Shown here piece after piece: positions 1-64,000 of a DNA stretch of 64,000 nt. The stretch is from positions 56,080 to 120,079 of the forward strand of contig NZ_LIHP01000012.1 of NCBI RefSeq assembly GCF_001314605.1. Direction: 5' to 3'. Under the pieces are notes generated by a model, which worked only from the letters and a program-made list of their open reading frames with translations, searched no databases and was not told the origin of the DNA. Numbering within the stretch: position 1 is the first letter of the stretch; the number at the start of each line of letters is the position of its first letter. The translations under genes and the position numbers were made by a program. This DNA is from Marinobacter sp. HL-58. GTDB lineage: Bacteria > Pseudomonadota > Gammaproteobacteria > Pseudomonadales > Oleiphilaceae.

Positions 1-5
1 AAGAC

Positions 6-404
6 ATGCGCCAGGCACTGCTTGACGTAGTGGAACAACGCCTGGAGGAAGCCAGCGCCGACCTCTGGCGACCGGCAGACAGGCATTTTCAGTTTATCCG
101 TTCCCAGATCGTGGTGTTCGGCACCGGTCGCAGTGTCCTGCAGCCGGAACAACTCGCCGAGGTGATTCCCGACCTGTCTCCCGGTAGCGTGTTCTATCAC
201 TTTATTGATGCCCGCCAGCGTTCGCCCCGGGGTGAAGACGACTTCCGGGCCTGGCTCTCACCAGAGGGGGAACGCTACGCCGGATTGTGCCAGGGGCTGG
301 CATCCATCGACCCCTACTTCGCCTCACTTCACGAACTGCGCGAGCAACTTGCCGCCCTGTTCTCCGAATTCCACGGGAGGTCCACCCATGTCAAACCTGC
401 TTGA
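6..404 (+). CDS. DUF5752 family protein, 5' end uncertain
   Basis: From the ATG at 6 this is a 132-residue protein resembling DUF5752, a family of unknown function often encoded beside TreT-type trehalose synthases. The family-like part starts near residue 28 (HFQFIRSQIVVF) and includes SVFYHFIDARQRSP and EDDFRAWL. The reading frame is open back to base 1, so the true start may lie outside the window and the N-terminal 27 residues may belong to a longer protein. The last 17 bases overlap the start of the trehalose synthase gene, which indicates co-transcription and translational coupling. The function is unknown; a role next to trehalose synthesis is inferred only from the neighbour. Confidence 0.6.
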   Translation: MRQALLDVVEQRLEEASADLWRPADRHFQFIRSQIVVFGTGRSVLQPEQLAEVIPDLSPGSVFYHFIDARQRSPRGEDDFRAWLSPEGERYAGLCQGLASIDPYFASLHELREQLAALFSEFHGRSTHVKPA

Positions 405-1629
405 GTCCTACGCTGAAGTTGTGGGCGCGGATATCGTCGACCAGCTCCGCCAGCTCGCCGAGCCCTTGCGCGGCATGAAGGTGGTTCATGTCAATTCCAC
501 GCGGGTCGGCGTGGGCGTCGCGGAAATCCTCGACAAGCTTGTGCCGCTGATGTGCGAACTCGGTCTGGATACCAGCTGGGAAGTGATCACCGGTGAGAGT
601 GATTTCTATCAATGCACCAAGTCTTTCCATAATGGCCTGCAGGGCCATCGCACGATGATCCCGGAACATCTGTTGCGGGCCTATGAAGAGACCAACGCCC
701 GGACGGCCGAGCGGCTGCGGCCGGTACTGGAAGACGCCGATATTGTCTTTATTCACGACCCGCAGCCGGCCCCTCTGATGGAGCTGTGTCCGGCACGAAA
801 AGGCACCTGGATATGGCGCTGCCATATCGACATCAGCCATCCGGATCGCCATATCTGGCGATATTTACGGGGATTTCTTACCGGCTATGACGCCAGTGTC
901 TTCTCTCTAGCCGGCTTCGCCCAGGCCCTCCCCCACCCGGAATACCTGATCCCGCCAAGTATCGATCCCCTCAGTGACAAAAACATGGAACTGAGCCAGG
1001 ATGAAATAGCCGCGGTTCAGAAGCAATTCGGTCTGGACTCCCATCGGCCGATGATCCTGCAGGTATCCCGCTTTGACCGTTTCAAGGACCCTCTTGGTGT
1101 CATTGAGGCCTACCGGCTGGCCCGGGAATTCATACCGGGCCTGCAACTGGTGCTGGCGGGCGGCACCGCCAGTGACGACCCGGAAGGTGAAGCAGTCTAT
1201 CGTGAGGCCGAAAATGCTGCCAACGGCGACACCGATATTCATTTGCTGCTGCTGGAACCGGACGCCCACCGAACCATTAATGCTCTCCAGCGTAGTGCCG
1301 ATATCGTGTTGCAAAAATCCCTGCGGGAAGGCTTCGGCCTGACTGTCGCCGAAGCCATGTGGAAGGGTAAACCGGTTATCGGGGGCGACACTGGTGGCAT
1401 TCGGCTGCAGGTGGTCAACTACCACACCGGTTTTCTGGTAAACACGCCCGAGGGCACAGCGTTGCGAATTCGCTATCTGCTGCAGCGGCCCGGCAGGGTG
1501 ACTGAGATAGGCGGAAAGGCGCGCCAGTTCGTGCGGGAAAATTTCCTGCTGACCCGCCAGTTGCGAGAGTATCTCACAATGATACTGGCCATTCGCGATG
1601 GCGATACAGACCGTATCGAGCTTTCGTAA
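388..1629 (+). CDS. treT: TreT-like trehalose synthase, GT4-family glycosyltransferase
   Basis: A 413-residue retaining glycosyltransferase. TreT enzymes join the glucose of a nucleotide sugar (ADP- or UDP-glucose) to free glucose to make trehalose, a compatible solute. Visible hallmarks are the N-terminal loop NSTRVGVGVAEIL (residues 36-48), the acceptor-region motif RCHIDISHPD, the family-specific stretch IPPSIDPLSDKN, and a C-terminal donor-site motif EGFGLTVAEAM with the two glutamates seven residues apart (E-x7-E). The ATG at 388 follows an AGG-rich site (GGGAGG at 375-380); the open frame upstream of it (205-387) only reads through the preceding gene. The enzyme probably acts in the cytoplasm. 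Donor specificity cannot be read from the sequence. Confidence 0.85.
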   Translation: MSNLLESYAEVVGADIVDQLRQLAEPLRGMKVVHVNSTRVGVGVAEILDKLVPLMCELGLDTSWEVITGESDFYQCTKSFHNGLQGHRTMIPEHLLRAYEETNARTAERLRPVLEDADIVFIHDPQPAPLMELCPARKGTWIWRCHIDISHPDRHIWRYLRGFLTGYDASVFSLAGFAQALPHPEYLIPPSIDPLSDKNMELSQDEIAAVQKQFGLDSHRPMILQVSRFDRFKDPLGVIEAYRLAREFIPGLQLVLAGGTASDDPEGEAVYREAENAANGDTDIHLLLLEPDAHRTINALQRSADIVLQKSLREGFGLTVAEAMWKGKPVIGGDTGGIRLQVVNYHTGFLVNTPEGTALRIRYLLQRPGRVTEIGGKARQFVRENFLLTRQLREYLTMILAIRDGDTDRIELS

Positions 1630-1683
1630 CAGCACTGGAGGATGGTTGCCAGGCAGACGGTTGCCCGTTACATAAAGTTTTGT

Positions 1684-1702
1684 GCACTCAGTGTCGGAGT
1701 GC
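1684..1702. repeat. Inverted repeat upstream of the Crp/Fnr-type gene
   Basis: GCACTC and GAGTGC are separated by 7 bases, 125 bp upstream of the regulator start at 1827. It could be an operator for autoregulation or for another factor. It does not match an FNR or CRP half-site, and no clear -35/-10 pair is visible beside it. Confidence 0.35.
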
Positions 1703-1826
1703 GGCTGTCTGACCTACACTTTTGTATTTCTGCTCTGAATGATTGCACTCACAATGAAGGCATCGGCTTTTTGGACTGGAATCCAACTCTTTAGCGCGGC
1801 TCGTCTGACCGCAAGGAGATAAAAGC

Positions 1827-2552
1827 ATGGAAAGTAGTCAAAAACTCTGGCCTGGAGGCAACGAGACTCAGACTATCAATTGGCAACAGACAATTACCCC
1901 ATTCAATGAAGAGTTCCTGACCGAACTTGAAAGCCTGATGGACATTGAATCCCACGCCTTTGAACTGAAACCCGGCAGCAAACTGTTCCGGCAAGGCAGT
2001 TCTGCTGATCGCTTCTACCTGATTCTGGATGGCTGTCTCAAGGAGTCATATGTAGATCAGGCGGGAATTGAGTCCATTCTCGGGTTTTACTACAGCAATG
2101 AATTTATGGGCCTGGAATCACTGGGTGAGCCCGCTTATGAGAAGACCGCTGAAGCGATCACCTCATGCCAGGTCTCTGGCATCCCCTGCCCTGAGCTTAA
2201 AAGCAATCTCTTCACAAAATCACCCGAACTTGAGCATTATGTATGGGGGATGATGGGAGAGGCGATAACCGCGGCAAGGAAGCGTGTAAACGTATTACAC
2301 CTGGAGGCAGCAGACCAGAAACTGGCTACCTTCCTGTTGGCACAATGTAAGCGGTTTTGCAGGATTGCCCCCATCCCACTGGAGATGCCGATGGCCCGCC
2401 AGGATATTGCCTGTTATCTGGGAATGTCTGCGGAAACACTCAGTCGTCTTTTCACCCGCTTTGAAGACAATGGCCTGATCCGTAGCACAAAAAAGCAAGT
2501 GGAAATCGTTGACCATGCAGGTTTGACAGCGCTGCTTCACAGGGAAGGATAA
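1827..2552 (+). CDS. Crp/Fnr family transcriptional regulator lacking Fe-S cysteines
   Basis: A 241-residue regulator with an N-terminal cyclic-nucleotide-binding-type beta roll (about 30-125), a long dimerisation helix (about 130-165) and a C-terminal winged helix. The recognition helix reads AETLSRLFTRF. It has the E-x-x-S-R signature (E203, S206, R207) that in FNR reads TTGA half-sites, so it probably shares targets with the FNR homologue at 13729. The FNR cluster cysteines are absent; the only cysteines are internal (C70, C114, C121, C174, C178, C196), so the input signal is unknown. A haem-binding (DNR-like), redox or ligand-free role is possible. GGAG-like spacing (AAGGAGAT at 1812-1819) supports the ATG at 1827. 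Confidence 0.85.
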   Translation: MESSQKLWPGGNETQTINWQQTITPFNEEFLTELESLMDIESHAFELKPGSKLFRQGSSADRFYLILDGCLKESYVDQAGIESILGFYYSNEFMGLESLGEPAYEKTAEAITSCQVSGIPCPELKSNLFTKSPELEHYVWGMMGEAITAARKRVNVLHLEAADQKLATFLLAQCKRFCRIAPIPLEMPMARQDIACYLGMSAETLSRLFTRFEDNGLIRSTKKQVEIVDHAGLTALLHREG

Positions 2553-2558
2553 CGTATG

Positions 2559-2587
2559 CCGCCGGAGGGCCGGAAACCTTCCGGCGG
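2559..2587. other. Strong hairpin between convergent genes
   Basis: CCGCCGGA (2559-2566) pairs with TCCGGCGG (2580-2587) just after the regulator stop, in the gap between two convergent genes. No T-run follows on either strand, so it is not a canonical intrinsic terminator. It may protect the 3' end or help Rho-dependent termination. Confidence 0.45.
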
Positions 2588-2655
2588 ATTGACAGCCCGA
2601 TAAACAATAACCGTGCTCACCGTAAGGGCGAGGCAGGGGCTCTGAGCGCTCTGAC

Positions 2656-3150
2656 TCAGCCTGCGAGCATCGCTTTATGGGGTTCGTGGTGCCCGCTGAC
2701 GTGCTTGAGAAACCCCATAACATCCGAAGCGTTAATCTGGCTGTTGCCGGCCTTCTTGCTGCGCGAAGGTGTTGCCTGAGCGAAGGAAAGGATATCACCC
2801 ATCGTCAGGATACCGGCCAACTGACCATACTGATTGGTGACCATAAGCCTGCGCACCTCATGTTGCTCCATCACGCCAAGAGCTTCCTGAATGTCGTCAT
2901 CCGGCCCGCAACAGAAGACTTCTTTACCGTTACTGACCTGCTCGGCCCTGATGTCCCAAAGCGGCTTGTGCTCAAGCGCTGCAGCCATGGCAATATCCCG
3001 ATCAGTGACAATACCCACGGGTCGTTGTTCATCATCGGTAATCGGTACCGCCCCACAATCGTTATCCCACATCAGGGTAGCGATTTCCTGCAGTGAGCTT
3101 TCAGGCGTGCATGAAACCACTTCACTTATCATTGCATCTTTTACCAGCAT
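2656..3150 (-). CDS. CBS-domain pair protein
   Basis: A 164-residue protein made of two CBS domains (about 7-60 and 75-128) and a short basic tail, with no attached catalytic or transport domain. CBS pairs usually bind adenosyl ligands such as AMP, ATP or SAM. The first domain has the typical start MLVKDAMISEVVSCTPESSL and the loop VGIVTDRDIA; the second has RRLMVTN and LAGILTMGDIL. A near-perfect Shine-Dalgarno (AGGAGG) precedes the ATG at 3150. The gene diverges from the ATP-grasp gene, and an FNR-type box at 3259-3272 sits about 31 bp upstream of a plausible -10, which suggests induction at low oxygen. Stand-alone CBS proteins are often part of anaerobic or stress regulons. The ligand and partner are not known. 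Confidence 0.85.
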   Translation of the reverse strand: MLVKDAMISEVVSCTPESSLQEIATLMWDNDCGAVPITDDEQRPVGIVTDRDIAMAAALEHKPLWDIRAEQVSNGKEVFCCGPDDDIQEALGVMEQHEVRRLMVTNQYGQLAGILTMGDILSFAQATPSRSKKAGNSQINASDVMGFLKHVSGHHEPHKAMLAG

Positions 3151-3231
3151 GAGAACCTCCTCCCGAGGATTGGATATTCAAACAGAAATCCTGCTCATAC
3201 CAGAGGACTGGCTCAAACAGGATGCCACTCA

Positions 3232-3272
3232 ATAGTAGGGCAGCGTTCCGGGACCTTCTTGACGGGAGTCAA
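3232..3272 (-). promoter_or_regulatory. FNR-type box and -10 for the CBS gene
   Basis: TTGAC-GGGA-GTCAA at 3259-3272 is a perfect 5+4+5 palindrome in the FNR/ANR arrangement. On the minus strand a -10-like TACTAT lies at 3237-3232. The distance between centres is about 31 bp, which puts the box near -41.5, the position of class II FNR activation. FNR consensus is TTGAT-N4-ATCAA; here both half-sites are the TTGAC variant. Confidence 0.65.
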
Positions 3273-3298
3273 CTGGGGCCCTGACAACTCTGCCCGGG

Positions 3299-3340
3299 TT
3301 GATTGCGGTCAAGTGCGGGGTACCCGGGGGAGGTTATGGT
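3299..3340 (+). promoter_or_regulatory. FNR-type box and -10 for the ATP-grasp/CocE operon
   Basis: TTGAT-TGCG-GTCAA at 3299-3312 differs from the FNR consensus at one base. A -10-like TATGGT follows at 3335-3340. Box centre to -10 centre is 32 bp, again class II geometry. The alternative -10 TATACG at 3344-3349 would place the box near -50. The leader to the ATG at 3384 would be about 37 bases. Confidence 0.65.
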
Positions 3341-3383
3341 TTTTATACGCTAGGTTAATGGTAATCACTGAGAGCATTCTGTT

Positions 3384-4727
3384 ATGGATCAAGAGAAGCC
3401 TCGTTGCAAAAATATCTTTGTACTCTGCCTGGATGATTTTCATCGTCGTGACCTGGAGCGCATACCGGATCGCGATAGCTTCCGATTCCATGGCTTGTTG
3501 ACCCTGGAGGAACTCCGGGGCAAGAGTGGTCAGGAAATCGACTCCGCCATAGCACGGGCAGAAGAACAGCTATCGGCTTTTGGTGGGCCCGTCGATGCCA
3601 TTATCGGTTACTGGGATTTTCCGGTTACCGCAATCAAAGCCATTCTTTGTGAGAAATTCGGGCTGCCATCGCCAGGCCTGGAACCGGTGCTCAAATGTGC
3701 CCATAAATACTGGAGCCGGCTGGAGCAACGCAGGCATATCCCGGAGCTTACCCCTGGTTTCTGCGCGGTTGACCCCTTCGCCCGGGATCCTTTCGAGGAT
3801 ATCACCCTGGACTTTCCTTTCTGGATCAAGCCTGTCTGCGGCTACGGGTCAATGCTGGGCTTCCGGATCAATAACCGGCGAGAATTCGATCGGGCCATGG
3901 ACATCACAAGGCGCAAGATCGGTTATCTTGGCGATCCTTTCAATGCCATCCTCGCCAGAGTTGATACCTCGGAACTCGGGGGAGTGGATGGCAAGCACAT
4001 GATCGCCGAAGAGTTACTGTCCGGCATCGAACTGGCGCCCGAAGGGTATGCTCAAGACGGAGAGGTCAAGGTCCATGGCGTGGTGGACATGGTGCGGGCC
4101 CCCAATCACAAGAGCTTCAAGTGTTATCGCTACCCGTCGTCCCATCTCCGGCGCATCCAGACCAGGGCCATCGACGCCACCAGGAAACTGTTACTGGGCG
4201 TCGGCTATAACAATGGCTGCTTCAATGTGGAGTATTTCTGGGACAAAGATACCGATGAAATGCGCATTGTCGAAGTCAATACCCGTATCTCACAGTCCCA
4301 CAGCAATCTGATGTTCAAGGTTGACGGCATGTCAAACTACGAGGTCGCCATCCATGTGGGGCTCGGCGACAACCCGCAGTACGAACATGGCGGTGGGCAG
4401 TTCAAAATGGCGGCAAAGTTTCTGCTTCGCCGCTTTGACACTGCGGATGCCCGCTGCCTCTCAGCACCGGGAGAAGAAGCGCTGGCGCGACTGTATCAGC
4501 GCCAGCCCGAGACCACCGTTTTCCTCCGGGTACGGGAAGGCATGCGCCTGAGTGAAGCTGCCGAGCAGGACCCGTATAGCTGGATACTGGCTGAATTGGT
4601 GATCGGTGGCGACGACATCCATGATCTTGATCGTAAATTCGATGAGGCCTCGGACCTTCTGCCATTCGAGTTCGAACCCGTCACCGGTTCCGAATCAGAA
4701 GCCTCCCATGGAAAGGTCCACGACTGA
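3384..4727 (+). CDS. ATP-grasp domain protein, probable carboxylate-amine ligase
   Basis: A 447-residue cytoplasmic protein. An N-terminal pre-ATP-grasp domain (about 1-110) is followed by an ATP-grasp fold. Visible are a lysine strand (FWIKPVCGYGSMLGF, 146-160), the EELLSGIEL segment with acidic nucleotide-binding residues, and the metal-binding pattern E-V-N-T-R-I-S (VEVNTRIS). ATP-grasp enzymes activate a carboxylate as an acyl phosphate and couple it to an amine or thiol, but the substrate cannot be read here. The stop overlaps the start of the next gene by one base (TGATG), so the two products are probably made in a fixed ratio. The start is preceded by only a weak GAGAG. Not a match I can place in RimK, Ddl, PurK or carbamoyl-phosphate synthase. 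Confidence 0.75.
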   Translation: MDQEKPRCKNIFVLCLDDFHRRDLERIPDRDSFRFHGLLTLEELRGKSGQEIDSAIARAEEQLSAFGGPVDAIIGYWDFPVTAIKAILCEKFGLPSPGLEPVLKCAHKYWSRLEQRRHIPELTPGFCAVDPFARDPFEDITLDFPFWIKPVCGYGSMLGFRINNRREFDRAMDITRRKIGYLGDPFNAILARVDTSELGGVDGKHMIAEELLSGIELAPEGYAQDGEVKVHGVVDMVRAPNHKSFKCYRYPSSHLRRIQTRAIDATRKLLLGVGYNNGCFNVEYFWDKDTDEMRIVEVNTRISQSHSNLMFKVDGMSNYEVAIHVGLGDNPQYEHGGGQFKMAAKFLLRRFDTADARCLSAPGEEALARLYQRQPETTVFLRVREGMRLSEAAEQDPYSWILAELVIGGDDIHDLDRKFDEASDLLPFEFEPVTGSESEASHGKVHD

Positions 4728-6796
4728 TGACTACCCCTGAAGAGCCCGTTGCGGATACCCTGCACACCATTGATCCGGAACAACTTCCCGTCCGTGTAAG
4801 GTGCATCGAGAACATCTGGATTCCCATGGCGGACGGGGCCAGTCTCGCCGCCCGTTTGTGGCTGCCGGAAGATGCTGAACAGCGGCCGGTGCCGGCACTG
4901 ATCGAGTACATTCCTTACCGCAAGCGCGATCTCACCCGGGCCCGCGATGAGATCAACCAGCCCTATCTGGCGGGCCATGGCTATGCCTGTCTGAGGATTG
5001 ATCTACGTGGTAGCGGTGATTCTGACGGTGTACTGCGGGACCAGTATCTGGAGCAGGAACTGAGCGATGGCGAGACCTGTGTTGCCTGGGCCGCAGCCCA
5101 GCCCTGGTGTAATGGCAAGGTCGGCATGTCGGGTATCTCCTGGGGCGGCTTCAATGCCCTGCAGATAGCCGCCCGTCGGCCCCCGGCACTCAAGGCCATT
5201 ATCGCCGCCTGTGCCACGGACGACCTTTATGCCGATAACATGCACTACATGGGGGGCTGCCTGCTGGCCGATAACCTGTCCGAGGCGACCACCATGTTCG
5301 GCCACACAAGCTGCCCGCCCGACCCAGAGATCGTGGGTGACCGGTGGCGGCAGATGTGGCTGGACCGACTCGCCGAAAGCGGTCTTTGGCTGGATATCTG
5401 GCTCCGTCACCAGCACCGTGACAGTTTCTGGACCCGGGCATCTGTCTGCGAAGACTACGCCGCAATTAACTGCCCGGTGATGGCAGTCAGTGGCTGGGCG
5501 GATGGCTACACCAATGCCGTATTCCGCCTTCTGGAGCACCTGAAGGTGCCCCGCCAGGGACTTATCGGCCCCTGGGGACACAAGTTTCCACACCAGGGAA
5601 TCCCGGGCCCGGCCATCGGCTTTTTACAGGAAGTTGTACGCTGGTTCGATCATTGGCTCAAGGATATCGATAACGGCATTGAAGACGAGCCGATGTTGCG
5701 GGCCTGGATGCAGGACAGCATACCGCCATCAACGCGCTACCAGCACCGCCCGGGACGTTGGGTGGCGGAACAGAGCTGGCCCTCAACGAGGGTTAAGCAA
5801 CTGCCTCTGACAATGACCCGCTACCACCTGTTGTTTCCGGGCGAGAAAAGGGGGAACGCGCAGGCAACCACGGACTGCATTCAGTCGCCTCTGACCCTGG
5901 GACTGTTCGCTGGCAAGTGGTGCTCCTACCCGGCTGCGCCGGACCTTCCCCACGACCAGCGCCAGGAAGACGGCGGTGCCCTGCTGTACACCTCGGCACC
6001 GTTGGCAGAACCTCTGGAGATCCTGGGGGCAGCCGAGGTTGAACTGTCCATATCGGTCAACCGCCCCGTTGCCCAGGTATGCGTCCGCCTGGAAGATGTA
6101 CTTCCTGACGGCAAGGCCACCCGGGTCACCTACGGGCTGCTGAACCTCACTCACCGCCACGGCAGCGAATCACCAAAGCCGGTGCAACCGGGCAAGCGTT
6201 ATCTTGTGCGGGTTCCGATGAACCATGTGGCCCAGTCCTTTGCCCGGGGGCACCGGATAAGGCTGGCCATAAGCAGCTCCTACTGGCCTCTGGCATGGCC
6301 GTCTCCTGAGCCCGTTGAGCTTTCCCTGGCACCACTGGAAAGCCGGTTGCTGCTGCCCTGCCGCACTCCGGCTGCGGAGGATTCGACACTACGCCCTTTG
6401 GGCCCGCCCGAGGGCGCTCCCCCGCTGCAACACACCCTGATTGAACCGGAACATCATAACTGGCTTGTGCATCGCAACCTTGAGCTCGACAGCTCTGAAC
6501 TGGAGGTGATCAGGGACAGTGGCACCTGGCTGATTGATGATATCGGCCTGACGGTCAGCGCCCGGGTTGACGAGTGGTACCGGAGCCGGGATGACGAGTT
6601 TGCGTCGGTGTCAGGGGAAACCCGAACGTTTCGGGAATTCCACCGCGGAGACTGGCGGGTAACTATCCGGACCCGAACCAGGGTCACCTCGTCAGCCACG
6701 GACTTTTATATTGTCGCCGAGATCGATGCCTGGGAAGGAGACAAACGTATTTTTTGCCACAACTGGGACCGGAAGATTCCCCGTGATTTGCTTTGA
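4727..6796 (+). CDS. CocE/NonD family alpha/beta hydrolase
   Basis: A 689-residue serine hydrolase of the cocaine-esterase / X-Pro dipeptidyl-peptidase family. The nucleophile elbow is GISWGG with Ser138; Asp259 (WADGYTN) and His285 (GPWGHKF) complete a probable triad with family spacing. A C-terminal jelly-roll region (about 390-560) follows, then about 120 extra residues. Family members cleave acyl esters or Xaa-Pro peptides. No signal peptide is visible, so it is probably cytoplasmic. It is translationally coupled to the ATP-grasp gene, so one enzyme may form, and the other cleave, an amide or ester of the same small molecule; that is inference. Confidence 0.8.
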   Translation: MTTPEEPVADTLHTIDPEQLPVRVRCIENIWIPMADGASLAARLWLPEDAEQRPVPALIEYIPYRKRDLTRARDEINQPYLAGHGYACLRIDLRGSGDSDGVLRDQYLEQELSDGETCVAWAAAQPWCNGKVGMSGISWGGFNALQIAARRPPALKAIIAACATDDLYADNMHYMGGCLLADNLSEATTMFGHTSCPPDPEIVGDRWRQMWLDRLAESGLWLDIWLRHQHRDSFWTRASVCEDYAAINCPVMAVSGWADGYTNAVFRLLEHLKVPRQGLIGPWGHKFPHQGIPGPAIGFLQEVVRWFDHWLKDIDNGIEDEPMLRAWMQDSIPPSTRYQHRPGRWVAEQSWPSTRVKQLPLTMTRYHLLFPGEKRGNAQATTDCIQSPLTLGLFAGKWCSYPAAPDLPHDQRQEDGGALLYTSAPLAEPLEILGAAEVELSISVNRPVAQVCVRLEDVLPDGKATRVTYGLLNLTHRHGSESPKPVQPGKRYLVRVPMNHVAQSFARGHRIRLAISSSYWPLAWPSPEPVELSLAPLESRLLLPCRTPAAEDSTLRPLGPPEGAPPLQHTLIEPEHHNWLVHRNLELDSSELEVIRDSGTWLIDDIGLTVSARVDEWYRSRDDEFASVSGETRTFREFHRGDWRVTIRTRTRVTSSATDFYIVAEIDAWEGDKRIFCHNWDRKIPRDLL

Positions 6797-6871
6797 CCGG
6801 CGCCTTTAACAATAGCAACCGTTCATCGGGTTGCGGAACGGCTAGGCCGCCCGGCTCCGGGGAGTCACATA

Positions 6872-7615
6872 ATGAAACTGAGGGCTGTTTCACCACTGTA
6901 CGGTATCGTCGCCGGCATCCTTCTGGTCGCTATTGTGTTGGCTGTTCTGGTGTATTTTGATGTCAATGATCGCGTAGTCACTCTGTTGCGATGGTTCGAT
7001 ACCTGGGGTGCCTGGAGGTCCGCGCTGTTTATTGCCGTCATGGCTGTTGTGGTCATCCTGCTCTTGCCCGGTGCGCTGTTCACCATGGGGGCCGGTTTCG
7101 TATTCGGACTTGCAGAAGGCACTGTGTACGTTGTGTCAGGAACGACGCTGGGGGCCGTGCTTGCTTTTCTCATTGCCCGTTACCTGTTTGGTCCCCGGGC
7201 CCGACGCTACATTCTGGCCCGTAACCGCCTCTACCTGTTCAGCGAGGAGCTGGCACGCCATGGCTGGAAAATTGTCATGCTTACAAGACTGATTCCTTTC
7301 TTTCCGAGCAAAATATCCAACTACTGTTTCGGGCTGACACAAATAAGGTTATCCGCTTTCACTTTCGGATCACTCATCGGTTTTGTGCCCTACTCGCTTC
7401 ACAATGTGTACCTCGGAGCCATCGCCGCTGACCTGTCTTTGCTCGGCATGGGGGAAGTACAACGTACGCCTCTGCAATGGGGGCTGTACGGTACTGGATT
7501 CATCGCTACTGTAATCACCATCATCTATATCAATCGCATAGCAAGGAAAAGCATGGCGCGTTATCTGGCGCAGGCCGACAGTAATGACACAGAGACCGGA
7601 GAGAGGACTGTATGA
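6872..7615 (+). CDS. TVP38/TMEM64 (VTT domain) inner-membrane protein
   Basis: A 247-residue integral membrane protein of the DedA/VTT superfamily, whose members include lipid scramblases and flippases. Hydrophobic segments lie at about 9-28, 48-70, 78-105, 150-190 and 208-228. The family core is recognisable as RLIPFFPSKISNYCFGLTQI followed by FGSLIGFVPYSLHNVYLGA. The ATG at 6872 follows GGGGAG. Its stop overlaps the next start in ATGA, making it the first gene of a coupled operon with a glycosidase-like protein, a glycosyltransferase and a phosphodiesterase. A role in moving a lipid or glycolipid across the inner membrane is a reasonable guess. Confidence 0.8.
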   Translation: MKLRAVSPLYGIVAGILLVAIVLAVLVYFDVNDRVVTLLRWFDTWGAWRSALFIAVMAVVVILLLPGALFTMGAGFVFGLAEGTVYVVSGTTLGAVLAFLIARYLFGPRARRYILARNRLYLFSEELARHGWKIVMLTRLIPFFPSKISNYCFGLTQIRLSAFTFGSLIGFVPYSLHNVYLGAIAADLSLLGMGEVQRTPLQWGLYGTGFIATVITIIYINRIARKSMARYLAQADSNDTETGERTV

Positions 7616-9867
7616 CCTGGTTAAACTGGCTCCCCTGGCGATATGTTCTGCGCTATATGGCACAAAAACACGGCTTCCTGGATCCGGTGGCACTACTGTC
7701 CCGATTGCACCGGTTCGCGCAACCTTCGGAAGTTGCCGAGCCCATTGAGTTATTGCGGGCCGGGGTGGTCTTCCACGCACGTGGTCTGATCAACAGCAGA
7801 GTGATACAGCACAACCTCGACTGGGTCTGGCCCTACTGGATAGAACGCCAGTTCAACCCTCGTGATCCATCATTTATCCCGCGCGCTTTCTCAATCACAC
7901 ACATCAACCTGTCTCATCGTAACTGGACTGCTATCGGATACCCGGACTGCCCGGAACTGCCGATTGTCGACCCGCGCGGCCTGCTCACCCCTTTTCTCGA
8001 TGGCTGGTCCCTGGATATCTGGCTGATAAGCGACGATGGCAACTGCCTGATCCCTTCACGGGCCACGGACAGCCAGCAGCACCAGCAGCAGGACGGCGAC
8101 ACACTTTACATAGACACCATAACCAAACATGAGAACCTGCAACTGAGGACCCGGGCCAGCGTCACCTTGCGCAACGGCAAACCCGTATGCCGGTTACGTA
8201 TCCTGGCAAGTGCCGACCGCAGTGGCTGGATAGTCGCCAGCTTGCGTCCCCAGAACCCGGAGGGCATCAGTTTCATACACCAGTTGACCCTGGGCCCGGC
8301 AGGTGATTTCTGGCTTGTTGACCAGACCCGAAAAGTTGAATTCAGCGAGCCAGCCTCCCGCCACCACATATCCAACTACCGTAATGGTGATGTGTATATC
8401 CACCTTCTGGACAGGAAGCAGCAGATTCAGGGCATTTGCGACGTGGGCATGGTGACCGCAGCCGCCATGTTCCCATTGACAGCGGATGAACAGAAAGAGG
8501 TGACCCTCACTGTGCCACTTGATGACGAGCGAACCGAGCCACTGCCGGCCGAAGCCTGGCCAATCATCGATAAGAAACGTTGCAGGCTGGAGTGTCCGGA
8601 CCGCCAGTATCAGTCATTATACGATGCCGCCATTACCTCCCTGGTGCTGCATTCACCCGGCGATGTGTTCCCCGGTCCCTATACCTATCGACGGTTCTGG
8701 TTTCGTGATGCCGCATTCATCATCCATGCACTGCTTTGTGCCGGGCTGACTGACCGCGCAGAACGGGCATTGGAGAAGTTCCCTCCCCGTCAGAGCAGAA
8801 ACGGATTTTTCCTTTCCCAGGACGGCGAGTGGGATTCCAACGGCGAAGTACTGTGGATTTTGAAACGCTATTTTGACATGACCAACACGGCACCTTCCGC
8901 CCGCTGGCTGAAGGTGATCAGAAACGGTGCCCGCTGGATCATGCAGAAGCGCCTTACAGACAACAGCGATTCAGCCCATGCCGGACTGCTACCGGCCGGC
9001 TTCAGCGCCGAACACCTGGGACCGAATGACTATTATTACTGGGATGATTTCTGGAGTGTGGCAGGCCTGCGGGCAGCCGCCCGGATGGTCGGTCATACCG
9101 ATCCCCGATCAGTCAGGGAATTTTCCGATGCAGCAGATTCCTTATCCACGGCCATTGACCGCAGTCTGTCACTCTGTGAACAACAACTGCAGCGGCCCGC
9201 TATGCCAGCCTCACCCTACCGGCGTATGGATGCCGGGGCGATCGGATCACTGGTTGCCAGTTATCCCACGCAGCAGGTTACAGCCCATGACTATCGATTA
9301 CAGGACAGCCTCGAATTCCTGCTCCGTAACTGTTTTGTCAACGGCGCATTCTATCAGGACATGATTCATTCCGGCCTCAATGCCTATCTGACCCTGCATG
9401 TAGCACAGGTCCTTTTACGCGCAGGAGATCCGCGCTATCTGGCATTAATGGACACGGTTGCCTCAATGGCCTCGTCCACCGGCCAATGGCCAGAGGCCAT
9501 CCATCCCCTCACTGGCGGCGGCTGCATGGGAGACGGCCATCATGTCTGGGCTTCAGCGGAATGGGTCCTGATGCTGCGCAATTGCTTCCTGCGCGAAGAA
9601 GGGGAACAACTGATCCTGTGCAGCGGCATACCCGGCCGCTGGCTGGATCAGGAGGCCCCCATACACTTCGGACCGGCACCAACCACTTTCGGAACAGTAA
9701 ACGTGTCTATAAAACCCGATCCTACTGGTCAGCCGCTGATTGAATGGCAAGGAATCTGGCATCACCAACCTCCGGACATTGTTGTGGCTTTGCCCGGATA
9801 CCATGCCGTCAACCCCGATGCAGGGCAGTGCGCTGTTCGCCCGGATCGGCGGAGGGCCACTTCGTGA
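7612..9867 (+). CDS. Six-hairpin glycosidase-like protein of unassigned family
   Basis: A 751-residue protein that looks like a beta-sandwich N-terminal half (to about 320) joined to an (alpha/alpha)6-barrel. The barrel carries glucoamylase/debranching-like signatures: YRRFWFRDAAFIIHALL, QDGEWDSNGEVLWIL, DYYYWDDFWSVAGLR and HHVWASAEWVLMLRN. Acidic residues in those segments are candidates for general acid and base. No signal peptide is visible. Starts and stops overlap by four bases on both sides, so it is made together with the VTT protein and the GT4 enzyme. Whether it hydrolyses or phosphorolyses an alpha-glucan, trehalose-like or glycolipid substrate cannot be told. I recognise the fold pattern, not a characterised family. 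Confidence 0.6.
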   Translation: MTWLNWLPWRYVLRYMAQKHGFLDPVALLSRLHRFAQPSEVAEPIELLRAGVVFHARGLINSRVIQHNLDWVWPYWIERQFNPRDPSFIPRAFSITHINLSHRNWTAIGYPDCPELPIVDPRGLLTPFLDGWSLDIWLISDDGNCLIPSRATDSQQHQQQDGDTLYIDTITKHENLQLRTRASVTLRNGKPVCRLRILASADRSGWIVASLRPQNPEGISFIHQLTLGPAGDFWLVDQTRKVEFSEPASRHHISNYRNGDVYIHLLDRKQQIQGICDVGMVTAAAMFPLTADEQKEVTLTVPLDDERTEPLPAEAWPIIDKKRCRLECPDRQYQSLYDAAITSLVLHSPGDVFPGPYTYRRFWFRDAAFIIHALLCAGLTDRAERALEKFPPRQSRNGFFLSQDGEWDSNGEVLWILKRYFDMTNTAPSARWLKVIRNGARWIMQKRLTDNSDSAHAGLLPAGFSAEHLGPNDYYYWDDFWSVAGLRAAARMVGHTDPRSVREFSDAADSLSTAIDRSLSLCEQQLQRPAMPASPYRRMDAGAIGSLVASYPTQQVTAHDYRLQDSLEFLLRNCFVNGAFYQDMIHSGLNAYLTLHVAQVLLRAGDPRYLALMDTVASMASSTGQWPEAIHPLTGGGCMGDGHHVWASAEWVLMLRNCFLREEGEQLILCSGIPGRWLDQEAPIHFGPAPTTFGTVNVSIKPDPTGQPLIEWQGIWHHQPPDIVVALPGYHAVNPDAGQCAVRPDRRRATS

Positions 9868-11156
9868 ACATTCTGACTGTTACCAACACCTACGCTCCCC
9901 ATGTTGGCGGGGTCGCCCGTTCAGTGGAAGCCTTTGCCAGTGAATACCGGAAACGGGGCCACAGTGTACTGGTGGTGGCCCCGACATTCAGGGATATGCC
10001 AGAAAATGAAAAGGGAGTATTCCGGGTACCCGCAATACAGAACTTCAATACCAGTGACTTTTCCGTCGCATTACCTTTTCATCAGGGGTTGAGTGAGGTA
10101 CTGGATGAGTTCAAACCGGACATCGTGCACTCCCAGCATCCCTTTCTCCTTGGCATGACAGCCATGCGTGTTGCCCGCTATCGCCAACTGCCGCTGATTT
10201 TCACCCATCACACCCTTTATGAGCAATATACCCACTACGTTCCCGGCGACTCACCCGCTCTGAAACGATTTGTCATCGATTTGGCCACTCGCTATGCCAA
10301 CCAGTGCGATCAGGTGTTCGCACCCAGTGAAAGCATACAGCAGCTATTGCTCGATAGAGGCGTTAACAAACCCATAACAGTTGTTCCTACCGGCGTGAGT
10401 CTGGAAAAATTCGCTACAGGAAACGGCAAAGCTGTGCGCAAACGGCTCCGTATCCCCGACCAGCACTATGTGGTCGGTCATCTCGGCAGACTGGCCCCTG
10501 AAAAGAATCTCGAATTCCTGTCAAGGTCTGTAGTGGACTTCATGTCCCGGCGGGCCGACAGTCATTTCATAGTCATTGGTACCGGCCCGTCAGAAGCCCG
10601 GATACGTGCCATCTTCAGGGAGGCGAACCTGGAAGATCGTTTGCATGTGCTGGGCATCCTGACCAGCCAGGATCTGGCCGATGCGATGCATGCAATGAAT
10701 GTGTTTGTCTTTGCATCCCACAGCGAAACCCAGGGCATGGTTCTCACCGAAGCCATGGCAGCCGGGCTGCCTGTGATTGCTCTTGACGCACCGGGAGTAC
10801 GCGAAGTTGTCAGGGACGGATACAACGGCAGGCTACTGAAAGCCGGAACCATTTCAGACTTCAGCACGGCCATTCAGGGGATGGCCACGCTGTCTGCCCA
10901 GGAAACCCGGGTATTTGACAGCCATGCCCGTCAAACTGCGGAAAGGTACTCCCTGCCCCGCTCAGCGGACAAGGCACTGACCTGTTACGAGGAGCTGACC
11001 GCCAGCAACCCGGCAGAAAACAGGCATACTGGCAGGGACTGGGAAGGCGTGCTGGCCTGGCTGAAAACCGAGTGGCACATACTGAAGAGCCTCGCTGAAG
11101 CCGGGGACACCGCTATCGGCTCGGCCCGGATCACTGAGTGGGATCCGGGCCCATGA
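9864..11156 (+). CDS. GT4-family glycosyltransferase
   Basis: A 430-residue retaining glycosyltransferase of the GT-B fold. The GTG at 9864 was chosen because it follows GGAGGG (9851-9856) and overlaps the previous stop as GTGA; the resulting start, VNILTVTNTYAPHVGGVARS, has the glycine-rich loop of GT4 enzymes. The C-terminal donor domain has PTGVSLEKF, LGRLAPEKNLEFL and HSETQGMVLTEAMAAGLPVIA, containing the E-x7-E pair. It is related to enzymes that glucosylate or mannosylate diacylglycerol or phosphatidylinositol, and the lipid-handling neighbours favour a lipid acceptor. Sugar donor and acceptor are unproven. Confidence 0.85.
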   Translation: MNILTVTNTYAPHVGGVARSVEAFASEYRKRGHSVLVVAPTFRDMPENEKGVFRVPAIQNFNTSDFSVALPFHQGLSEVLDEFKPDIVHSQHPFLLGMTAMRVARYRQLPLIFTHHTLYEQYTHYVPGDSPALKRFVIDLATRYANQCDQVFAPSESIQQLLLDRGVNKPITVVPTGVSLEKFATGNGKAVRKRLRIPDQHYVVGHLGRLAPEKNLEFLSRSVVDFMSRRADSHFIVIGTGPSEARIRAIFREANLEDRLHVLGILTSQDLADAMHAMNVFVFASHSETQGMVLTEAMAAGLPVIALDAPGVREVVRDGYNGRLLKAGTISDFSTAIQGMATLSAQETRVFDSHARQTAERYSLPRSADKALTCYEELTASNPAENRHTGRDWEGVLAWLKTEWHILKSLAEAGDTAIGSARITEWDPGP

Positions 11157-11163
11157 AGACTCT

Positions 11164-13482
11164 ATGATAAGCCGGATCGAACACTTTTTCCGGCGGCTGC
11201 GCCACTTCCTCAGCCGCAGTCTCTGGCTCGCCCGTCTGCTGCGCCTGCCGTTTTCCGAAGGCGCTACGGAAAGACCGGGCCTGGTCATGGTGCAGATAGA
11301 CGGACTGTCACGGTCGCAGTTTGAAAAGGCACTCGCATCAGGCGAAATGCCCTTCCTCGAGCGCCTGTTACAGAAAGAGCACTACCAGACCAGGAGCTTT
11401 TATTCTGGCCTGCCTGCCTCCACAGCTGCCGTTCAGGCTGAGCTTTTCTATGGCACAAAAACGGCTGTGCCAGCCTACTCCTTCCTTGATTCACACTCTG
11501 GCAAGGTTGTGCGCATGCATGAAGCCGAGCCGGCCGAGAGAATTGAACGCCGTTACGCCACTGATGACCCCGAACCTCTGCTTGCCGGCGGCAGCGCGTA
11601 TTCAGACAATTACTCCGGCGGGGCGGCGGAGCCCCACTTCTGCCCCACATCCATGGGCTGGGGGCCGGCGCTGCGAGGTGCCAACCCTTTCGTACTTTTG
11701 ACATTCCTGACGGCCAATCTGTACAGCTTTGTCCGCATCATGGCCCTGCTGTTTCTGGAACTGGGTCTGGCTGCAACTGATCTGGTGCGTGGCATCATCC
11801 GGGGCCAGGACTTTTTCAGGGAACTACGGTTCATTCCGTCGCGAGTCGGGGTATCCATTGTACTGCGGGAATTGTGTGTAATCGGGGGAAAAATCGATAT
11901 TGCCCGAGGATTGCCAGTCATACATATCAATCTGCTCGGTTATGACGAGCAGTCACACCGGCGCGGCCCCGGCTCCCTGTTTGCTCACTGGACACTCAAA
12001 GGTATAGACGACGCCATATCCCGCCTCTGGCATGCCACCAACCGCTCTCCGTGGCGACACTATGATCTCTGGGTTTACTCTGATCACGGACAATCCGGTG
12101 TCACACCCTATGAAACCCGGCAGGGATACCCACTATCCGAAGCGCTGCGTCAAAGTTGCCAGACACTGAAGGGCCGAACAACAGACGGATCAGACTGGGT
12201 GGTCACCGACCTGGGCCCCGTCGCGCACCTGTACGCCCCCCATAAGCTCAGTGAGGATGAGCGTCACAGGCTGAGTCATTCCTTGGTGCATCACCATCAG
12301 GTGCCCGTGGTACTGACTGTCGACGGGGAGGGCTGCATCCTTGCGTACAGCACATTGGGTATACATCGTATCCCGGATGATACCGCCCTGCTGTTCGATG
12401 AGCGGCATCCTTTCATCACTATGCTGGGCCAGGATCTCGCGTGTCTGTGCCGGCATGAGGATGCCGGTAATCTTGTAGCGCTGGGCTGGCACCAGGGCGT
12501 TGACCCGCTGAGCTTTGCTATCGAAAACGGGGCCCATGGCGGGTTGACGCCCGAAGAAACCCACGGCTTTGCGCTGCTGCCCATAGACGCCCCCTTGCCG
12601 GTCCGGGACTATTCATTCCTGCGTCCTCTGGATCTGCGCGAGAGCGCCCTGAAACATCTCCGCAGTCACGCAGAACAACCGGCTTTCGGGGCCCGGATAC
12701 CACATCGCACTGAAGATCGGCAGACCGATACCCTGAAAGTCATGACCTACAACGTTCACAGTTGTATCGGACTCGATGGCAAGGCAGACGCTGCCCGTAT
12801 CGCCCGCGTCATTGCGCGCAGTCATCCTGACGTGGTTGCACTGCAGGAGCTGGATGTTGGCCGATCACGCAGCCTGAACCTGGACCAGGCCCACCAGATA
12901 GCACACCATCTCAAGATGACCTATCAGTTCCACCCTGCCATTCACCTGGAAGAGGAACGCTATGGTGACGCCATCCTGACACACCTGCCACAGCGCCTGG
13001 TCAAGGCGGCCCTGCTGCCAGGTCTCCCCGGACGGCCAGCACTGGAACCGCGTGGCGCAATCTGGGTGGCGGTGGAATTCAATGGCCGGGAACTGCAGAT
13101 CATCAACACCCATCTGGGCCTCAGCCCGGCAGAACGCAACGCACAGGTCAACGCCTTGCTTGGCGATGACTGGCTGGGCAATGACGCTTGCCGGCAGCCG
13201 GTCATCCTCTGCGGTGACTTCAATGCCATACCGTCATCCGCTGCCTACCAACGCCTGGCCCGGCAGATGAACGACGTTCAGTTGCAGGCCCCCGGGCACC
13301 GCCCGGCGGCAACGTTCAGCAGCCGCTTTCCCGCCCTGCGTATTGATCACATTTTTGTCAGCAGCGATCTGCAGATCAGCGGCCTGGAAACCTACCGCTC
13401 ACAACTGGCCCGGGTCGCTTCCGATCACCTGCCATTGCTGGCCAGAGTCACTGTACCCGCACACCAGATGACCGAAGACTGA
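11164..13482 (+). CDS. Alkaline-phosphatase-like phosphodiesterase fused to an EEP-family domain
   Basis: A 772-residue two-domain protein. Residues about 35-515 resemble the alkaline phosphatase / nucleotide pyrophosphatase superfamily: metal motif QIDGLS (D46), a probable Ser/Thr nucleophile in PASTAAV (S86/T87), GYDEQSHRRG (D261, H265), YSDHGQS (D307, H308) and a late NGAHGGL histidine. A hydrophobic segment inside it (about 174-205) suggests membrane association. Residues about 524-765 are an endonuclease/exonuclease/phosphatase domain with TYNVH (N530), LQELD (E562), GDFNA (D685, N687) and SDHLP (D754, H755), so both active sites look intact. It is the last gene of the VTT operon, 7 bp after the GT4 gene. 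EEP proteins with VTT partners occur in lipid contexts, so a phospholipid or glycolipid diester is a likely substrate; a nuclease role is less likely. Confidence 0.75.
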   Translation: MISRIEHFFRRLRHFLSRSLWLARLLRLPFSEGATERPGLVMVQIDGLSRSQFEKALASGEMPFLERLLQKEHYQTRSFYSGLPASTAAVQAELFYGTKTAVPAYSFLDSHSGKVVRMHEAEPAERIERRYATDDPEPLLAGGSAYSDNYSGGAAEPHFCPTSMGWGPALRGANPFVLLTFLTANLYSFVRIMALLFLELGLAATDLVRGIIRGQDFFRELRFIPSRVGVSIVLRELCVIGGKIDIARGLPVIHINLLGYDEQSHRRGPGSLFAHWTLKGIDDAISRLWHATNRSPWRHYDLWVYSDHGQSGVTPYETRQGYPLSEALRQSCQTLKGRTTDGSDWVVTDLGPVAHLYAPHKLSEDERHRLSHSLVHHHQVPVVLTVDGEGCILAYSTLGIHRIPDDTALLFDERHPFITMLGQDLACLCRHEDAGNLVALGWHQGVDPLSFAIENGAHGGLTPEETHGFALLPIDAPLPVRDYSFLRPLDLRESALKHLRSHAEQPAFGARIPHRTEDRQTDTLKVMTYNVHSCIGLDGKADAARIARVIARSHPDVVALQELDVGRSRSLNLDQAHQIAHHLKMTYQFHPAIHLEEERYGDAILTHLPQRLVKAALLPGLPGRPALEPRGAIWVAVEFNGRELQIINTHLGLSPAERNAQVNALLGDDWLGNDACRQPVILCGDFNAIPSSAAYQRLARQMNDVQLQAPGHRPAATFSSRFPALRIDHIFVSSDLQISGLETYRSQLARVASDHLPLLARVTVPAHQMTED

Positions 13483-13728
13483 ACCGGCGTTTTCTTACCG
13501 GTTACATAGTGCTCCAATAACCGCCTTGGCCCATACAACCGGTTCCGGCTGCCGAACACGGGCGTTCCCTGCCTGAAAGCCAGCCCTGCGAATTCTGAGC
13601 AAAGTAATGGAAACCACATTGCGCTTTCTATATTATTTTTCTGTCGCATCCTGCAGGCGGTTAGAGCGGATTGCGATTGTAGACTTGGCGCCCAACAGCT
13701 GATGTTTTCATGGACCGGAGCACCTGTC

Positions 13729-14490
13729 ATGCCGCAGACCAGGGATTCAGTCAGGCCAGATGGCCTAATAGCCCGCCTCAACCCACGCGCATCGGATTGT
13801 TTCTCATGCGCCCGACGTTCATCCTGCCTGGCAGGCGATCTGAACGACGGCCAACTGGCTGATTACAATAGCCGGATCCAGCAAAATCAGACTTACCAGC
13901 CCGGAGACCCTGTATTTACAATGGGTGAGCCCTTCCAGGGAATGTACATCGTCAAGTCCGGTTTTTTCGAATCCTATTCGGTGACCGAGGATGGCAATTC
14001 AAAGGTGACCGGATTCTATATTGCGGGTGACATCTTTGGCCTCGAGAGTATTGGCGAAGGGGGCCATACCTATACCACAGAAGCGCTGAGTGTCGGATCA
14101 GCGTGCCTTGTCCCGCTCTCATTGTTGCGGGAAAACTCCGAAACCGGCCTGGCACTTCTGCATAAGATGCTCGAACTCATGGGCCGCATCATATTGAGCG
14201 ACAGAGCGTTGATTTACTCATTGGCCACAATGAATGCCAGTCAGCGCATCGCCACCTTTCTCGTCAATCTGACAACCAGAATGGAGCATGCCGGTTTCCG
14301 GAAGGGTGAGCTGGTGCTTCACATGCACCGCATTGATATTGGCAGCTATCTGGGACTGGCTGAAGAAACCGTAAGCCGTGTGTTCTCCCGCTTTCATGAT
14401 CGGGGAATCCTCAGAATCAGGCGGCGTTACATCAAACATTATGACCTGGATGGCTTGCGCGCGATTGCGCGCGGTGACATTCAGTGCTGA
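13729..14490 (+). CDS. fnr: FNR/ANR-type oxygen-sensing regulator
   Basis: A 253-residue Crp/Fnr regulator that keeps the [4Fe-4S] ligands of FNR. Cys24, Cys27 and Cys33 are spaced C-x2-C-x5-C exactly as in E. coli FNR, and Cys126 sits in SACLVPLS, equivalent to FNR Cys122. The recognition helix EETVSRVFSRF has the FNR E-x-x-S-R signature. Loss of the cluster in oxygen would switch it off. I chose the ATG at 13729, 8 bases after GGAG, over the ATG at 13702. It lies directly after the VTT operon, and two FNR-type boxes sit upstream at 3259 and 3299, so it is a likely regulator of this block, though it may also be the global Anr. Confidence 0.85.
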   Translation: MPQTRDSVRPDGLIARLNPRASDCFSCARRSSCLAGDLNDGQLADYNSRIQQNQTYQPGDPVFTMGEPFQGMYIVKSGFFESYSVTEDGNSKVTGFYIAGDIFGLESIGEGGHTYTTEALSVGSACLVPLSLLRENSETGLALLHKMLELMGRIILSDRALIYSLATMNASQRIATFLVNLTTRMEHAGFRKGELVLHMHRIDIGSYLGLAEETVSRVFSRFHDRGILRIRRRYIKHYDLDGLRAIARGDIQC

Positions 14491-14505
14491 AAAGCTTCAG
14501 GCTGC

Positions 14506-16083
14506 CTACTCCCACTCGATGGTTGCTGGCGGTTTTGAAGATATGTCATAGGTTACCCGCGAAACACCTTCAATTTCATTGATAATCCGGTTCGACACGG
14601 TTTCCAGCAGATCGTAGGGCAGATGTGCCCAGCGCGCCGTCATGAAGTCGATGGTTTCCACGGCCCGCAACGCCACCACGTATTCATATCGACGGGCATC
14701 TCCCACGACACCCACGGACTTCACTGGCAGGAAGACCGCAAAAGCCTGGCTGGTCTTGTGATAGAAGTCGGCGCGATGCAGTTCTTCCAGGAAGATGGCA
14801 TCGGCTCGGCGCAGGATTTCGGCGTATTCCTTCCTGACCTCACCCAGAATCCGCACGCCGAGGCCCGGCCCGGGGAACGGATGGCGGTACACCATGTCGT
14901 ATGGCAGACCAAGTTCAAGCCCGATCCGGCGTACTTCGTCCTTGAACAGCTCCCGCAGCGGTTCAACCAGTTTCATCTTCATGGTTTCCGGCAAACCGCC
15001 CACATTATGGTGGGACTTGATGACATGGGCCTTGCCGGTCTTGGAGGCAGCGGATTCGATCACATCCGGGTAGATCGTACCCTGGGCCAGCCAGTTTACA
15101 TCGCGGATATTGGCCGCTTCCTCATCGAATACGTCGATAAAGGTGTTGCCAATAATCTTGCGCTTTTTCTCGGGATCATCAACGCCCTTCAGCTTGGACA
15201 GGAACAGGTCTTCCGCATCCACACGGATGACCTTGACGCCCATGTTGCTGGCGAACATATCCATCACCTGGTCACCTTCGTGCAGGCGTAGCAGGCCGTT
15301 GTCCACGAACACGCAGGTCAGCTGCTCACCAATGGCCTTGTGCAGGAGGGCCGCCGTGACCGAAGAATCAACGCCACCGGAAAGCCCCAGCAGTACCTTG
15401 CCGTCACCCACCTGGTTACGGATCTGCCGAACCGCATCGTCGACAATCCTGGCGGGCGTCCACAGGGCTTCACACTGGCAGATATTGAGTACAAAGTGTT
15501 CGAGAATGCGCTTGCCCTGCAGGGTGTGAGTCACTTCGGGATGGAACTGCACACCATATAGATGGCGGTTCAGGTCCTGCATTGCAGCGATGGGCGCGCT
15601 TTCAGTGGAGGCCAGCAGCTCGAAGCCTTCCGGCATGGCCACCACCTTGTCGCCATGGCTCATCCATACGTCCAGCAATGAGTCACCGCTGGGTGTCAGG
15701 TGGTCGGTAATGTCCTGGAGCAATGGCCCCTTGGCCCGAACCTTGACCTGGGCATAACCGAATTCCCGCTTTTCGGAACTGGCCACGCGGCCGCCGAGCT
15801 GTTCCGCCATGGTTTGCATGCCGTAACAGATACCCAGTACTGGAATCCCCTTTTCGAACAGCCCTTCGGGCGCACGTGGGCCTCCGAGCTGGGTGACGGA
15901 TTCAGGGCCGCCGGCAAGGATGATTCCCTTGGGGTTGAAGTCCTTCAGTTCCTGATCGGTGATATCAAAGGCCTTGACCTCACAATAGACACCGATTTCC
16001 CGCACACGACGTGCGATCAGCTGGGTGTACTGGGAGCCAAAATCGAGAATCAGAATGCGGTGGTCGTGGATGTTGTGGGCCAT
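14506..16083 (-). CDS. guaA: GMP synthase (glutamine-hydrolysing)
   Basis: A 525-residue enzyme that aminates XMP to GMP with ATP and glutamine, the last step of GMP synthesis. The N-terminal class I amidotransferase has the nucleophile Cys86 in GICYGMQ and the HPE pair in [11 protein letters not shown]. The ATP-pyrophosphatase domain has the P-loop [11 protein letters not shown], and the C-terminal dimerisation domain ends in the conserved PATIEWE. Full length for the family. GAGGA precedes the ATG. It lies 65 bp after guaB on the same strand, with an intrinsic terminator in the gap. Confidence 0.97.
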
Positions 16084-16097
16084 GAAATCCTCGGATC

Positions 16098-16133
16098 AGA
16101 AAGAAAAAGCGCGGCTCATACCCTGAGCCGCGC
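16098..16133 (-). terminator. Intrinsic terminator between guaB and guaA
   Basis: A perfect 10-bp stem (GCGCGGCTCA at 16109-16118 with its complement at 16124-16133) and a 5-base loop is followed, on the minus strand, by TTTTTCTTTCT. It lies after the guaB stop and ends 14 bases before the guaA start, so it should lower guaA expression relative to guaB or act as an attenuator. Confidence 0.8.
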
Positions 16134-16148
16134 CTGGAACGACAATAA

Positions 16149-17612
16149 TCAGCCGATACGGTAGTTGGGGGCTTCCTTGGTGATGGTCACGTCGTGGACG
16201 TGGCTCTCGCGCATACCGGCATTGGTAATGCGGACAAACTCGGGCCTGGTGCGCATCTCCTCCATGGTGGCGCAGCCGGTGTACCCCATGGAGGCCCGCA
16301 GACCACCCATCAACTGGTGAACGATGTTGCGCATCGGACCCTTGCAGGCCACCCGGCCCTCAATGCCTTCCGGCACCAGTTTGTCAGTGCCTTTACTGGC
16401 ATCCTGGAAATAACGATCACTGGAACCCTGCCCCATGGCACCGATGGAACCCATGCCCCGATAGGCTTTGTAGCTCCGGCCCTGGAACAGCTCGACCTCA
16501 CCCGGTGCCTCGTCGGTGCCTGCCAACAGGCTGCCAATCATTACGCTGTAGGCGCCGGCGGCGATGGCCTTGGAGATGTCACCGGAAAAACGGATACCGC
16601 CATCAGCAATCACGGGGATGCCGCGGTCTTTCAGTGCGGTCGCCACATTGGATACCGCTGTAATCTGGGGAACGCCGATTCCGGCGACAATACGCGTGGT
16701 ACAAATAGAACCGGGGCCGATTCCCACCTTGACGGCGTCTGCGCCGGCGTCTGCGAGATCAATAGCGGCATCTGCAGTGGCAATGTTGCCACCAATAACC
16801 TGTACATCCGGGAAGTTCTGCTTGATCCAGCGAACCCGGTCCAGCACTCCCTTGGAGTGGCCATGGGCAGTATCCACCACGATTACATCCACCCCGGCTT
16901 CAACCAGTGCGGCAACCCGGGCGTCGGTATCAGCACCGGTTCCCACGGCTGCACCAGCCCTGAGACGCCCCTGGTCGTCCTTGCACGCCAGCGGATAATC
17001 CTTGGCTTTCTGGATATCCTTGACGGTGATCAGGCCACGGAGCTGGAACTCATCATTGACCACCAACACCTTCTCGATGCGATGACGATGGAGCAGTTCC
17101 TTGACGTCGTCCAGGTTCGCACCTTCCTTTACCGTTACCAGCTTGTCTTTTCCGGTCATGATTTCGGAAACCGGCGTGTCCAGCCGGCTCTCGAACCGGA
17201 TGTCCCGGCCCGTCACAATACCGACCAGATCACGGCCGTCGACAACCGGCAGTCCGGAAATATTATTCGCCATGGTGATATCGACCAGCTCGCGCACCGT
17301 GGTATTCGGTGTAACGGTGATCGGGTCTTTCACAACACCACTTTCAAACTTCTTGACCTTGCGGACCGCGGCTGCCTGCTGCTCAACCGACATACTCTTG
17401 TGCATGATGCCGATGCCACCTTCCTGCGCCATGGAGATGGCCAGCTCTGCCTCGGTGACCGTATCCATGGCCGAGGACAAGAGGGGGATATTGAGCGTTA
17501 TGGCTTTGGTCAGCTGCGTTTGCAGGCTGACCTGATGAGGAAGAACCTCTGAACGTCCGGGAACGAGCAGTACATCGTCAAATGTGAGGGCTTCTTCGGC
17601 AATTCGCAGCAT
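16149..17612 (-). CDS. guaB: Inosine-5'-monophosphate dehydrogenase
   Basis: A 487-residue NAD-dependent IMP dehydrogenase, the committed step to XMP. The TIM barrel is interrupted by a CBS pair (about 95-205). The catalytic cysteine is in [11 protein letters not shown], and the flap region contains [10 protein letters not shown] and YFQ. The start at 17612 ([16 protein letters not shown]) matches family N-termini; the frame stays open 48 codons further upstream but without family similarity. A strong promoter with a GC-rich discriminator lies upstream, as expected for a growth-rate-controlled guaBA operon. Confidence 0.97.
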
Positions 17613-17699
17613 TGGGATCCGCCTTTTGAACATGCTAGATTGGAGGATTCCGGTGCCGCTTCGTGCAGGGAGCGGCAAAGCAAAATCCTTAATCGGCCT

Positions 17700-17728
17700 A
17701 TTATAAATGGGCCTTGGTTGACAGTAAA
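17700..17728 (-). promoter_or_regulatory. guaB promoter
   Basis: On the minus strand, TTTACT (17728-17723) and a perfect TATAAT (17705-17700) are separated by 17 bp. The bases after the -10 (AGGCCG) are GC-rich, as in stringently controlled promoters. The leader would be about 80 bases. Confidence 0.6.
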
Positions 17729-17827
17729 CCGGCGTTGTTTGACTGCCGGGTTGCATCTTTTTGAATTTTCGCTATTTTTACCCTCCATTTTCGGCTTGTG
17801 CGTATGCATCAACACGGAGCGCCTCCC

Positions 17828-19183
17828 TTGGACAGCGGTTTTCAGGATTCCCGACCCCGGGCACTGAGTGTCAGCGAACTGAATCATCAGGCCCGCCATT
17901 TACTCGAGGCCAGCTTCATGCAGGTCTGGGTGGAAGGGGAGCTGTCAGGGCTTTCCCGCCCGCCCTCCGGACACTGGTACTTTTCCCTCAAGGATCGCAG
18001 GTGCCAGATCCGCTGCGCCATGTTCCGGGGCTTCAACCAGCACGTCAGGGAGGTTCCGAAAGAAGGCGAGCAGGTGCGCATCCGTGGCAAGGTCACGCTC
18101 TATGAGAACCGGGGTGACTTCCAGATTATTGTGGAGCATATCGAGCCCGCCGGCCTGGGGGCGCTGCAACAGGCTTTCGAGGAACTGAAGCGGAAACTGC
18201 AACAGGAAGGGCTGTTTGATGCAGCCCGCAAGAAGCCATTACCAACAACACCCCGGCATATCGGTGTGGTCACCTCGCCCACCGGCGCGGCCATCCACGA
18301 CATTCTGACCGTGCTCGCCAGAAGATGCCCCGCCATACCCGTTACCCTCTACCCCACGGCGGTCCAGGGCAAGGCAGCCACCGCAGACATCGTTCGGGCC
18401 ATTGACCGGGCTGCACGCCACGGTGTTGCTGACGTTCTGATTATCGGCCGTGGCGGTGGATCCCTGGAGGATCTCTGGTGCTTCAATGAGGAAGCCGTAG
18501 CCCGTGCAATAGCACAATGCCCATTGCCCACCGTCAGCGCGGTAGGCCACGAAGTGGACATCACTATTGCCGATTTCGTCGCAGACTTGCGAGCCGCCAC
18601 GCCTTCGGCAGCGGCGGAGAAAATCTCGCCCGACCAGAATGACTGGCTGCGCCAGCTCAAGGAAAAGGAGCTGCGGCTGGCAGGGGCCGCAAGCCGGGCC
18701 CTCAAACGCATGGAGACAAAACTGGAGCACCTTTCCGCCCGGCTGAGGGACCCACGCCGGGAGCTGATGGAAAAAGCCCAGCGCATGGATGAACTGGACC
18801 TGAGGCTGGGCAAGGCCATTGCGCAACGCATTGATCGGGACAGGGTCCGCGCCGCCCACCTGGAACAACGCCTGGCGATGCAGTCACCGGCGAAAGCCCT
18901 TAGCGATTGCCAGGGTACCGTGAGCCAGCTAATAGACCGACTGCTGCGGGCAACCCGCGAAACCATTAACCGGCGGCGCGAACTACTGGAACACATGGGC
19001 CAGACACTCCATGTGGTCAGCCCCCTGGCCACTCTGGGCCGGGGCTATGCAATCGTTCAGCAGGAGAATGGCGACATTGTCCGCCGGGCCGGGGATGTAA
19101 AACCGGGCGAAACCATCAGGGCCCGGGTAGCCGATGGCGAGCTCAGTGCAAATGTGATTTCAGTCAATTCCGGGGACCGATAA
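17828..19183 (+). CDS. xseA: Exodeoxyribonuclease VII large subunit
   Basis: About 451 residues. XseA forms exonuclease VII with the small subunit XseB and degrades single-stranded DNA in both directions during repair. The N-terminal OB-fold (to about 105) has VWVEGELSG and GHWYFSLKD. The catalytic core contains ITSPTGAAIHDIL-type sequence, GRGGGSLEDLWCFNEE and SAVGHEVD, then a long coiled coil and a small C-terminal barrel with RGYAIV. The start is ambiguous: TTG at 17828 follows GGAG by 8 bases, while GTG 17798 and ATG 17804 lack a clear ribosome site. It diverges from guaB. xseB is not in the window. Confidence 0.93.
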   Translation: MDSGFQDSRPRALSVSELNHQARHLLEASFMQVWVEGELSGLSRPPSGHWYFSLKDRRCQIRCAMFRGFNQHVREVPKEGEQVRIRGKVTLYENRGDFQIIVEHIEPAGLGALQQAFEELKRKLQQEGLFDAARKKPLPTTPRHIGVVTSPTGAAIHDILTVLARRCPAIPVTLYPTAVQGKAATADIVRAIDRAARHGVADVLIIGRGGGSLEDLWCFNEEAVARAIAQCPLPTVSAVGHEVDITIADFVADLRAATPSAAAEKISPDQNDWLRQLKEKELRLAGAASRALKRMETKLEHLSARLRDPRRELMEKAQRMDELDLRLGKAIAQRIDRDRVRAAHLEQRLAMQSPAKALSDCQGTVSQLIDRLLRATRETINRRRELLEHMGQTLHVVSPLATLGRGYAIVQQENGDIVRRAGDVKPGETIRARVADGELSANVISVNSGDR

Positions 19184-19291
19184 CCGTCAAAAAGACAGAA
19201 ACTTAGCCTATGGTCTAGTAGTCCTGCCTCTCAAAGCGCTTACAGTTGTGATTAATGCGCAACACAACAACAATGTTACGAGGTGGATGTT

Positions 19292-21166
19292 ATGGACTAC
19301 CACTCCGAATTCAGGCGATCCATCGACCGGCCTGAAGAATTCTGGCGGGAAAAGGCGGCTGCCATTGACTGGATCGAGCCGCCCAGAACCATCTGGCAGC
19401 CCAAGGATAATGGTCATGGCGAATGGTTCCCGGACGGCATCCTGAACACCTCGGATGTCGCACTGGATGCGAACATCCGCGCCGGACGCGGTGAGCAGAA
19501 AGCCCTGATCTACGACTCCCCGGTAACCGGCACCACCGGTTCGTACACCTATAACGAGCTTACCCGGGCCGTGGCAACCTTTGCCGGTGCACTGCAGGAC
19601 CGGGGGGTAACCAAGGGCGACCGGGTGATTATCTATATGCCCATGGTTCCCGAAGCCGTCATCGCCATGCTCGGCTGCGCTCGTATAGGTGCCATACATT
19701 CCGTGGTATTTGGTGGCTTTGCCGCTCATGAACTGGCAGTGCGCATCAACGATGCCACACCCAAGGCTGTCATTACCGCTTCCTGCGGTATCGAAGTGAA
19801 AAAGGTGATCGAGTACAAGCCGCTGGTGGACAGGGCAATCGATCAGGCTGACCATAAACCGGAATGCTGCATTGTGTTTCAGCGTCCCCAGGTGAAAGCC
19901 GAGCTCAGGGAAGGCCGCGACTTTGACTGGAACGAGCTCATGGCGCAGGCCAGTCCCGTGGACCCGGTGCCGGTCAATGCAACAGACCCCCTGTATATTC
20001 TCTATACTTCAGGCACTACCGGTAAACCCAAGGGTGTTGTCCGTGATAACGGCGGCCATGCGGTGGCCCTGCGCTACAGCATGCAACTGGTTTACGATGC
20101 CGGCCCGGGCGATGTTTACTGGGCGGCTTCTGACGTAGGCTGGGTGGTCGGCCATAGCTATATTGTCTACGCTCCCCTGTTTGCAGGGTGCACCACCATT
20201 CTCTATGAAGGCAAGCCGGTCAAGACACCGGACGCGGGTGCATTCTGGCGCGTTGTCCAGGATCATGGCGTCAACCTGCTGTTTACCGCCCCCACAGCCT
20301 TCCGGGCGGTTCGCAAGGAAGACCCGGAAGCGGATGAGCTGGCACGCTATGACATCAGCTCCCTGAAGCGAATTTTCCTGGCCGGAGAGCGGCTGGATCC
20401 GCCCACCTATGAGTGGCTCAAGGAGCATACCCGCCTGCCAATTCTCGACCACTGGTGGCAGACGGAAACCGGCTGGGCCATCTGTTGTAACCCGGTGGGT
20501 ATCGAGATGATGGAAACAAAACCCGGATCCGCCACCGTGCCCTCGCCGGGTTATAACGTTCAGGTGGTGGATATGGAAGGCAGCCAGGTGCCTGCCGGCG
20601 AACAGGGCCAGATCACTGTCAAACTGCCCCTGCCCCCCGGCTGCATGACAACCGTCTGGGGTGACGACGCCCGCTTCTGCAAAACCTACCTGGAGCCGAT
20701 TCCGGGGTTCTACAGCTCCGGTGACGGAGGCTACATCGACGATGACGGCTATGTGTTCGTCATGGGACGAACCGACGACGTTATCAACGTGGCGGGGCAT
20801 CGGCTTTCAACCGGCGAAATGGAGGAGGTTGTGGCCTCTCACCCTGCCATTGCCGAATGCTGCGTGGTAGGCGCCCATGACGAAATGAAAGGCCAGATCC
20901 CCATCGGCCTGGTGCTGATCAAGGATGGCGCGACCATCGATCATGACGAGCTTGAAGACGAGCTGGTGGAAATGGTAAGGGACAAGATTGGCGCCATTGC
21001 CTGCTTCAAGAGGGCCCTGGTAGTGGACCGGCTGCCTAAAACCCGGTCCGGCAAGATTCTGCGCCGGGTTATACGCCAGATCGCAGACGGCGAGGAATAC
21101 TCGGTGCCCAGCACCATTGACGACCCGGCGATACTGGAAGAAATCAGCCAGCAGTTCAAACGCTGA
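19292..21166 (+). CDS. prpE: Propionate-CoA ligase (PrpE-like acyl-CoA synthetase)
   Basis: A 624-residue adenylate-forming enzyme that activates propionate (or acetate) through an acyl-AMP to acyl-CoA. The N-terminus PEEFWREKAAAIDW is typical of acetyl/propionyl-CoA synthetases. The P-loop-like YTSGTTGKPKG, the WWQTETGW motif, the GRTDDVINVAGHR hinge and the catalytic lysine in RSGKILRR are all present. The ATG at 19292 follows AGGTGG; a GTG nine bases upstream would give only three more residues. No methylcitrate-cycle genes are adjacent, so the substrate assignment rests on similarity to PrpE rather than AcsA. It is a single-gene unit. Confidence 0.85.
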   Translation: MDYHSEFRRSIDRPEEFWREKAAAIDWIEPPRTIWQPKDNGHGEWFPDGILNTSDVALDANIRAGRGEQKALIYDSPVTGTTGSYTYNELTRAVATFAGALQDRGVTKGDRVIIYMPMVPEAVIAMLGCARIGAIHSVVFGGFAAHELAVRINDATPKAVITASCGIEVKKVIEYKPLVDRAIDQADHKPECCIVFQRPQVKAELREGRDFDWNELMAQASPVDPVPVNATDPLYILYTSGTTGKPKGVVRDNGGHAVALRYSMQLVYDAGPGDVYWAASDVGWVVGHSYIVYAPLFAGCTTILYEGKPVKTPDAGAFWRVVQDHGVNLLFTAPTAFRAVRKEDPEADELARYDISSLKRIFLAGERLDPPTYEWLKEHTRLPILDHWWQTETGWAICCNPVGIEMMETKPGSATVPSPGYNVQVVDMEGSQVPAGEQGQITVKLPLPPGCMTTVWGDDARFCKTYLEPIPGFYSSGDGGYIDDDGYVFVMGRTDDVINVAGHRLSTGEMEEVVASHPAIAECCVVGAHDEMKGQIPIGLVLIKDGATIDHDELEDELVEMVRDKIGAIACFKRALVVDRLPKTRSGKILRRVIRQIADGEEYSVPSTIDDPAILEEISQQFKR

Positions 21167-21299
21167 CGGGTAGCGCCCCTGCCCCCTTCTGTCACCAACC
21201 GGAGCCTGCCAGCCGGCAAAGCTTCGGTTTGGCGACAAGCTTATTACAACTTGTTGTTTTTTAGGCTTAAAAAACTTGCATAAAGTGCTAAAAAAAGCG

Positions 21300-21327
21300 T
21301 TGACGCACTCCCAGCGCGGTCTATACT
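21300..21327 (+). promoter_or_regulatory. Promoter of the cold-shock gene, long leader
   Basis: TTGACG (21300-21305) and TATACT (21322-21327) are 16 bp apart. Transcription from about 21334 would give a leader of roughly 165 bases before the ATG at 21500, the length class seen in cspA-type mRNAs whose leaders fold differently in the cold. The rest of the 333-bp gap back to 21167 is AT-rich and shows nothing else I can name. Confidence 0.6.
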
Positions 21328-21499
21328 GAAAATGCTGTGAAAATACAGCGGTATTTGGTGAATGCGTTTCAACGTCCTGCCGAAGAGCTCTTCGTTGCCC
21401 CTTTCCTCAGTACTTTCTGGATTTTTGCAGCATCGGTAATCCCGTCGGAACACCGAAGGTCCCGTGAGGGCAAAAATCTCGGAAATACAGGAAAGATCA

Positions 21500-21712
21500 A
21501 TGTCAGATGATACAAAAACAGGCCACGTAAAGTGGTTTAACGAGTCCAAGGGCTTTGGCTTCATCGCTCAGGACGGTGGCAGTGACGTTTTCGTTCACTA
21601 CAGTGCAATCAACGCGAGCGGATTCCGCACCCTGACCGAAGGTCAGCAGGTGCAGTTTACCGTTACACAGGGACCGAAAGGCCCCCAGGCGGAAAACGTA
21701 ACCCCGGTCTGA
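21500..21712 (+). CDS. CspA-family cold-shock protein
   Basis: A 70-residue single cold-shock domain that binds single-stranded RNA/DNA and acts as an RNA chaperone. Both RNP motifs are visible: KGFGFIAQ (RNP1) and VFVHYSAI (RNP2). The start [14 protein letters not shown] matches the family; the frame upstream (21464-21499) is leader. The length is normal. A bidirectional terminator follows. Confidence 0.93.
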
Positions 21713-21759
21713 GGTTTACGCGACCCCGCCCTATGCCCCTCACGGGCACAGGGAATACG

Positions 21760-21786
21760 AAAAAGCCGGCAGCTGCCGGCTTTTTT
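21760..21786. terminator. Bidirectional intrinsic terminator
   Basis: GCCGGC (21765-21770), loop AGCT, GCCGGC (21775-21780), flanked by an A-run on the left and six Ts on the right. It ends the cold-shock transcript on the plus strand and leuA on the minus strand. Confidence 0.88.
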
Positions 21787-21791
21787 AGTGC

Positions 21792-23492
21792 TCAGGCACC
21801 CGCCTCGGCGGCCTCTTCATGGCGGGCTCCCCGGGGGTCCTCCCCACTCACCGCCTGGGACACTGCCGAGAACAGCGCCTGAAGTGTTGCGGAAGTGGTA
21901 TCCTCGGCCAGGGCAGCCGCACTGCAGTGCTGGCCATTGATGGTCACACGGATGCAGGCCAGTGCATTGGCATTGGTGCCCTCACCGAGGGCAAACTCGT
22001 CATAGGCCTCTACCGCCAGGGACAGGTCATACTCCGCTTCCAGAGCTGCGCAGACCGCCTCAACAGCACCGAGCCCCTGCCCTTTCAGAGTCACCGGGTT
22101 GTCGCCGGCACCAATACTGACTGTGGCTGTTACGCCCTCGTCGTCCCGGTGCAGATCGTAGGACCGCAGCTCCCAGGGCCCGACGACTTTCAGATAACGG
22201 TCTTCGAAAAGACGGTGGATGGTCAGCGAGTCGATTTCACCGCCGTTGGTTTCCGCCTCCCGTTGCACCAGCTTGCTGAACTCGATCTGCAACCAGCGCG
22301 GCAGACTGATGTTGTAGTCACGTTCAAGCACATAGGCAACACCGCCCTTGCCTGACTGGCTGTTGATACGGACCACCTCTTCGTATCGGCGGCCCAGATC
22401 CCTCGGATCGATTGGCAGGTAGGCCACATGCCAGGTGTCGCCCTCCCTGCGCTTCGCCAGACACTTGCGGATCGCATCCTGATGGCTGCCGGAAAAGGCG
22501 GTAAATACAAGCTCGCCGGCGTAGGGATGGCGCGGATGAGTGGATATCTCGGTACAGGCTTCCACTACGTCGGTAATTTCGGCCATCCCGGACAGATCCA
22601 GGGTAGGATCCACGCCCTGGGAATAAAGGTTCATGGCCATGGTCACCAGGTCCATGTTCCCGGTACGCTCACCGTTACCCATCAGGGTGCCTTCCACCCG
22701 GTCGGCACCGGCCATGACCGCCAGTTCCGCAGCCGCCACGGCACAACCGCGATCGTTATGGGTATGGACACTGATACTGATGTGCTCACGATAACGGACG
22801 TTGTCACAGATCCATTCGATCTGGTCGGCGAACACATTCGGGGTGGCCATCTCCACGGTCGCCGGCAGATTGATCACCACCGGCTGCCCCTGGTCCGGGC
22901 GCCAGACATCATTGACCGCATCAATCACTTCGGCGGCGTAGTCCAGTTCGGTGCCGGTGAAGCTCTCCGGGGAGTACTGGAAGGTCCACTCGGTATCCGG
23001 GTATTTCTCGGCGTTGGCCTTGACGATGCGAGCACCGTTAACCGCGATGTCCCTGATGCCGTCCCGGTCCATGCCGAACACCTGCTCACGCTGAACCGTG
23101 GAGGTGGAGTTATACACATGCACAATGGCCTTGCGTGCGCCTTTCAGCGCCTCATAAGTGCGTTCGATCAGCTCTGGCCTGGCCTGGGTAAGAACCTGGA
23201 TATGCACGTCGTCAGGAATCCGGTCTTCCTCGATCAGTTTGCGGCAGAAATCGAAATCTGGCTGGCTGGCCGCCGGGAAGCCGATCTCGATTTCCTTGAA
23301 TCCGAGCTTCACCAGCAAGTCGAACATCCGCTGCTTCTGGGCCACCGACATGGGCTTCACCAGTGCCTGGTTGCCATCCCGGAGGTCCACGGCACAGAAA
23401 CGCGGTGCACGGGTAATGACCTGGTCGGGCCAGCGGCGATCTTTCTTTGCCACTGGTTTAAACGCAACGTATTTACGATGATCAAATGTCAT
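21792..23492 (-). CDS. leuA: 2-isopropylmalate synthase
   Basis: A 566-residue enzyme that condenses 2-oxoisovalerate with acetyl-CoA, the first step of leucine synthesis. The N-terminal HMGL-like TIM barrel has the metal and substrate motif DLRDGNQAL and the later HTHNDRGCAVAAAELAVMAG; the C-terminal LeuA dimer domain (about 440-550) gives leucine feedback inhibition. Start MTFDHRKYVAFKPV at 23492 is preceded by AAGGAA, while an upstream in-frame ATG at 23528 has no ribosome site. The length and N-terminus fit the longer LeuA type 2 group. It diverges from an Lrp-type regulator that may control it. Confidence 0.95.
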   Translation of the reverse strand: MTFDHRKYVAFKPVAKKDRRWPDQVITRAPRFCAVDLRDGNQALVKPMSVAQKQRMFDLLVKLGFKEIEIGFPAASQPDFDFCRKLIEEDRIPDDVHIQVLTQARPELIERTYEALKGARKAIVHVYNSTSTVQREQVFGMDRDGIRDIAVNGARIVKANAEKYPDTEWTFQYSPESFTGTELDYAAEVIDAVNDVWRPDQGQPVVINLPATVEMATPNVFADQIEWICDNVRYREHISISVHTHNDRGCAVAAAELAVMAGADRVEGTLMGNGERTGNMDLVTMAMNLYSQGVDPTLDLSGMAEITDVVEACTEISTHPRHPYAGELVFTAFSGSHQDAIRKCLAKRREGDTWHVAYLPIDPRDLGRRYEEVVRINSQSGKGGVAYVLERDYNISLPRWLQIEFSKLVQREAETNGGEIDSLTIHRLFEDRYLKVVGPWELRSYDLHRDDEGVTATVSIGAGDNPVTLKGQGLGAVEAVCAALEAEYDLSLAVEAYDEFALGEGTNANALACIRVTINGQHCSAAALAEDTTSATLQALFSAVSQAVSGEDPRGARHEEAAEAGA

Positions 23493-23638
23493 TGGGGTGA
23501 TTCCTTGCTGTTCTGTCCGGGAATTCATTGATTGTGTACCAGATTAACGGGTCTGGAGGGGAAAATGATTGCTTTTTTGCCTCCATAAGACTGAGAATAG
23601 CTATATTATTCTACCAAATGACTTTACCTGAGCATTTT

Positions 23639-24136
23639 ATGTCAACAACTTCGAAAACGCTTGTCAAAATCGACAAGATTGACCGCAATATCCTCGAACA
23701 GTTGCAACGGGATGGTTCCCTGACCAACCAGGAGCTGGCGGACAAGGTGGGGCTTTCTCCTTCACCCTGCCTGCGGCGGGTTCGCGCCCTGGAAGAGGCC
23801 GGCGTCATTGTCCGGCAGGTCACCATACTCGACCACAAGAAACTCGGCCTTTCTCTGACCGCGATCATCCTGATCGGTATGGATCGTCATACTCCCGAGC
23901 GCTTTGCCGAATTCGAGAAGCAGGTGGGGGAATACCCGGAAGTACAGGAGTGCTACCTGATCACGGGCCAGGATGCCGACTACATGCTGAAGGTGGTGGT
24001 GCCGGACATGGACCATTATCACCACTTTCTGCTGAACCGGATTACCCGCATTCAGGGCGTGAGCGGCGTCCACTCCAGTTTCGTACTGAGACGGGTGATC
24101 GACAGTACCGCGTTACCTCTGGGGTACCTTTCCTGA
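23639..24136 (+). CDS. Lrp/AsnC family transcriptional regulator
   Basis: A 165-residue regulator with an N-terminal winged helix (LDRNILEQLQ-like DRNILEQLQRDGSLTNQELADKVGLSPSPCLRRVRALEEAG) and a C-terminal RAM amino-acid-binding domain (about 75-150). It begins at the ATG 23639; in-frame codons further upstream lack family similarity. It is divergent from leuA across 146 bp, so control of leuA in response to leucine or another amino acid is plausible. It is convergent with the TetR gene, only 2 bp from its stop. Confidence 0.88.
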   Translation: MSTTSKTLVKIDKIDRNILEQLQRDGSLTNQELADKVGLSPSPCLRRVRALEEAGVIVRQVTILDHKKLGLSLTAIILIGMDRHTPERFAEFEKQVGEYPEVQECYLITGQDADYMLKVVVPDMDHYHHFLLNRITRIQGVSGVHSSFVLRRVIDSTALPLGYLS

Positions 24137-24138
24137 GA

Positions 24139-24753
24139 TTAACCGACGAGTTCGGCCAGGTAGCACCGGGCCATGCACTTGAGTTCGCTGATCATCAGGC
24201 GGGCCTGGTGCTCCGGCAGTGTGGCCGCTAGCCTGAGGACGGTACCGGCGGATCTTGGCAGCATCAGGCTTGCGGTCCAGCGCCGGTCATCCGGTATTTG
24301 GGGGCATTCCCGCCGCAGGCGTGCGTCCATATCCCGGGCATGGGTGTATAGTTCACGGACATCCAGCTCCCTTAACTCCGGTATCGATTCAACACCACTC
24401 CAGATGGCCGAGTAAGCCGGCTCCGTGCGGTAGAATTCATAGAACTGATCAATCAGCACATCCACTGCGTCCGTCAGGTCCAGGGTTTCAAGCCTGTCCC
24501 GCAACGCGGTTTCCATCTTCCTGACATGTTCTTCGGCAATGGCTTTTACGATGGCTGTCTTGTTGGGAAAATAACGATACAGGGAGGCCAGTGACATATT
24601 CGACTGGCGGGCTATGGCAGACATACTGGTGGCGTCGACACCGACCTCATGGAAGATCGCCGCCGCGTGGCTGAGTATGTTATTAACCCGCTCCCGGCTT
24701 CTGGCCTGCACCGGCCGGCGGCGGGGCGTGACGTCTGCGGATTCGTCGGTCAT
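24139..24753 (-). CDS. TetR family transcriptional regulator
   Basis: A 204-residue repressor. The N-terminal helix-turn-helix (about 15-60) reads NNILSHAAAIFHEVGVDATS and LASLYRYFPNKTAI, the classic TetR signature. The C-terminal ligand domain is all-helical and not assignable to a substrate. It is transcribed 9 bp after the thioesterase gene, so it may control that gene and acyl-CoA-related functions. Confidence 0.88.
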   Translation of the reverse strand: MTDESADVTPRRRPVQARSRERVNNILSHAAAIFHEVGVDATSMSAIARQSNMSLASLYRYFPNKTAIVKAIAEEHVRKMETALRDRLETLDLTDAVDVLIDQFYEFYRTEPAYSAIWSGVESIPELRELDVRELYTHARDMDARLRRECPQIPDDRRWTASLMLPRSAGTVLRLAATLPEHQARLMISELKCMARCYLAELVG

Positions 24754-24762
24754 ATCCCTGCT

Positions 24763-25191
24763 TCAGTTATGGTTATAGGGTAAAGCATAGCTGCCAGTAA
24801 CGTGGGCGACCAGTTGCTGCTCATCCCCTTCCCCGGACAGCAACCGGACTTCACAGAATGCGATCCGTCTGCCCAGGCGCAGGACCGTGGCCTCTCCCAC
24901 CAGATCCGCCGGTGCCGGCTTCTGCAGAAAATTGATCGACAGGTTACTGGTCACCGCCATCTCGACTTTCCCGATGGCCGCCATGACCGCCGCGTACATT
25001 GACGCATCCGCCAGCGCCATCTGCACCGGACCGGACAGGGTGCCACCGGGGCGAATCAGCCGCTCCGAAAACACCAGGCGGGTGCGGGCATACCCCTGCT
25101 CACCGGCTTCATCGACCGTAAAACCAATGTCCTCCGCCATGGGCACTCCGGCGCGTATTACGGCTTCAATCTCTGCGGCTGTCAGGGTCAT
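24763..25191 (-). CDS. PaaI-type hotdog thioesterase
   Basis: A 142-residue single hotdog domain related to PaaI/4HBT acyl-CoA thioesterases. The core helix has the GGTLSGPVQMALADASMYAAV pattern, with the aspartate as probable catalytic acid, and the following strand TSNLSINFLQKPAPADLVGEA is typical. It would hydrolyse a small or aromatic acyl-CoA, but the substrate is not evident. Likely co-transcribed with the downstream TetR gene. Confidence 0.8.
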   Translation of the reverse strand: MTLTAAEIEAVIRAGVPMAEDIGFTVDEAGEQGYARTRLVFSERLIRPGGTLSGPVQMALADASMYAAVMAAIGKVEMAVTSNLSINFLQKPAPADLVGEATVLRLGRRIAFCEVRLLSGEGDEQQLVAHVTGSYALPYNHN

Positions 25192-25298
25192 TCACGACTC
25201 TCCGTATGTCCATCTGTACCTTGTGGTAATCGCTCCGTACAATAACGGCCACCATGTGATAAATAAAGAATCCTTCTCAACTGCTTACGGATAACACA

Positions 25299-27032
25299 AT
25301 GCGAGCAAGCCGTTACCTGATTGCCACCCAGAAAGAAACGCCTGCAGATGCCGAGATCATCAGCCACCAGATGATGCTCAGGGCCGGGATGATCCGCAAA
25401 CTGGCCTCTGGCCTCTACTCCTGGCTGCCTATGGGACTGCGGGTGCTGCGCAAGGTTGAACGCATCGTGCGGCAAGAGATGGACAAGAGCGGTGCCCAGG
25501 AGGTGCTGATGCCCGCGGTGCAGCCCGCCGAACTGTGGCAGGAATCCGGGCGCTGGGAGCAATACGGGGGAGAGTTGCTGCGGATGCAGGACCGCCACGG
25601 GCGCGACTTCTGCTTCGGGCCGACCCACGAAGAGGTGATCACCGACCTGATCCGCAACGAACTCAAGAGCTACAAGGAACTGCCGGCGAATTTCTACCAG
25701 ATCCAGACCAAGTTCCGCGATGAGCGACGCCCCCGTTTCGGCGTGATGCGGGCCCGTGAGTTCATCATGAAAGACGCCTACTCGTTTCATGTGAATGCCG
25801 AGTCTCTCAACGAAACCTACCAGGTGATGCACCAGACCTACTGTGCCATTTTCGACCGGCTGGGCCTGGATTACCGCCCGGTGGAAGCGGACTCCGGCGC
25901 CATTGGCGGCAGCGCTTCCCATGAATTCCATGTGCTGGCCTCTTCCGGGGAAGACGCCATCGTTTTCAGCACCGAAAGCGACTACGCCGCCAACATCGAG
26001 AAGGCGGAAGCTGTTGCGCCGGCCGGCGAACGTCCGGCACCGGCACAGGACATGAAAGAAGTGGCAACGCCGGGACAGCGCACCATTGAGGCGGTTGCCG
26101 GTTTCCTCGGTGTCGACGCCAGCGCAACCGTCAAGACCCTGATGGTCAGGGCCGAGGAAGATGAGAACGGCAACAACGGACTGGTTGCGCTGGTCCTGAG
26201 GGGTGACCACACCCTCAACGACATCAAGGCGGAACAGCTCGAAGGTGTAGCGGAACCACTCACCATGGCCACCGATGAGGAAATCGAACAGGCCATTGGC
26301 TGCAAGGCCGGCTCCATCGGCCCCGTCAATCTGCGGGTACCGGTGATTGTTGACCGCAGCGCAGCCCACCTGGCTGACTTTGTCTGCGGCGCCAACAAGG
26401 AAGGCTACCACCTGACGGGTGTCAACTGGGAGCGGGATGTACCCCTGGGCCGGGTTGAAGACCTGCGCAATGTGGTGGAAGGCGATCCGAGCCCGGACGG
26501 AAAAGGCACGCTGGAAATCCGCCGAGGCATTGAGGTTGGCCATATTTTCAAGCTGGGCAACAAGTACAGCAAGGCCATGAACGCCACTGTGCTGGACGAG
26601 AACGGCAAGAGCGCCATCCTGGAGATGGGCTGCTATGGCATTGGCGTCTCCCGGATCGTCGCCTCCTCCATCGAGCAGAACCACGACGACAAGGGCATCA
26701 TCTGGCCAGAGGCCATTGCACCCTTTGAGGTGGCTGTCGTGACCCTGAATGCTCACAAATCACCGGCGGTGATGGAAGCCGGTGAGAAGCTCTACACACA
26801 ACTTCGCCAGGCCGGTTTTGATGTGCTGCTGGACGACCGCAACGAACGGCCCGGCGTGAAGTTCGCGGACATGGAACTGATTGGCATACCCCATCGCTTC
26901 GTGGTGTCCGAGCGGGGGCTGGCGGCGGAAACACTGGAATACAAGGGCCGCCGCGATGCGGACAAGCAGGATATTGCGCTGGACGAAGCCCTTCCGTTCC
27001 TGATCAGCGCTTCACCCCGCAACGGGCTCTGA
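25299..27032 (+). CDS. proS: Prolyl-tRNA synthetase
   Basis: A 577-residue class II synthetase of the bacterial type. It starts [46 protein letters not shown], with class II motif 2 in the [26 protein letters not shown] segment. An editing (YbaK-like INS) domain for deacylating Ala-tRNAPro is inserted at about 225-385, and a C-terminal anticodon-binding domain begins near 470. Full length. Convergent with murB, with only four bases between the stops. Confidence 0.97.
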
Positions 27033-27036
27033 GGCT

Positions 27037-28077
27037 TCAGTGCATGGGGGTGGTACCAACCACCCCTGGCTCCATCTCCAGCGCTATGCCAAAGCGCGCT
27101 TCAACGTCACTGCGAATTCTGTCTGCCAGCGCCAGCACATCGCCGCCACTGCCGCCGGAATGGTTGACCAGCACCAGCGCCTGCCGGTTATGAACCCCCA
27201 CCCTGCCGTTGCGATACCCCTTCCAGCCACACTGATCAATTAACCATGCTGCAGCCACCTTGGCGCTGTCATCGCCTGGATAACCGGCAATGTCCGGCCA
27301 GGTTCGTTGCAGGGCGTGCCAGGTGTCGAGGGGTACGACCGGATTCTTGAAAAAGCTGCCGGCATTAGGCAGTTGCGCCGGGTCCGGCAGTTTCCGCCGC
27401 CGCACTGCCATCACCCCATTGGCCACATCCAGTGGCGTCAGGTCACGGGTGTCCTGCCCCTCGAAATAGTCGGCAAGATCTCGGTAACCCAGGGAAAAAG
27501 GCCGGGAGCGGGACAGCCTCAGGCGAACCGTGGTGATAACATAGCGGCCGGGTTCGTGTTTGAACACGCTGTCGCGGTAACTGAAATGGCAGAGGCTGTT
27601 GGTGAGGCTGATTTCCTGGCCGGTATGACGGTCAAGGGCGGACACCTCCAGCAGGGTATCCCGCAGTTCCGCACCATAGGCTCCGATGTTCTGGACCGGA
27701 GCAGCGCCAACGGTACCCGGAATCAACGCCAGGTTCTCGATGCCACGGTAACCTGCGGAAGCGGCGTACATGACAACGTCATGCCAGTTCTCGCCGGCAC
27801 CCAGCACCAGCGTCGCCTCGTCACCGTCGATGTGCTCCCAGCACCGGCGGGAGATGGCCATTCGAATAACCAGCCCGGGATAGTCACCGGCAAATAACAG
27901 GTTGCTGCCGCCACCGAGAATCAGCGGTTCCACGGATTTATCCGCGGCCCAGTCCAGGGCCTGCCGGAGCGACTCCAGTGACGTCACGGATACGAAATAC
28001 CGCGCTCTCGCGGCGATGGCCAGGCTATTCATTTCGCCCAGAAAGACGTTCTCCTGAATCCGGGCCTTATCGATCAA
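27037..28077 (-). CDS. murB: UDP-N-acetylmuramate dehydrogenase
   Basis: A 346-residue FAD enzyme that reduces UDP-GlcNAc-enolpyruvate to UDP-MurNAc in peptidoglycan synthesis. Visible are the FAD-binding GGGSNLLFAG, YRGIENLALIPGTVGAAPVQNIGAYG, the serine in NAGSFFKNP and a C-terminal glutamate in ALEMEPGVVG. I use the TTG at 28077: GGAG lies 8 bases upstream and TTGA overlaps the phosphatase stop, and the extra residues align with family N-termini better than the ATG at 28032. It ends the envelope operon. Confidence 0.93.
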   Translation of the reverse strand: MIDKARIQENVFLGEMNSLAIAARARYFVSVTSLESLRQALDWAADKSVEPLILGGGSNLLFAGDYPGLVIRMAISRRCWEHIDGDEATLVLGAGENWHDVVMYAASAGYRGIENLALIPGTVGAAPVQNIGAYGAELRDTLLEVSALDRHTGQEISLTNSLCHFSYRDSVFKHEPGRYVITTVRLRLSRSRPFSLGYRDLADYFEGQDTRDLTPLDVANGVMAVRRRKLPDPAQLPNAGSFFKNPVVPLDTWHALQRTWPDIAGYPGDDSAKVAAAWLIDQCGWKGYRNGRVGVHNRQALVLVNHSGGSGGDVLALADRIRSDVEARFGIALEMEPGVVGTTPMH

Positions 28078-28553
28078 GCCAGCTGCTCCCGGATGTGGGT
28101 CAGGAGACCTTCACTGGCCTCATGAATCAGGTCCAGCACATGTTCGAAGCCATGGTTGCCGCCATAGTATGGATCTGGCACTTCATCATATCCGGACCGA
28201 CCATAACCCAGAAACAGGACCGGTTCGGTACCGCCGTTCTGGCGCCAGATATCCCGGATATCCGCCAGGTTCTGCCGATCCATCACCAGGATATAGTCGA
28301 ATTCGTCCAGGTCCTCACTGCGGAACTGCCGAGCCCGGAGGTCACCGATATCAACGCCGCGTTTCCGGGCCGCGGCTATCGCCCGGCTGTCCGGCTCCTT
28401 GCCCACATGCCAGTCGCCAGTACCACAGGAGTCGATCAGGATCTGATCTTCAAGCCCCGCCTTGCGAACCTCCTCGCGGAAAACTCCCTCGGCACTGGGG
28501 GAACGGCATATATTTCCGAGGCAGACAAACAGTACCTTTACCGGTTCAGTCAT
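28074..28553 (-). CDS. Low-molecular-weight protein-tyrosine phosphatase
   Basis: A 159-residue enzyme with the P-loop CLGNICRSP (C11-x5-R17) and the general-acid loop DPYYGG. Family members remove phosphate from phosphotyrosine and often counter BY-kinases in polysaccharide export. It starts at 28553, overlapping the kdsB stop by four bases, and its stop overlaps the murB start. Position inside an LPS/peptidoglycan operon is conserved in Pseudomonas. No BY-kinase is in the window, so its substrate is unknown. Confidence 0.92.
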
Positions 28554-29338
28554 GGTTTCGGGGCCTCCTTTTTCTTTGCGGCCATGATGGTTCGCAGACG
28601 CTCCAGGTCCTGCTGCGTGTCCACACCGGAGGGCGGTATCCGGCAGGCCTCCTCCACGTGTATGCGGGCTCCGTTGTACAAGGCCCGCAGTTGCTCCAGG
28701 GATTCCGTTACTTCCGCAGGGGCTGGTGCCCAGGTCACGAAATCCCGCAGAAGACTGACACGGTAACCGTAAATGCCGATGTGGCGATAGTAACCGACCC
28801 CTTCCGGTAACGACCTGTCCCCTTCCGGGGTATGCCACGCATCCCGAGCCCAGGGAATCGGGGCGCGGCTGAAATAATGTGCCATGCCACGGTGATCAAA
28901 CACCACTTTCACCACATTGGGATTGAATACACTGGTCGCATCGGGGATTGGCTCGCAGAGGGTGGCGATGGCGGCGTCGGGATGGGCCTCCAGGTTGGCA
29001 GCCACCTGATCAATCAGTTCCGGGGGAATCAGCGGTTCATCACCCTGCACATTGACCACCCGCTCGTCGGGCCCGAAATTCATCAGCCGGGCGACCTCTT
29101 CCAGCCTATCGGTTCCACTGGCGTGGTTGGCCGATGTCATCACCACTTCCGCTCCGAAAGCCCGACAGGCGGTTTCAATCCGGGAATCATCGGTGGCAAT
29201 GATCACGCGGCTGGCCCCGCTCTCGCAGGCGCGGTCATGAACATGTGCGATCATTGGCCTGCCGGCAATATCCGCCAGGGGCTTTCCCGGCAGGCGTGTC
29301 GAGGCATAGCGGGCCGGAATCACAACAGTGTAGGACAT
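28550..29338 (-). CDS. kdsB: 3-deoxy-manno-octulosonate cytidylyltransferase
   Basis: A 262-residue enzyme that activates Kdo to CMP-Kdo for the lipid A inner core. The N-terminal nucleotide-binding motif [17 protein letters not shown] and the internal [14 protein letters not shown] are diagnostic. It has normal length. It follows ycaR by 11 bp and overlaps the phosphatase start in ATGA. Together with lpxK and msbA it links Kdo activation, lipid A phosphorylation and export. Confidence 0.97.
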
Positions 29339-29350
29339 ACTGGCTCCGTG

Positions 29351-29539
29351 TCAGCGCTTATCCAGGCGCTCGTCGGTGGTCAGGGTGCGGGCTTCCGTGG
29401 CCAGCATGACGGGTATCCCTTCACGAATCGGGAAAGCCATCGCATCCTGATAGCAGATGAGTTCGGTCTTGTCTTCATTCAGCTTGAGGTCCCCTTTGCA
29501 AACCGGGCATGCCAGCAGGGCCATCAGTTTCTTATCCAT
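29351..29539 (-). CDS. ycaR: Trm112/YcaR-type zinc-ribbon protein
   Basis: A 62-residue Trm112 family protein with a CPVC motif at the N-terminus ([14 protein letters not shown]) and a later conserved [11 protein letters not shown]. In gammaproteobacteria it sits between lpxK and kdsB; its role is not settled. The 5' end overlaps lpxK by eight bases. Confidence 0.92.
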
Positions 29540-30560
29540 GGTGTGTTCTCACAGTTTCGTTGGAATCCGGTGATTGACGACAATGATCGACGCTGGCCAT
29601 GAACGCTTCCCTGAATGCATCGGGAAGCCCGGCTTTCACGGCCAGAACCCAGGCGTTATCCGGAGCCATGTGCCGGCATTTGACGGCATCTTTCGCGGTC
29701 ATGACCAGCCACTCCCCCGGTTCTGACTGCAGATCCTCAGGGGTAAAACGATGATGGTCCGGTAAGGCCCGGGACCGGACCCGGGCTCCCAAGTTCTTCA
29801 GTGTATCGAAAAACCGCCCGGGGTTGCCGATTCCCGCCACGGCCCTCACGGCCTGTCCCCTGAGTCGTTCCGGCGCAAGGGTCTCGCCGGTGACAAGATT
29901 TCTCAGAGCGGACGGCGCCAGGGTCATGGTGAACTGGTGTTCGTGGTCAATCTCCACCAGGTAGCCACCGTTGGTGATGACAAAATCGACCGAAGCCAAC
30001 CGGTCCAGGGGTTCACGCAGGGGGCCTACGGGAATCAGGGCGCCGTTACCGAGGCCCCGGGCACCATCAAACACCGCCAGTTCTATGTCCCTGGGCAACC
30101 GGTAATGCTGGAGGCCGTCATCACACACCAGAATGGTACCGAGTTTCCGTTCCAGGGCCCAGAGGGCAGCGCGCCTTCGGTCCGGGTCCACCACAACCGG
30201 ACATCCGGATTCCGCGGCCAGCATCACCGGCTCGTCGCCGGCGACTTCGGGGCCGGTCTCCGGGGTTACCTGCAGGGGGTAATGGTCAGCCTTGCCACCA
30301 TAGCCACGGCTGAGAATAACCGGTTGCCAGCCATGCTCCTGAAGAAGCGCCGTCAGGGCTGCCGTCAATGGCGACTTTCCGGTGCCACCGGCGGTGATAT
30401 TGCCCACCACCACAACCGGAACAGGGATACTCTCGTCCCGGGCCTGCCATGCCCTTCGCCTCCGGTTTTCAGCAATTGTCCGGTACAGCCAGACCAGGGG
30501 ATACAACGGCCACAGGGGCCGCTTTCCGCTGTACCACAGCCGGTCAACCAGCGTGGTCAT
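29532..30560 (-). CDS. lpxK: Tetraacyldisaccharide 4'-kinase
   Basis: A 342-residue membrane-associated kinase that phosphorylates the 4' position of the lipid A precursor. The N-terminal amphipathic helix ([19 protein letters not shown]) precedes the P-loop [16 protein letters not shown], and the ILSRGYGG and DDGLQHYRL motifs follow. It overlaps msbA by four bases upstream and ycaR by eight downstream. Confidence 0.97.
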
Positions 30561-32332
30561 GCCTGCTCGCTGAACTGCATCTGGTGGAGCTGGGCATAGG
30601 CTCCGCCCTGAGCCAGCAACTCATCGTGGCGGCCGGATTCGATAATCCTTCCACCGTCCATGACCAGGATCCGATCCGCCTTTTCAATGGTGGACAGCCG
30701 GTGGGCAATGACCAGCGTGGTCCTGCCTTTCATCACTGTTTCCAGGGCATCCTGGATGTGGCGTTCCGATTCGGTATCGAGTGCCGAGGTGGCCTCGTCG
30801 AGAATCAGCACCGGCGCATCCTTCAGCAACGCCCGGGCAATGGCAAGGCGTTGACGCTGACCGCCCGAAAGCATCACGCCGTTGTCACCGATCATGGTGT
30901 CCAGGCCTTCCGGCATGCGCTCGATGAATTCCATGGCATGGGCCTTCTTCGCCGCATCAATGATCTGTTCCCGGCTGTGGTGGCGAAGTGCGCCATAGGC
31001 AATATTGGCGGCAATGGTGTCGTTGAACAGCACCACATTCTGGGTGACCAGTGCAATCTGGGCCCGCAATGCCTCCAGGGTAAATTCATTCAGGGAATGG
31101 CCATCCAACCGGATGTCGCCGCCGGTATATTCATAGAACCTGGGCAACAGACTGACCAAGGTGGATTTCCCACTGCCGGAACGCCCCACCAGCGCAACAC
31201 TCTGTCCGGCTGGAATGGTCAGGGTAATGCCTTTGAGAACGTCTTCCAGCTGGTCGCGATAACGGAAGCTGACATTGTCGAACTCGATATTGCCCTCAAC
31301 CCGCTCCGGCGCATAGGTACCCGGGTCGTGCTCCGGCTCTTCGTCCATGGTGCCGAATACATCATGGGCCGCAGCCACCCCTTTCTGGATCTTGGCGTGT
31401 ACGGATGTGACCTGGCGAATAGGCTTGGCCATGGTGGTTGCCGCTGTGATAAATGCGACCAACTGGCCAGTGGTCATTTCGCCCCGCAACTCAGGAGCGA
31501 GCATGAACCAGACCAGAGCAGCAATGGCGATAGCAACCAGCACCTGGATCACCGGAATGCTGATGGCCTGGGTGGAAGCCATTTTCAGGCTCTGCTCCAG
31601 GTTTTTCTCGCTCACTTTGCGGAACCGGTCCCGTTCATAGTGCTCCCCCCCGAAGGTACGCACCACCCGGTAACCACTGATGGATTCGGAGGCCACATGG
31701 GTAATATCACCCATGGAACCCTGGATACGTTGACTGATCTTGCGGAACCGCTTGCTGGCGTAGCTGACCACCAGGGCGATCAGCGGACCGACCGCCAGAA
31801 ACACCAGTGTCAGCTTCCAGTTGGTGTAGATCATGAAGCCCAGCAGGCCAACAATTGTCAGGCCCTCGCGAAGGGTGATGGTGACCGCATTGGTGGTGGC
31901 TTCGGCAACCTGCTCCACATTGAAGGTCAGCTTGGACACCAGCCGGCCCGAGGCGTTCTCGTCAAAATAACGGGAAGGCAAATTCAGCAAACGGTCAAAC
32001 ACCTGTTTGCGCAAGGCATTGATGACCTGCCGGCCAACGTAGCTGATGAAGTACTGGCTCATGAATGTGCCCACACCACGGAAGGCGAACACCCCCACGA
32101 TCAGCAGTGTCAGCTGGATGCGGTTCTCATCGGTGGGATTTTCCAGCGCCGTGATCACGTACTCCATGGCTGCGGCCATGCCGGTGGATGCCGCTGCATA
32201 GATAACGTTTCCCACGACCGCCAGGGCGAAGGCCACCCAGAAGGGTTTTACATAAGCCAGCAGGCGCTTGTAGGTTGCCCAGTTGCCCACCGGTTGCTGG
32301 CCCGGATCTGCGGTGGAGGTGGATTCACTCAC
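30557..32332 (-). CDS. msbA: Lipid A export ABC transporter, ATP-binding/permease
   Basis: A 591-residue half-transporter that flips core-lipid A across the inner membrane as a homodimer. Six transmembrane helices span about 28-320. The nucleotide-binding domain has Walker A GRSGSGKSTLV, signature LSGGQRQRLAIARALL, Walker B LILDEATSALD and the H-loop in VIAHRLST. Its start overlaps the exbD stop and its stop overlaps the lpxK start, each by four bases. Confidence 0.96.
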   Translation of the reverse strand: MSESTSTADPGQQPVGNWATYKRLLAYVKPFWVAFALAVVGNVIYAAASTGMAAAMEYVITALENPTDENRIQLTLLIVGVFAFRGVGTFMSQYFISYVGRQVINALRKQVFDRLLNLPSRYFDENASGRLVSKLTFNVEQVAEATTNAVTITLREGLTIVGLLGFMIYTNWKLTLVFLAVGPLIALVVSYASKRFRKISQRIQGSMGDITHVASESISGYRVVRTFGGEHYERDRFRKVSEKNLEQSLKMASTQAISIPVIQVLVAIAIAALVWFMLAPELRGEMTTGQLVAFITAATTMAKPIRQVTSVHAKIQKGVAAAHDVFGTMDEEPEHDPGTYAPERVEGNIEFDNVSFRYRDQLEDVLKGITLTIPAGQSVALVGRSGSGKSTLVSLLPRFYEYTGGDIRLDGHSLNEFTLEALRAQIALVTQNVVLFNDTIAANIAYGALRHHSREQIIDAAKKAHAMEFIERMPEGLDTMIGDNGVMLSGGQRQRLAIARALLKDAPVLILDEATSALDTESERHIQDALETVMKGRTTLVIAHRLSTIEKADRILVMDGGRIIESGRHDELLAQGGAYAQLHQMQFSEQA

Positions 32333-32751
32333 TGCCCTTCGGCCCCGCGCTCGGTCGTGATACTGAGTTTGGCAAAGCCAAGGCGGCCGGCTACATCCAT
32401 GGCCCGGACCACAAATTCATGGGGTGTACGGGCGTCAGCGGTAATGATAAAGGGTAACGATGCGTCATCACCCGCAAGCTCGCTGACGGCGCGCTCAAGG
32501 GTTTCACGGCGATTATTGACCAGTGTCCGGTCGTTGAGTATGTACTGACCTTCAGCGTTGATTACCACATCAATCAGCGTCGCTTCAGACTCGGACCGCT
32601 CACCGTTGGCTTCCGGCAATTCGATATTGAGATGGCTTTCACGGGTAAACGTGGTGGAAACCATAAAGAATATCAGCAGCAGGAAGACCACATCGATCAG
32701 TGGTGTCAGGTCAACCCCGACTTCCTGACTTCTCTGGCGCTTGAACTTCAC
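32329..32751 (-). CDS. exbD: ExbD/TolR family biopolymer transport protein
   Basis: A 140-residue protein with one N-terminal membrane helix (about 13-34) carrying the functional aspartate in DLTPLIDVVFLLLIFFM and a small periplasmic domain. With ExbB it uses proton motive force to drive TonB- or Tol-type systems. No tonB is adjacent. In Pseudomonas an ExbB/ExbD pair also stands before msbA/lpxK, so the link to envelope biogenesis is conserved but not explained. Confidence 0.92.
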   Translation of the reverse strand: MKFKRQRSQEVGVDLTPLIDVVFLLLIFFMVSTTFTRESHLNIELPEANGERSESEATLIDVVINAEGQYILNDRTLVNNRRETLERAVSELAGDDASLPFIITADARTPHEFVVRAMDVAGRLGFAKLSITTERGAEGQ

Positions 32752-32756
32752 GGTGT

Positions 32757-33383
32757 TCAGGCTCCTTCCACGTCAATTTCGCGGTCACCATGCACCACTT
32801 CAACCAGTTTGATGGCTTCCTGCTCCATGCCAACCACCAGCTCATCAACACGGCGAATGAAATAGCGGTGGCAGATCAGTGCAGGAATAGCCACACTCAG
32901 CCCCGCGGCCGTGGTGATCAGGGCTTCCGAAATACCACCGGCCAGGTTGCCGGCATCACCGACACCGGCAAGCTGGATCTCAGCGAACACCTTGATCATG
33001 CCAATGACCGTACCGAGGAGCCCCAGCAGCGGAGTAATGGTTGCCACCGTGCCCAGCGGATTGAGGAAGCGCTCCAGTTCATGGATGACCTGGCTGGCCT
33101 CATGCTCAATGCTTTCCTTCATGATCTCGCGACCATGCTTCGCATTCATCAGCCCGCCGGCCAGGATACGGCCCATGGGAGAAGAGGCCTGCAGGGCCTT
33201 GAGCTTGCGGCCGTTAAGCTCTTTCTTCTTGATCCAGCGCCACAACTCGTTAATGGTATGCTGCGGCGTTATCCTGGACGGTCTGAGGGTCCAGAAGCGC
33301 TCAAGGATGATGGCAAGTGCAAGAATGGAACAGGCAAGAATCGGCACCATGAGGATGCCACCGGCTTTCAAAAGCTCGAACAC
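32757..33383 (-). CDS. exbB: ExbB/TolQ/MotA family proton channel
   Basis: A 208-residue inner-membrane protein with three helices (about 7-27, 112-135 and 155-178). The motifs PLGTVATITPLLGLLGTVIGMIKVF and GGISEALITTAAGLSVAIPALI are those of ExbB/TolQ channels. It begins with GTG at 33383, seven bases after AGGGAG, and is followed by exbD after five bases. It is the first gene of the exbB-exbD-msbA-lpxK-ycaR-kdsB-PTP-murB operon. Confidence 0.92.
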   Translation of the reverse strand: MFELLKAGGILMVPILACSILALAIILERFWTLRPSRITPQHTINELWRWIKKKELNGRKLKALQASSPMGRILAGGLMNAKHGREIMKESIEHEASQVIHELERFLNPLGTVATITPLLGLLGTVIGMIKVFAEIQLAGVGDAGNLAGGISEALITTAAGLSVAIPALICHRYFIRRVDELVVGMEQEAIKLVEVVHGDREIDVEGA

Positions 33384-33477
33384 GCTTGGTCTCCCTGATT
33401 GTTAGCAAGCCGCGCTACTTTAGCATAGCTACCGGCCCAGGCCACACCCGGAATGTCACGGTTTTTTACACCGGACA

Positions 33478-35856
33478 TCATGGACTTTCAGGTTTGCGTA
33501 TCCAGAACGGCGTTTCGGCTCTCGCCTCGCTTATTGATACGCCATCTTCCCCTAACAAGAGCTGCACGGCACCCGATGTTGCCGTATTCAGCAGGCGACT
33601 GCCCGCAGACCGATACCGGCTGACCACATCCGTGTGAGGGTGTCCGAATCGGTGCCGGTAGCCGGCACTGAACACCACAAGGTCCGGCGCCAATTCCCTG
33701 ACCCAGTCTTCGGATGATGACGTTTTACTGCCGTGGTGGGGCGCAAGCACAACGCGAAAATCCGCGGACTTCGGCTGTGTATCCGCAACATGGAAACGTT
33801 CTGCCCGACGGGTGATATCCCCTGGCAGCACCACCTCCGCGCCTGAAGACTCGTTACGGATCGTCAGGACACAGGAGGCGTCATTACCCTTGACGTCACC
33901 GGGGCTGCGCCAGAACGAAAGCTCAAGGTCGCCTAGGGCGTGGCGACCCAGGTCAGCGCAGGACTGCACTGTGGTGCCGGAACCGACAGGCAGCATGCCA
34001 GCTACGCGCTCCGGCTCCCCGGTGATTACCCGCCCCACCCCGAAGTTTTCGAAAAGATGCGGCAATCCGCCCGCATGGTCACCATCCCCGTGACTGATTA
34101 CCAGCGTATCGATGTTATGGACGCCCAGCGCCCTGAGATTGGGTATCAGTACCGAGTCCACGGCTGAATAGACACACTCAAGGGCGGGTCCGGTATCATA
34201 GACAAGCACCCGGTCCTGATCCCGCACCATCACCGACAGCCCCTGGCCGACATCCCATATCCAGAGTTCCGGGTCCTCTGCCGGAGTGTTTCCCGCACTG
34301 TCTCCTGTTCCTCCGACCAGCATTGCCATGATCCAGAGCGAAACCAGCGCTGTCGTGGCCTGGCGAAAGCCCCGGAAAGGCAAAAGCAAGGCCAGCATCA
34401 CTACACCGGCAAGAAGGAGGACCGGCGACAAACCAAGGGATGGCATGGCGATGTCCAGGACCGCAAGCCACGACAGCCCCTGCCACAGCACCCCGAACGC
34501 CAGATCAAGCACACCGATAGCCACACCGTCTGCCGCCGGCGTAATCATCATTACCAATGCTCCAACCACCAGTAACGGCATTACGACCAGTGAAACCCAG
34601 GGGATGGCAAACAGATTGGCAACGAAGCCGGTCACAACCTGTGACTGCCCCAGCACCTGCAGAATCGGCCAGAGCGCCACGAAGACAGCCAGCTGCGCCA
34701 GTAACAAGCCCTGAAGCCAACCCGCCTGGCGAACCCGGGAACTGAACAGCAGCACAAGAACGGAAACAGCACCAAAAGACAGCCAGAATCCCTGGTCAAG
34801 GGGTGAAAACGGATCACTGGCCAGTACCACGACCAGAGCACCCAACAGCCCGGTAAATGCCCCGGTACGACGCGCGGCCAGCAGAATCCAGCCGGCAATG
34901 ATCACCATGATCAGTGCCCGGCGCGTCGGCACGGAGAAGCCTGCCGCCAGTGCATACACAAGGCTGGCGAGCGAAACCAGGAGAAACACGAGGCGCCGCA
35001 GGCGCCCCGGAGACAGCCGTCCCGCCGGCAGACAGAGCAGTAACCGCCGGCAGACAAACGCTGTGCCGGCGGCTACCAGGCCGAGGTGCAGGCCGGAAAT
35101 GGCCACCAGATGAATGGTGCCGGTGGCCTTGAGAATATCCCAGTGGCCGGGCTCCATATGCCCGCGGTAACCCAACAACAGGGAAGATATCAGCGGAAAA
35201 TGCCGGGCGCCGGACAACCGTTCCGAAGTTGCCCTGACCAGTCCGTTCCTCCAGCTGTGGTAATGGCAGACCAGATGGCAGTCCAGGTCTGCGTCGGGAG
35301 CCAGCTCACGGACAGTGCCGGTGGCACCAAATCCCTTGCGGTACAGCCAGGACTCATAGCGGAAGCCCTCTGGATTCACAGCGCCGTGGGGACGCTTGAG
35401 AACAACCCTGAGCATCAGCCGTTCGGGAATACCGGTTGTCGCTTCCTCGCCATACCAGGCAAGGCGGAGCTTCCGGGGCATCGCGGGAAGGTCACCATCG
35501 GTGAGGTGGTCAGGCGGGTGCCATTGTTCAGCACAGAAAGCAAAGCGGACACTGCTGAAACTTCCCGTGGAGGGAACACTGCACAGATACCCGGATACCT
35601 CCAGAACCTCGCCTTCCAGACTGGCTGAAAGAGCGTCCTGTTGACGGGCCTGCGCCTGCCAGGTCACCCACGACATGCCCGCAAGAGCGCCGGCAAGAAG
35701 CATGGTCATGGCCCTGAGCCCAGGCGAGTCAACTACTTTGAAGGCGAGAAACGGGATCGCCGTCGCGCAAATCAGCCAGTACAGAGGTGGTAAGCGCTCA
35801 AGGCTATACAGTAAGATAACGCCGCAGGCGAAGCCCGCGAGGCCGATTCTGGCCAT
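33478..35856 (-). CDS. comEC: ComEC/Rec2 DNA-uptake channel protein
   Basis: About 792 residues. ComEC carries single-stranded DNA across the inner membrane during natural transformation. An N-terminal helix pair and OB-like domain are followed by a competence domain with many membrane helices (about 210-500), including the TGTIHLVAISGLHLGLVAAG signature. The C-terminus is a metallo-beta-lactamase-like domain with HGDGDHAGGL and HHGSKTSSS, which may degrade the non-transported strand. The start is uncertain between TTG 35871 and ATG 35856. Its presence suggests the organism could be transformable. Confidence 0.95.
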   Translation of the reverse strand: MARIGLAGFACGVILLYSLERLPPLYWLICATAIPFLAFKVVDSPGLRAMTMLLAGALAGMSWVTWQAQARQQDALSASLEGEVLEVSGYLCSVPSTGSFSSVRFAFCAEQWHPPDHLTDGDLPAMPRKLRLAWYGEEATTGIPERLMLRVVLKRPHGAVNPEGFRYESWLYRKGFGATGTVRELAPDADLDCHLVCHYHSWRNGLVRATSERLSGARHFPLISSLLLGYRGHMEPGHWDILKATGTIHLVAISGLHLGLVAAGTAFVCRRLLLCLPAGRLSPGRLRRLVFLLVSLASLVYALAAGFSVPTRRALIMVIIAGWILLAARRTGAFTGLLGALVVVLASDPFSPLDQGFWLSFGAVSVLVLLFSSRVRQAGWLQGLLLAQLAVFVALWPILQVLGQSQVVTGFVANLFAIPWVSLVVMPLLVVGALVMMITPAADGVAIGVLDLAFGVLWQGLSWLAVLDIAMPSLGLSPVLLLAGVVMLALLLPFRGFRQATTALVSLWIMAMLVGGTGDSAGNTPAEDPELWIWDVGQGLSVMVRDQDRVLVYDTGPALECVYSAVDSVLIPNLRALGVHNIDTLVISHGDGDHAGGLPHLFENFGVGRVITGEPERVAGMLPVGSGTTVQSCADLGRHALGDLELSFWRSPGDVKGNDASCVLTIRNESSGAEVVLPGDITRRAERFHVADTQPKSADFRVVLAPHHGSKTSSSEDWVRELAPDLVVFSAGYRHRFGHPHTDVVSRYRSAGSRLLNTATSGAVQLLLGEDGVSISEARAETPFWIRKPESP

Positions 35857-35951
35857 AAAACTTCCGGACAATCCTTGTCCTCCTGATAGTTGGTCCTCTC
35901 CGGGGGCTGCGAATTCCCGGAACCATCATCCTGAGCAGGCAGAACTTCCCG

Positions 35952-36527
35952 ATGCCAAAGAAGTTCATGAAACGATATCTACCATCGCCGGAGAGGGTGC
36001 GCGCCATTGAATCGCTGCACTTCCTCGGCGATATCCTTCATGAACCCAACCTCTGGCACATCAACCGACACAGTGTTGCCCGCGCGTTTCTCGTGGGCAT
36101 TTTCCTGGCGATCATCCCCATGCCATTCCAGATGCTCGCAGCGGCAATCTTTGCTATCTGGTTCAATGCCAACCTGCCTTTATCCGTGGTCCTGGTGTGG
36201 ATCAGTAATCCGGTCACCATGCCCCCGCTGTTCTACTTCAACTACAAGGTCGGAGCCTGGATTCTGGATCGCCCGGTATTGAACTTTGAGTTCCAGCTGT
36301 CCTGGTCCTGGCTCAGCGACCGCCTTCTGGATATCGGCATTCCTCTGTACCTGGGGTCGTTGCTGGTAGCTACCACGTCGGCGTGCCTGGCCTACCTGAT
36401 CATCCAGTTCCTCTGGCGCCGCAAGGTCCGTTCCGACTGGCAGGAACGCAGGCTGCTTCAGATCCGCCATCGCCGGCTGATGAAACAGGCCCGGCGAGAA
36501 CGTGACAGCAATAATCAGCGCTCCTGA
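35952..36527 (+). CDS. DUF2062 domain membrane protein
   Basis: A 191-residue protein with two or three membrane segments (about 48-75, 79-100, 130-155). The conserved HSVARAFLVGIFLAIIPMPFQM and VWISNPVTMPPLF motifs identify DUF2062. The function is unknown. It sits next to comEC and lolD as in Pseudomonas. Its last 13 bases overlap the convergent lolD gene. Confidence 0.85.
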   Translation: MPKKFMKRYLPSPERVRAIESLHFLGDILHEPNLWHINRHSVARAFLVGIFLAIIPMPFQMLAAAIFAIWFNANLPLSVVLVWISNPVTMPPLFYFNYKVGAWILDRPVLNFEFQLSWSWLSDRLLDIGIPLYLGSLLVATTSACLAYLIIQFLWRRKVRSDWQERRLLQIRHRRLMKQARRERDSNNQRS

Positions 36528-37225
36528 AACAGCTCACCCTGCTCCAGTCGCAACACCCGCCCGAGGCTACTGGCCATTTTCATATCATGGGTCACCAGCA
36601 CAAAGGCGATACCGATCTGATCCCGAAGTGACTCGATAAGATCGCGAACCCCTTCCCCGGTCTGTTCATCCAGGTTGCCTGTCGGCTCGTCCATCAGTAC
36701 ACACTCAGGCTCATTAACCAGTGCGCGGGCGATGGCAACCCGCTGGCGTTCGCCACCGGACAGTTCACCCGGCTTGTGGGCAAGACGGTGGGCCAGGCCC
36801 ACGCGCTCGAGCATGGCACTGGCCCTGGCGGACGCCGGCTTCATACCCATTCCGCCAAGGGCGCAGGGCATCATGACGTTCTCCAGCGCTGAAAACTCGG
36901 GAAGCAGGTGGTGAAACTGATAGACAAAACCCAGGTGACGGTTACGGAAGTGCGCTCGGCCGGCCTCGCTCATCCGGTGAATGTCCTGGCCACAGATATC
37001 AATATGCCCCGATGAGGGCTTGTCCAGCCCGCCGAGGAGGTTCAGCAGGGTTGTTTTACCGGCGCCACTGCTACCCACAATACCAACCGTTTCCCCGGCA
37101 CTGACCCGCAGCGAAATGTCCGAGAAAATAGTGAGCTTACCGGGGCCTTCATTGTAGGTACGGGTAACCTTGTCACAGTCAATTACCAGCGTCTTTTCCG
37201 GGTTCATGGATGCTGAATCACTCAT
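36515..37225 (-). CDS. lolD: Lipoprotein-releasing system ATP-binding protein
   Basis: A 236-residue ATPase that powers release of outer-membrane lipoproteins from the inner membrane to LolA. It has Walker A GSSGAGKTTL, the LolD-like FVYQFHHLLPEFSALENVMMP, signature LSGGERQRVAIARAL and Walker B CVLMDEPTGNLD. The ATG at 37225 overlaps the permease stop by eight bases; an earlier in-frame codon at 37261 lies within the permease gene. Confidence 0.95.
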   Translation of the reverse strand: MSDSASMNPEKTLVIDCDKVTRTYNEGPGKLTIFSDISLRVSAGETVGIVGSSGAGKTTLLNLLGGLDKPSSGHIDICGQDIHRMSEAGRAHFRNRHLGFVYQFHHLLPEFSALENVMMPCALGGMGMKPASARASAMLERVGLAHRLAHKPGELSGGERQRVAIARALVNEPECVLMDEPTGNLDEQTGEGVRDLIESLRDQIGIAFVLVTHDMKMASSLGRVLRLEQGELFQER

Positions 37226-38459
37226 ATCGCAAAGCCTCCGCCGGGTCGACGCGGGATGCACGCCACGCCGGGTAAATCGTCGCCAGCAGACTCAGGGTCA
37301 GGCCGGCACCGCTGATAATCCACACATCCTGCCACTGCAGCTGGGAAGGCAGATAACTGATGAAGTACACATCCGCACTGAGGAACTGGTGCCCCATAAA
37401 GGCCTCCAGCCAGGAGATAAATCCGCTGATGTTGTAGGCTCCGAATATCCCGAGCGCCGTTCCGACGATGGTACCGGTGATACCGATAACCGCTCCCTGA
37501 ACAATGAAGATGCGCATGATCCTGCCGGGCGTCGCCCCCATGGTACGCAGAATGGCTATATCCGCCGTTTTGTCCGTCACCACCATCACCAGGGTCGAGA
37601 CGATATTGAAAGCCGCCACCGCCACAATAAACATCAGCAACAGGCCGATCATGGTTTTCTCCATGCGTATGGCCTGAAACAGGTTGCCGTGGGTGCGGGT
37701 CCAGTCAGAAATGTAATGACGGCCACTGAGCTCGCTGGCAGCTTCCCTTGCCACCTGTGGAGCCTTGAACAGATCATCCACCAGCAGGCGCACGCCCTCC
37801 GCCTTGCCGCCGGTGCGCATGAGTTTCGCGGCATCGTCCATGTGAATCAGGGTGTAGTTGCCATCAAGCTCGGCCCCCACACTGAAAATGCCCTTGACAG
37901 TAAACCGTTTCAGGCGCGGCATGACACCGGCAGGCGTCACCGAGGCCTCCGGTAGCACCACGGTTACCCGGTCACCAATCTGGAGCCGGAGTGCCGACGC
38001 CATCTGCTTGCCAATAATAATTCCAAACTCGCCGGACCTGAGGTCCTCCAGCCCGCCTTCGATAAAATGATCTTCAATGATCGAAACGCTCCGTTCCTGC
38101 TCCGGAAGAATGCCATTGAGCATGACACCCCTGACCTCACCACCACCGGTCACCATGCCCTGGCCCTCGATATAGGGTGCCGCGGCAATAACCGATGGAT
38201 GCTGTTCAACCCTTCGATCAACCTCTTCCCAGTCCTTAAGGTTGCCATCGGCCTGTATGGTGGCATGGGGCACCATTCCCAGAATCCGCTGTTTGAGCTC
38301 CCGGTCGAAGCCGTTCATTACCGACAGAACAATGATCAGCACGGCAACACCGAGCATCAGGCCGATCATGGAGGTCAGTGATATGAAAGAAATAAAATGA
38401 TTCCGTCGCTTGGCCGCGGTGTACCGCAAACCGACATACAGTGATAAGGGTCTGAACAT
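37218..38459 (-). CDS. lolC: Lipoprotein-releasing ABC permease, LolC/E/F type
   Basis: A 413-residue permease with four membrane helices (about 25-50, 270-295, 320-350, 375-400) and a large periplasmic domain between the first two. The N-terminus MFRPLSLYVGLRYTAAKRRNHFISFISLTSMIGLMLGVAVLI is typical of the family. Only one permease gene is paired with lolD here, so it may be the single-permease LolF form working as a homodimer; a second permease elsewhere cannot be excluded. I start it at 38459, because the upstream 43 codons lack similarity. Confidence 0.92.
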   Translation of the reverse strand: MFRPLSLYVGLRYTAAKRRNHFISFISLTSMIGLMLGVAVLIIVLSVMNGFDRELKQRILGMVPHATIQADGNLKDWEEVDRRVEQHPSVIAAAPYIEGQGMVTGGGEVRGVMLNGILPEQERSVSIIEDHFIEGGLEDLRSGEFGIIIGKQMASALRLQIGDRVTVVLPEASVTPAGVMPRLKRFTVKGIFSVGAELDGNYTLIHMDDAAKLMRTGGKAEGVRLLVDDLFKAPQVAREAASELSGRHYISDWTRTHGNLFQAIRMEKTMIGLLLMFIVAVAAFNIVSTLVMVVTDKTADIAILRTMGATPGRIMRIFIVQGAVIGITGTIVGTALGIFGAYNISGFISWLEAFMGHQFLSADVYFISYLPSQLQWQDVWIISGAGLTLSLLATIYPAWRASRVDPAEALRYE

Positions 38460-38572
38460 TGGGAGGAGCCTGTCGCTGCCTTCTGGTCTGTCGAAAATCC
38501 TGCCCGATACGAACCGGCAGGAAGCTGCTAAACTTCTATCAGGAAACAATAATACCGCGTTCTGGAGTCCCG

Positions 38573-39160
38573 ATGGCTGTAACGACACCCCATAACAACC
38601 CGGCGGATATCCCCTCTGACCGCAGGGACTTTTTCCGCATCAGCGACCATATCGGCCTGGAAATCCGCAAGCTCGGCCCGGAGGATGCCGGTAAGGATAA
38701 TCCCTTCAATGGCAGCCACCTGGAAAATCTCCGCTCCGAATTCAGGCGCCTTGATCAGGACGTCCGGGCACATCTCGCCAATCTGGCGGAACGAGACCGC
38801 CTGCTGACCTCACTGATCAAGTCACTCAACGGGAAGCTGGATACGCTGGCGCGCATTATGGCCTTTGAGCAAAATCCGTTGCAACCTGAAGACTGGCAGG
38901 ACGTCACCCTCAGCGAAGGCGGTCTGTCATTCCACAGCTCTACCAGCAGCTTCACCCCCGGGGAAATTCTGGCCCTCAGAATGACGCTTCCCCCGGAACT
39001 GTTTCAGCCCGTTGCGATTGCCCGGGTTATCAGTGTCGAGCCGGACGGAAGCGGAGGTGCCAGGGTTCACACGGAATTCAGCGACATCCATGACGGCGAC
39101 CGCCAGCAGATTGCCCGCCATGTGATGCGGTGGCAGATCCGGCAACGGCAAAAAGAATAA
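38573..39160 (+). CDS. PilZ-domain protein with a long helical insertion (tPilZ type)
   Basis: A 195-residue protein. The c-di-GMP motif RDFFR (18-22) and the second motif TLSEGG (112-117, with T where most PilZ proteins have D or N) are separated by about 90 residues of charged heptad-like helix (48-98). This layout resembles the tetrameric PilZ proteins described in Xanthomonas, where the extra helices form a coiled coil. The ATG at 38573 has GGAG six bases upstream. It diverges from the lol genes. It is probably a c-di-GMP receptor; affinity is uncertain because of the changed residue. Confidence 0.8.
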   Translation: MAVTTPHNNPADIPSDRRDFFRISDHIGLEIRKLGPEDAGKDNPFNGSHLENLRSEFRRLDQDVRAHLANLAERDRLLTSLIKSLNGKLDTLARIMAFEQNPLQPEDWQDVTLSEGGLSFHSSTSSFTPGEILALRMTLPPELFQPVAIARVISVEPDGSGGARVHTEFSDIHDGDRQQIARHVMRWQIRQRQKE

Positions 39161-39245
39161 ACTGTCGGTAAATCACCGAATCAGGTCTGACTTTTGTTAG
39201 TCTTTATTCGTTATTACGTTTTATCAATGTGGGAGTAAGTCACTG

Positions 39246-39554
39246 ATGAAAAAATGCACAATAAAATCAGTCTGTGCCGCCACCGCCCTGACCGGACTGG
39301 CCCTGGGAACCATCCCTACCGCAGCCGCAGAGGAAGTCCGCGTACCGGTAAAGTCGCACGCCGAGCGCAGCGCTGAGGCCAACCTTCCCCGCACCGGCAT
39401 GAGCGAGTCCAGCGTCCGTAACGGCTGGGGCAGCCCCACGGAAACCAACGGCCCGGTGGGAGATCCTCCCATTTCCCAGTGGCATTACGAAGATTTTGTC
39501 GTGTACTTTGAGGATGACAGGGTTGTTCATGCGGTACTGAAACCCCAACGCTGA
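39246..39554 (+). CDS. Small secreted protein of unknown function
   Basis: A 102-residue protein with a clear signal peptide (MKKCTIKSVC to about AAA-EE at residue 29). The mature part has one cysteine-free domain with PRTGMSESSVRNGWGSP and ISQWHYEDFVVYFEDDRVVHAV, a pattern like BamE/SmpA-type small periplasmic domains. Similar Pseudomonas proteins are sometimes labelled phosphodiesterase without support. GGGAG precedes the start. It stands alone between the PilZ and agmatine genes. Confidence 0.75.
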   Translation: MKKCTIKSVCAATALTGLALGTIPTAAAEEVRVPVKSHAERSAEANLPRTGMSESSVRNGWGSPTETNGPVGDPPISQWHYEDFVVYFEDDRVVHAVLKPQR

Positions 39555-39631
39555 AAAATCGTTCAATTATATCCTGACGCAACCCTTCCTCTTCGATAGA
39601 ATGTCGGCTTTTGCATAAAGGTGTTCGCAAC

Positions 39632-40684
39632 TTGACTTCCAGACCTTTGATGCCCGCAGAGTGGGCACCCCAAAGTGCCGTAATGCTGACCTGGCCCCAT
39701 CCGGGAACCGACTGGAGCGACAGCCTCTCCGAGGTTGAGCCCGTGTTCATGGAGATCGCGCGGGCAGTGCTCCGTTTCGAGAACGTCGTGCTCAGCTGCG
39801 AACATGTGTTTCGCCTGCAGGAACTGGAGAGGAATCTCAACGCCGAAGCGCAGGAACTGGGTCTGCCGGGACGGGTAGTCGGTGTGCCTGCCCCTGCCAA
39901 CGACACCTGGGCACGGGATCATGGCCCCATTGCCGTGTCCGGTGCGGATGGCACCCGGTTGCTGGATTTTCGCTTTAATGCCTGGGGTAGCAAATTCCCC
40001 TGGGAAAAGGACAATGCGCTGAACCGGCATCTGGCAAACTTCGGCAGTTTTGGCACCACTCCCCTGGTACCGGTGGAGTTTGTTCTCGAAGGCGGCTCCA
40101 TCGAATCCGATGGGCAGGGAACCATACTCACCACCAGTGAATGCCTGCTGACACCCTCTCGAAATCCTTCCATGGACCGTGCCTCCATTGAACATCTGCT
40201 GGGGGAAACCCTGGGGGCTGACAGGATCCTGTGGCTTAATCACGGCTACCTGGCCGGCGACGACACCGACAGTCATATCGATACCCTGGCCCGATTCTGT
40301 GCCGACGATCACATCTGTTACGTGGCCTGCCCGGATGTCAGCGACGAGCATTACAGTGCGCTGGCGGCCATGGAAGAAGAACTGCAGCAGTTTCACCAGG
40401 CGAACGGCCAGCCCTACAAACTGACGCCACTGCCGTGGCCCGATGCCATTTACGGTGACGACGGCGAACGGCTCCCGGCCACCTACGCCAACTTCCTGAT
40501 TATCAACGGTGCCGTTCTGGTGCCTGCCTACGGCGTGCCCCAGGATGATGATGCACTCAGAGTCCTCGCTGGCCTTTTCCCGGGCCGGGAGATGATTCCG
40601 GTGAACTGCCGCCCGCTGATCAGGCAACACGGCAGCCTTCATTGTGTCACCATGCAGATACCCGCTGGAGTTGTGCAGGTATGA
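39632..40684 (+). CDS. aguA: Agmatine deiminase
   Basis: About 350 residues. It converts agmatine to N-carbamoylputrescine in putrescine synthesis. Family marks are LTWPHPGTDW at the N-terminus, NDTWARDHGP, VLEGGSIESDG, DDTDSHIDTLARF and the nucleophile Cys338 in GSLHCVTMQIP. I use the TTG at 39632, eight bases after AAAGGTG; ATG 39650 is an alternative. The stop overlaps the aguB start in ATGA, so both steps are made together. Confidence 0.93.
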   Translation: MTSRPLMPAEWAPQSAVMLTWPHPGTDWSDSLSEVEPVFMEIARAVLRFENVVLSCEHVFRLQELERNLNAEAQELGLPGRVVGVPAPANDTWARDHGPIAVSGADGTRLLDFRFNAWGSKFPWEKDNALNRHLANFGSFGTTPLVPVEFVLEGGSIESDGQGTILTTSECLLTPSRNPSMDRASIEHLLGETLGADRILWLNHGYLAGDDTDSHIDTLARFCADDHICYVACPDVSDEHYSALAAMEEELQQFHQANGQPYKLTPLPWPDAIYGDDGERLPATYANFLIINGAVLVPAYGVPQDDDALRVLAGLFPGREMIPVNCRPLIRQHGSLHCVTMQIPAGVVQV

Positions 40685-41604
40685 TTCGCCCCACTCCGGC
40701 CGGTGTACTGGCCATTGCCGCCATCCAACAAACGTGCGACGCCAACAAGGACACCAGCCTGGCCACCAGCGAGCGACTGCTTCGTCAGGCTGCCAGTGAC
40801 GGCGCACAGCTGGTTGTTCTACAGGAGCTGCACGCCACCCTGTATTTTTGCCAGACCGAAGACACCACCGTGTTCGACCTGGCCGAACCCATTCCCGGGC
40901 CCACCAGTGACCGCTTGTCGGCACTGGCTTCAGATCTGGGGATTGTGATCGTCGGGTCCATTTTCGAGCGGCGGATGAACGGGGTCTATCACAACACCGC
41001 GGTTGTCTTTGAGCGGGATGGCACCATTGCCGGCATGTACCGAAAGATGCACATCCCGGACGACCCCGGCTTTTACGAGAAGTTCTACTTCACCCCCGGC
41101 GATGCCACGTTCAACGATGGCACCAGCGGGTTTACCCCGATCGAAACATCCGTGGGCCGGCTCGGTGTGCTGGTCTGCTGGGACCAGTGGTACCCGGAAG
41201 CCGCCCGCCTGATGGCCCTGGCTGGCGCCGAAGTGCTGATCTACCCCACCGCGATCGGCTGGGACATCACGGACGACCCGGAAGAACAGGCACGCCAGCT
41301 GGAAGCCTGGGTCACGGTTCAGCGTGGCCACGCCGTGGCCAATAACCTGCCGGTCATTGCTCCCAACCGGGTGGGAACCGAACCAGATCCCTCGGGGCAG
41401 TCAGATGGCATCCGTTTCTGGGGCAACAGCTTCATCTGTGGCCCCCAGGGAGAATTCCTGGCACGGGCCGACGATCACTCCGAAACCATACTGTCCACCA
41501 CCATCAACCGCGCACGCAGTGAATCGATTCGACGCATCTGGCCGTATTTCAGGGATCGACGCATCGATGCCTATGGCGACATTCTCAAGCGGGTAAGGGA
41601 CTGA
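40681..41604 (+). CDS. aguB: N-carbamoylputrescine amidohydrolase
   Basis: A 307-residue nitrilase-superfamily enzyme that hydrolyses N-carbamoylputrescine to putrescine, CO2 and ammonia. The Glu-Lys-Cys triad is visible in VVLQELHAT, YRKMHIPDD and LVCWDQWYPEA (Cys166). The ATG at 40681 overlaps the aguA stop; the open frame upstream is not part of the gene. Confidence 0.94.
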   Translation: MIRPTPAGVLAIAAIQQTCDANKDTSLATSERLLRQAASDGAQLVVLQELHATLYFCQTEDTTVFDLAEPIPGPTSDRLSALASDLGIVIVGSIFERRMNGVYHNTAVVFERDGTIAGMYRKMHIPDDPGFYEKFYFTPGDATFNDGTSGFTPIETSVGRLGVLVCWDQWYPEAARLMALAGAEVLIYPTAIGWDITDDPEEQARQLEAWVTVQRGHAVANNLPVIAPNRVGTEPDPSGQSDGIRFWGNSFICGPQGEFLARADDHSETILSTTINRARSESIRRIWPYFRDRRIDAYGDILKRVRD

Positions 41605-41611
41605 GCATTTC

Positions 41612-42523
41612 ATGAAGAAGCTGACGGATACGGTTATCCGTGAACTGAACAGCATACTCCTGGGCAAGGACCACCAGGTCCGGCTCGCCCTGTGCGGCCT
41701 TCTGGCCAGGGGGCACCTGCTGATCGAAGATATCCCCGGCATGGGCAAAACCACCCTGTCCCACGCCCTGGCGAAGGTCATGGGGCTGAGTTACCAACGT
41801 ATTCAGTTCACCAACGACCTGCTGCCGGCTGACGTACTTGGCTTCTCCATGTACGACAAGGAGGCCGGCAGCCTGGTGTTCCACCCGGGCCCGATCTTCG
41901 CCCAGGTTGTCCTGGCTGATGAGATCAACCGCGCTTCCCCCCGAACCCAGAGTGCGTTACTGGAAGCCATGGAAGAACGACAGGTGTCCATCGAGGGTGA
42001 AACCCGGCCACTGCCCCACCCGTTTTTCGTGATCGCCACCCAGAACCCCATTGAACAGGGGGGCACCTACCCCCTGCCGGAGTCCCAGCTTGACCGCTTT
42101 CTGATGCGTATCCGGCTCGGTTACCCCGATCCCCGTGCTGAACGTGAGCTACTGGAAGGTGAGGACCGCCGGGCCATGACCGAACGCCTGCAGCCCATCC
42201 TCTCCGCAGAAGATCTGCAGACCCTGCAGGACGCCGTCCACCGGGTGACCACCAGCCCCGCACTGCTGGATTATGTACAACGCCTGCTGGAGCAGAGTCG
42301 CCGCATGCCGGGGCTGCTCTATGGCCTGTCACCCCGCGCCGGCCTTGGCCTGGTGCGTGCCGCCAGGGCCTGGGCGCTGATGGACGGCCGTCACCATGTA
42401 TTGCCCGACGACATCCAGGCCGTATTTCCCGCAGTTGCAGAACACCGCCTGGAACAGGGAGAATCCGGTAAGAGCGCTGAAAGAATCAGGCAACTTCTGA
42501 CCTCCGTATCTGTCATTGAATAA
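41612..42523 (+). CDS. MoxR-family AAA+ ATPase
   Basis: A 303-residue AAA+ ATPase with Walker A DIPGMGKTTLS, Walker B VLADEINRASPRTQSALLEAMEE and sensor 1 VIATQNPIEQGGTYPLPESQLDRF. MoxR proteins act as chaperones that mature partner enzymes, usually through a neighbouring DUF58/VWA protein. Here no DUF58 or TgpA-like gene follows; aguB lies 7 bp upstream and trxB 21 bp downstream, so the client is unknown. Confidence 0.9.
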   Translation: MKKLTDTVIRELNSILLGKDHQVRLALCGLLARGHLLIEDIPGMGKTTLSHALAKVMGLSYQRIQFTNDLLPADVLGFSMYDKEAGSLVFHPGPIFAQVVLADEINRASPRTQSALLEAMEERQVSIEGETRPLPHPFFVIATQNPIEQGGTYPLPESQLDRFLMRIRLGYPDPRAERELLEGEDRRAMTERLQPILSAEDLQTLQDAVHRVTTSPALLDYVQRLLEQSRRMPGLLYGLSPRAGLGLVRAARAWALMDGRHHVLPDDIQAVFPAVAEHRLEQGESGKSAERIRQLLTSVSVIE

Positions 42524-43495
<972 letters not shown>

Positions 43496-43541
43496 AGGGA
43501 ATAAGGAATAGGGAGAGAGCGGGCAACTCCCAGACCCGAAA

Positions 43542-43647
43542 GGCGGGTGGAACCGGGTGTCTGAAACTGTGCGGAGCCATGGATGGCGGAGCCCAAGCGC
43601 CACATGGATGTGCTCGAGCGTGTTTCAGACACCCGGTTCCACCCGCC
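43542..43647. repeat. 106-bp inverted-repeat element between trxB and aat
   Basis: Perfect 26-bp arms (43542-43567 and 43622-43647) enclose a 54-base loop. The loop contains two mini-palindromes, GCCATGGATGGC (43576-43587) and CACATGGATGTG (43601-43612). The structure would form a cruciform or long RNA hairpin. It resembles dispersed intergenic repeats seen in Marinobacter-like genomes, but no other copy is visible in this window. It occupies the only long gap (200 bp) in this operon region and could end trxB transcripts. Confidence 0.75.
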
Positions 43648-43695
43648 GACACCCCGAGGTCAAAACTTGAAGTTAACCGCAAAAGCCGGACTAGC

Positions 43696-44409
43696 ATGAC
43701 GACACTACCCTGGCTAGAACAAGACCAACTCTGGTTCCCCCCCGCCGAACAAGCCCTCGACGACCCCGACGGACTGCTGGCCCTGGGCGGCGACCTCTCC
43801 ACCGAAAGGCTCAAACTGGCCTACCGAAGCGGCATATTCCCCTGGTTCAGCGACGACCAACCCATACTCTGGTGGTCACCCAACCCCCGCTGCGTACTCT
43901 TCCCGGAAGAAATCCACATCGCCAGAAGCCTGCGCCGGACCCTCAACAGCGGCTACTTCACCATCACCGCCGACCAGGCCTTCGCCAGAGTCATTCGCCT
44001 GTGCGCCAACACCCGGGCCGAAGGCACCTGGATCACCCGGGACATGATTGACAGCTATAGCCAGCTACACAAACAGGGTATCGCCCACTCCATTGAAGCG
44101 TGGAACCCCCGCGGCGAACTGGTGGGGGGCATGTACGGACTGGCCATCGGCCAGTGTTTTTTCGGGGAATCCATGTTCTCCCTGGAAACCAATGCCTCGA
44201 AAGTCCTCATGGTTCACCTGGCTAACCAGCTCAGAGCATGGGGATACCGCATTATGGATTGCCAGGTTGAAAGCGGACACCTGCTCAGAATGGGGGCCCG
44301 CTGTATTCCCCGCAGCGAATTTTTATCTATACTCAGAGCATGCGTCGACAGCAGTCCGGACCACAAACACTGGGACTTCCAGTGGCAATGGCCCGGCCCG
44401 GAGGTGTGA
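43696..44409 (+). CDS. aat: Leucyl/phenylalanyl-tRNA-protein transferase
   Basis: A 237-residue enzyme that adds Leu or Phe from tRNA to proteins with N-terminal Lys or Arg, making N-degrons for ClpS-ClpAP. Conserved motifs are DDPDGLLALGGDLS, YRSGIFPWFSDDQPILWWSPNPR, EGTWITRDMI and VGGMYGLAIGQCFFGESMFS. The ATG at 43696 is the first that fits the family; the open frame before it runs through the inverted repeat. The stop directly abuts the bpt start. Confidence 0.95.
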   Translation: MTTLPWLEQDQLWFPPAEQALDDPDGLLALGGDLSTERLKLAYRSGIFPWFSDDQPILWWSPNPRCVLFPEEIHIARSLRRTLNSGYFTITADQAFARVIRLCANTRAEGTWITRDMIDSYSQLHKQGIAHSIEAWNPRGELVGGMYGLAIGQCFFGESMFSLETNASKVLMVHLANQLRAWGYRIMDCQVESGHLLRMGARCIPRSEFLSILRACVDSSPDHKHWDFQWQWPGPEV

Positions 44410-45123
44410 ATGAGCAATCTCAGGACCCTGGTGTTTTTTGCCACGCCCGCCCATGACTGCAGCTACCTGCCCGATCGAGAAGCAACCACCATGTTCGTTG
44501 ATCCGCGGGCACAGGTTGATAAACGGTTATACAGCCAGTTAACCGCGCTGGGATTCCGTCGCAGCGGCTCGCATTATTACCGCCCCCACTGCGAAAGCTG
44601 CAACGCCTGTGTTCCGGTCAGGCTGAAGGTGGACCAGTTCCGGCCGGATCGCAGCCAGCGAAGGGTCATGAAGAACAACGCGGATCTCACCTGCAGAATG
44701 GTCCGGGCAGTCTTCTCCGAGCGGTATTACCGTCTTTACGCCCATTACATAGAACAAAGACATTCGGACGGTGACATGTACCCGCCCTCCCGTGAACAGT
44801 TCATGTCATTCCTGGTGGAAGGCGCCACGGACTCCTGGTTCCTTGAAATCCTGGATGGTGAAAGGCTGGTGGGCCTCGCCGCTGTGGATATGCTGGACGA
44901 AGGGCTTTCCGCCATCTATACCGTATTCGATCCGGAGTACGAGCGAAGAAGCCTGGGGACATTCGCAGTACTCTGGCAGATCGAGGAAGCAAAACGGCGG
45001 GGCCTCCCCCATCTGTATCTTGGCTACTGGATCAGGGAGTGCCGGAAGATGAACTACAAGACCCGGTTCCGCCCCATCGAGGCGCTACGAGACGGTCAAT
45101 GGCGGGCAATGGACGTGAACTGA
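44410..45123 (+). CDS. bpt: Aspartate/glutamate leucyltransferase
   Basis: A 237-residue ATE-family transferase that adds Leu to N-terminal Asp or Glu. It has the N-terminal HDCSYLPDREATTMF motif, YRPHCESCNACVPVRL with paired cysteines, and GYWIRECRKMNYKTRFRP near the end. The start codon immediately follows the aat stop, so both transferases of the N-degron pathway are co-expressed. Confidence 0.94.
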   Translation: MSNLRTLVFFATPAHDCSYLPDREATTMFVDPRAQVDKRLYSQLTALGFRRSGSHYYRPHCESCNACVPVRLKVDQFRPDRSQRRVMKNNADLTCRMVRAVFSERYYRLYAHYIEQRHSDGDMYPPSREQFMSFLVEGATDSWFLEILDGERLVGLAAVDMLDEGLSAIYTVFDPEYERRSLGTFAVLWQIEEAKRRGLPHLYLGYWIRECRKMNYKTRFRPIEALRDGQWRAMDVN

Positions 45124-45125
45124 CT

Positions 45126-45154
45126 TTGCCAAATGGCGACAAATCAGGCAGAAT
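45126..45154 (+). promoter_or_regulatory. Probable infA promoter
   Basis: TTGCCA (45126-45131) and CAGAAT (45149-45154), 17 bp apart, lie in the 78-bp gap upstream of infA. The match is moderate. Confidence 0.45.
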
Positions 45155-45201
45155 TGCGCAATTTAGAATTCCAGCAAGCCAATTTATGAGGTTTTTACTG
45201 A

Positions 45202-45420
45202 ATGGCAAAGTCCGATGCTATTGAAATGGAAGGCGTTATTGTAGACACGCTTCCAAATACCATGTTCCGTGTTGAACTTGAGAACGGCCATATCGTTACC
45301 GCTCACATTTCCGGCAAGATGCGCAAGAACTATATCCGTATCCTGACAGGAGACAAGGTCAAGGTAGAACTGACCCCATACGACCTGAGCAAGGGACGCA
45401 TCGTTTACCGCGCCCGTTGA
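45202..45420 (+). CDS. infA: Translation initiation factor IF-1
   Basis: A 72-residue OB-fold protein that binds the ribosomal A site during initiation. The sequence is canonical ([40 protein letters not shown]). GAGG lies about ten bases upstream. Its placement after bpt and next to clpA is the standard gammaproteobacterial order. A strong terminator follows. Confidence 0.98.
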
Positions 45421-45446
45421 TTACCCTGTGGTACCCGGAAGCCCCG

Positions 45447-45479
45447 AAAAAAACCGCACTGTTGCCAGTGCGGTTTTTT
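45447..45479. terminator. Bidirectional intrinsic terminator, infA/clpA
   Basis: CCGCACTG (45454-45461), loop TTGC, CAGTGCGG (45466-45473), with an A-run before and six Ts after. It serves infA on the plus strand and clpA on the minus strand. Confidence 0.9.
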
Positions 45480-45506
45480 CGTTGGTTGCCTTGAACTCGG
45501 CTCACA

Positions 45507-47777
45507 TCAGACAGCCTCGGCCGGCTCATCCTCATACTCGAATACCAGCTCGTCATCCTTGAGACGAATATGGACATCGCCACCGTGTTCTGACAGGCGT
45601 CCGAACAGGATCTGCTCGGCCAGCGGCCGCTTGATCTTGTCCTGGATCAGACGGGCCATCGGGCGGGCGCCCATGGTAACGTCGTAACCCCTCTCAGCCA
45701 GCCATTGCTTGGCGTCATCGTCCACGTGAAGCACAACATGCTTCTCGTCCAGCTGGGCCTGAAGTTCGGTCAGGAACTTGTCCACCACGTAGGTGATGGT
45801 TGCAGGCTGCAGGTCGCCGAACTGGATAATGCCATCCAGCCTGTTACGGAACTCGGGCGTGAAGGTCTTGCTGATGATCTCCATGCCGTCGCTTCTATGA
45901 TCCTGCTCGCTGAAGCCAATGGAACGGCGGGCCATGCTCTCGGCACCGGCGTTCGTGGTCATCACCAGAATCACGTGGCGGAAATCCGCCTTGCGGCCGT
46001 TGTTATCCGTCAGGGTACCGTGATCCATCACCTGCAACAGCAGGTTGAAGACCTCCGGATGAGCCTTTTCGATCTCATCCAGCAGCAGCACACAGTGCGG
46101 ATGCTTGCTCACGGATTCCGTCAGCAGGCCACCCTGGTCGTATCCCACATAGCCCGGAGGCGCACCGATCAGACGGGACACGGTATGACGCTCCATGTAC
46201 TCGGACATGTCGAAGCGTACCAGCTCGATACCCAGCACCTTGGCCAGCTGTTTGGTGACCTCGGTCTTGCCCACGCCAGTGGGGCCGGCAAACAGGAAGG
46301 CACCTTCCGGCTTCTCCGGCGCTTTCAGGCCGGCACGGGCCAGCTTGATGGCAGTGGACAGGGACTCGATGGCCGGATCCTGCCCGAACACCACCATCTT
46401 GAGGTCCCGCTCCAGGTTACGGAGCAGATCCTTGTCGCTGGTGGATACATTCTTCGGCGGAATGCGGGCAATATTGGCCACCACATCCTCGATTTCCGAG
46501 ACATCAATGGTTTTCTTGCGCTTGGCAACAGGCAGCAGGCGCTGGTGCGCGCCGGCTTCGTCAATCACGTCAATGGCCTTGTCGGGCAAGTGACGATCCG
46601 TGATGTAGCGTTCGGACAGCTCTGCCGCAACGCGCAGCGCCTGATCCGTGTACTTCAGGTCGTGGTGCTTCTCGAAGTGTGACTTCAGCCCCTTGAGGAT
46701 CTGGTAGGTATCCTCGACACTGGGCTCGTTCACATCGATTTTCTGGAAGCGACGGGCCAGCGCACTGTCTTTTTCAAAAATGCCCCGGAACTCCTGGAAC
46801 GTCGTGGAGCCGATGCAACGGATTTCCCCGGAGCTCAGCATGGGCTTGAGCAGATTGGATGCGTCCATGACACCGCCGGACGCGGACCCGGCACCGATGA
46901 TGGTGTGGATCTCATCAATAAACAGGATCGCGTGCTTCTCTTTCTTGAGCTCCGCAAGCAGGCCCTTCAGACGCTTCTCGAAATCACCGCGGTACTTGGT
47001 TCCGGCCAGCAGTGCGCCCAGATCCAGTGAGTAGACCACGGCATCCGAGATGATATCCGGTACCTGGCCATCCACAATCCGTTTGGCCAGGCCTTCGGCG
47101 ATGGCAGTCTTGCCCACACCGGCCTCGCCCACCAGCAGCGGGTTGTTCTTGCGCCGGCGGACCAGTATCTGGACCACCCGCTCCACTTCGTGCTCACGGC
47201 CAATCAGCGGATCAATCCGGCCCTGACGTGCCTGCTCGTTAAGGTTGGTTGCATAGCTTTCCAGCGGGCGCGAGGCTCCGCCTTCCTCTCCGGCTTCTTC
47301 ATGGGAAGCCTGATCATGTCCTTCCTGGTCCTCGGCACCCTGAACGCGGGAGATACCATGGGAAACAAAATTGACCACGTCAATCCTGGCTATGCTCTGC
47401 TTCTTGAGCACATAGACCGCCTGGCTTTCCTGTTCACTGAAGATAGCCACCAGTACATTGGCACCGGTCACTTCCTTCTTGCCAGAAGATTGCACATGAA
47501 AGACAGCACGCTGCAGTACGCGCTGGAATCCGAGCGTGGGTTGCGTTTCCCGCTCGCTGTCGTTGCTGGGGATCAGTGGTGTGGTTGAATCCACAAACTC
47601 AACGAGTTCTTCCTGAAGCCGGGCAAGATCTGCACCGCACGCTTTCAGGACGCCCACTGCCGAATCGTTATCGAGCAGGGCCAGCAAAAGATGCTCCACG
47701 GTCATGAATTCATGACGCTTGTCACGGGCACTTTTGAAAGCCGTATTCAGTGTAATTTCAAGATCTTTGCTCAGCAT
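45507..47777 (-). CDS. clpA: ATP-dependent Clp protease ATP-binding subunit ClpA
   Basis: A 756-residue unfoldase that feeds substrates to ClpP. An N-terminal Clp_N repeat domain (1-145) binds ClpS. The first AAA+ module has [11 protein letters not shown] and the second [11 protein letters not shown], and an IGF-type ClpP-binding loop lies in the segment RRSIGFSEQ. Start [11 protein letters not shown] at 47777 matches the family. It lies 18 bp after clpS on the same strand. An acidic C-terminal tail is present. Confidence 0.97.
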
Positions 47778-47795
47778 GGGCCACCCCAAGGTCTA

Positions 47796-48155
47796 TCAGT
47801 CCGCACGTTCAATCTCGCAAAGGAGCGGATGCTCGCATTCCGAAGAATACTGGTTCACCTGTGCCGCCTTTGTTTCCGCGATGTCCCGGGTATAAACCCC
47901 GCATACGGCTTTTCCCTGCGTATGGACGAGCAGCATCACCTGCGTCGCCTTTTCTTCGTTCATTCCGAAGAACTTCATCAACACCTCCACGACAAAATCC
48001 ATGGGGGTGTAATCGTCGTTCAGAAGCATCACTCTGAAGCGTGCCGGACGCTTGAGAGCAGGCTTCTCGGGAGCAACACTGACATCGTCCTGACGCCCGG
48101 GTTGTTCGTCCTCTCCCTGATTTAATACTAGTAGAGAATTCTGGATAGTCCGCAT
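47796..48155 (-). CDS. clpS: ClpS, ClpA adaptor for N-degron substrates
   Basis: A 119-residue adaptor that recognises N-terminal Leu, Phe, Tyr and Trp. The core [19 protein letters not shown] holds the binding-pocket residues, and [20 protein letters not shown] completes it. The N-terminal tail (about 35 residues) is long and charged, as needed for ClpA engagement. It is the first gene of the clpS-clpA operon and diverges from cspD. Confidence 0.96.
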
Positions 48156-48485
48156 GATTCTTTACCGGAAATCGGTGCCTCTTCCTAAAGATGGTTGTCT
48201 GCCGCCCGGTTTTCAAGGTGCCTGAACGGGCCGGGCGTGCACTGGTTAGCAATAACGCCATGATACAGGCTCCGGACCCGGTTCAACCATACATTCCGGC
48301 TATAACTGCTATTGACTCTGAGCGAATATTGGTCAACAGTACGATAGCAATGTAAAATAATGTAAATTGGCGTAAGGGCTTTGTAACTCGGCCCTGTTGG
48401 CGCCCGGTATCCATGCAAGGCAAAACGCTCGGCCAAAAACATCAAGAACAAAGACACTGACAGTGAAAGAACAGGGGAGTTCATC
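48156..48485. promoter_or_regulatory. 330-bp divergent region, clpS/cspD
   Basis: No gene is visible here. On the plus strand TTGGTC (48329-48334) and TAAAAT (48353-48358) are 18 bp apart and could start a cspD leader of about 120 bases. An earlier TTGACT at 48312 lacks a matching -10. The clpS-proximal half shows nothing I can name. Confidence 0.4.
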
Positions 48486-48812
48486 ATGCCAAGAGGCAAA
48501 GTAAAGTGGTTCAACAATGCCAAGGGTTATGGCTTCATTATCGAGGAAGGCTGCAGTGACGATCTGTTTGCTCACTTCTCTTCAGTGCAAATGGAAGGTT
48601 ACAAGACCCTCAAGGCCGGCCAGCCCGTCACCTTCGACAAGAAACCCAGTGACAAGGGCATTCACGCGGTCAATATTGTTCCTGAAGAGCAACCGCAGAA
48701 ACAGGCTTCTTCGGAGACCAGTGCCGAAAAGCAACCAGGCAGTGGCAGTAGCGACACCCAGCATGATCAGAACAGTGACTACCGGGATCATCCTCGCGCA
48801 GCGAACGCCTGA
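48486..48812 (+). CDS. cspD: CspD-like cold-shock-domain protein with acidic tail
   Basis: A 108-residue protein. The N-terminal cold-shock domain (1-67) has KGYGFIIEEG and DLFAHFSSVQM, like CspD, which inhibits replication in stationary phase. About 40 low-complexity residues rich in S, Q, E and D follow and are likely disordered. Its position opposite clpS-clpA matches other gammaproteobacteria. Confidence 0.9.
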   Translation: MPRGKVKWFNNAKGYGFIIEEGCSDDLFAHFSSVQMEGYKTLKAGQPVTFDKKPSDKGIHAVNIVPEEQPQKQASSETSAEKQPGSGSSDTQHDQNSDYRDHPRAANA

Positions 48813-49021
48813 CCCGTAGCCCCTGGACTTTTGCTACCGCACACTGCCTGCAGCTGTGCCGCCCTGCAACAGCCGTGAAGGCAATTTCGCGGCATTGCTT
48901 TTGTTTGTCCGAAAACTATCAGTGTTGCAGGGCCTCCTGATTTCTCTGCCTTTATCTCCGGATGGCTCCGGTTTCTGGCATACTACCCTCCTGAAATTTC
49001 CTGCGAAGGCTCCAGCCCGCG

Positions 49022-49666
49022 ATGGCAACGCTGATTCTGTTCAACAAACCTTTCCGGGTGATGTGTCAGTTTACCGACGACCGTGGCGACGCCGATGGCA
49101 ACCGCCGTGCGACCCTGTCGGACTGGATCCGCATTCCGAATGTCTATCCGGCCGGCCGCCTGGACTTCGACTCCGAGGGCCTGCTGCTCCTGACGGGCGA
49201 CGGGCAGCTACAGCACCGCATCGCGTCTCCTCGACACAAAATGCCGAAAACCTACTGGGTGCAGGTAGAGGGTGAGATAACGCCGGAGGCCCTGAAGCGG
49301 TTGCGTGAAGGGGTAGAAATGAAAGACGGCAAGACCCGGCCAGCCGATGTGGCACCCATGGAACCACCGGAGCTCTGGCCCCGGAATCCGCCGGTTCGAT
49401 ACCGGGAATCCGTACCCACCAGCTGGATACGGATGACCATTACCGAGGGCAGGAACCGCCAGGTACGCCGCATGACAGCTGCCGTAGGCTTCCCTACCCT
49501 GCGGCTGGTTCGCTATGGTATCGGTGAGTGGACGCTGGACGGACTCGCCCCTGGCGAATTCAGGAAGCTGACTGTCCATACCCCGGCGTCGTCGCCACCC
49601 GGGTACCGGGCAAAGAAACCCTCCACCTTTCGCAAACAGCCACCTCGGAGAAGCCGCCGATCATGA
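49022..49666 (+). CDS. rluE: 23S rRNA pseudouridine synthase RluE
   Basis: A 214-residue RsuA-family pseudouridine synthase, expected to modify U2457 of 23S rRNA. The catalytic motif is GRLDFDSEGLLLLT with its aspartate, and GRNRQVRRMTAAVGFPTLRLVR follows. There is no N-terminal S4 domain, as normal for RluE, and the C-terminus is basic. The 209-bp gap before it, back to cspD, holds no gene. Its stop overlaps the Nudix start. Confidence 0.92.
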   Translation: MATLILFNKPFRVMCQFTDDRGDADGNRRATLSDWIRIPNVYPAGRLDFDSEGLLLLTGDGQLQHRIASPRHKMPKTYWVQVEGEITPEALKRLREGVEMKDGKTRPADVAPMEPPELWPRNPPVRYRESVPTSWIRMTITEGRNRQVRRMTAAVGFPTLRLVRYGIGEWTLDGLAPGEFRKLTVHTPASSPPGYRAKKPSTFRKQPPRRSRRS

Positions 49667-50112
49667 CCTGGACACCCCACGCCACCGTTGCCGTCATCGT
49701 GGAAGATGAACAGGGCCGCTTTCTGCTGGTGGAAGAAATGAGCCATGGCGAGGTGGTGTACAATCAACCCGCCGGACACGTGGAAGAGGGCGAGAGAATC
49801 ATCGACGCCGCACTTCGCGAAACCCTGGAAGAAACCGGCTGGAAAGTCGAGCCTGAACACTTCCTGGGCGTTTATACCTACAAAGCGCCGGCAAACGGGG
49901 TCACCTATTACCGCTTCTGCTTCTCGGCAAGAGCCCTGTCCCGGGTCACCCGCGAGCTGGATGACGGCATCATTGCCGCCCACTGGCTGACACCGGACGA
50001 GATCAGGGAGCAATCCGACAGGCTCCGCAGCCCGCTGGTGATGCAGTGCATAGAAGATTACCGAAACGGGCGCCGCTTTCCCCTGGATGTCATTGTCGAA
50101 CCGCAGACGTAA
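49663..50112 (+). CDS. nudJ: Nudix hydrolase, NudJ-like
   Basis: A 149-residue phosphohydrolase. The Nudix box GHVEEGERIIDAALRETLEETG matches GX5EX7REUXEEXGU. NudJ acts on thiamine pyrophosphates and nucleoside phosphates. The ATG at 49663 overlaps the rluE stop, and the gene lies just before mnmA, as in Pseudomonas. Confidence 0.9.
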   Translation: MTWTPHATVAVIVEDEQGRFLLVEEMSHGEVVYNQPAGHVEEGERIIDAALRETLEETGWKVEPEHFLGVYTYKAPANGVTYYRFCFSARALSRVTRELDDGIIAAHWLTPDEIREQSDRLRSPLVMQCIEDYRNGRRFPLDVIVEPQT

Positions 50113-50161
50113 CCTGGCTTAAATGCTAGAATCCGTCCCTTTGAACCCGACAGACCCAGAC

Positions 50162-51322
50162 ATGACTAAAGCACCTGAAAATACCCGAGTGATTGTCGGC
50201 ATGTCCGGCGGCGTGGACTCCTCCGTGGCAGCCTGGCTCCTGAAAGACCAGGGCTACCAAGTGGAAGGCCTGTTCATGAAGAACTGGGACGAGGACGACG
50301 GCACCGAATACTGCACCGCCATGACAGACCTGGCCGACGCCCGGGCAGTAGCGGATACCATCGGTATCACCCTGCACACTGCCAGCTTCGCGGCCGAATA
50401 CTGGGACCGGGTATTCGAGCACTTTCTGTCTGAATACAAAGCCGGTCGGACTCCCAATCCGGATATCCTCTGCAACAAGGAAGTGAAATTCCGGGCCTTC
50501 CTCGATTACGCCATCACCCTCGGTGCTGATTACATCGCCACGGGCCATTACACTCGCCAGCGGCCCCTGAACGATGGCAGCGGCAGGGCCCAACTGCTCA
50601 AAGGGCTGGATCCCAACAAGGACCAGAGCTACTTTCTGCACGCGGTTTCCGGCGAACGTATTGCCCGCACCCTGTTTCCAGTGGGCGAACTTGAGAAACC
50701 GGAAGTACGGCGCATCGCCGCCGACCAGGGATTCATTACCCACGACAAGAAAGACTCCACCGGCATCTGTTTTATCGGTGAACGCAAGTTCCGGGATTTC
50801 CTGAAGCAGTATATTCCCGCCCAACCCGGTAATATCGAAACCCCCGATGGCAAAGTGATCGGGCGCCACCAGGGCCTGATGTACCACACCATCGGCCAGC
50901 GCCAGGGCCTTGGTATCGGCGGCCTGAGCGAGTTTGGCGACGAGCCCTGGTACGTGGCAGAGAAAGACCTTTCCCGGAATGTGCTGATTGCCGTCCAGGG
51001 CAAGCACCATCCGCTGCTGTTTTCCCGTGGCCTGCTCAGTGGCCCGGTGGACTGGATTGCCGGTGAGCCACCGGCGACCGAATTCCGTTGCAAAGCCAAA
51101 ACCCGTTACCGCCAGCCGGACCAGGACTGTGTGGTTACGGCCACAACCAGTGGATTCCGGGTAGTTTTCGACGAAGCCCAGCGGGCTGTCACACCGGGCC
51201 AGTCGGTGGTGTTCTATGATGGTGAAGTCTGCCTGGGTGGCGGGGTTATCGAGCAAACCTGGCGCGACGGTGAACCCGAACCGGCAGTGACCATCAACAA
51301 GCCAGAGGAAGCCGGCGCATGA
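50162..51322 (+). CDS. mnmA: tRNA-specific 2-thiouridylase MnmA
   Basis: A 386-residue enzyme that puts sulfur on U34 of Lys, Glu and Gln tRNAs. The PP-loop is GMSGGVDSS (13-21), and the catalytic cysteines are Cys104 ([10 protein letters not shown]) and Cys203 (TGICFIGER). Start [12 protein letters not shown] at 50162 fits; the frame is open 13 codons earlier without similarity. The stop overlaps hflD by four bases. Confidence 0.97.
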
Positions 51323-51963
51323 GCCGATCGATACACGACCAGACGCTTGCCCTGGCCGGGGTTTTCCAGGCAGCGGCACTGGTGCAGCAAGTGGCCCATT
51401 CCGGCCAATGCGCGGAATCCAGCTTCGAAACCTGCATGCGTTCGCTTTTCGCCACCCAACCGGAAACCACGCTGGATGTCTTCGGTGGTGAGCTGAAGGA
51501 TCTGCGGGAAGGCCTGTCCACCCTCGCCAGCGTTCTCAGCCAGCAAAGCAAGCAGCAGGACATTGAAGTGCTGCGTTACGCCCTTAACCTGATCAATCTG
51601 TCGTCCAAGCTGCAGCGCAACAAGGATATGCTTGAGGTGATCGGCAGTCGCATTGACCAGGCCCGGCACACCGCCAGCCATTTTGGCTACAGCCACGGCA
51701 ACCTGATTGCCAACCTGGCTTCCATCTACGCGGACACCATCAGCACTTTTCGACAGCGCATCCAGGTTACCGGCGAACCGACCATTCTCCAGCGCGAGGA
51801 GAACGCTGCCAGGGTTCGCGCCTTGCTTCTGGCCGGAATTCGCTCCGCAATCCTGTGGAACCAGACCGGCGGTCGCCGCTGGCAACTGATTTTCAACCGT
51901 CGCAAGGTGATCATGACTGCCCGTGAACTGGCCGAGAAGGCAAACCGTTCCGTTTACGACTGA
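51319..51963 (+). CDS. hflD: HflD, high-frequency lysogenization protein homologue
   Basis: A 214-residue all-helical peripheral membrane protein. Typical sequence includes [34 protein letters not shown] and [23 protein letters not shown]. In E. coli it modulates lambda CII; its normal role is unclear, but it is always found between mnmA and purB. Confidence 0.93.
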
Positions 51964-52025
51964 ATCCCGGCTGTCGCTGGTGTATCATATGCGCCCCCTG
52001 TTTTTCTTTACCGATTCTTTGATGA

Positions 52026-53408
<1,383 letters not shown>

Positions 53409-53411
53409 ACC

Positions 53412-54563
53412 ATGAAACTGCCCGGCGGCATGCCCGCGCAGGAATTCCTGCGGGATTACTGGCAGAAGAAACCACTGGTGATCCGCCAGGCATTCCCCGG
53501 CTTCGAATGCCCGGTTTCAGCGGACGAACTGGCGGGCCTGGCCTGTGAGGAAGCTGTCGAGTCCCGCATTGTCATCGAGAACGACAACGGCAAACCCTGG
53601 CAGCTGCACAACGGTCCCTTCGATCCCGGGCGTTTCGCCAGACTGCCGGAAACCCACTGGACCCTGCTGGTACAGGGCCTTGATCATTGGGTTCCGGACA
53701 TTGCCGACCTGTTGGACGAGTTCCGTTTCGTGCCCAACTGGCGGCTGGACGACATCATGGCGAGCTACGCACCCGAGGGTGGCAGCGTGGGCCCCCACTA
53801 CGATCAGTACGATGTGTTCCTGCTGCAGGCCCAGGGGCATCGGCGCTGGACCTTTGGCGGTCACTGCGATCACACCTCACCCCGGGTGGACGGCACGCCC
53901 CTGAGAATTCTCAGCAGCTGGGATGGCGAGGAAACCGTGACCCTGGCGCCCGGTGACATGCTCTACCTGCCACCCGGCATTGGCCACCACGGCGTGGCCG
54001 AGGATGACTGCATTACCCTGTCGGTGGGTTTCCGTGCGCCCACCATTGACGACGTTCTGACCGGTTTTACAGATTTTCTCTGCGGCCAGTCCGATGCCTC
54101 CGAACACCTGAACGACCCGGACCTGCAGGTTCAGGATAATCCGGGAACCATTGCCCCGGAAGTCATTGACCGCCTCGACAGCGTGATTCGCGCAAAGCTC
54201 ACCGACAAACGCCAGCTGGCGCTGTGGTTCGGCCAGTACGCCACAGCTCCGAAAAGCCTCGACATCGTGGTGCCTGCGGAAGAGCCGGTAACACCGCAGT
54301 CGCTCAGTGCCTGGATTGCCGCCGGCGACCGGTTGCGCTGGAATGAAGGCTCCCGTTTCGCCTACCATGAATTTGAACAGGAAACAGCACTGTTCGTGGA
54401 TGGCGAACAGTTCCTGCTGCGCGGTGACGCCCGGCCCCTGGCTCCCCTGCTCTGCGCCGGTGCCAGACCGGATATGGCAGCACTGGGTGGTTACGCAGGT
54501 GACGACGCCATCTGCGGGCTGCTGGCCAACCTCGTTAACCAGGGGTCTCTGTATTTCGAGTGA
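53412..54563 (+). CDS. roxA: Ribosomal protein L16 arginine hydroxylase (YcfD/RoxA-like)
   Basis: A 383-residue JmjC-type 2-oxoglutarate oxygenase. The iron ligands are His129 and Asp131 in GPHYDQYDVFLLQ, with a distal histidine in LPPGIGHHGVA; a C-terminal winged helix (about 300-383) is typical. In E. coli YcfD hydroxylates Arg81 of L16. It lies 3 bp after purB, and oxygen dependence makes it a possible oxygen-linked translation regulator. Confidence 0.92.
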   Translation: MKLPGGMPAQEFLRDYWQKKPLVIRQAFPGFECPVSADELAGLACEEAVESRIVIENDNGKPWQLHNGPFDPGRFARLPETHWTLLVQGLDHWVPDIADLLDEFRFVPNWRLDDIMASYAPEGGSVGPHYDQYDVFLLQAQGHRRWTFGGHCDHTSPRVDGTPLRILSSWDGEETVTLAPGDMLYLPPGIGHHGVAEDDCITLSVGFRAPTIDDVLTGFTDFLCGQSDASEHLNDPDLQVQDNPGTIAPEVIDRLDSVIRAKLTDKRQLALWFGQYATAPKSLDIVVPAEEPVTPQSLSAWIAAGDRLRWNEGSRFAYHEFEQETALFVDGEQFLLRGDARPLAPLLCAGARPDMAALGGYAGDDAICGLLANLVNQGSLYFE

Positions 54564-54600
54564 CCCTTTATTGCGCGACACCAGGGTGATTGAAAGCGGA

Positions 54601-55566
54601 ATGAACGTGCGGATTCGTAAATATAGCTGGCAACTGGCACCGGCCGATGTCCGGAACATACGCCAGACGGTGTTTGTGGAAGAGCAGCAGGTTCCGCCAG
54701 AGCTGGAGTGGGACGACACCGACGAGATTGCAGACCATTACCTGGTGGTACTGCCCGACAACACCCCGGTCGGGGTCGGACGTCTGTTCTCGACCCTTGG
54801 GGAAACGGCCCACATCGGGCGCATGGCGATCCTTCCGGCCCATAGAGGCAAAGGCATCGGTGAGCGCCTGCTGCACCACCTGATATCCGAGGCCGCCGAC
54901 CAGTTCAGCGAACTGCGGCTCTCCGCGCAGGAGCACGCCATTCCCTTCTACCAGCGCTCCGGCTTCCATGTCTGCTCGGACCGCTACGATGATGCCGGCA
55001 TCCCCCACGTGGACATGCGCTGCATGGCGCCGGCGCAGGTCAGTAACGCCCTCGAATCCCGTCCGCACCCAATGCTGCTTGGGGAAGACCAGCACACCTG
55101 GCTGTTTGACAGCGAACGCACCATGACTGACCTGATGGATTCCGTCGTCGGCCAGGCACGTCAGCGGCTCTGGTTGTATGATCGCCTGCTGGATCATGAC
55201 CTTTACGACCGGCCGCGTTTCCGTGAGCTGATATCTGCCCTAGCCCGCCGCCACCGACTCAGCGAGGTGCGCCTGCTGATTCACGATGACAGGCCACTGG
55301 TCAAACGCCGTCACCAGATTGTGGAGCTGATGCGTCGCCTGCCCAGCCGCATCGAACTCAGGCTGATCAATGAGGACTATCCTGTGGATGACCAGCCATT
55401 CCTGCTGGCCGACCGGGAAGGCGTCGTTTACCGCCACGACTTTTACAAACCGGAAGGATTCGCGAAGTTTGCCGACGGAGGCCGGGTGAAGCTGCTTGCA
55501 GAATCCTTCCAGCGCATGTGGGATGCCGGAAAAGGCTCACTGGAGTTGCGGGAACTACCGCTCTGA
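54601..55566 (+). CDS. GNAT acetyltransferase with C-terminal DUF7931-like domain
   Basis: A 321-residue two-part protein. Residues 1-145 are a GNAT N-acetyltransferase with VGRMAILPAHRGKGIGERLL-type acetyl-CoA loop (IGRMAILPAHRGKGIGERLLH) and an AQEHAIPFYQRSGF motif. Residues about 160-321 form a second domain with RQRLWLYDRLLDHDLYD and LLIHDDRPLVKRRHQIVELMRRL, resembling the phospholipase D-like fold but without an HKD motif. The substrate is unknown. It overlaps the convergent LysR gene by 12 bases. Confidence 0.82.
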   Translation: MNVRIRKYSWQLAPADVRNIRQTVFVEEQQVPPELEWDDTDEIADHYLVVLPDNTPVGVGRLFSTLGETAHIGRMAILPAHRGKGIGERLLHHLISEAADQFSELRLSAQEHAIPFYQRSGFHVCSDRYDDAGIPHVDMRCMAPAQVSNALESRPHPMLLGEDQHTWLFDSERTMTDLMDSVVGQARQRLWLYDRLLDHDLYDRPRFRELISALARRHRLSEVRLLIHDDRPLVKRRHQIVELMRRLPSRIELRLINEDYPVDDQPFLLADREGVVYRHDFYKPEGFAKFADGGRVKLLAESFQRMWDAGKGSLELRELPL

Positions 55567-56565
55567 GTGATGAATGCCGGGGACATCCGCCGATTCGAAC
55601 TGCGCCCCGAACGGAGCGAATTCCGTATCCACTTCCTCTGCCACTTCCGCGATCACTTTTCTCAGCCACTGGTGATCGGTATTGTGCTGCAGCAACGGAC
55701 TCCAGGCCATTTTCAGCTCGAATGGCGGAATCTCGAACGGCGGCACCTTCACGACCAGATTGGGGTTGTCCTTCTGCAACCAGGCGGCCCTTGAGGGCAG
55801 TGTGGCAATCAGGTCGTGCTGTTCCGCCAGCAACATTGCCACCTGGTAATGCCGGGTAAACACCGAAATCTGGCGCTTGCGACCCATCAGCGACAACGCC
55901 TCATCCACCCAGCCCAGTCGCTGGACATCCTTCGGGTTCACACCCACCCCGACACCAAAGCCGGTCTTGCTGACCCAGATATGACTGGCATCCAGATAGG
56001 TGTCCAGCGTGAAGGGTTCCTTCAGGATGGGATTGCGGGCGTTCATCAGGCAGGCAAAATATTCCGTCCACAGGGTTTTCTGGTGGAATGACTGTGGGAT
56101 CTTGTCGAAACGGTTTATGGCCATATCCAGCCGGCCCTGCTCCACATCCAGGAAGCTGACGTCACTGGGCGTCAGCACATCCAGGGTAACGTGGGGCGCT
56201 TCCTGACGAATCCGCCGAAGCACCCGCGGCATCAGGCAGGATTCGGCGTAGTCACTGGCCATGATCCGGAAGACCCGCTGACTTTCCATGGCGGCAAAGG
56301 CGGTTTTCTCGTGAATGGCCTGCTCGATGTCCGAGAGGATGCCGCGCACCAGTGGCTGCAGCTCCGCGGCACGTTCCGTTGCGGTCATTCCCTCACTGGT
56401 CCGCACCAGCAGGGGGTCACCGAAAAGGTCCCTCAGGCGGCGCAGGCCATTACTCATGGCAGGCTGGGTAATACCCAGGTGATTCGCTGCCTTGGTTACA
56501 TTTCGCTCCCTGAGAAGCACATCGAGATAGACCAGCAAATTCAGATCGACCCGGGAGATATCCAT
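55555..56565 (-). CDS. LysR family transcriptional regulator
   Basis: A 336-residue regulator with the N-terminal winged helix VDLNLLVYLDVLLRERNVTKAANHLGITQPAMSNGLRRL and a periplasmic-binding-like effector domain (about 92-305). The N-terminus is of the NodD/LinR-like subgroup. It is divergent from the unknown membrane protein at 56772 across 206 bp. A near-palindrome (AAAACGGAA and TTCCGGTTTT, 56654-56676) in that gap could be its site, though it is not a T-N11-A box. Confidence 0.88.
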   Translation of the reverse strand: MDISRVDLNLLVYLDVLLRERNVTKAANHLGITQPAMSNGLRRLRDLFGDPLLVRTSEGMTATERAAELQPLVRGILSDIEQAIHEKTAFAAMESQRVFRIMASDYAESCLMPRVLRRIRQEAPHVTLDVLTPSDVSFLDVEQGRLDMAINRFDKIPQSFHQKTLWTEYFACLMNARNPILKEPFTLDTYLDASHIWVSKTGFGVGVGVNPKDVQRLGWVDEALSLMGRKRQISVFTRHYQVAMLLAEQHDLIATLPSRAAWLQKDNPNLVVKVPPFEIPPFELKMAWSPLLQHNTDHQWLRKVIAEVAEEVDTEFAPFGAQFESADVPGIHHSER

Positions 56566-56771
56566 TGGTTGTCACCGGCTTTATTCACAGGATTAATATT
56601 GCCAAGCGTAGCAATTCACTGAAATGATAGAAACCCATAATCTTTCACATTTCAAAACGGAATCGTTTCCGGTTTTCTGCTAGTCTTTCGAATACTTGCT
56701 GGATTTCTCCGGTTCATTTCAGTCACCGGAGCTCCCAGTGGCAGCCCTTGAACCGGAGTGTTTGCAATAGA

Positions 56772-57545
56772 ATGGATACCACAATGATTGTGCTGCTTCT
56801 GGCAGCTATCGTTACCGTGTCGATCATCATTATTGTGGCCAGCCAGATGCGGGAACGTGCCCGTATCGAGCGTGCGCGGAAGATTACTGCCCTGGAAGAC
56901 AGCTATAACCGCGCCAATCGTCTGCTTTCCGAAATTCCCGGCCAGTACCTGACCGCCGATCTCAAGCTCCTGCTGATCAAGCGCATGGAGGAAACCTGCA
57001 GGGACCTCAAGGCGCTCAAATCCGACCAGCCCGTCAGCGAATGGCTCAGTGCCGCTCAACAGCTCAAACAGAAGGTCATGAACAACGACGACCAGCGAGC
57101 GCCCGTGAAGATTGATTCACCGGAAAAATCCAGCTACGTCAAGGAATTGCTGGAGAATCTCTTCAAAATGATTGAAGGCATGCACAAGGCCGGCAAGATC
57201 GACAGCGCCACCGCCAAGAAGAACCTCAAATTTGTATTGTTCCTGGTCCACAAGACCCACGCTGACCTGCATGTGTTCCAGGCCCGTGATTATGTGAAGC
57301 AGAACCAGATTCGCAAAGCCATTCACGCCTATCATCTGGCCAGTACCGAAATGGGCAAATCCCGGGACAACCCTATGGCCATGAAAGCGGTGAAGAGTTT
57401 CCGCACCCGCATCAAGGAACTGGAAGCCATGAAGGATGACACCTCAAAGGGGGGCGTTGCCGAAGGGCAATCGCGCCTTGACCGTGAATGGGATACCTTC
57501 CTGCACGATGACGAATGGCGTAAAAAGGCCGATTACGACGATTAA
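56772..57545 (+). CDS. Membrane-anchored protein of unknown function
   Basis: A 257-residue protein with one N-terminal membrane helix (about 5-25) and a cytoplasmic helical, charged body. Residues 118-215 include SSYVKELLENLFKMIEGMHKAG and FLVHKTHADLHVFQARDYVKQNQ and may be a helical-repeat domain; residues 222-257 are acidic. I recognise no catalytic motif. It is followed 63 bp later by a hybrid histidine kinase and may work with it. Confidence 0.7.
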   Translation: MDTTMIVLLLAAIVTVSIIIIVASQMRERARIERARKITALEDSYNRANRLLSEIPGQYLTADLKLLLIKRMEETCRDLKALKSDQPVSEWLSAAQQLKQKVMNNDDQRAPVKIDSPEKSSYVKELLENLFKMIEGMHKAGKIDSATAKKNLKFVLFLVHKTHADLHVFQARDYVKQNQIRKAIHAYHLASTEMGKSRDNPMAMKAVKSFRTRIKELEAMKDDTSKGGVAEGQSRLDREWDTFLHDDEWRKKADYDD

Positions 57546-57608
57546 CAATGCCCCGGCGGCCGATCAATACCATACCCGCTGCTGACCGACAGGGACTGTG
57601 AATACACT

Positions 57609-59939
<2,331 letters not shown>

Positions 59940-60372
59940 GGACCGAGCGCAGTTCGTCACGAAGAGCCATCATGCGCTTCTGGTCTATCCCCGTTCCACA
60001 CAACAGCCGGCCAGGCACGTCACTGGCCCGCTGGCGCAGGGCGACCCCTTCCCCGGTAAGGGTCACAGTAACAACCCGCTCATCCTCGGTATCCCGCTGG
60101 CGGGTAATGAGCCCCCGTTCCGCCAGGCGCTTAAGCAGGGGCGTCAGGGTGCCGGAGTCCAGCCTTAACCGCTTGCCCAGGTCCGATACCCTCACCGTTT
60201 TCTTCTCCCGGTTCGCCTCCCATAGCACCAGTAACACAAGATACTGGGGATAGGTCAGGTTGAGTTCCGCCAGCAGGGGACGATAGCGGGCAGTCACCGC
60301 CCGGTTGGCGGCATAAAGTGCGAAACAGAGCTGGTTATCCAGCGCCAGTGCATCATCTTTGTTGGTCATGGC

Positions 60373-60858
60373 CTACAGCAGCTTTTCGATGTCTGCGCGA
60401 ATGGCAGACGGTTTGGTGGTTGGCGGGTATCGATTAACCACTTCGCCATCACGGTTGACCAGGAACTTGGTGAAGTTCCACTTTACGGCTTCCGAACCAA
60501 GCAGGCCCCTGGCCTCGCGCTTCAGATACCCGAACAGAGGATGTGCATTGGGGCCGTTAACCTCAATCTTCGCAAACATCGGGAAATCCACGCCATAATT
60601 CAGACTGCAAAACTCGCTGATGGCCTTGTCGTCTTCCGGGTCCTGGTTGCGGAACTGGTTGCAGGGAAACCCCAGAACCTCAAACCCTTTGTCCTTCAGC
60701 TCCGAATAGAGGGATTGCAACCCCTCGAACTGCGGAGTGAAGCCGCATTTGCTGGCGGTATTGACGATCAGCAACACCTTGCCGCGATACTCTTCCAGAG
60801 AGTGTTCCTCACCACGGATGTCGGTTGCACTGAAATCATAGATACTTTCGCTACTCAT
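60373..60858 (-). CDS. gpx: Glutathione peroxidase-type thiol peroxidase
   Basis: A 161-residue peroxidase of the GPx family. The peroxidatic Cys38 is in NTASKCGFTPQFEGL; FPCNQF and KWNFTKFLV provide the glutamine, tryptophan and asparagine of the tetrad. A GGAG site lies upstream of ATG 60858. It likely uses thioredoxin rather than glutathione, as most bacterial members do. It is the first gene of the gpx-ohrR-like operon. Confidence 0.93.
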   Translation of the reverse strand: MSSESIYDFSATDIRGEEHSLEEYRGKVLLIVNTASKCGFTPQFEGLQSLYSELKDKGFEVLGFPCNQFRNQDPEDDKAISEFCSLNYGVDFPMFAKIEVNGPNAHPLFGYLKREARGLLGSEAVKWNFTKFLVNRDGEVVNRYPPTTKPSAIRADIEKLL

Positions 60859-60884
60859 AACGCTGCTCCACTTTATTTTCCACT

Positions 60885-60912
60885 ATTATATTGCTCACAA
60901 TTTACTTTACAA
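60885..60912 (-). promoter_or_regulatory. gpx promoter with overlapping operator
   Basis: On the minus strand, TTGTAA (60912-60907) and a perfect TATAAT (60890-60885) are 16 bp apart. Between and over them lies an inverted repeat, ATATTG-CTCA-CAATTT (60888-60903), the AT-rich type of site used by OhrR/MarR repressors. Repression by the operon's own MarR protein would fit. Confidence 0.65.
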
Positions 60913-61008
60913 CCAGATCATGGTGGTTGACGGCTCCAGTTCATGGAATCTGTGAGCAACGGGCGTTAAATCTCCGCTTCTGTGCCACAATTCATCACAA
61001 TTGGTCTG

Positions 61009-61036
61009 TTGTCGCCGGCCTTTGCTCCGCTAGAAT
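61009..61036 (+). promoter_or_regulatory. Probable alaA promoter
   Basis: TTGTCG (61009-61014) and TAGAAT (61031-61036), 16 bp apart, lie 37 bases upstream of the ATG at 61074. The match is moderate. Confidence 0.45.
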
Positions 61037-61073
61037 ACAGCCTTATGTCTTTTATTGAGGAAACACCGGGCTT

Positions 61074-62288
61074 ATGCAGAACTATCTCAAATCCGCCAAA
61101 CTGGATAACGTGTGTTACGAGATTCGTGGCGTGGTTCTGCGGGAAGCCCGTCGCCTTGAGGAAGAAGGCCACCGGGTGCTCAAGCTGAACATCGGTAATC
61201 CGGCCGCCTTTGAACTGGATGTACCGGAGGAAATCCAGCAGGACGTCATCTACAACATGCACCTGGCCCAGGGTTATGTGGAATCGAAGGGCCTGTTCTC
61301 TGCCCGCAAGGCTGTCATGCACTATTGCCAGCAACGGGGCATCGACAAGGTGGATATCGACGATATTTTCCTGGGTAACGGCGTCAGCGAAATGATTGTC
61401 ATGTCCATGCAGGCCTTGCTGAATACCGGCGATGAAGTCCTGATTCCGGCACCGGATTACCCGCTGTGGACCGCAGCCGTTACCCTCTCCAGTGGCAAGC
61501 CGGTCCATTACCGCTGTGATGAGGCCCAGGACTGGTTCCCGGACATTGACGATATCCGCAAGAAAATCACCCGCCGGACGCGGGCCATCGTGCTGATCAA
61601 CCCCAACAACCCGACAGGTGCGGTCTATTCCCGCGAATTGCTGGAGCAGGTGGTGGAACTGGCCCGGCAGCACAACCTGATCGTGCTGTCGGACGAGATT
61701 TACGACAAGATCCTCTACGACGGCACCGAGCACATCCCTACCGCTTCACTGGCGGACGATGTGCTGTTTTTTACCTACAACGGGTTGTCCAAGAACTACC
61801 GCGCCGCCGGCTACCGTTCCGGCTGGATGATTATCAGCGGTGCCAAACACCGGGCCCGGGATCTGATCGAGGGTATCGAGATGCTCTCCAACATGCGCCT
61901 GTGCGCCAATGTTCCCGCCCAGCTTGCTATCCAGACTGCCCTGGGCGGGTATCAGTCCATCGATGACCTGGTGGCCCCCGGTGGCCGGCTGTTCGAGCAG
62001 CGGGAAACGGCCTGGAATCTGCTCAATGACATCCCAGGGGTCAGTTGCGTCAAGCCGAAGGGGGCTCTGTACCTGTTCCCGAAGCTGGACCCGAAACGCT
62101 TCCCCATCGTCAATGACGAAAAACTGGTGCTGGATCTGCTGCTGCAGGAACGCATCCTGCTGGTCCAGGGCTCGGCTTTCAACATTGATGACAAACAGCA
62201 CCTGCGCGTGGTGTTCCTGCCACGGGAGGATACCCTGGAGGACGCCATGAAGCGCCTGGCACACTTCCTGTCATCCTACCAGGTGTAG
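61074..62288 (+). CDS. alaA: AlaA-like glutamate-pyruvate aminotransferase
   Basis: A 404-residue class I PLP aminotransferase. The PLP lysine is Lys240 in NGLSKNYRAAGYRSGW; INPNNPTGAVYS and IVLSDEIYDKILYDG are conserved. The N-terminus (SAKLDNVCYEIRG) and length match AlaA, which makes alanine from pyruvate and glutamate. A start at 61047 is possible, but 61074 matches the family. Confidence 0.88.
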   Translation: MQNYLKSAKLDNVCYEIRGVVLREARRLEEEGHRVLKLNIGNPAAFELDVPEEIQQDVIYNMHLAQGYVESKGLFSARKAVMHYCQQRGIDKVDIDDIFLGNGVSEMIVMSMQALLNTGDEVLIPAPDYPLWTAAVTLSSGKPVHYRCDEAQDWFPDIDDIRKKITRRTRAIVLINPNNPTGAVYSRELLEQVVELARQHNLIVLSDEIYDKILYDGTEHIPTASLADDVLFFTYNGLSKNYRAAGYRSGWMIISGAKHRARDLIEGIEMLSNMRLCANVPAQLAIQTALGGYQSIDDLVAPGGRLFEQRETAWNLLNDIPGVSCVKPKGALYLFPKLDPKRFPIVNDEKLVLDLLLQERILLVQGSAFNIDDKQHLRVVFLPREDTLEDAMKRLAHFLSSYQV

Positions 62289-62289
62289 C

Positions 62290-62751
62290 ATGGCGGATAT
62301 CCATATTGAAGAATTCTACAAGGATGCCGCAATCGCCCTGGTGCAGCTCTACAATGCATTTCCCCGCAGGGTGAACCTGTTCGTGGAAGACATAGCGGGC
62401 CCCGATGAGCCGGATGAGTTCGGCCTGCACAGCAAACGGCACATGGCATGCTTCGGCACATTGCTGTGGCTGGCGGAAGAGGGCCTGCTACGATACGTGG
62501 ACACAATCCGGCAGGAAGCGCTCGACCAGGCAGTGCTGACCCAGCAGGCCTTTGTGCGCATGAGCTCGCCGGCCAGCCAGGTTCTGCAGGAGCAGCAAGC
62601 CGCCGACAACGCTGAAAACCTGCCACCGGCTATCCGCGAAGATTTTTCCACCCACATCCATCTGCTCCGTACCGCACTTCGAAGTGGCAGTTCCGCAAGG
62701 ATCAGCCACGTGATGCAGGCGGCCTTCTTCCGCGACGGGTCCGATTATTAA
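62290..62751 (+). CDS. Conserved-looking helical protein of unknown function
   Basis: A 153-residue protein with the pattern ALVQLYNAFPRRVNLFVEDI and CFGTLLWLAEEGLLRYV, which looks like a winged-helix or small helical domain. It lacks a signal peptide and membrane helices. It starts one base after the alaA stop and is probably co-transcribed. I cannot assign a function. Confidence 0.7.
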   Translation: MADIHIEEFYKDAAIALVQLYNAFPRRVNLFVEDIAGPDEPDEFGLHSKRHMACFGTLLWLAEEGLLRYVDTIRQEALDQAVLTQQAFVRMSSPASQVLQEQQAADNAENLPPAIREDFSTHIHLLRTALRSGSSARISHVMQAAFFRDGSDY

Positions 62752-62848
62752 ATCGCCGTAAGCCTGTTGAACATGACGACACTGGCCACATAATAATTCG
62801 CAGATGCAAACCGCTGCCTGCGGATGATGAATCAACAAGGAATTCAAG

Positions 62849-63730
62849 ATGCGTATTCTGCTGTTTCTTGCGACCAACCTGGCTGTCATTCTGGTTGCCA
62901 GCTTTACGTTGAAGCTGCTGGGTGTCGACAGCTACCTCGCCCAGAACGGTATCCAGTATGGCTCGCTACTGGCCTTTGCGGCCGTATTCGGCTTTGCCGG
63001 CGCGATCGTCTCGCTGCTGATTTCCAAGCCCATGGCCAAATGGAGCACCAAGGCCAAAGTGATCGAGTCGCCTCGCACCCCGGCTGAACGGTGGCTCGTG
63101 GACACTGTGCGGGAGCTGGCCAAGAATGCCGGTATCGGCATGCCGGAAGTGGCAATCTTTCCGGCATCCCAGTCCAATGCCTTTGCCACTGGCTGGAACA
63201 AGAATGATTCCCTGGTGGCGGTGAGTGAGGGGCTCTTACATCGGTTCAATAAGGATGAAATCCGGGCGGTTCTGGGCCATGAAATCGGCCACGTGGCCAA
63301 CGGGGACATGGTGACCCTGGCCCTGATCCAGGGGGTGGTGAACACCTTCGTGATTTTCGCATCCCGTGTGATCGGCTCGTTCGTCGACCGCGTTGTGTTC
63401 AAGAACGAGAGCGGCCACGGTATCGGCTTTTTCGTCGTCAGTATTGCGGCGGAAATTGTGCTGGGCATCCTTGCCAGTACGATCGTCTTCTGGTTCTCCC
63501 GTCGTCGGGAGTATCGGGCCGATATTGCCGGTGCTCAGCTCGCGGGTCGTGCTGCCATGATCAGCGCCCTGGCTCGGCTGAAGCAGGAAAGTGAAGTGCC
63601 GGATCAGATGCCGGAAAGCCTTCAGGCATTCGGCATCAACCGGGGAGCCAGGGCCGGGCTCAGCGCCCTGTTCATGACCCATCCTCCCCTGGAAAGCCGG
63701 ATCGAGGCGCTGCAGAAAGCGCAGCTGTAA
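62849..63730 (+). CDS. htpX: Membrane protease HtpX
   Basis: A 293-residue M48 zinc metalloprotease of the inner membrane. Helices lie at about 4-24, 33-54, 160-180 and 195-220; the zinc motif is His144-Glu145-x2-His148 in [12 protein letters not shown], and [15 protein letters not shown] carries the third ligand. HtpX removes misfolded membrane proteins. Full length. AAGGAA lies before the ATG. Confidence 0.96.
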
Positions 63731-63737
63731 GCAGAAG

Positions 63738-64000
63738 CTAGAGCTTCAGCTTGAAGCCAAGGGTCCGGAAAGTATCCTGCATGGACTTGCTGGTGCCCTT
63801 GAGCTGGATCTTGACGCTGGAAAACTCCCGCCGTACCGGATAGTCCCGGCGCAACCGGTCAAATGCCGGCCCGCGTTCCTCGGCCGGTAACGCCATTGCC
63901 AGACGCATACGGGCATCATCCCGGCGGGGGTCGTAACAGGAACGCATGGCAATATTCGCCGAGTCCATTTCCTCTGCCGCGCTGGTGAAGGACAACTTGT
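63738..64000 (-). CDS. C-terminal part of an unidentified protein, cut by the window edge
   Basis: At least 85 residues in a frame that is still open at the right edge; the TTG near 63995 is probably not the start. The visible part is charged (AMRSCYDPRRDDARMRLAMA, RLRRDYPVRREF) and I do not recognise it. It converges with htpX, with seven bases between the stops. Confidence 0.55.
   Translation of the reverse strand, partial: KLSFTSAAEEMDSANIAMRSCYDPRRDDARMRLAMALPAEERGPAFDRLRRDYPVRREFSSVKIQLKGTSKSMQDTFRTLGFKLKL

Follow-up and report, generated by a model that had tools for sequence, protein, structure and literature searches.

The gap of 233 bp between a gene for a two-CBS-domain protein and a divergent ATP-grasp/CocE pair holds two palindromes of the FNR type, which raises the question of whether each of them controls the operon that it faces, and of which regulator and signal would then be at work. 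The window (the whole stretch of 64,000 nucleotides that was analysed) starts at position 56080 of contig C3 in an assembly of 4.24 Mb and 21 contigs (G000). In window coordinates, the elements of the locus are:

2656–3150, minus strand: two-CBS-domain protein of 164 aa (Pfam CBS, two stretches)
3232–3237, minus strand: TACTAT, a −10-like hexamer for the CBS promoter with its centre 31 bp from that of box 1; predicted start at about 3224
3259–3272, no strand assigned: FNR-type box 1, exact match, placed as for class II activation of the CBS gene and conserved at CBS relatives
3299–3312, no strand assigned: FNR-type box 2, exact match, placed as for class II activation of the ATP-grasp/CocE operon and not conserved at the examined homologues
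3335–3340, plus strand: TATGGT, a −10-like hexamer for the ATP-grasp promoter with its centre 32 bp from that of box 2; predicted start at about 3347
3384–4727, plus strand: ATP-grasp enzyme of 447 aa (Pfam ATP-grasp_4), encoded first in the divergent operon
4727–6796, plus strand: CocE/NonD-family hydrolase of 689 aa (NCBIfam TIGR00976, above cut-off), whose start overlaps the ATP-grasp stop codon

Boxes, facing hexamers and their spacing

As proposed in the first-pass annotation, box 1 (TTGACGGGAGTCAA) and box 2 (TTGATTGCGGTCAA) match TTGAY-N4-RTCAA exactly, and they are the sole exact matches in the window, where 0.34 would be expected and where two or more appeared in 3 of 100 shuffles. 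When up to one mismatch is allowed, the window contains nine matches against 5.55 expected, an unremarkable number, so that only the exact pair stands out. The box centres lie at 3265.5 and 3305.5, that is, 40 bp apart. The outward −10-like elements claimed at 31–32 bp from each centre were also found as described: TACTAT, read from 3237 to 3232 on the minus strand, is 31 bp centre to centre from box 1, and TATGGT, on the plus strand, is the top-scoring hexamer facing box 2, at exactly 32 bp. Each of these hexamers fits four of six positions, which counts against a class II reading. In simulations from the intergenic composition, a hexamer fitting at least four positions and keeping A2 and T6 arises at an offset of 31–32 with a probability of 0.025 per promoter and 0.0006 for both, values that become 0.06 and 0.004 under the same rule at offsets 30–34. 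Each strand of the gap carries three hexamers of this quality, TACTAT and TATGGT among them. A generic scan of 3140–3400 for sigma-70 promoters and terminators gave no match. A large inverted repeat (3258–3279/3292–3313, 77%) was read as a by-product of the two palindromes.

Genome-wide, the exact pattern was located at 29 places in the 4.24 Mb (being palindromic, it is listed on both strands) compared with 7 for a reversed-pattern control, so that any single site could be due to chance. A simple ORF rule leaves 24 of the 29 boxes outside the deep interior of ORFs, a few of which still overlap shorter or extended ORFs. Genes adjoining the boxes, named by eye from translated starts, include anr-like, universal-stress-protein-like and narK-like ones.

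The position of the boxes relative to their promoters was then analysed by scoring TATAAT-likeness at each of the 50 offsets between 10 and 59 bp on the gene-facing side. For 25 box-gene pairs of this genome, oriented by hand and representing 22 of the 29 boxes (five boxes deep in ORFs and those at L228 and L231 left out; three divergent ones entered once per side), the mean −10 score was highest at offset 32, with P = 0.0005 at that offset and 0.035 over all offsets. A set of eight pairs from cluster or known-type genes, named before its scores were seen and excluding the two focal pairs, peaked at the same offset (P = 0.0005; 0.054 over all offsets). The 23 own pairs other than the focal two still peaked at 32 (P = 0.008), with an all-offset value of 0.28 that is not significant. 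In the case of the CBS orthologues, 15 of 24 relatives were kept, eight having been dropped because they showed no box within one mismatch and L187 because its stretch was too short, and the peak at 32 was matched by 0 of 2000 at that offset (P = 0.001 over all offsets). Nine further diverged CBS relatives also gave a peak at 32 (all-offset P = 0.008), to which no weight was given because they were hand-picked after their hexamers had been seen. On the flank without a facing gene, scored for 19 pairs, there was no peak at 32 (P = 0.29), the maximum lying at 49. The narK-like and PCMT genes are plausible targets, yet they have no good hexamer at 31–33.

With 32 bp between the −10 centre and the box centre, the box falls at about −41.5, where FNR sits at class II promoters. 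Class II geometry, which had been ascribed to both boxes in the first-pass annotation, is supported by the two facing hexamers and by the genome's own mean score. In Escherichia coli, the site lies within four bases of the class II position at 19 of the 23 FNR-activated promoters whose start is known (PMC3688515), and in Sphingopyxis granuli most Fnr boxes of regulated operons are located there (PMC7713065).

Conservation at related loci

Matches to the CBS protein were found in 16 of 124 genus genomes (1e-20) and in 9 of 369 genomes of a class sample (1e-25), the own genome being included in both counts. Within the 300 bp upstream of CBS, 16 of 24 relatives have a box that deviates from the pattern at no more than one position, three of them with an exact one; many of these relatives are close kin, and one genome contributes two copies (L177 and L188). 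Simulation produced a mean of 1.1 box-bearing relatives and a maximum of 4 in 200 runs. Among the class-sample relatives, such a box occurs in five of eight (L219, L220, L222, L223 and L226). Eight of the 24 showed no box within one mismatch upstream of CBS (L178, L182, L184, L185, L019, L221, L224 and L225).

The 36 other loci with ATP-grasp homologues (23 of 80 from one homologue set and 13 from genome searches, some rows being probably one genome under two ids, such as L082 and L159) were inspected over 350 bases upstream, with positions counted from the start of the match. An exact box turned up at a single locus (L083, Vreelandella glaciei) and a one-mismatch box at three more (L080, L081 and L088), those of L080 and L081 being too near the start codon for class II. 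Conservation in relatives was a test set beforehand for both boxes, and the expectation was borne out at the CBS promoter and failed at the ATP-grasp/CocE one. As the box is kept at CBS relatives and not at the ATP-grasp loci examined, it seems to be of old standing upstream of CBS, and the one at ATP-grasp seems new or local.

The genes for ATP-grasp and CocE themselves keep together, a CocE match lying in the fetched DNA at 84 of 110 ATP-grasp loci (an overlapping set that includes the own ones and some short flanks). Many of the named hosts of these loci are halophiles.

Taken from the sequence, the explanation that we favour, and regard as quite probable, is a divergent promoter region where both operons are under class II control by an FNR-type protein, the case being strong for the CBS promoter and good, though unconserved, for ATP-grasp/CocE. 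The 233-bp gap would carry two FNR-type activator sites, with one dimer of the active regulator presumably bound to each palindrome. An FNR/ANR-type protein with an iron-sulfur cluster would be active at low oxygen, and the bound dimer would recruit RNA polymerase from about −41.5, box 1 serving the CBS gene leftward and box 2 the ATP-grasp/CocE pair rightward. Control of CBS would be the old, conserved part of this arrangement, the ATP-grasp/CocE operon being located here in this lineage and having a box of its own. The acting protein may be an Anr-like protein encoded on contig C1, a regulator with a Cys motif encoded at 13702, or a Cys-less one encoded at 1827.

Candidate regulators and alternative readings

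The genome has eight HTH_Crp_2 matches above cut-off. The two candidates that lie in the window are:

1827–2552, plus strand: Crp/Fnr regulator without N-terminal Cys motif, recognition helix E-x-x-S-R (Pfam, alignment); candidate local regulator
13702–14490, plus strand: FNR-type regulator bearing the Cys motif C-x2-C-x5-C and an E-x-x-S-R recognition helix (alignment, PDB, NCBIfam)

The FNR homologue that the first-pass annotation had placed 10 kb away is the second of these, whose gene lies 10 kb past the last box; the nearer Crp/Fnr gene at 1827–2552 had been missed, and the Anr-like protein is encoded on C1, a contig other than that of the window. The 13702–14490 protein matches FNR in the PDB with an E value of about 5e-42 and reaches 165.8 bits with the NCBIfam Fnr model, below its cut-off of 228; its best match in the 124 genus genomes is 35% identical. 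An E-x-x-S-R helix in an FNR-like context is common to the Anr-like, 13702 and 1827 proteins, and two further proteins (on C12 and C8) have it by a looser match. The Cys motif is found in the first two of these three and is absent from the 1827 protein. The genome thus encodes FNR-type proteins with both Cys motif and E-x-x-S-R helix, as would be expected for FNR class II promoters.

That the boxes are used instead by the Cys-less 1827–2552 protein or by a DNR-type protein, with NO or another signal in place of oxygen, is a possibility of some standing that we nevertheless hold to be rather doubtful; it concerns the identity of the binder and in this respect overlaps the class II reading. The 1827–2552 gene is convergent with the CBS gene and ends 103 bp from its stop codon, and together with the E-x-x-S-R helix this proximity speaks for a local role. 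In addition, a Crp/Fnr gene recurs near CBS (flanks of about 1.5 kb) in three of the 24 relatives (G017, G071 and G080) and in Marinimicrobium L077. However, the helix alone does not separate these regulators, and among solved structures the 1827–2552 protein matches an FNR regulator best (7.5e-24) and DNR much more weakly (3.2e-12), despite its missing Cys motif. Moreover, the CBS box of the genus is kept in genomes with no close relative of this protein, whose best match elsewhere in the 124 genus genomes is 34% identical (up to 35% among the matches listed). The CBS-adjacent regulator of G017 carries the Cys motif, and in M. orientalis (L082) a Crp/Fnr gene comes directly after CocE.

A second question is whether the two boxes work separately, as in the favoured divergent arrangement, or as one shared switch, where each dimer would sit at −41.5 for its own promoter and at about −81.5 for the opposite one. 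We judge the shared switch improbable. If true, the two operons would be coupled, their response to falling oxygen may be sharpened or capped, and the ATP-grasp/CocE pair would have joined the low-oxygen programme as a lineage-specific addition. The layout resembles that of E. coli yfiD, with FNR sites at −40.5 and −93.5, in combining a class II site with a second, upstream FNR site; it differs in that the second site lies here at about −81.5 and is the class II site of the other operon. The 14-bp palindrome and the 31–32 bp between box and −10 centres are those of FNR/ANR class II promoters; the present case differs in having a separate box, 40 bp from the other, for each of two divergent operons. 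In the direct FNR regulon of E. coli, a single site was present in 89% of the peaks (PMC3688515). What is most unusual about the locus is this double-box layout, in which either site also stands at about −81.5 relative to the opposite promoter.

FNR control could also be limited to the CBS promoter, box 2 then matching by chance or serving as an additional, modulating site of that promoter, with ATP-grasp/CocE driven otherwise. The lack of conservation of box 2 at the examined ATP-grasp homologues fits this option, as does the presence of the ATP-grasp and CBS genes on different contigs in M. changyiensis (G006) and in G015. On the other hand, box 2 is exact and has its best facing hexamer at exactly 32 bp, and by hand arithmetic only about 0.02 pairs within 100 bp are expected for 29 random sites, which argues against chance; we consider control of CBS alone unlikely. 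Lastly, CRP (cAMP) sites or chance palindromes are a most improbable explanation. In its favour, Crp and Fnr sites are related and the reversed control did yield its 7 sites; but the half-site here is TTGAY and not the TGTGA of CRP, and the enrichment, the −10 spacing and the conservation all stand against it.

The neighbouring cluster and known low-oxygen systems

In the favoured reading of class II control at both operons, the box pair looks like a sound, ordinary instance of known low-oxygen gene control. A stretch of 35 kb that ends at the box pair (C3:24677–59391, comprising L067, L068 and window positions 1–3312) holds 7 of the 29 boxes, against about 0.24 expected by hand arithmetic for a stretch picked once the sites were known. 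Its Pfam families include phasin, PhaC, GlgB, GH57, GH77, trehalose phosphatase, TreT, Hsp20, GAPDH, PfkB, PEP synthase/PPDK, PCMT with erythromycin esterase, a P-type cation ATPase and NAD-dependent DNA ligase. No universal stress protein was detected among the 27 proteins scanned, which represent part of the ORFs; a gene of that likeness with a box lies elsewhere (L232). With its storage, stress and sugar genes, the cluster has the look of an island for survival at low oxygen.

A comparable case is the lxa locus of Burkholderia cenocepacia, a low-oxygen cluster of 50 genes that includes an FNR gene of its own (PMC4505428) as well as alpha-crystallin (of the Hsp20 kind) and phosphofructokinase genes (PMC6127331). 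A locus of the lxa type would also be expected to hold several universal stress proteins. The likeness is at family level, with Hsp20 and PfkB in the 35-kb cluster and Crp/Fnr genes at 1827 (no Cys motif) and 13702, while richness in glycogen and trehalose genes sets the present cluster apart. By gene families alone, the cluster may thus be seen as resembling low-oxygen loci such as lxa. With regard to the CBS protein, predicted FixK regulons of alpha-proteobacteria include a CBS protein (PMC2908626), and a Bradyrhizobium differential-expression table features CBS proteins, PCMT, PEP synthase and phasin, one CBS protein being named as raised in microoxia (PMC6515984). Unlike the protein studied here, those FixK/FNR cases belong to another bacterial class, and they are likened to it by the CBS domain alone. 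None of the papers searched brought together Marinobacter, FNR, anaerobic and CBS domain.

Three other places on the same contig deserve mention in their own right. A lone exact box (L068:4939–4952, C3:41019) lies between a DNA ligase gene and a divergent ORF and has −10-like hexamers 32 bp off on both sides, each only the second best in range; it may be one box serving two class II promoters. A gene of the alpha-amylase/trehalose-synthase kind appears as two ORFs of 386 and 432 aa (L068:15288–17965, C3:51368–54045), with a Pfam match in the first only, and is perhaps split by a frameshift or an assembly error. Finally, an ORF of 598 aa that matches the CBS protein weakly (E = 2.1e-4) has an exact box at its start (L076:3070–3083, C3:151070), and the hexamer CACAAT lies 32 bp from this box.

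The main value of these results is for the annotation of low-oxygen regulons. Two exact predicted transcription starts are supplied, and the −10 score averaged by box offset provides a simple check of class II geometry that is usable on other genomes. Altogether, probable control by low oxygen in a Marinobacter-type bacterium is linked to a CBS protein whose FNR-type box is conserved and to an ATP-grasp/CocE enzyme pair that is uncharacterised.
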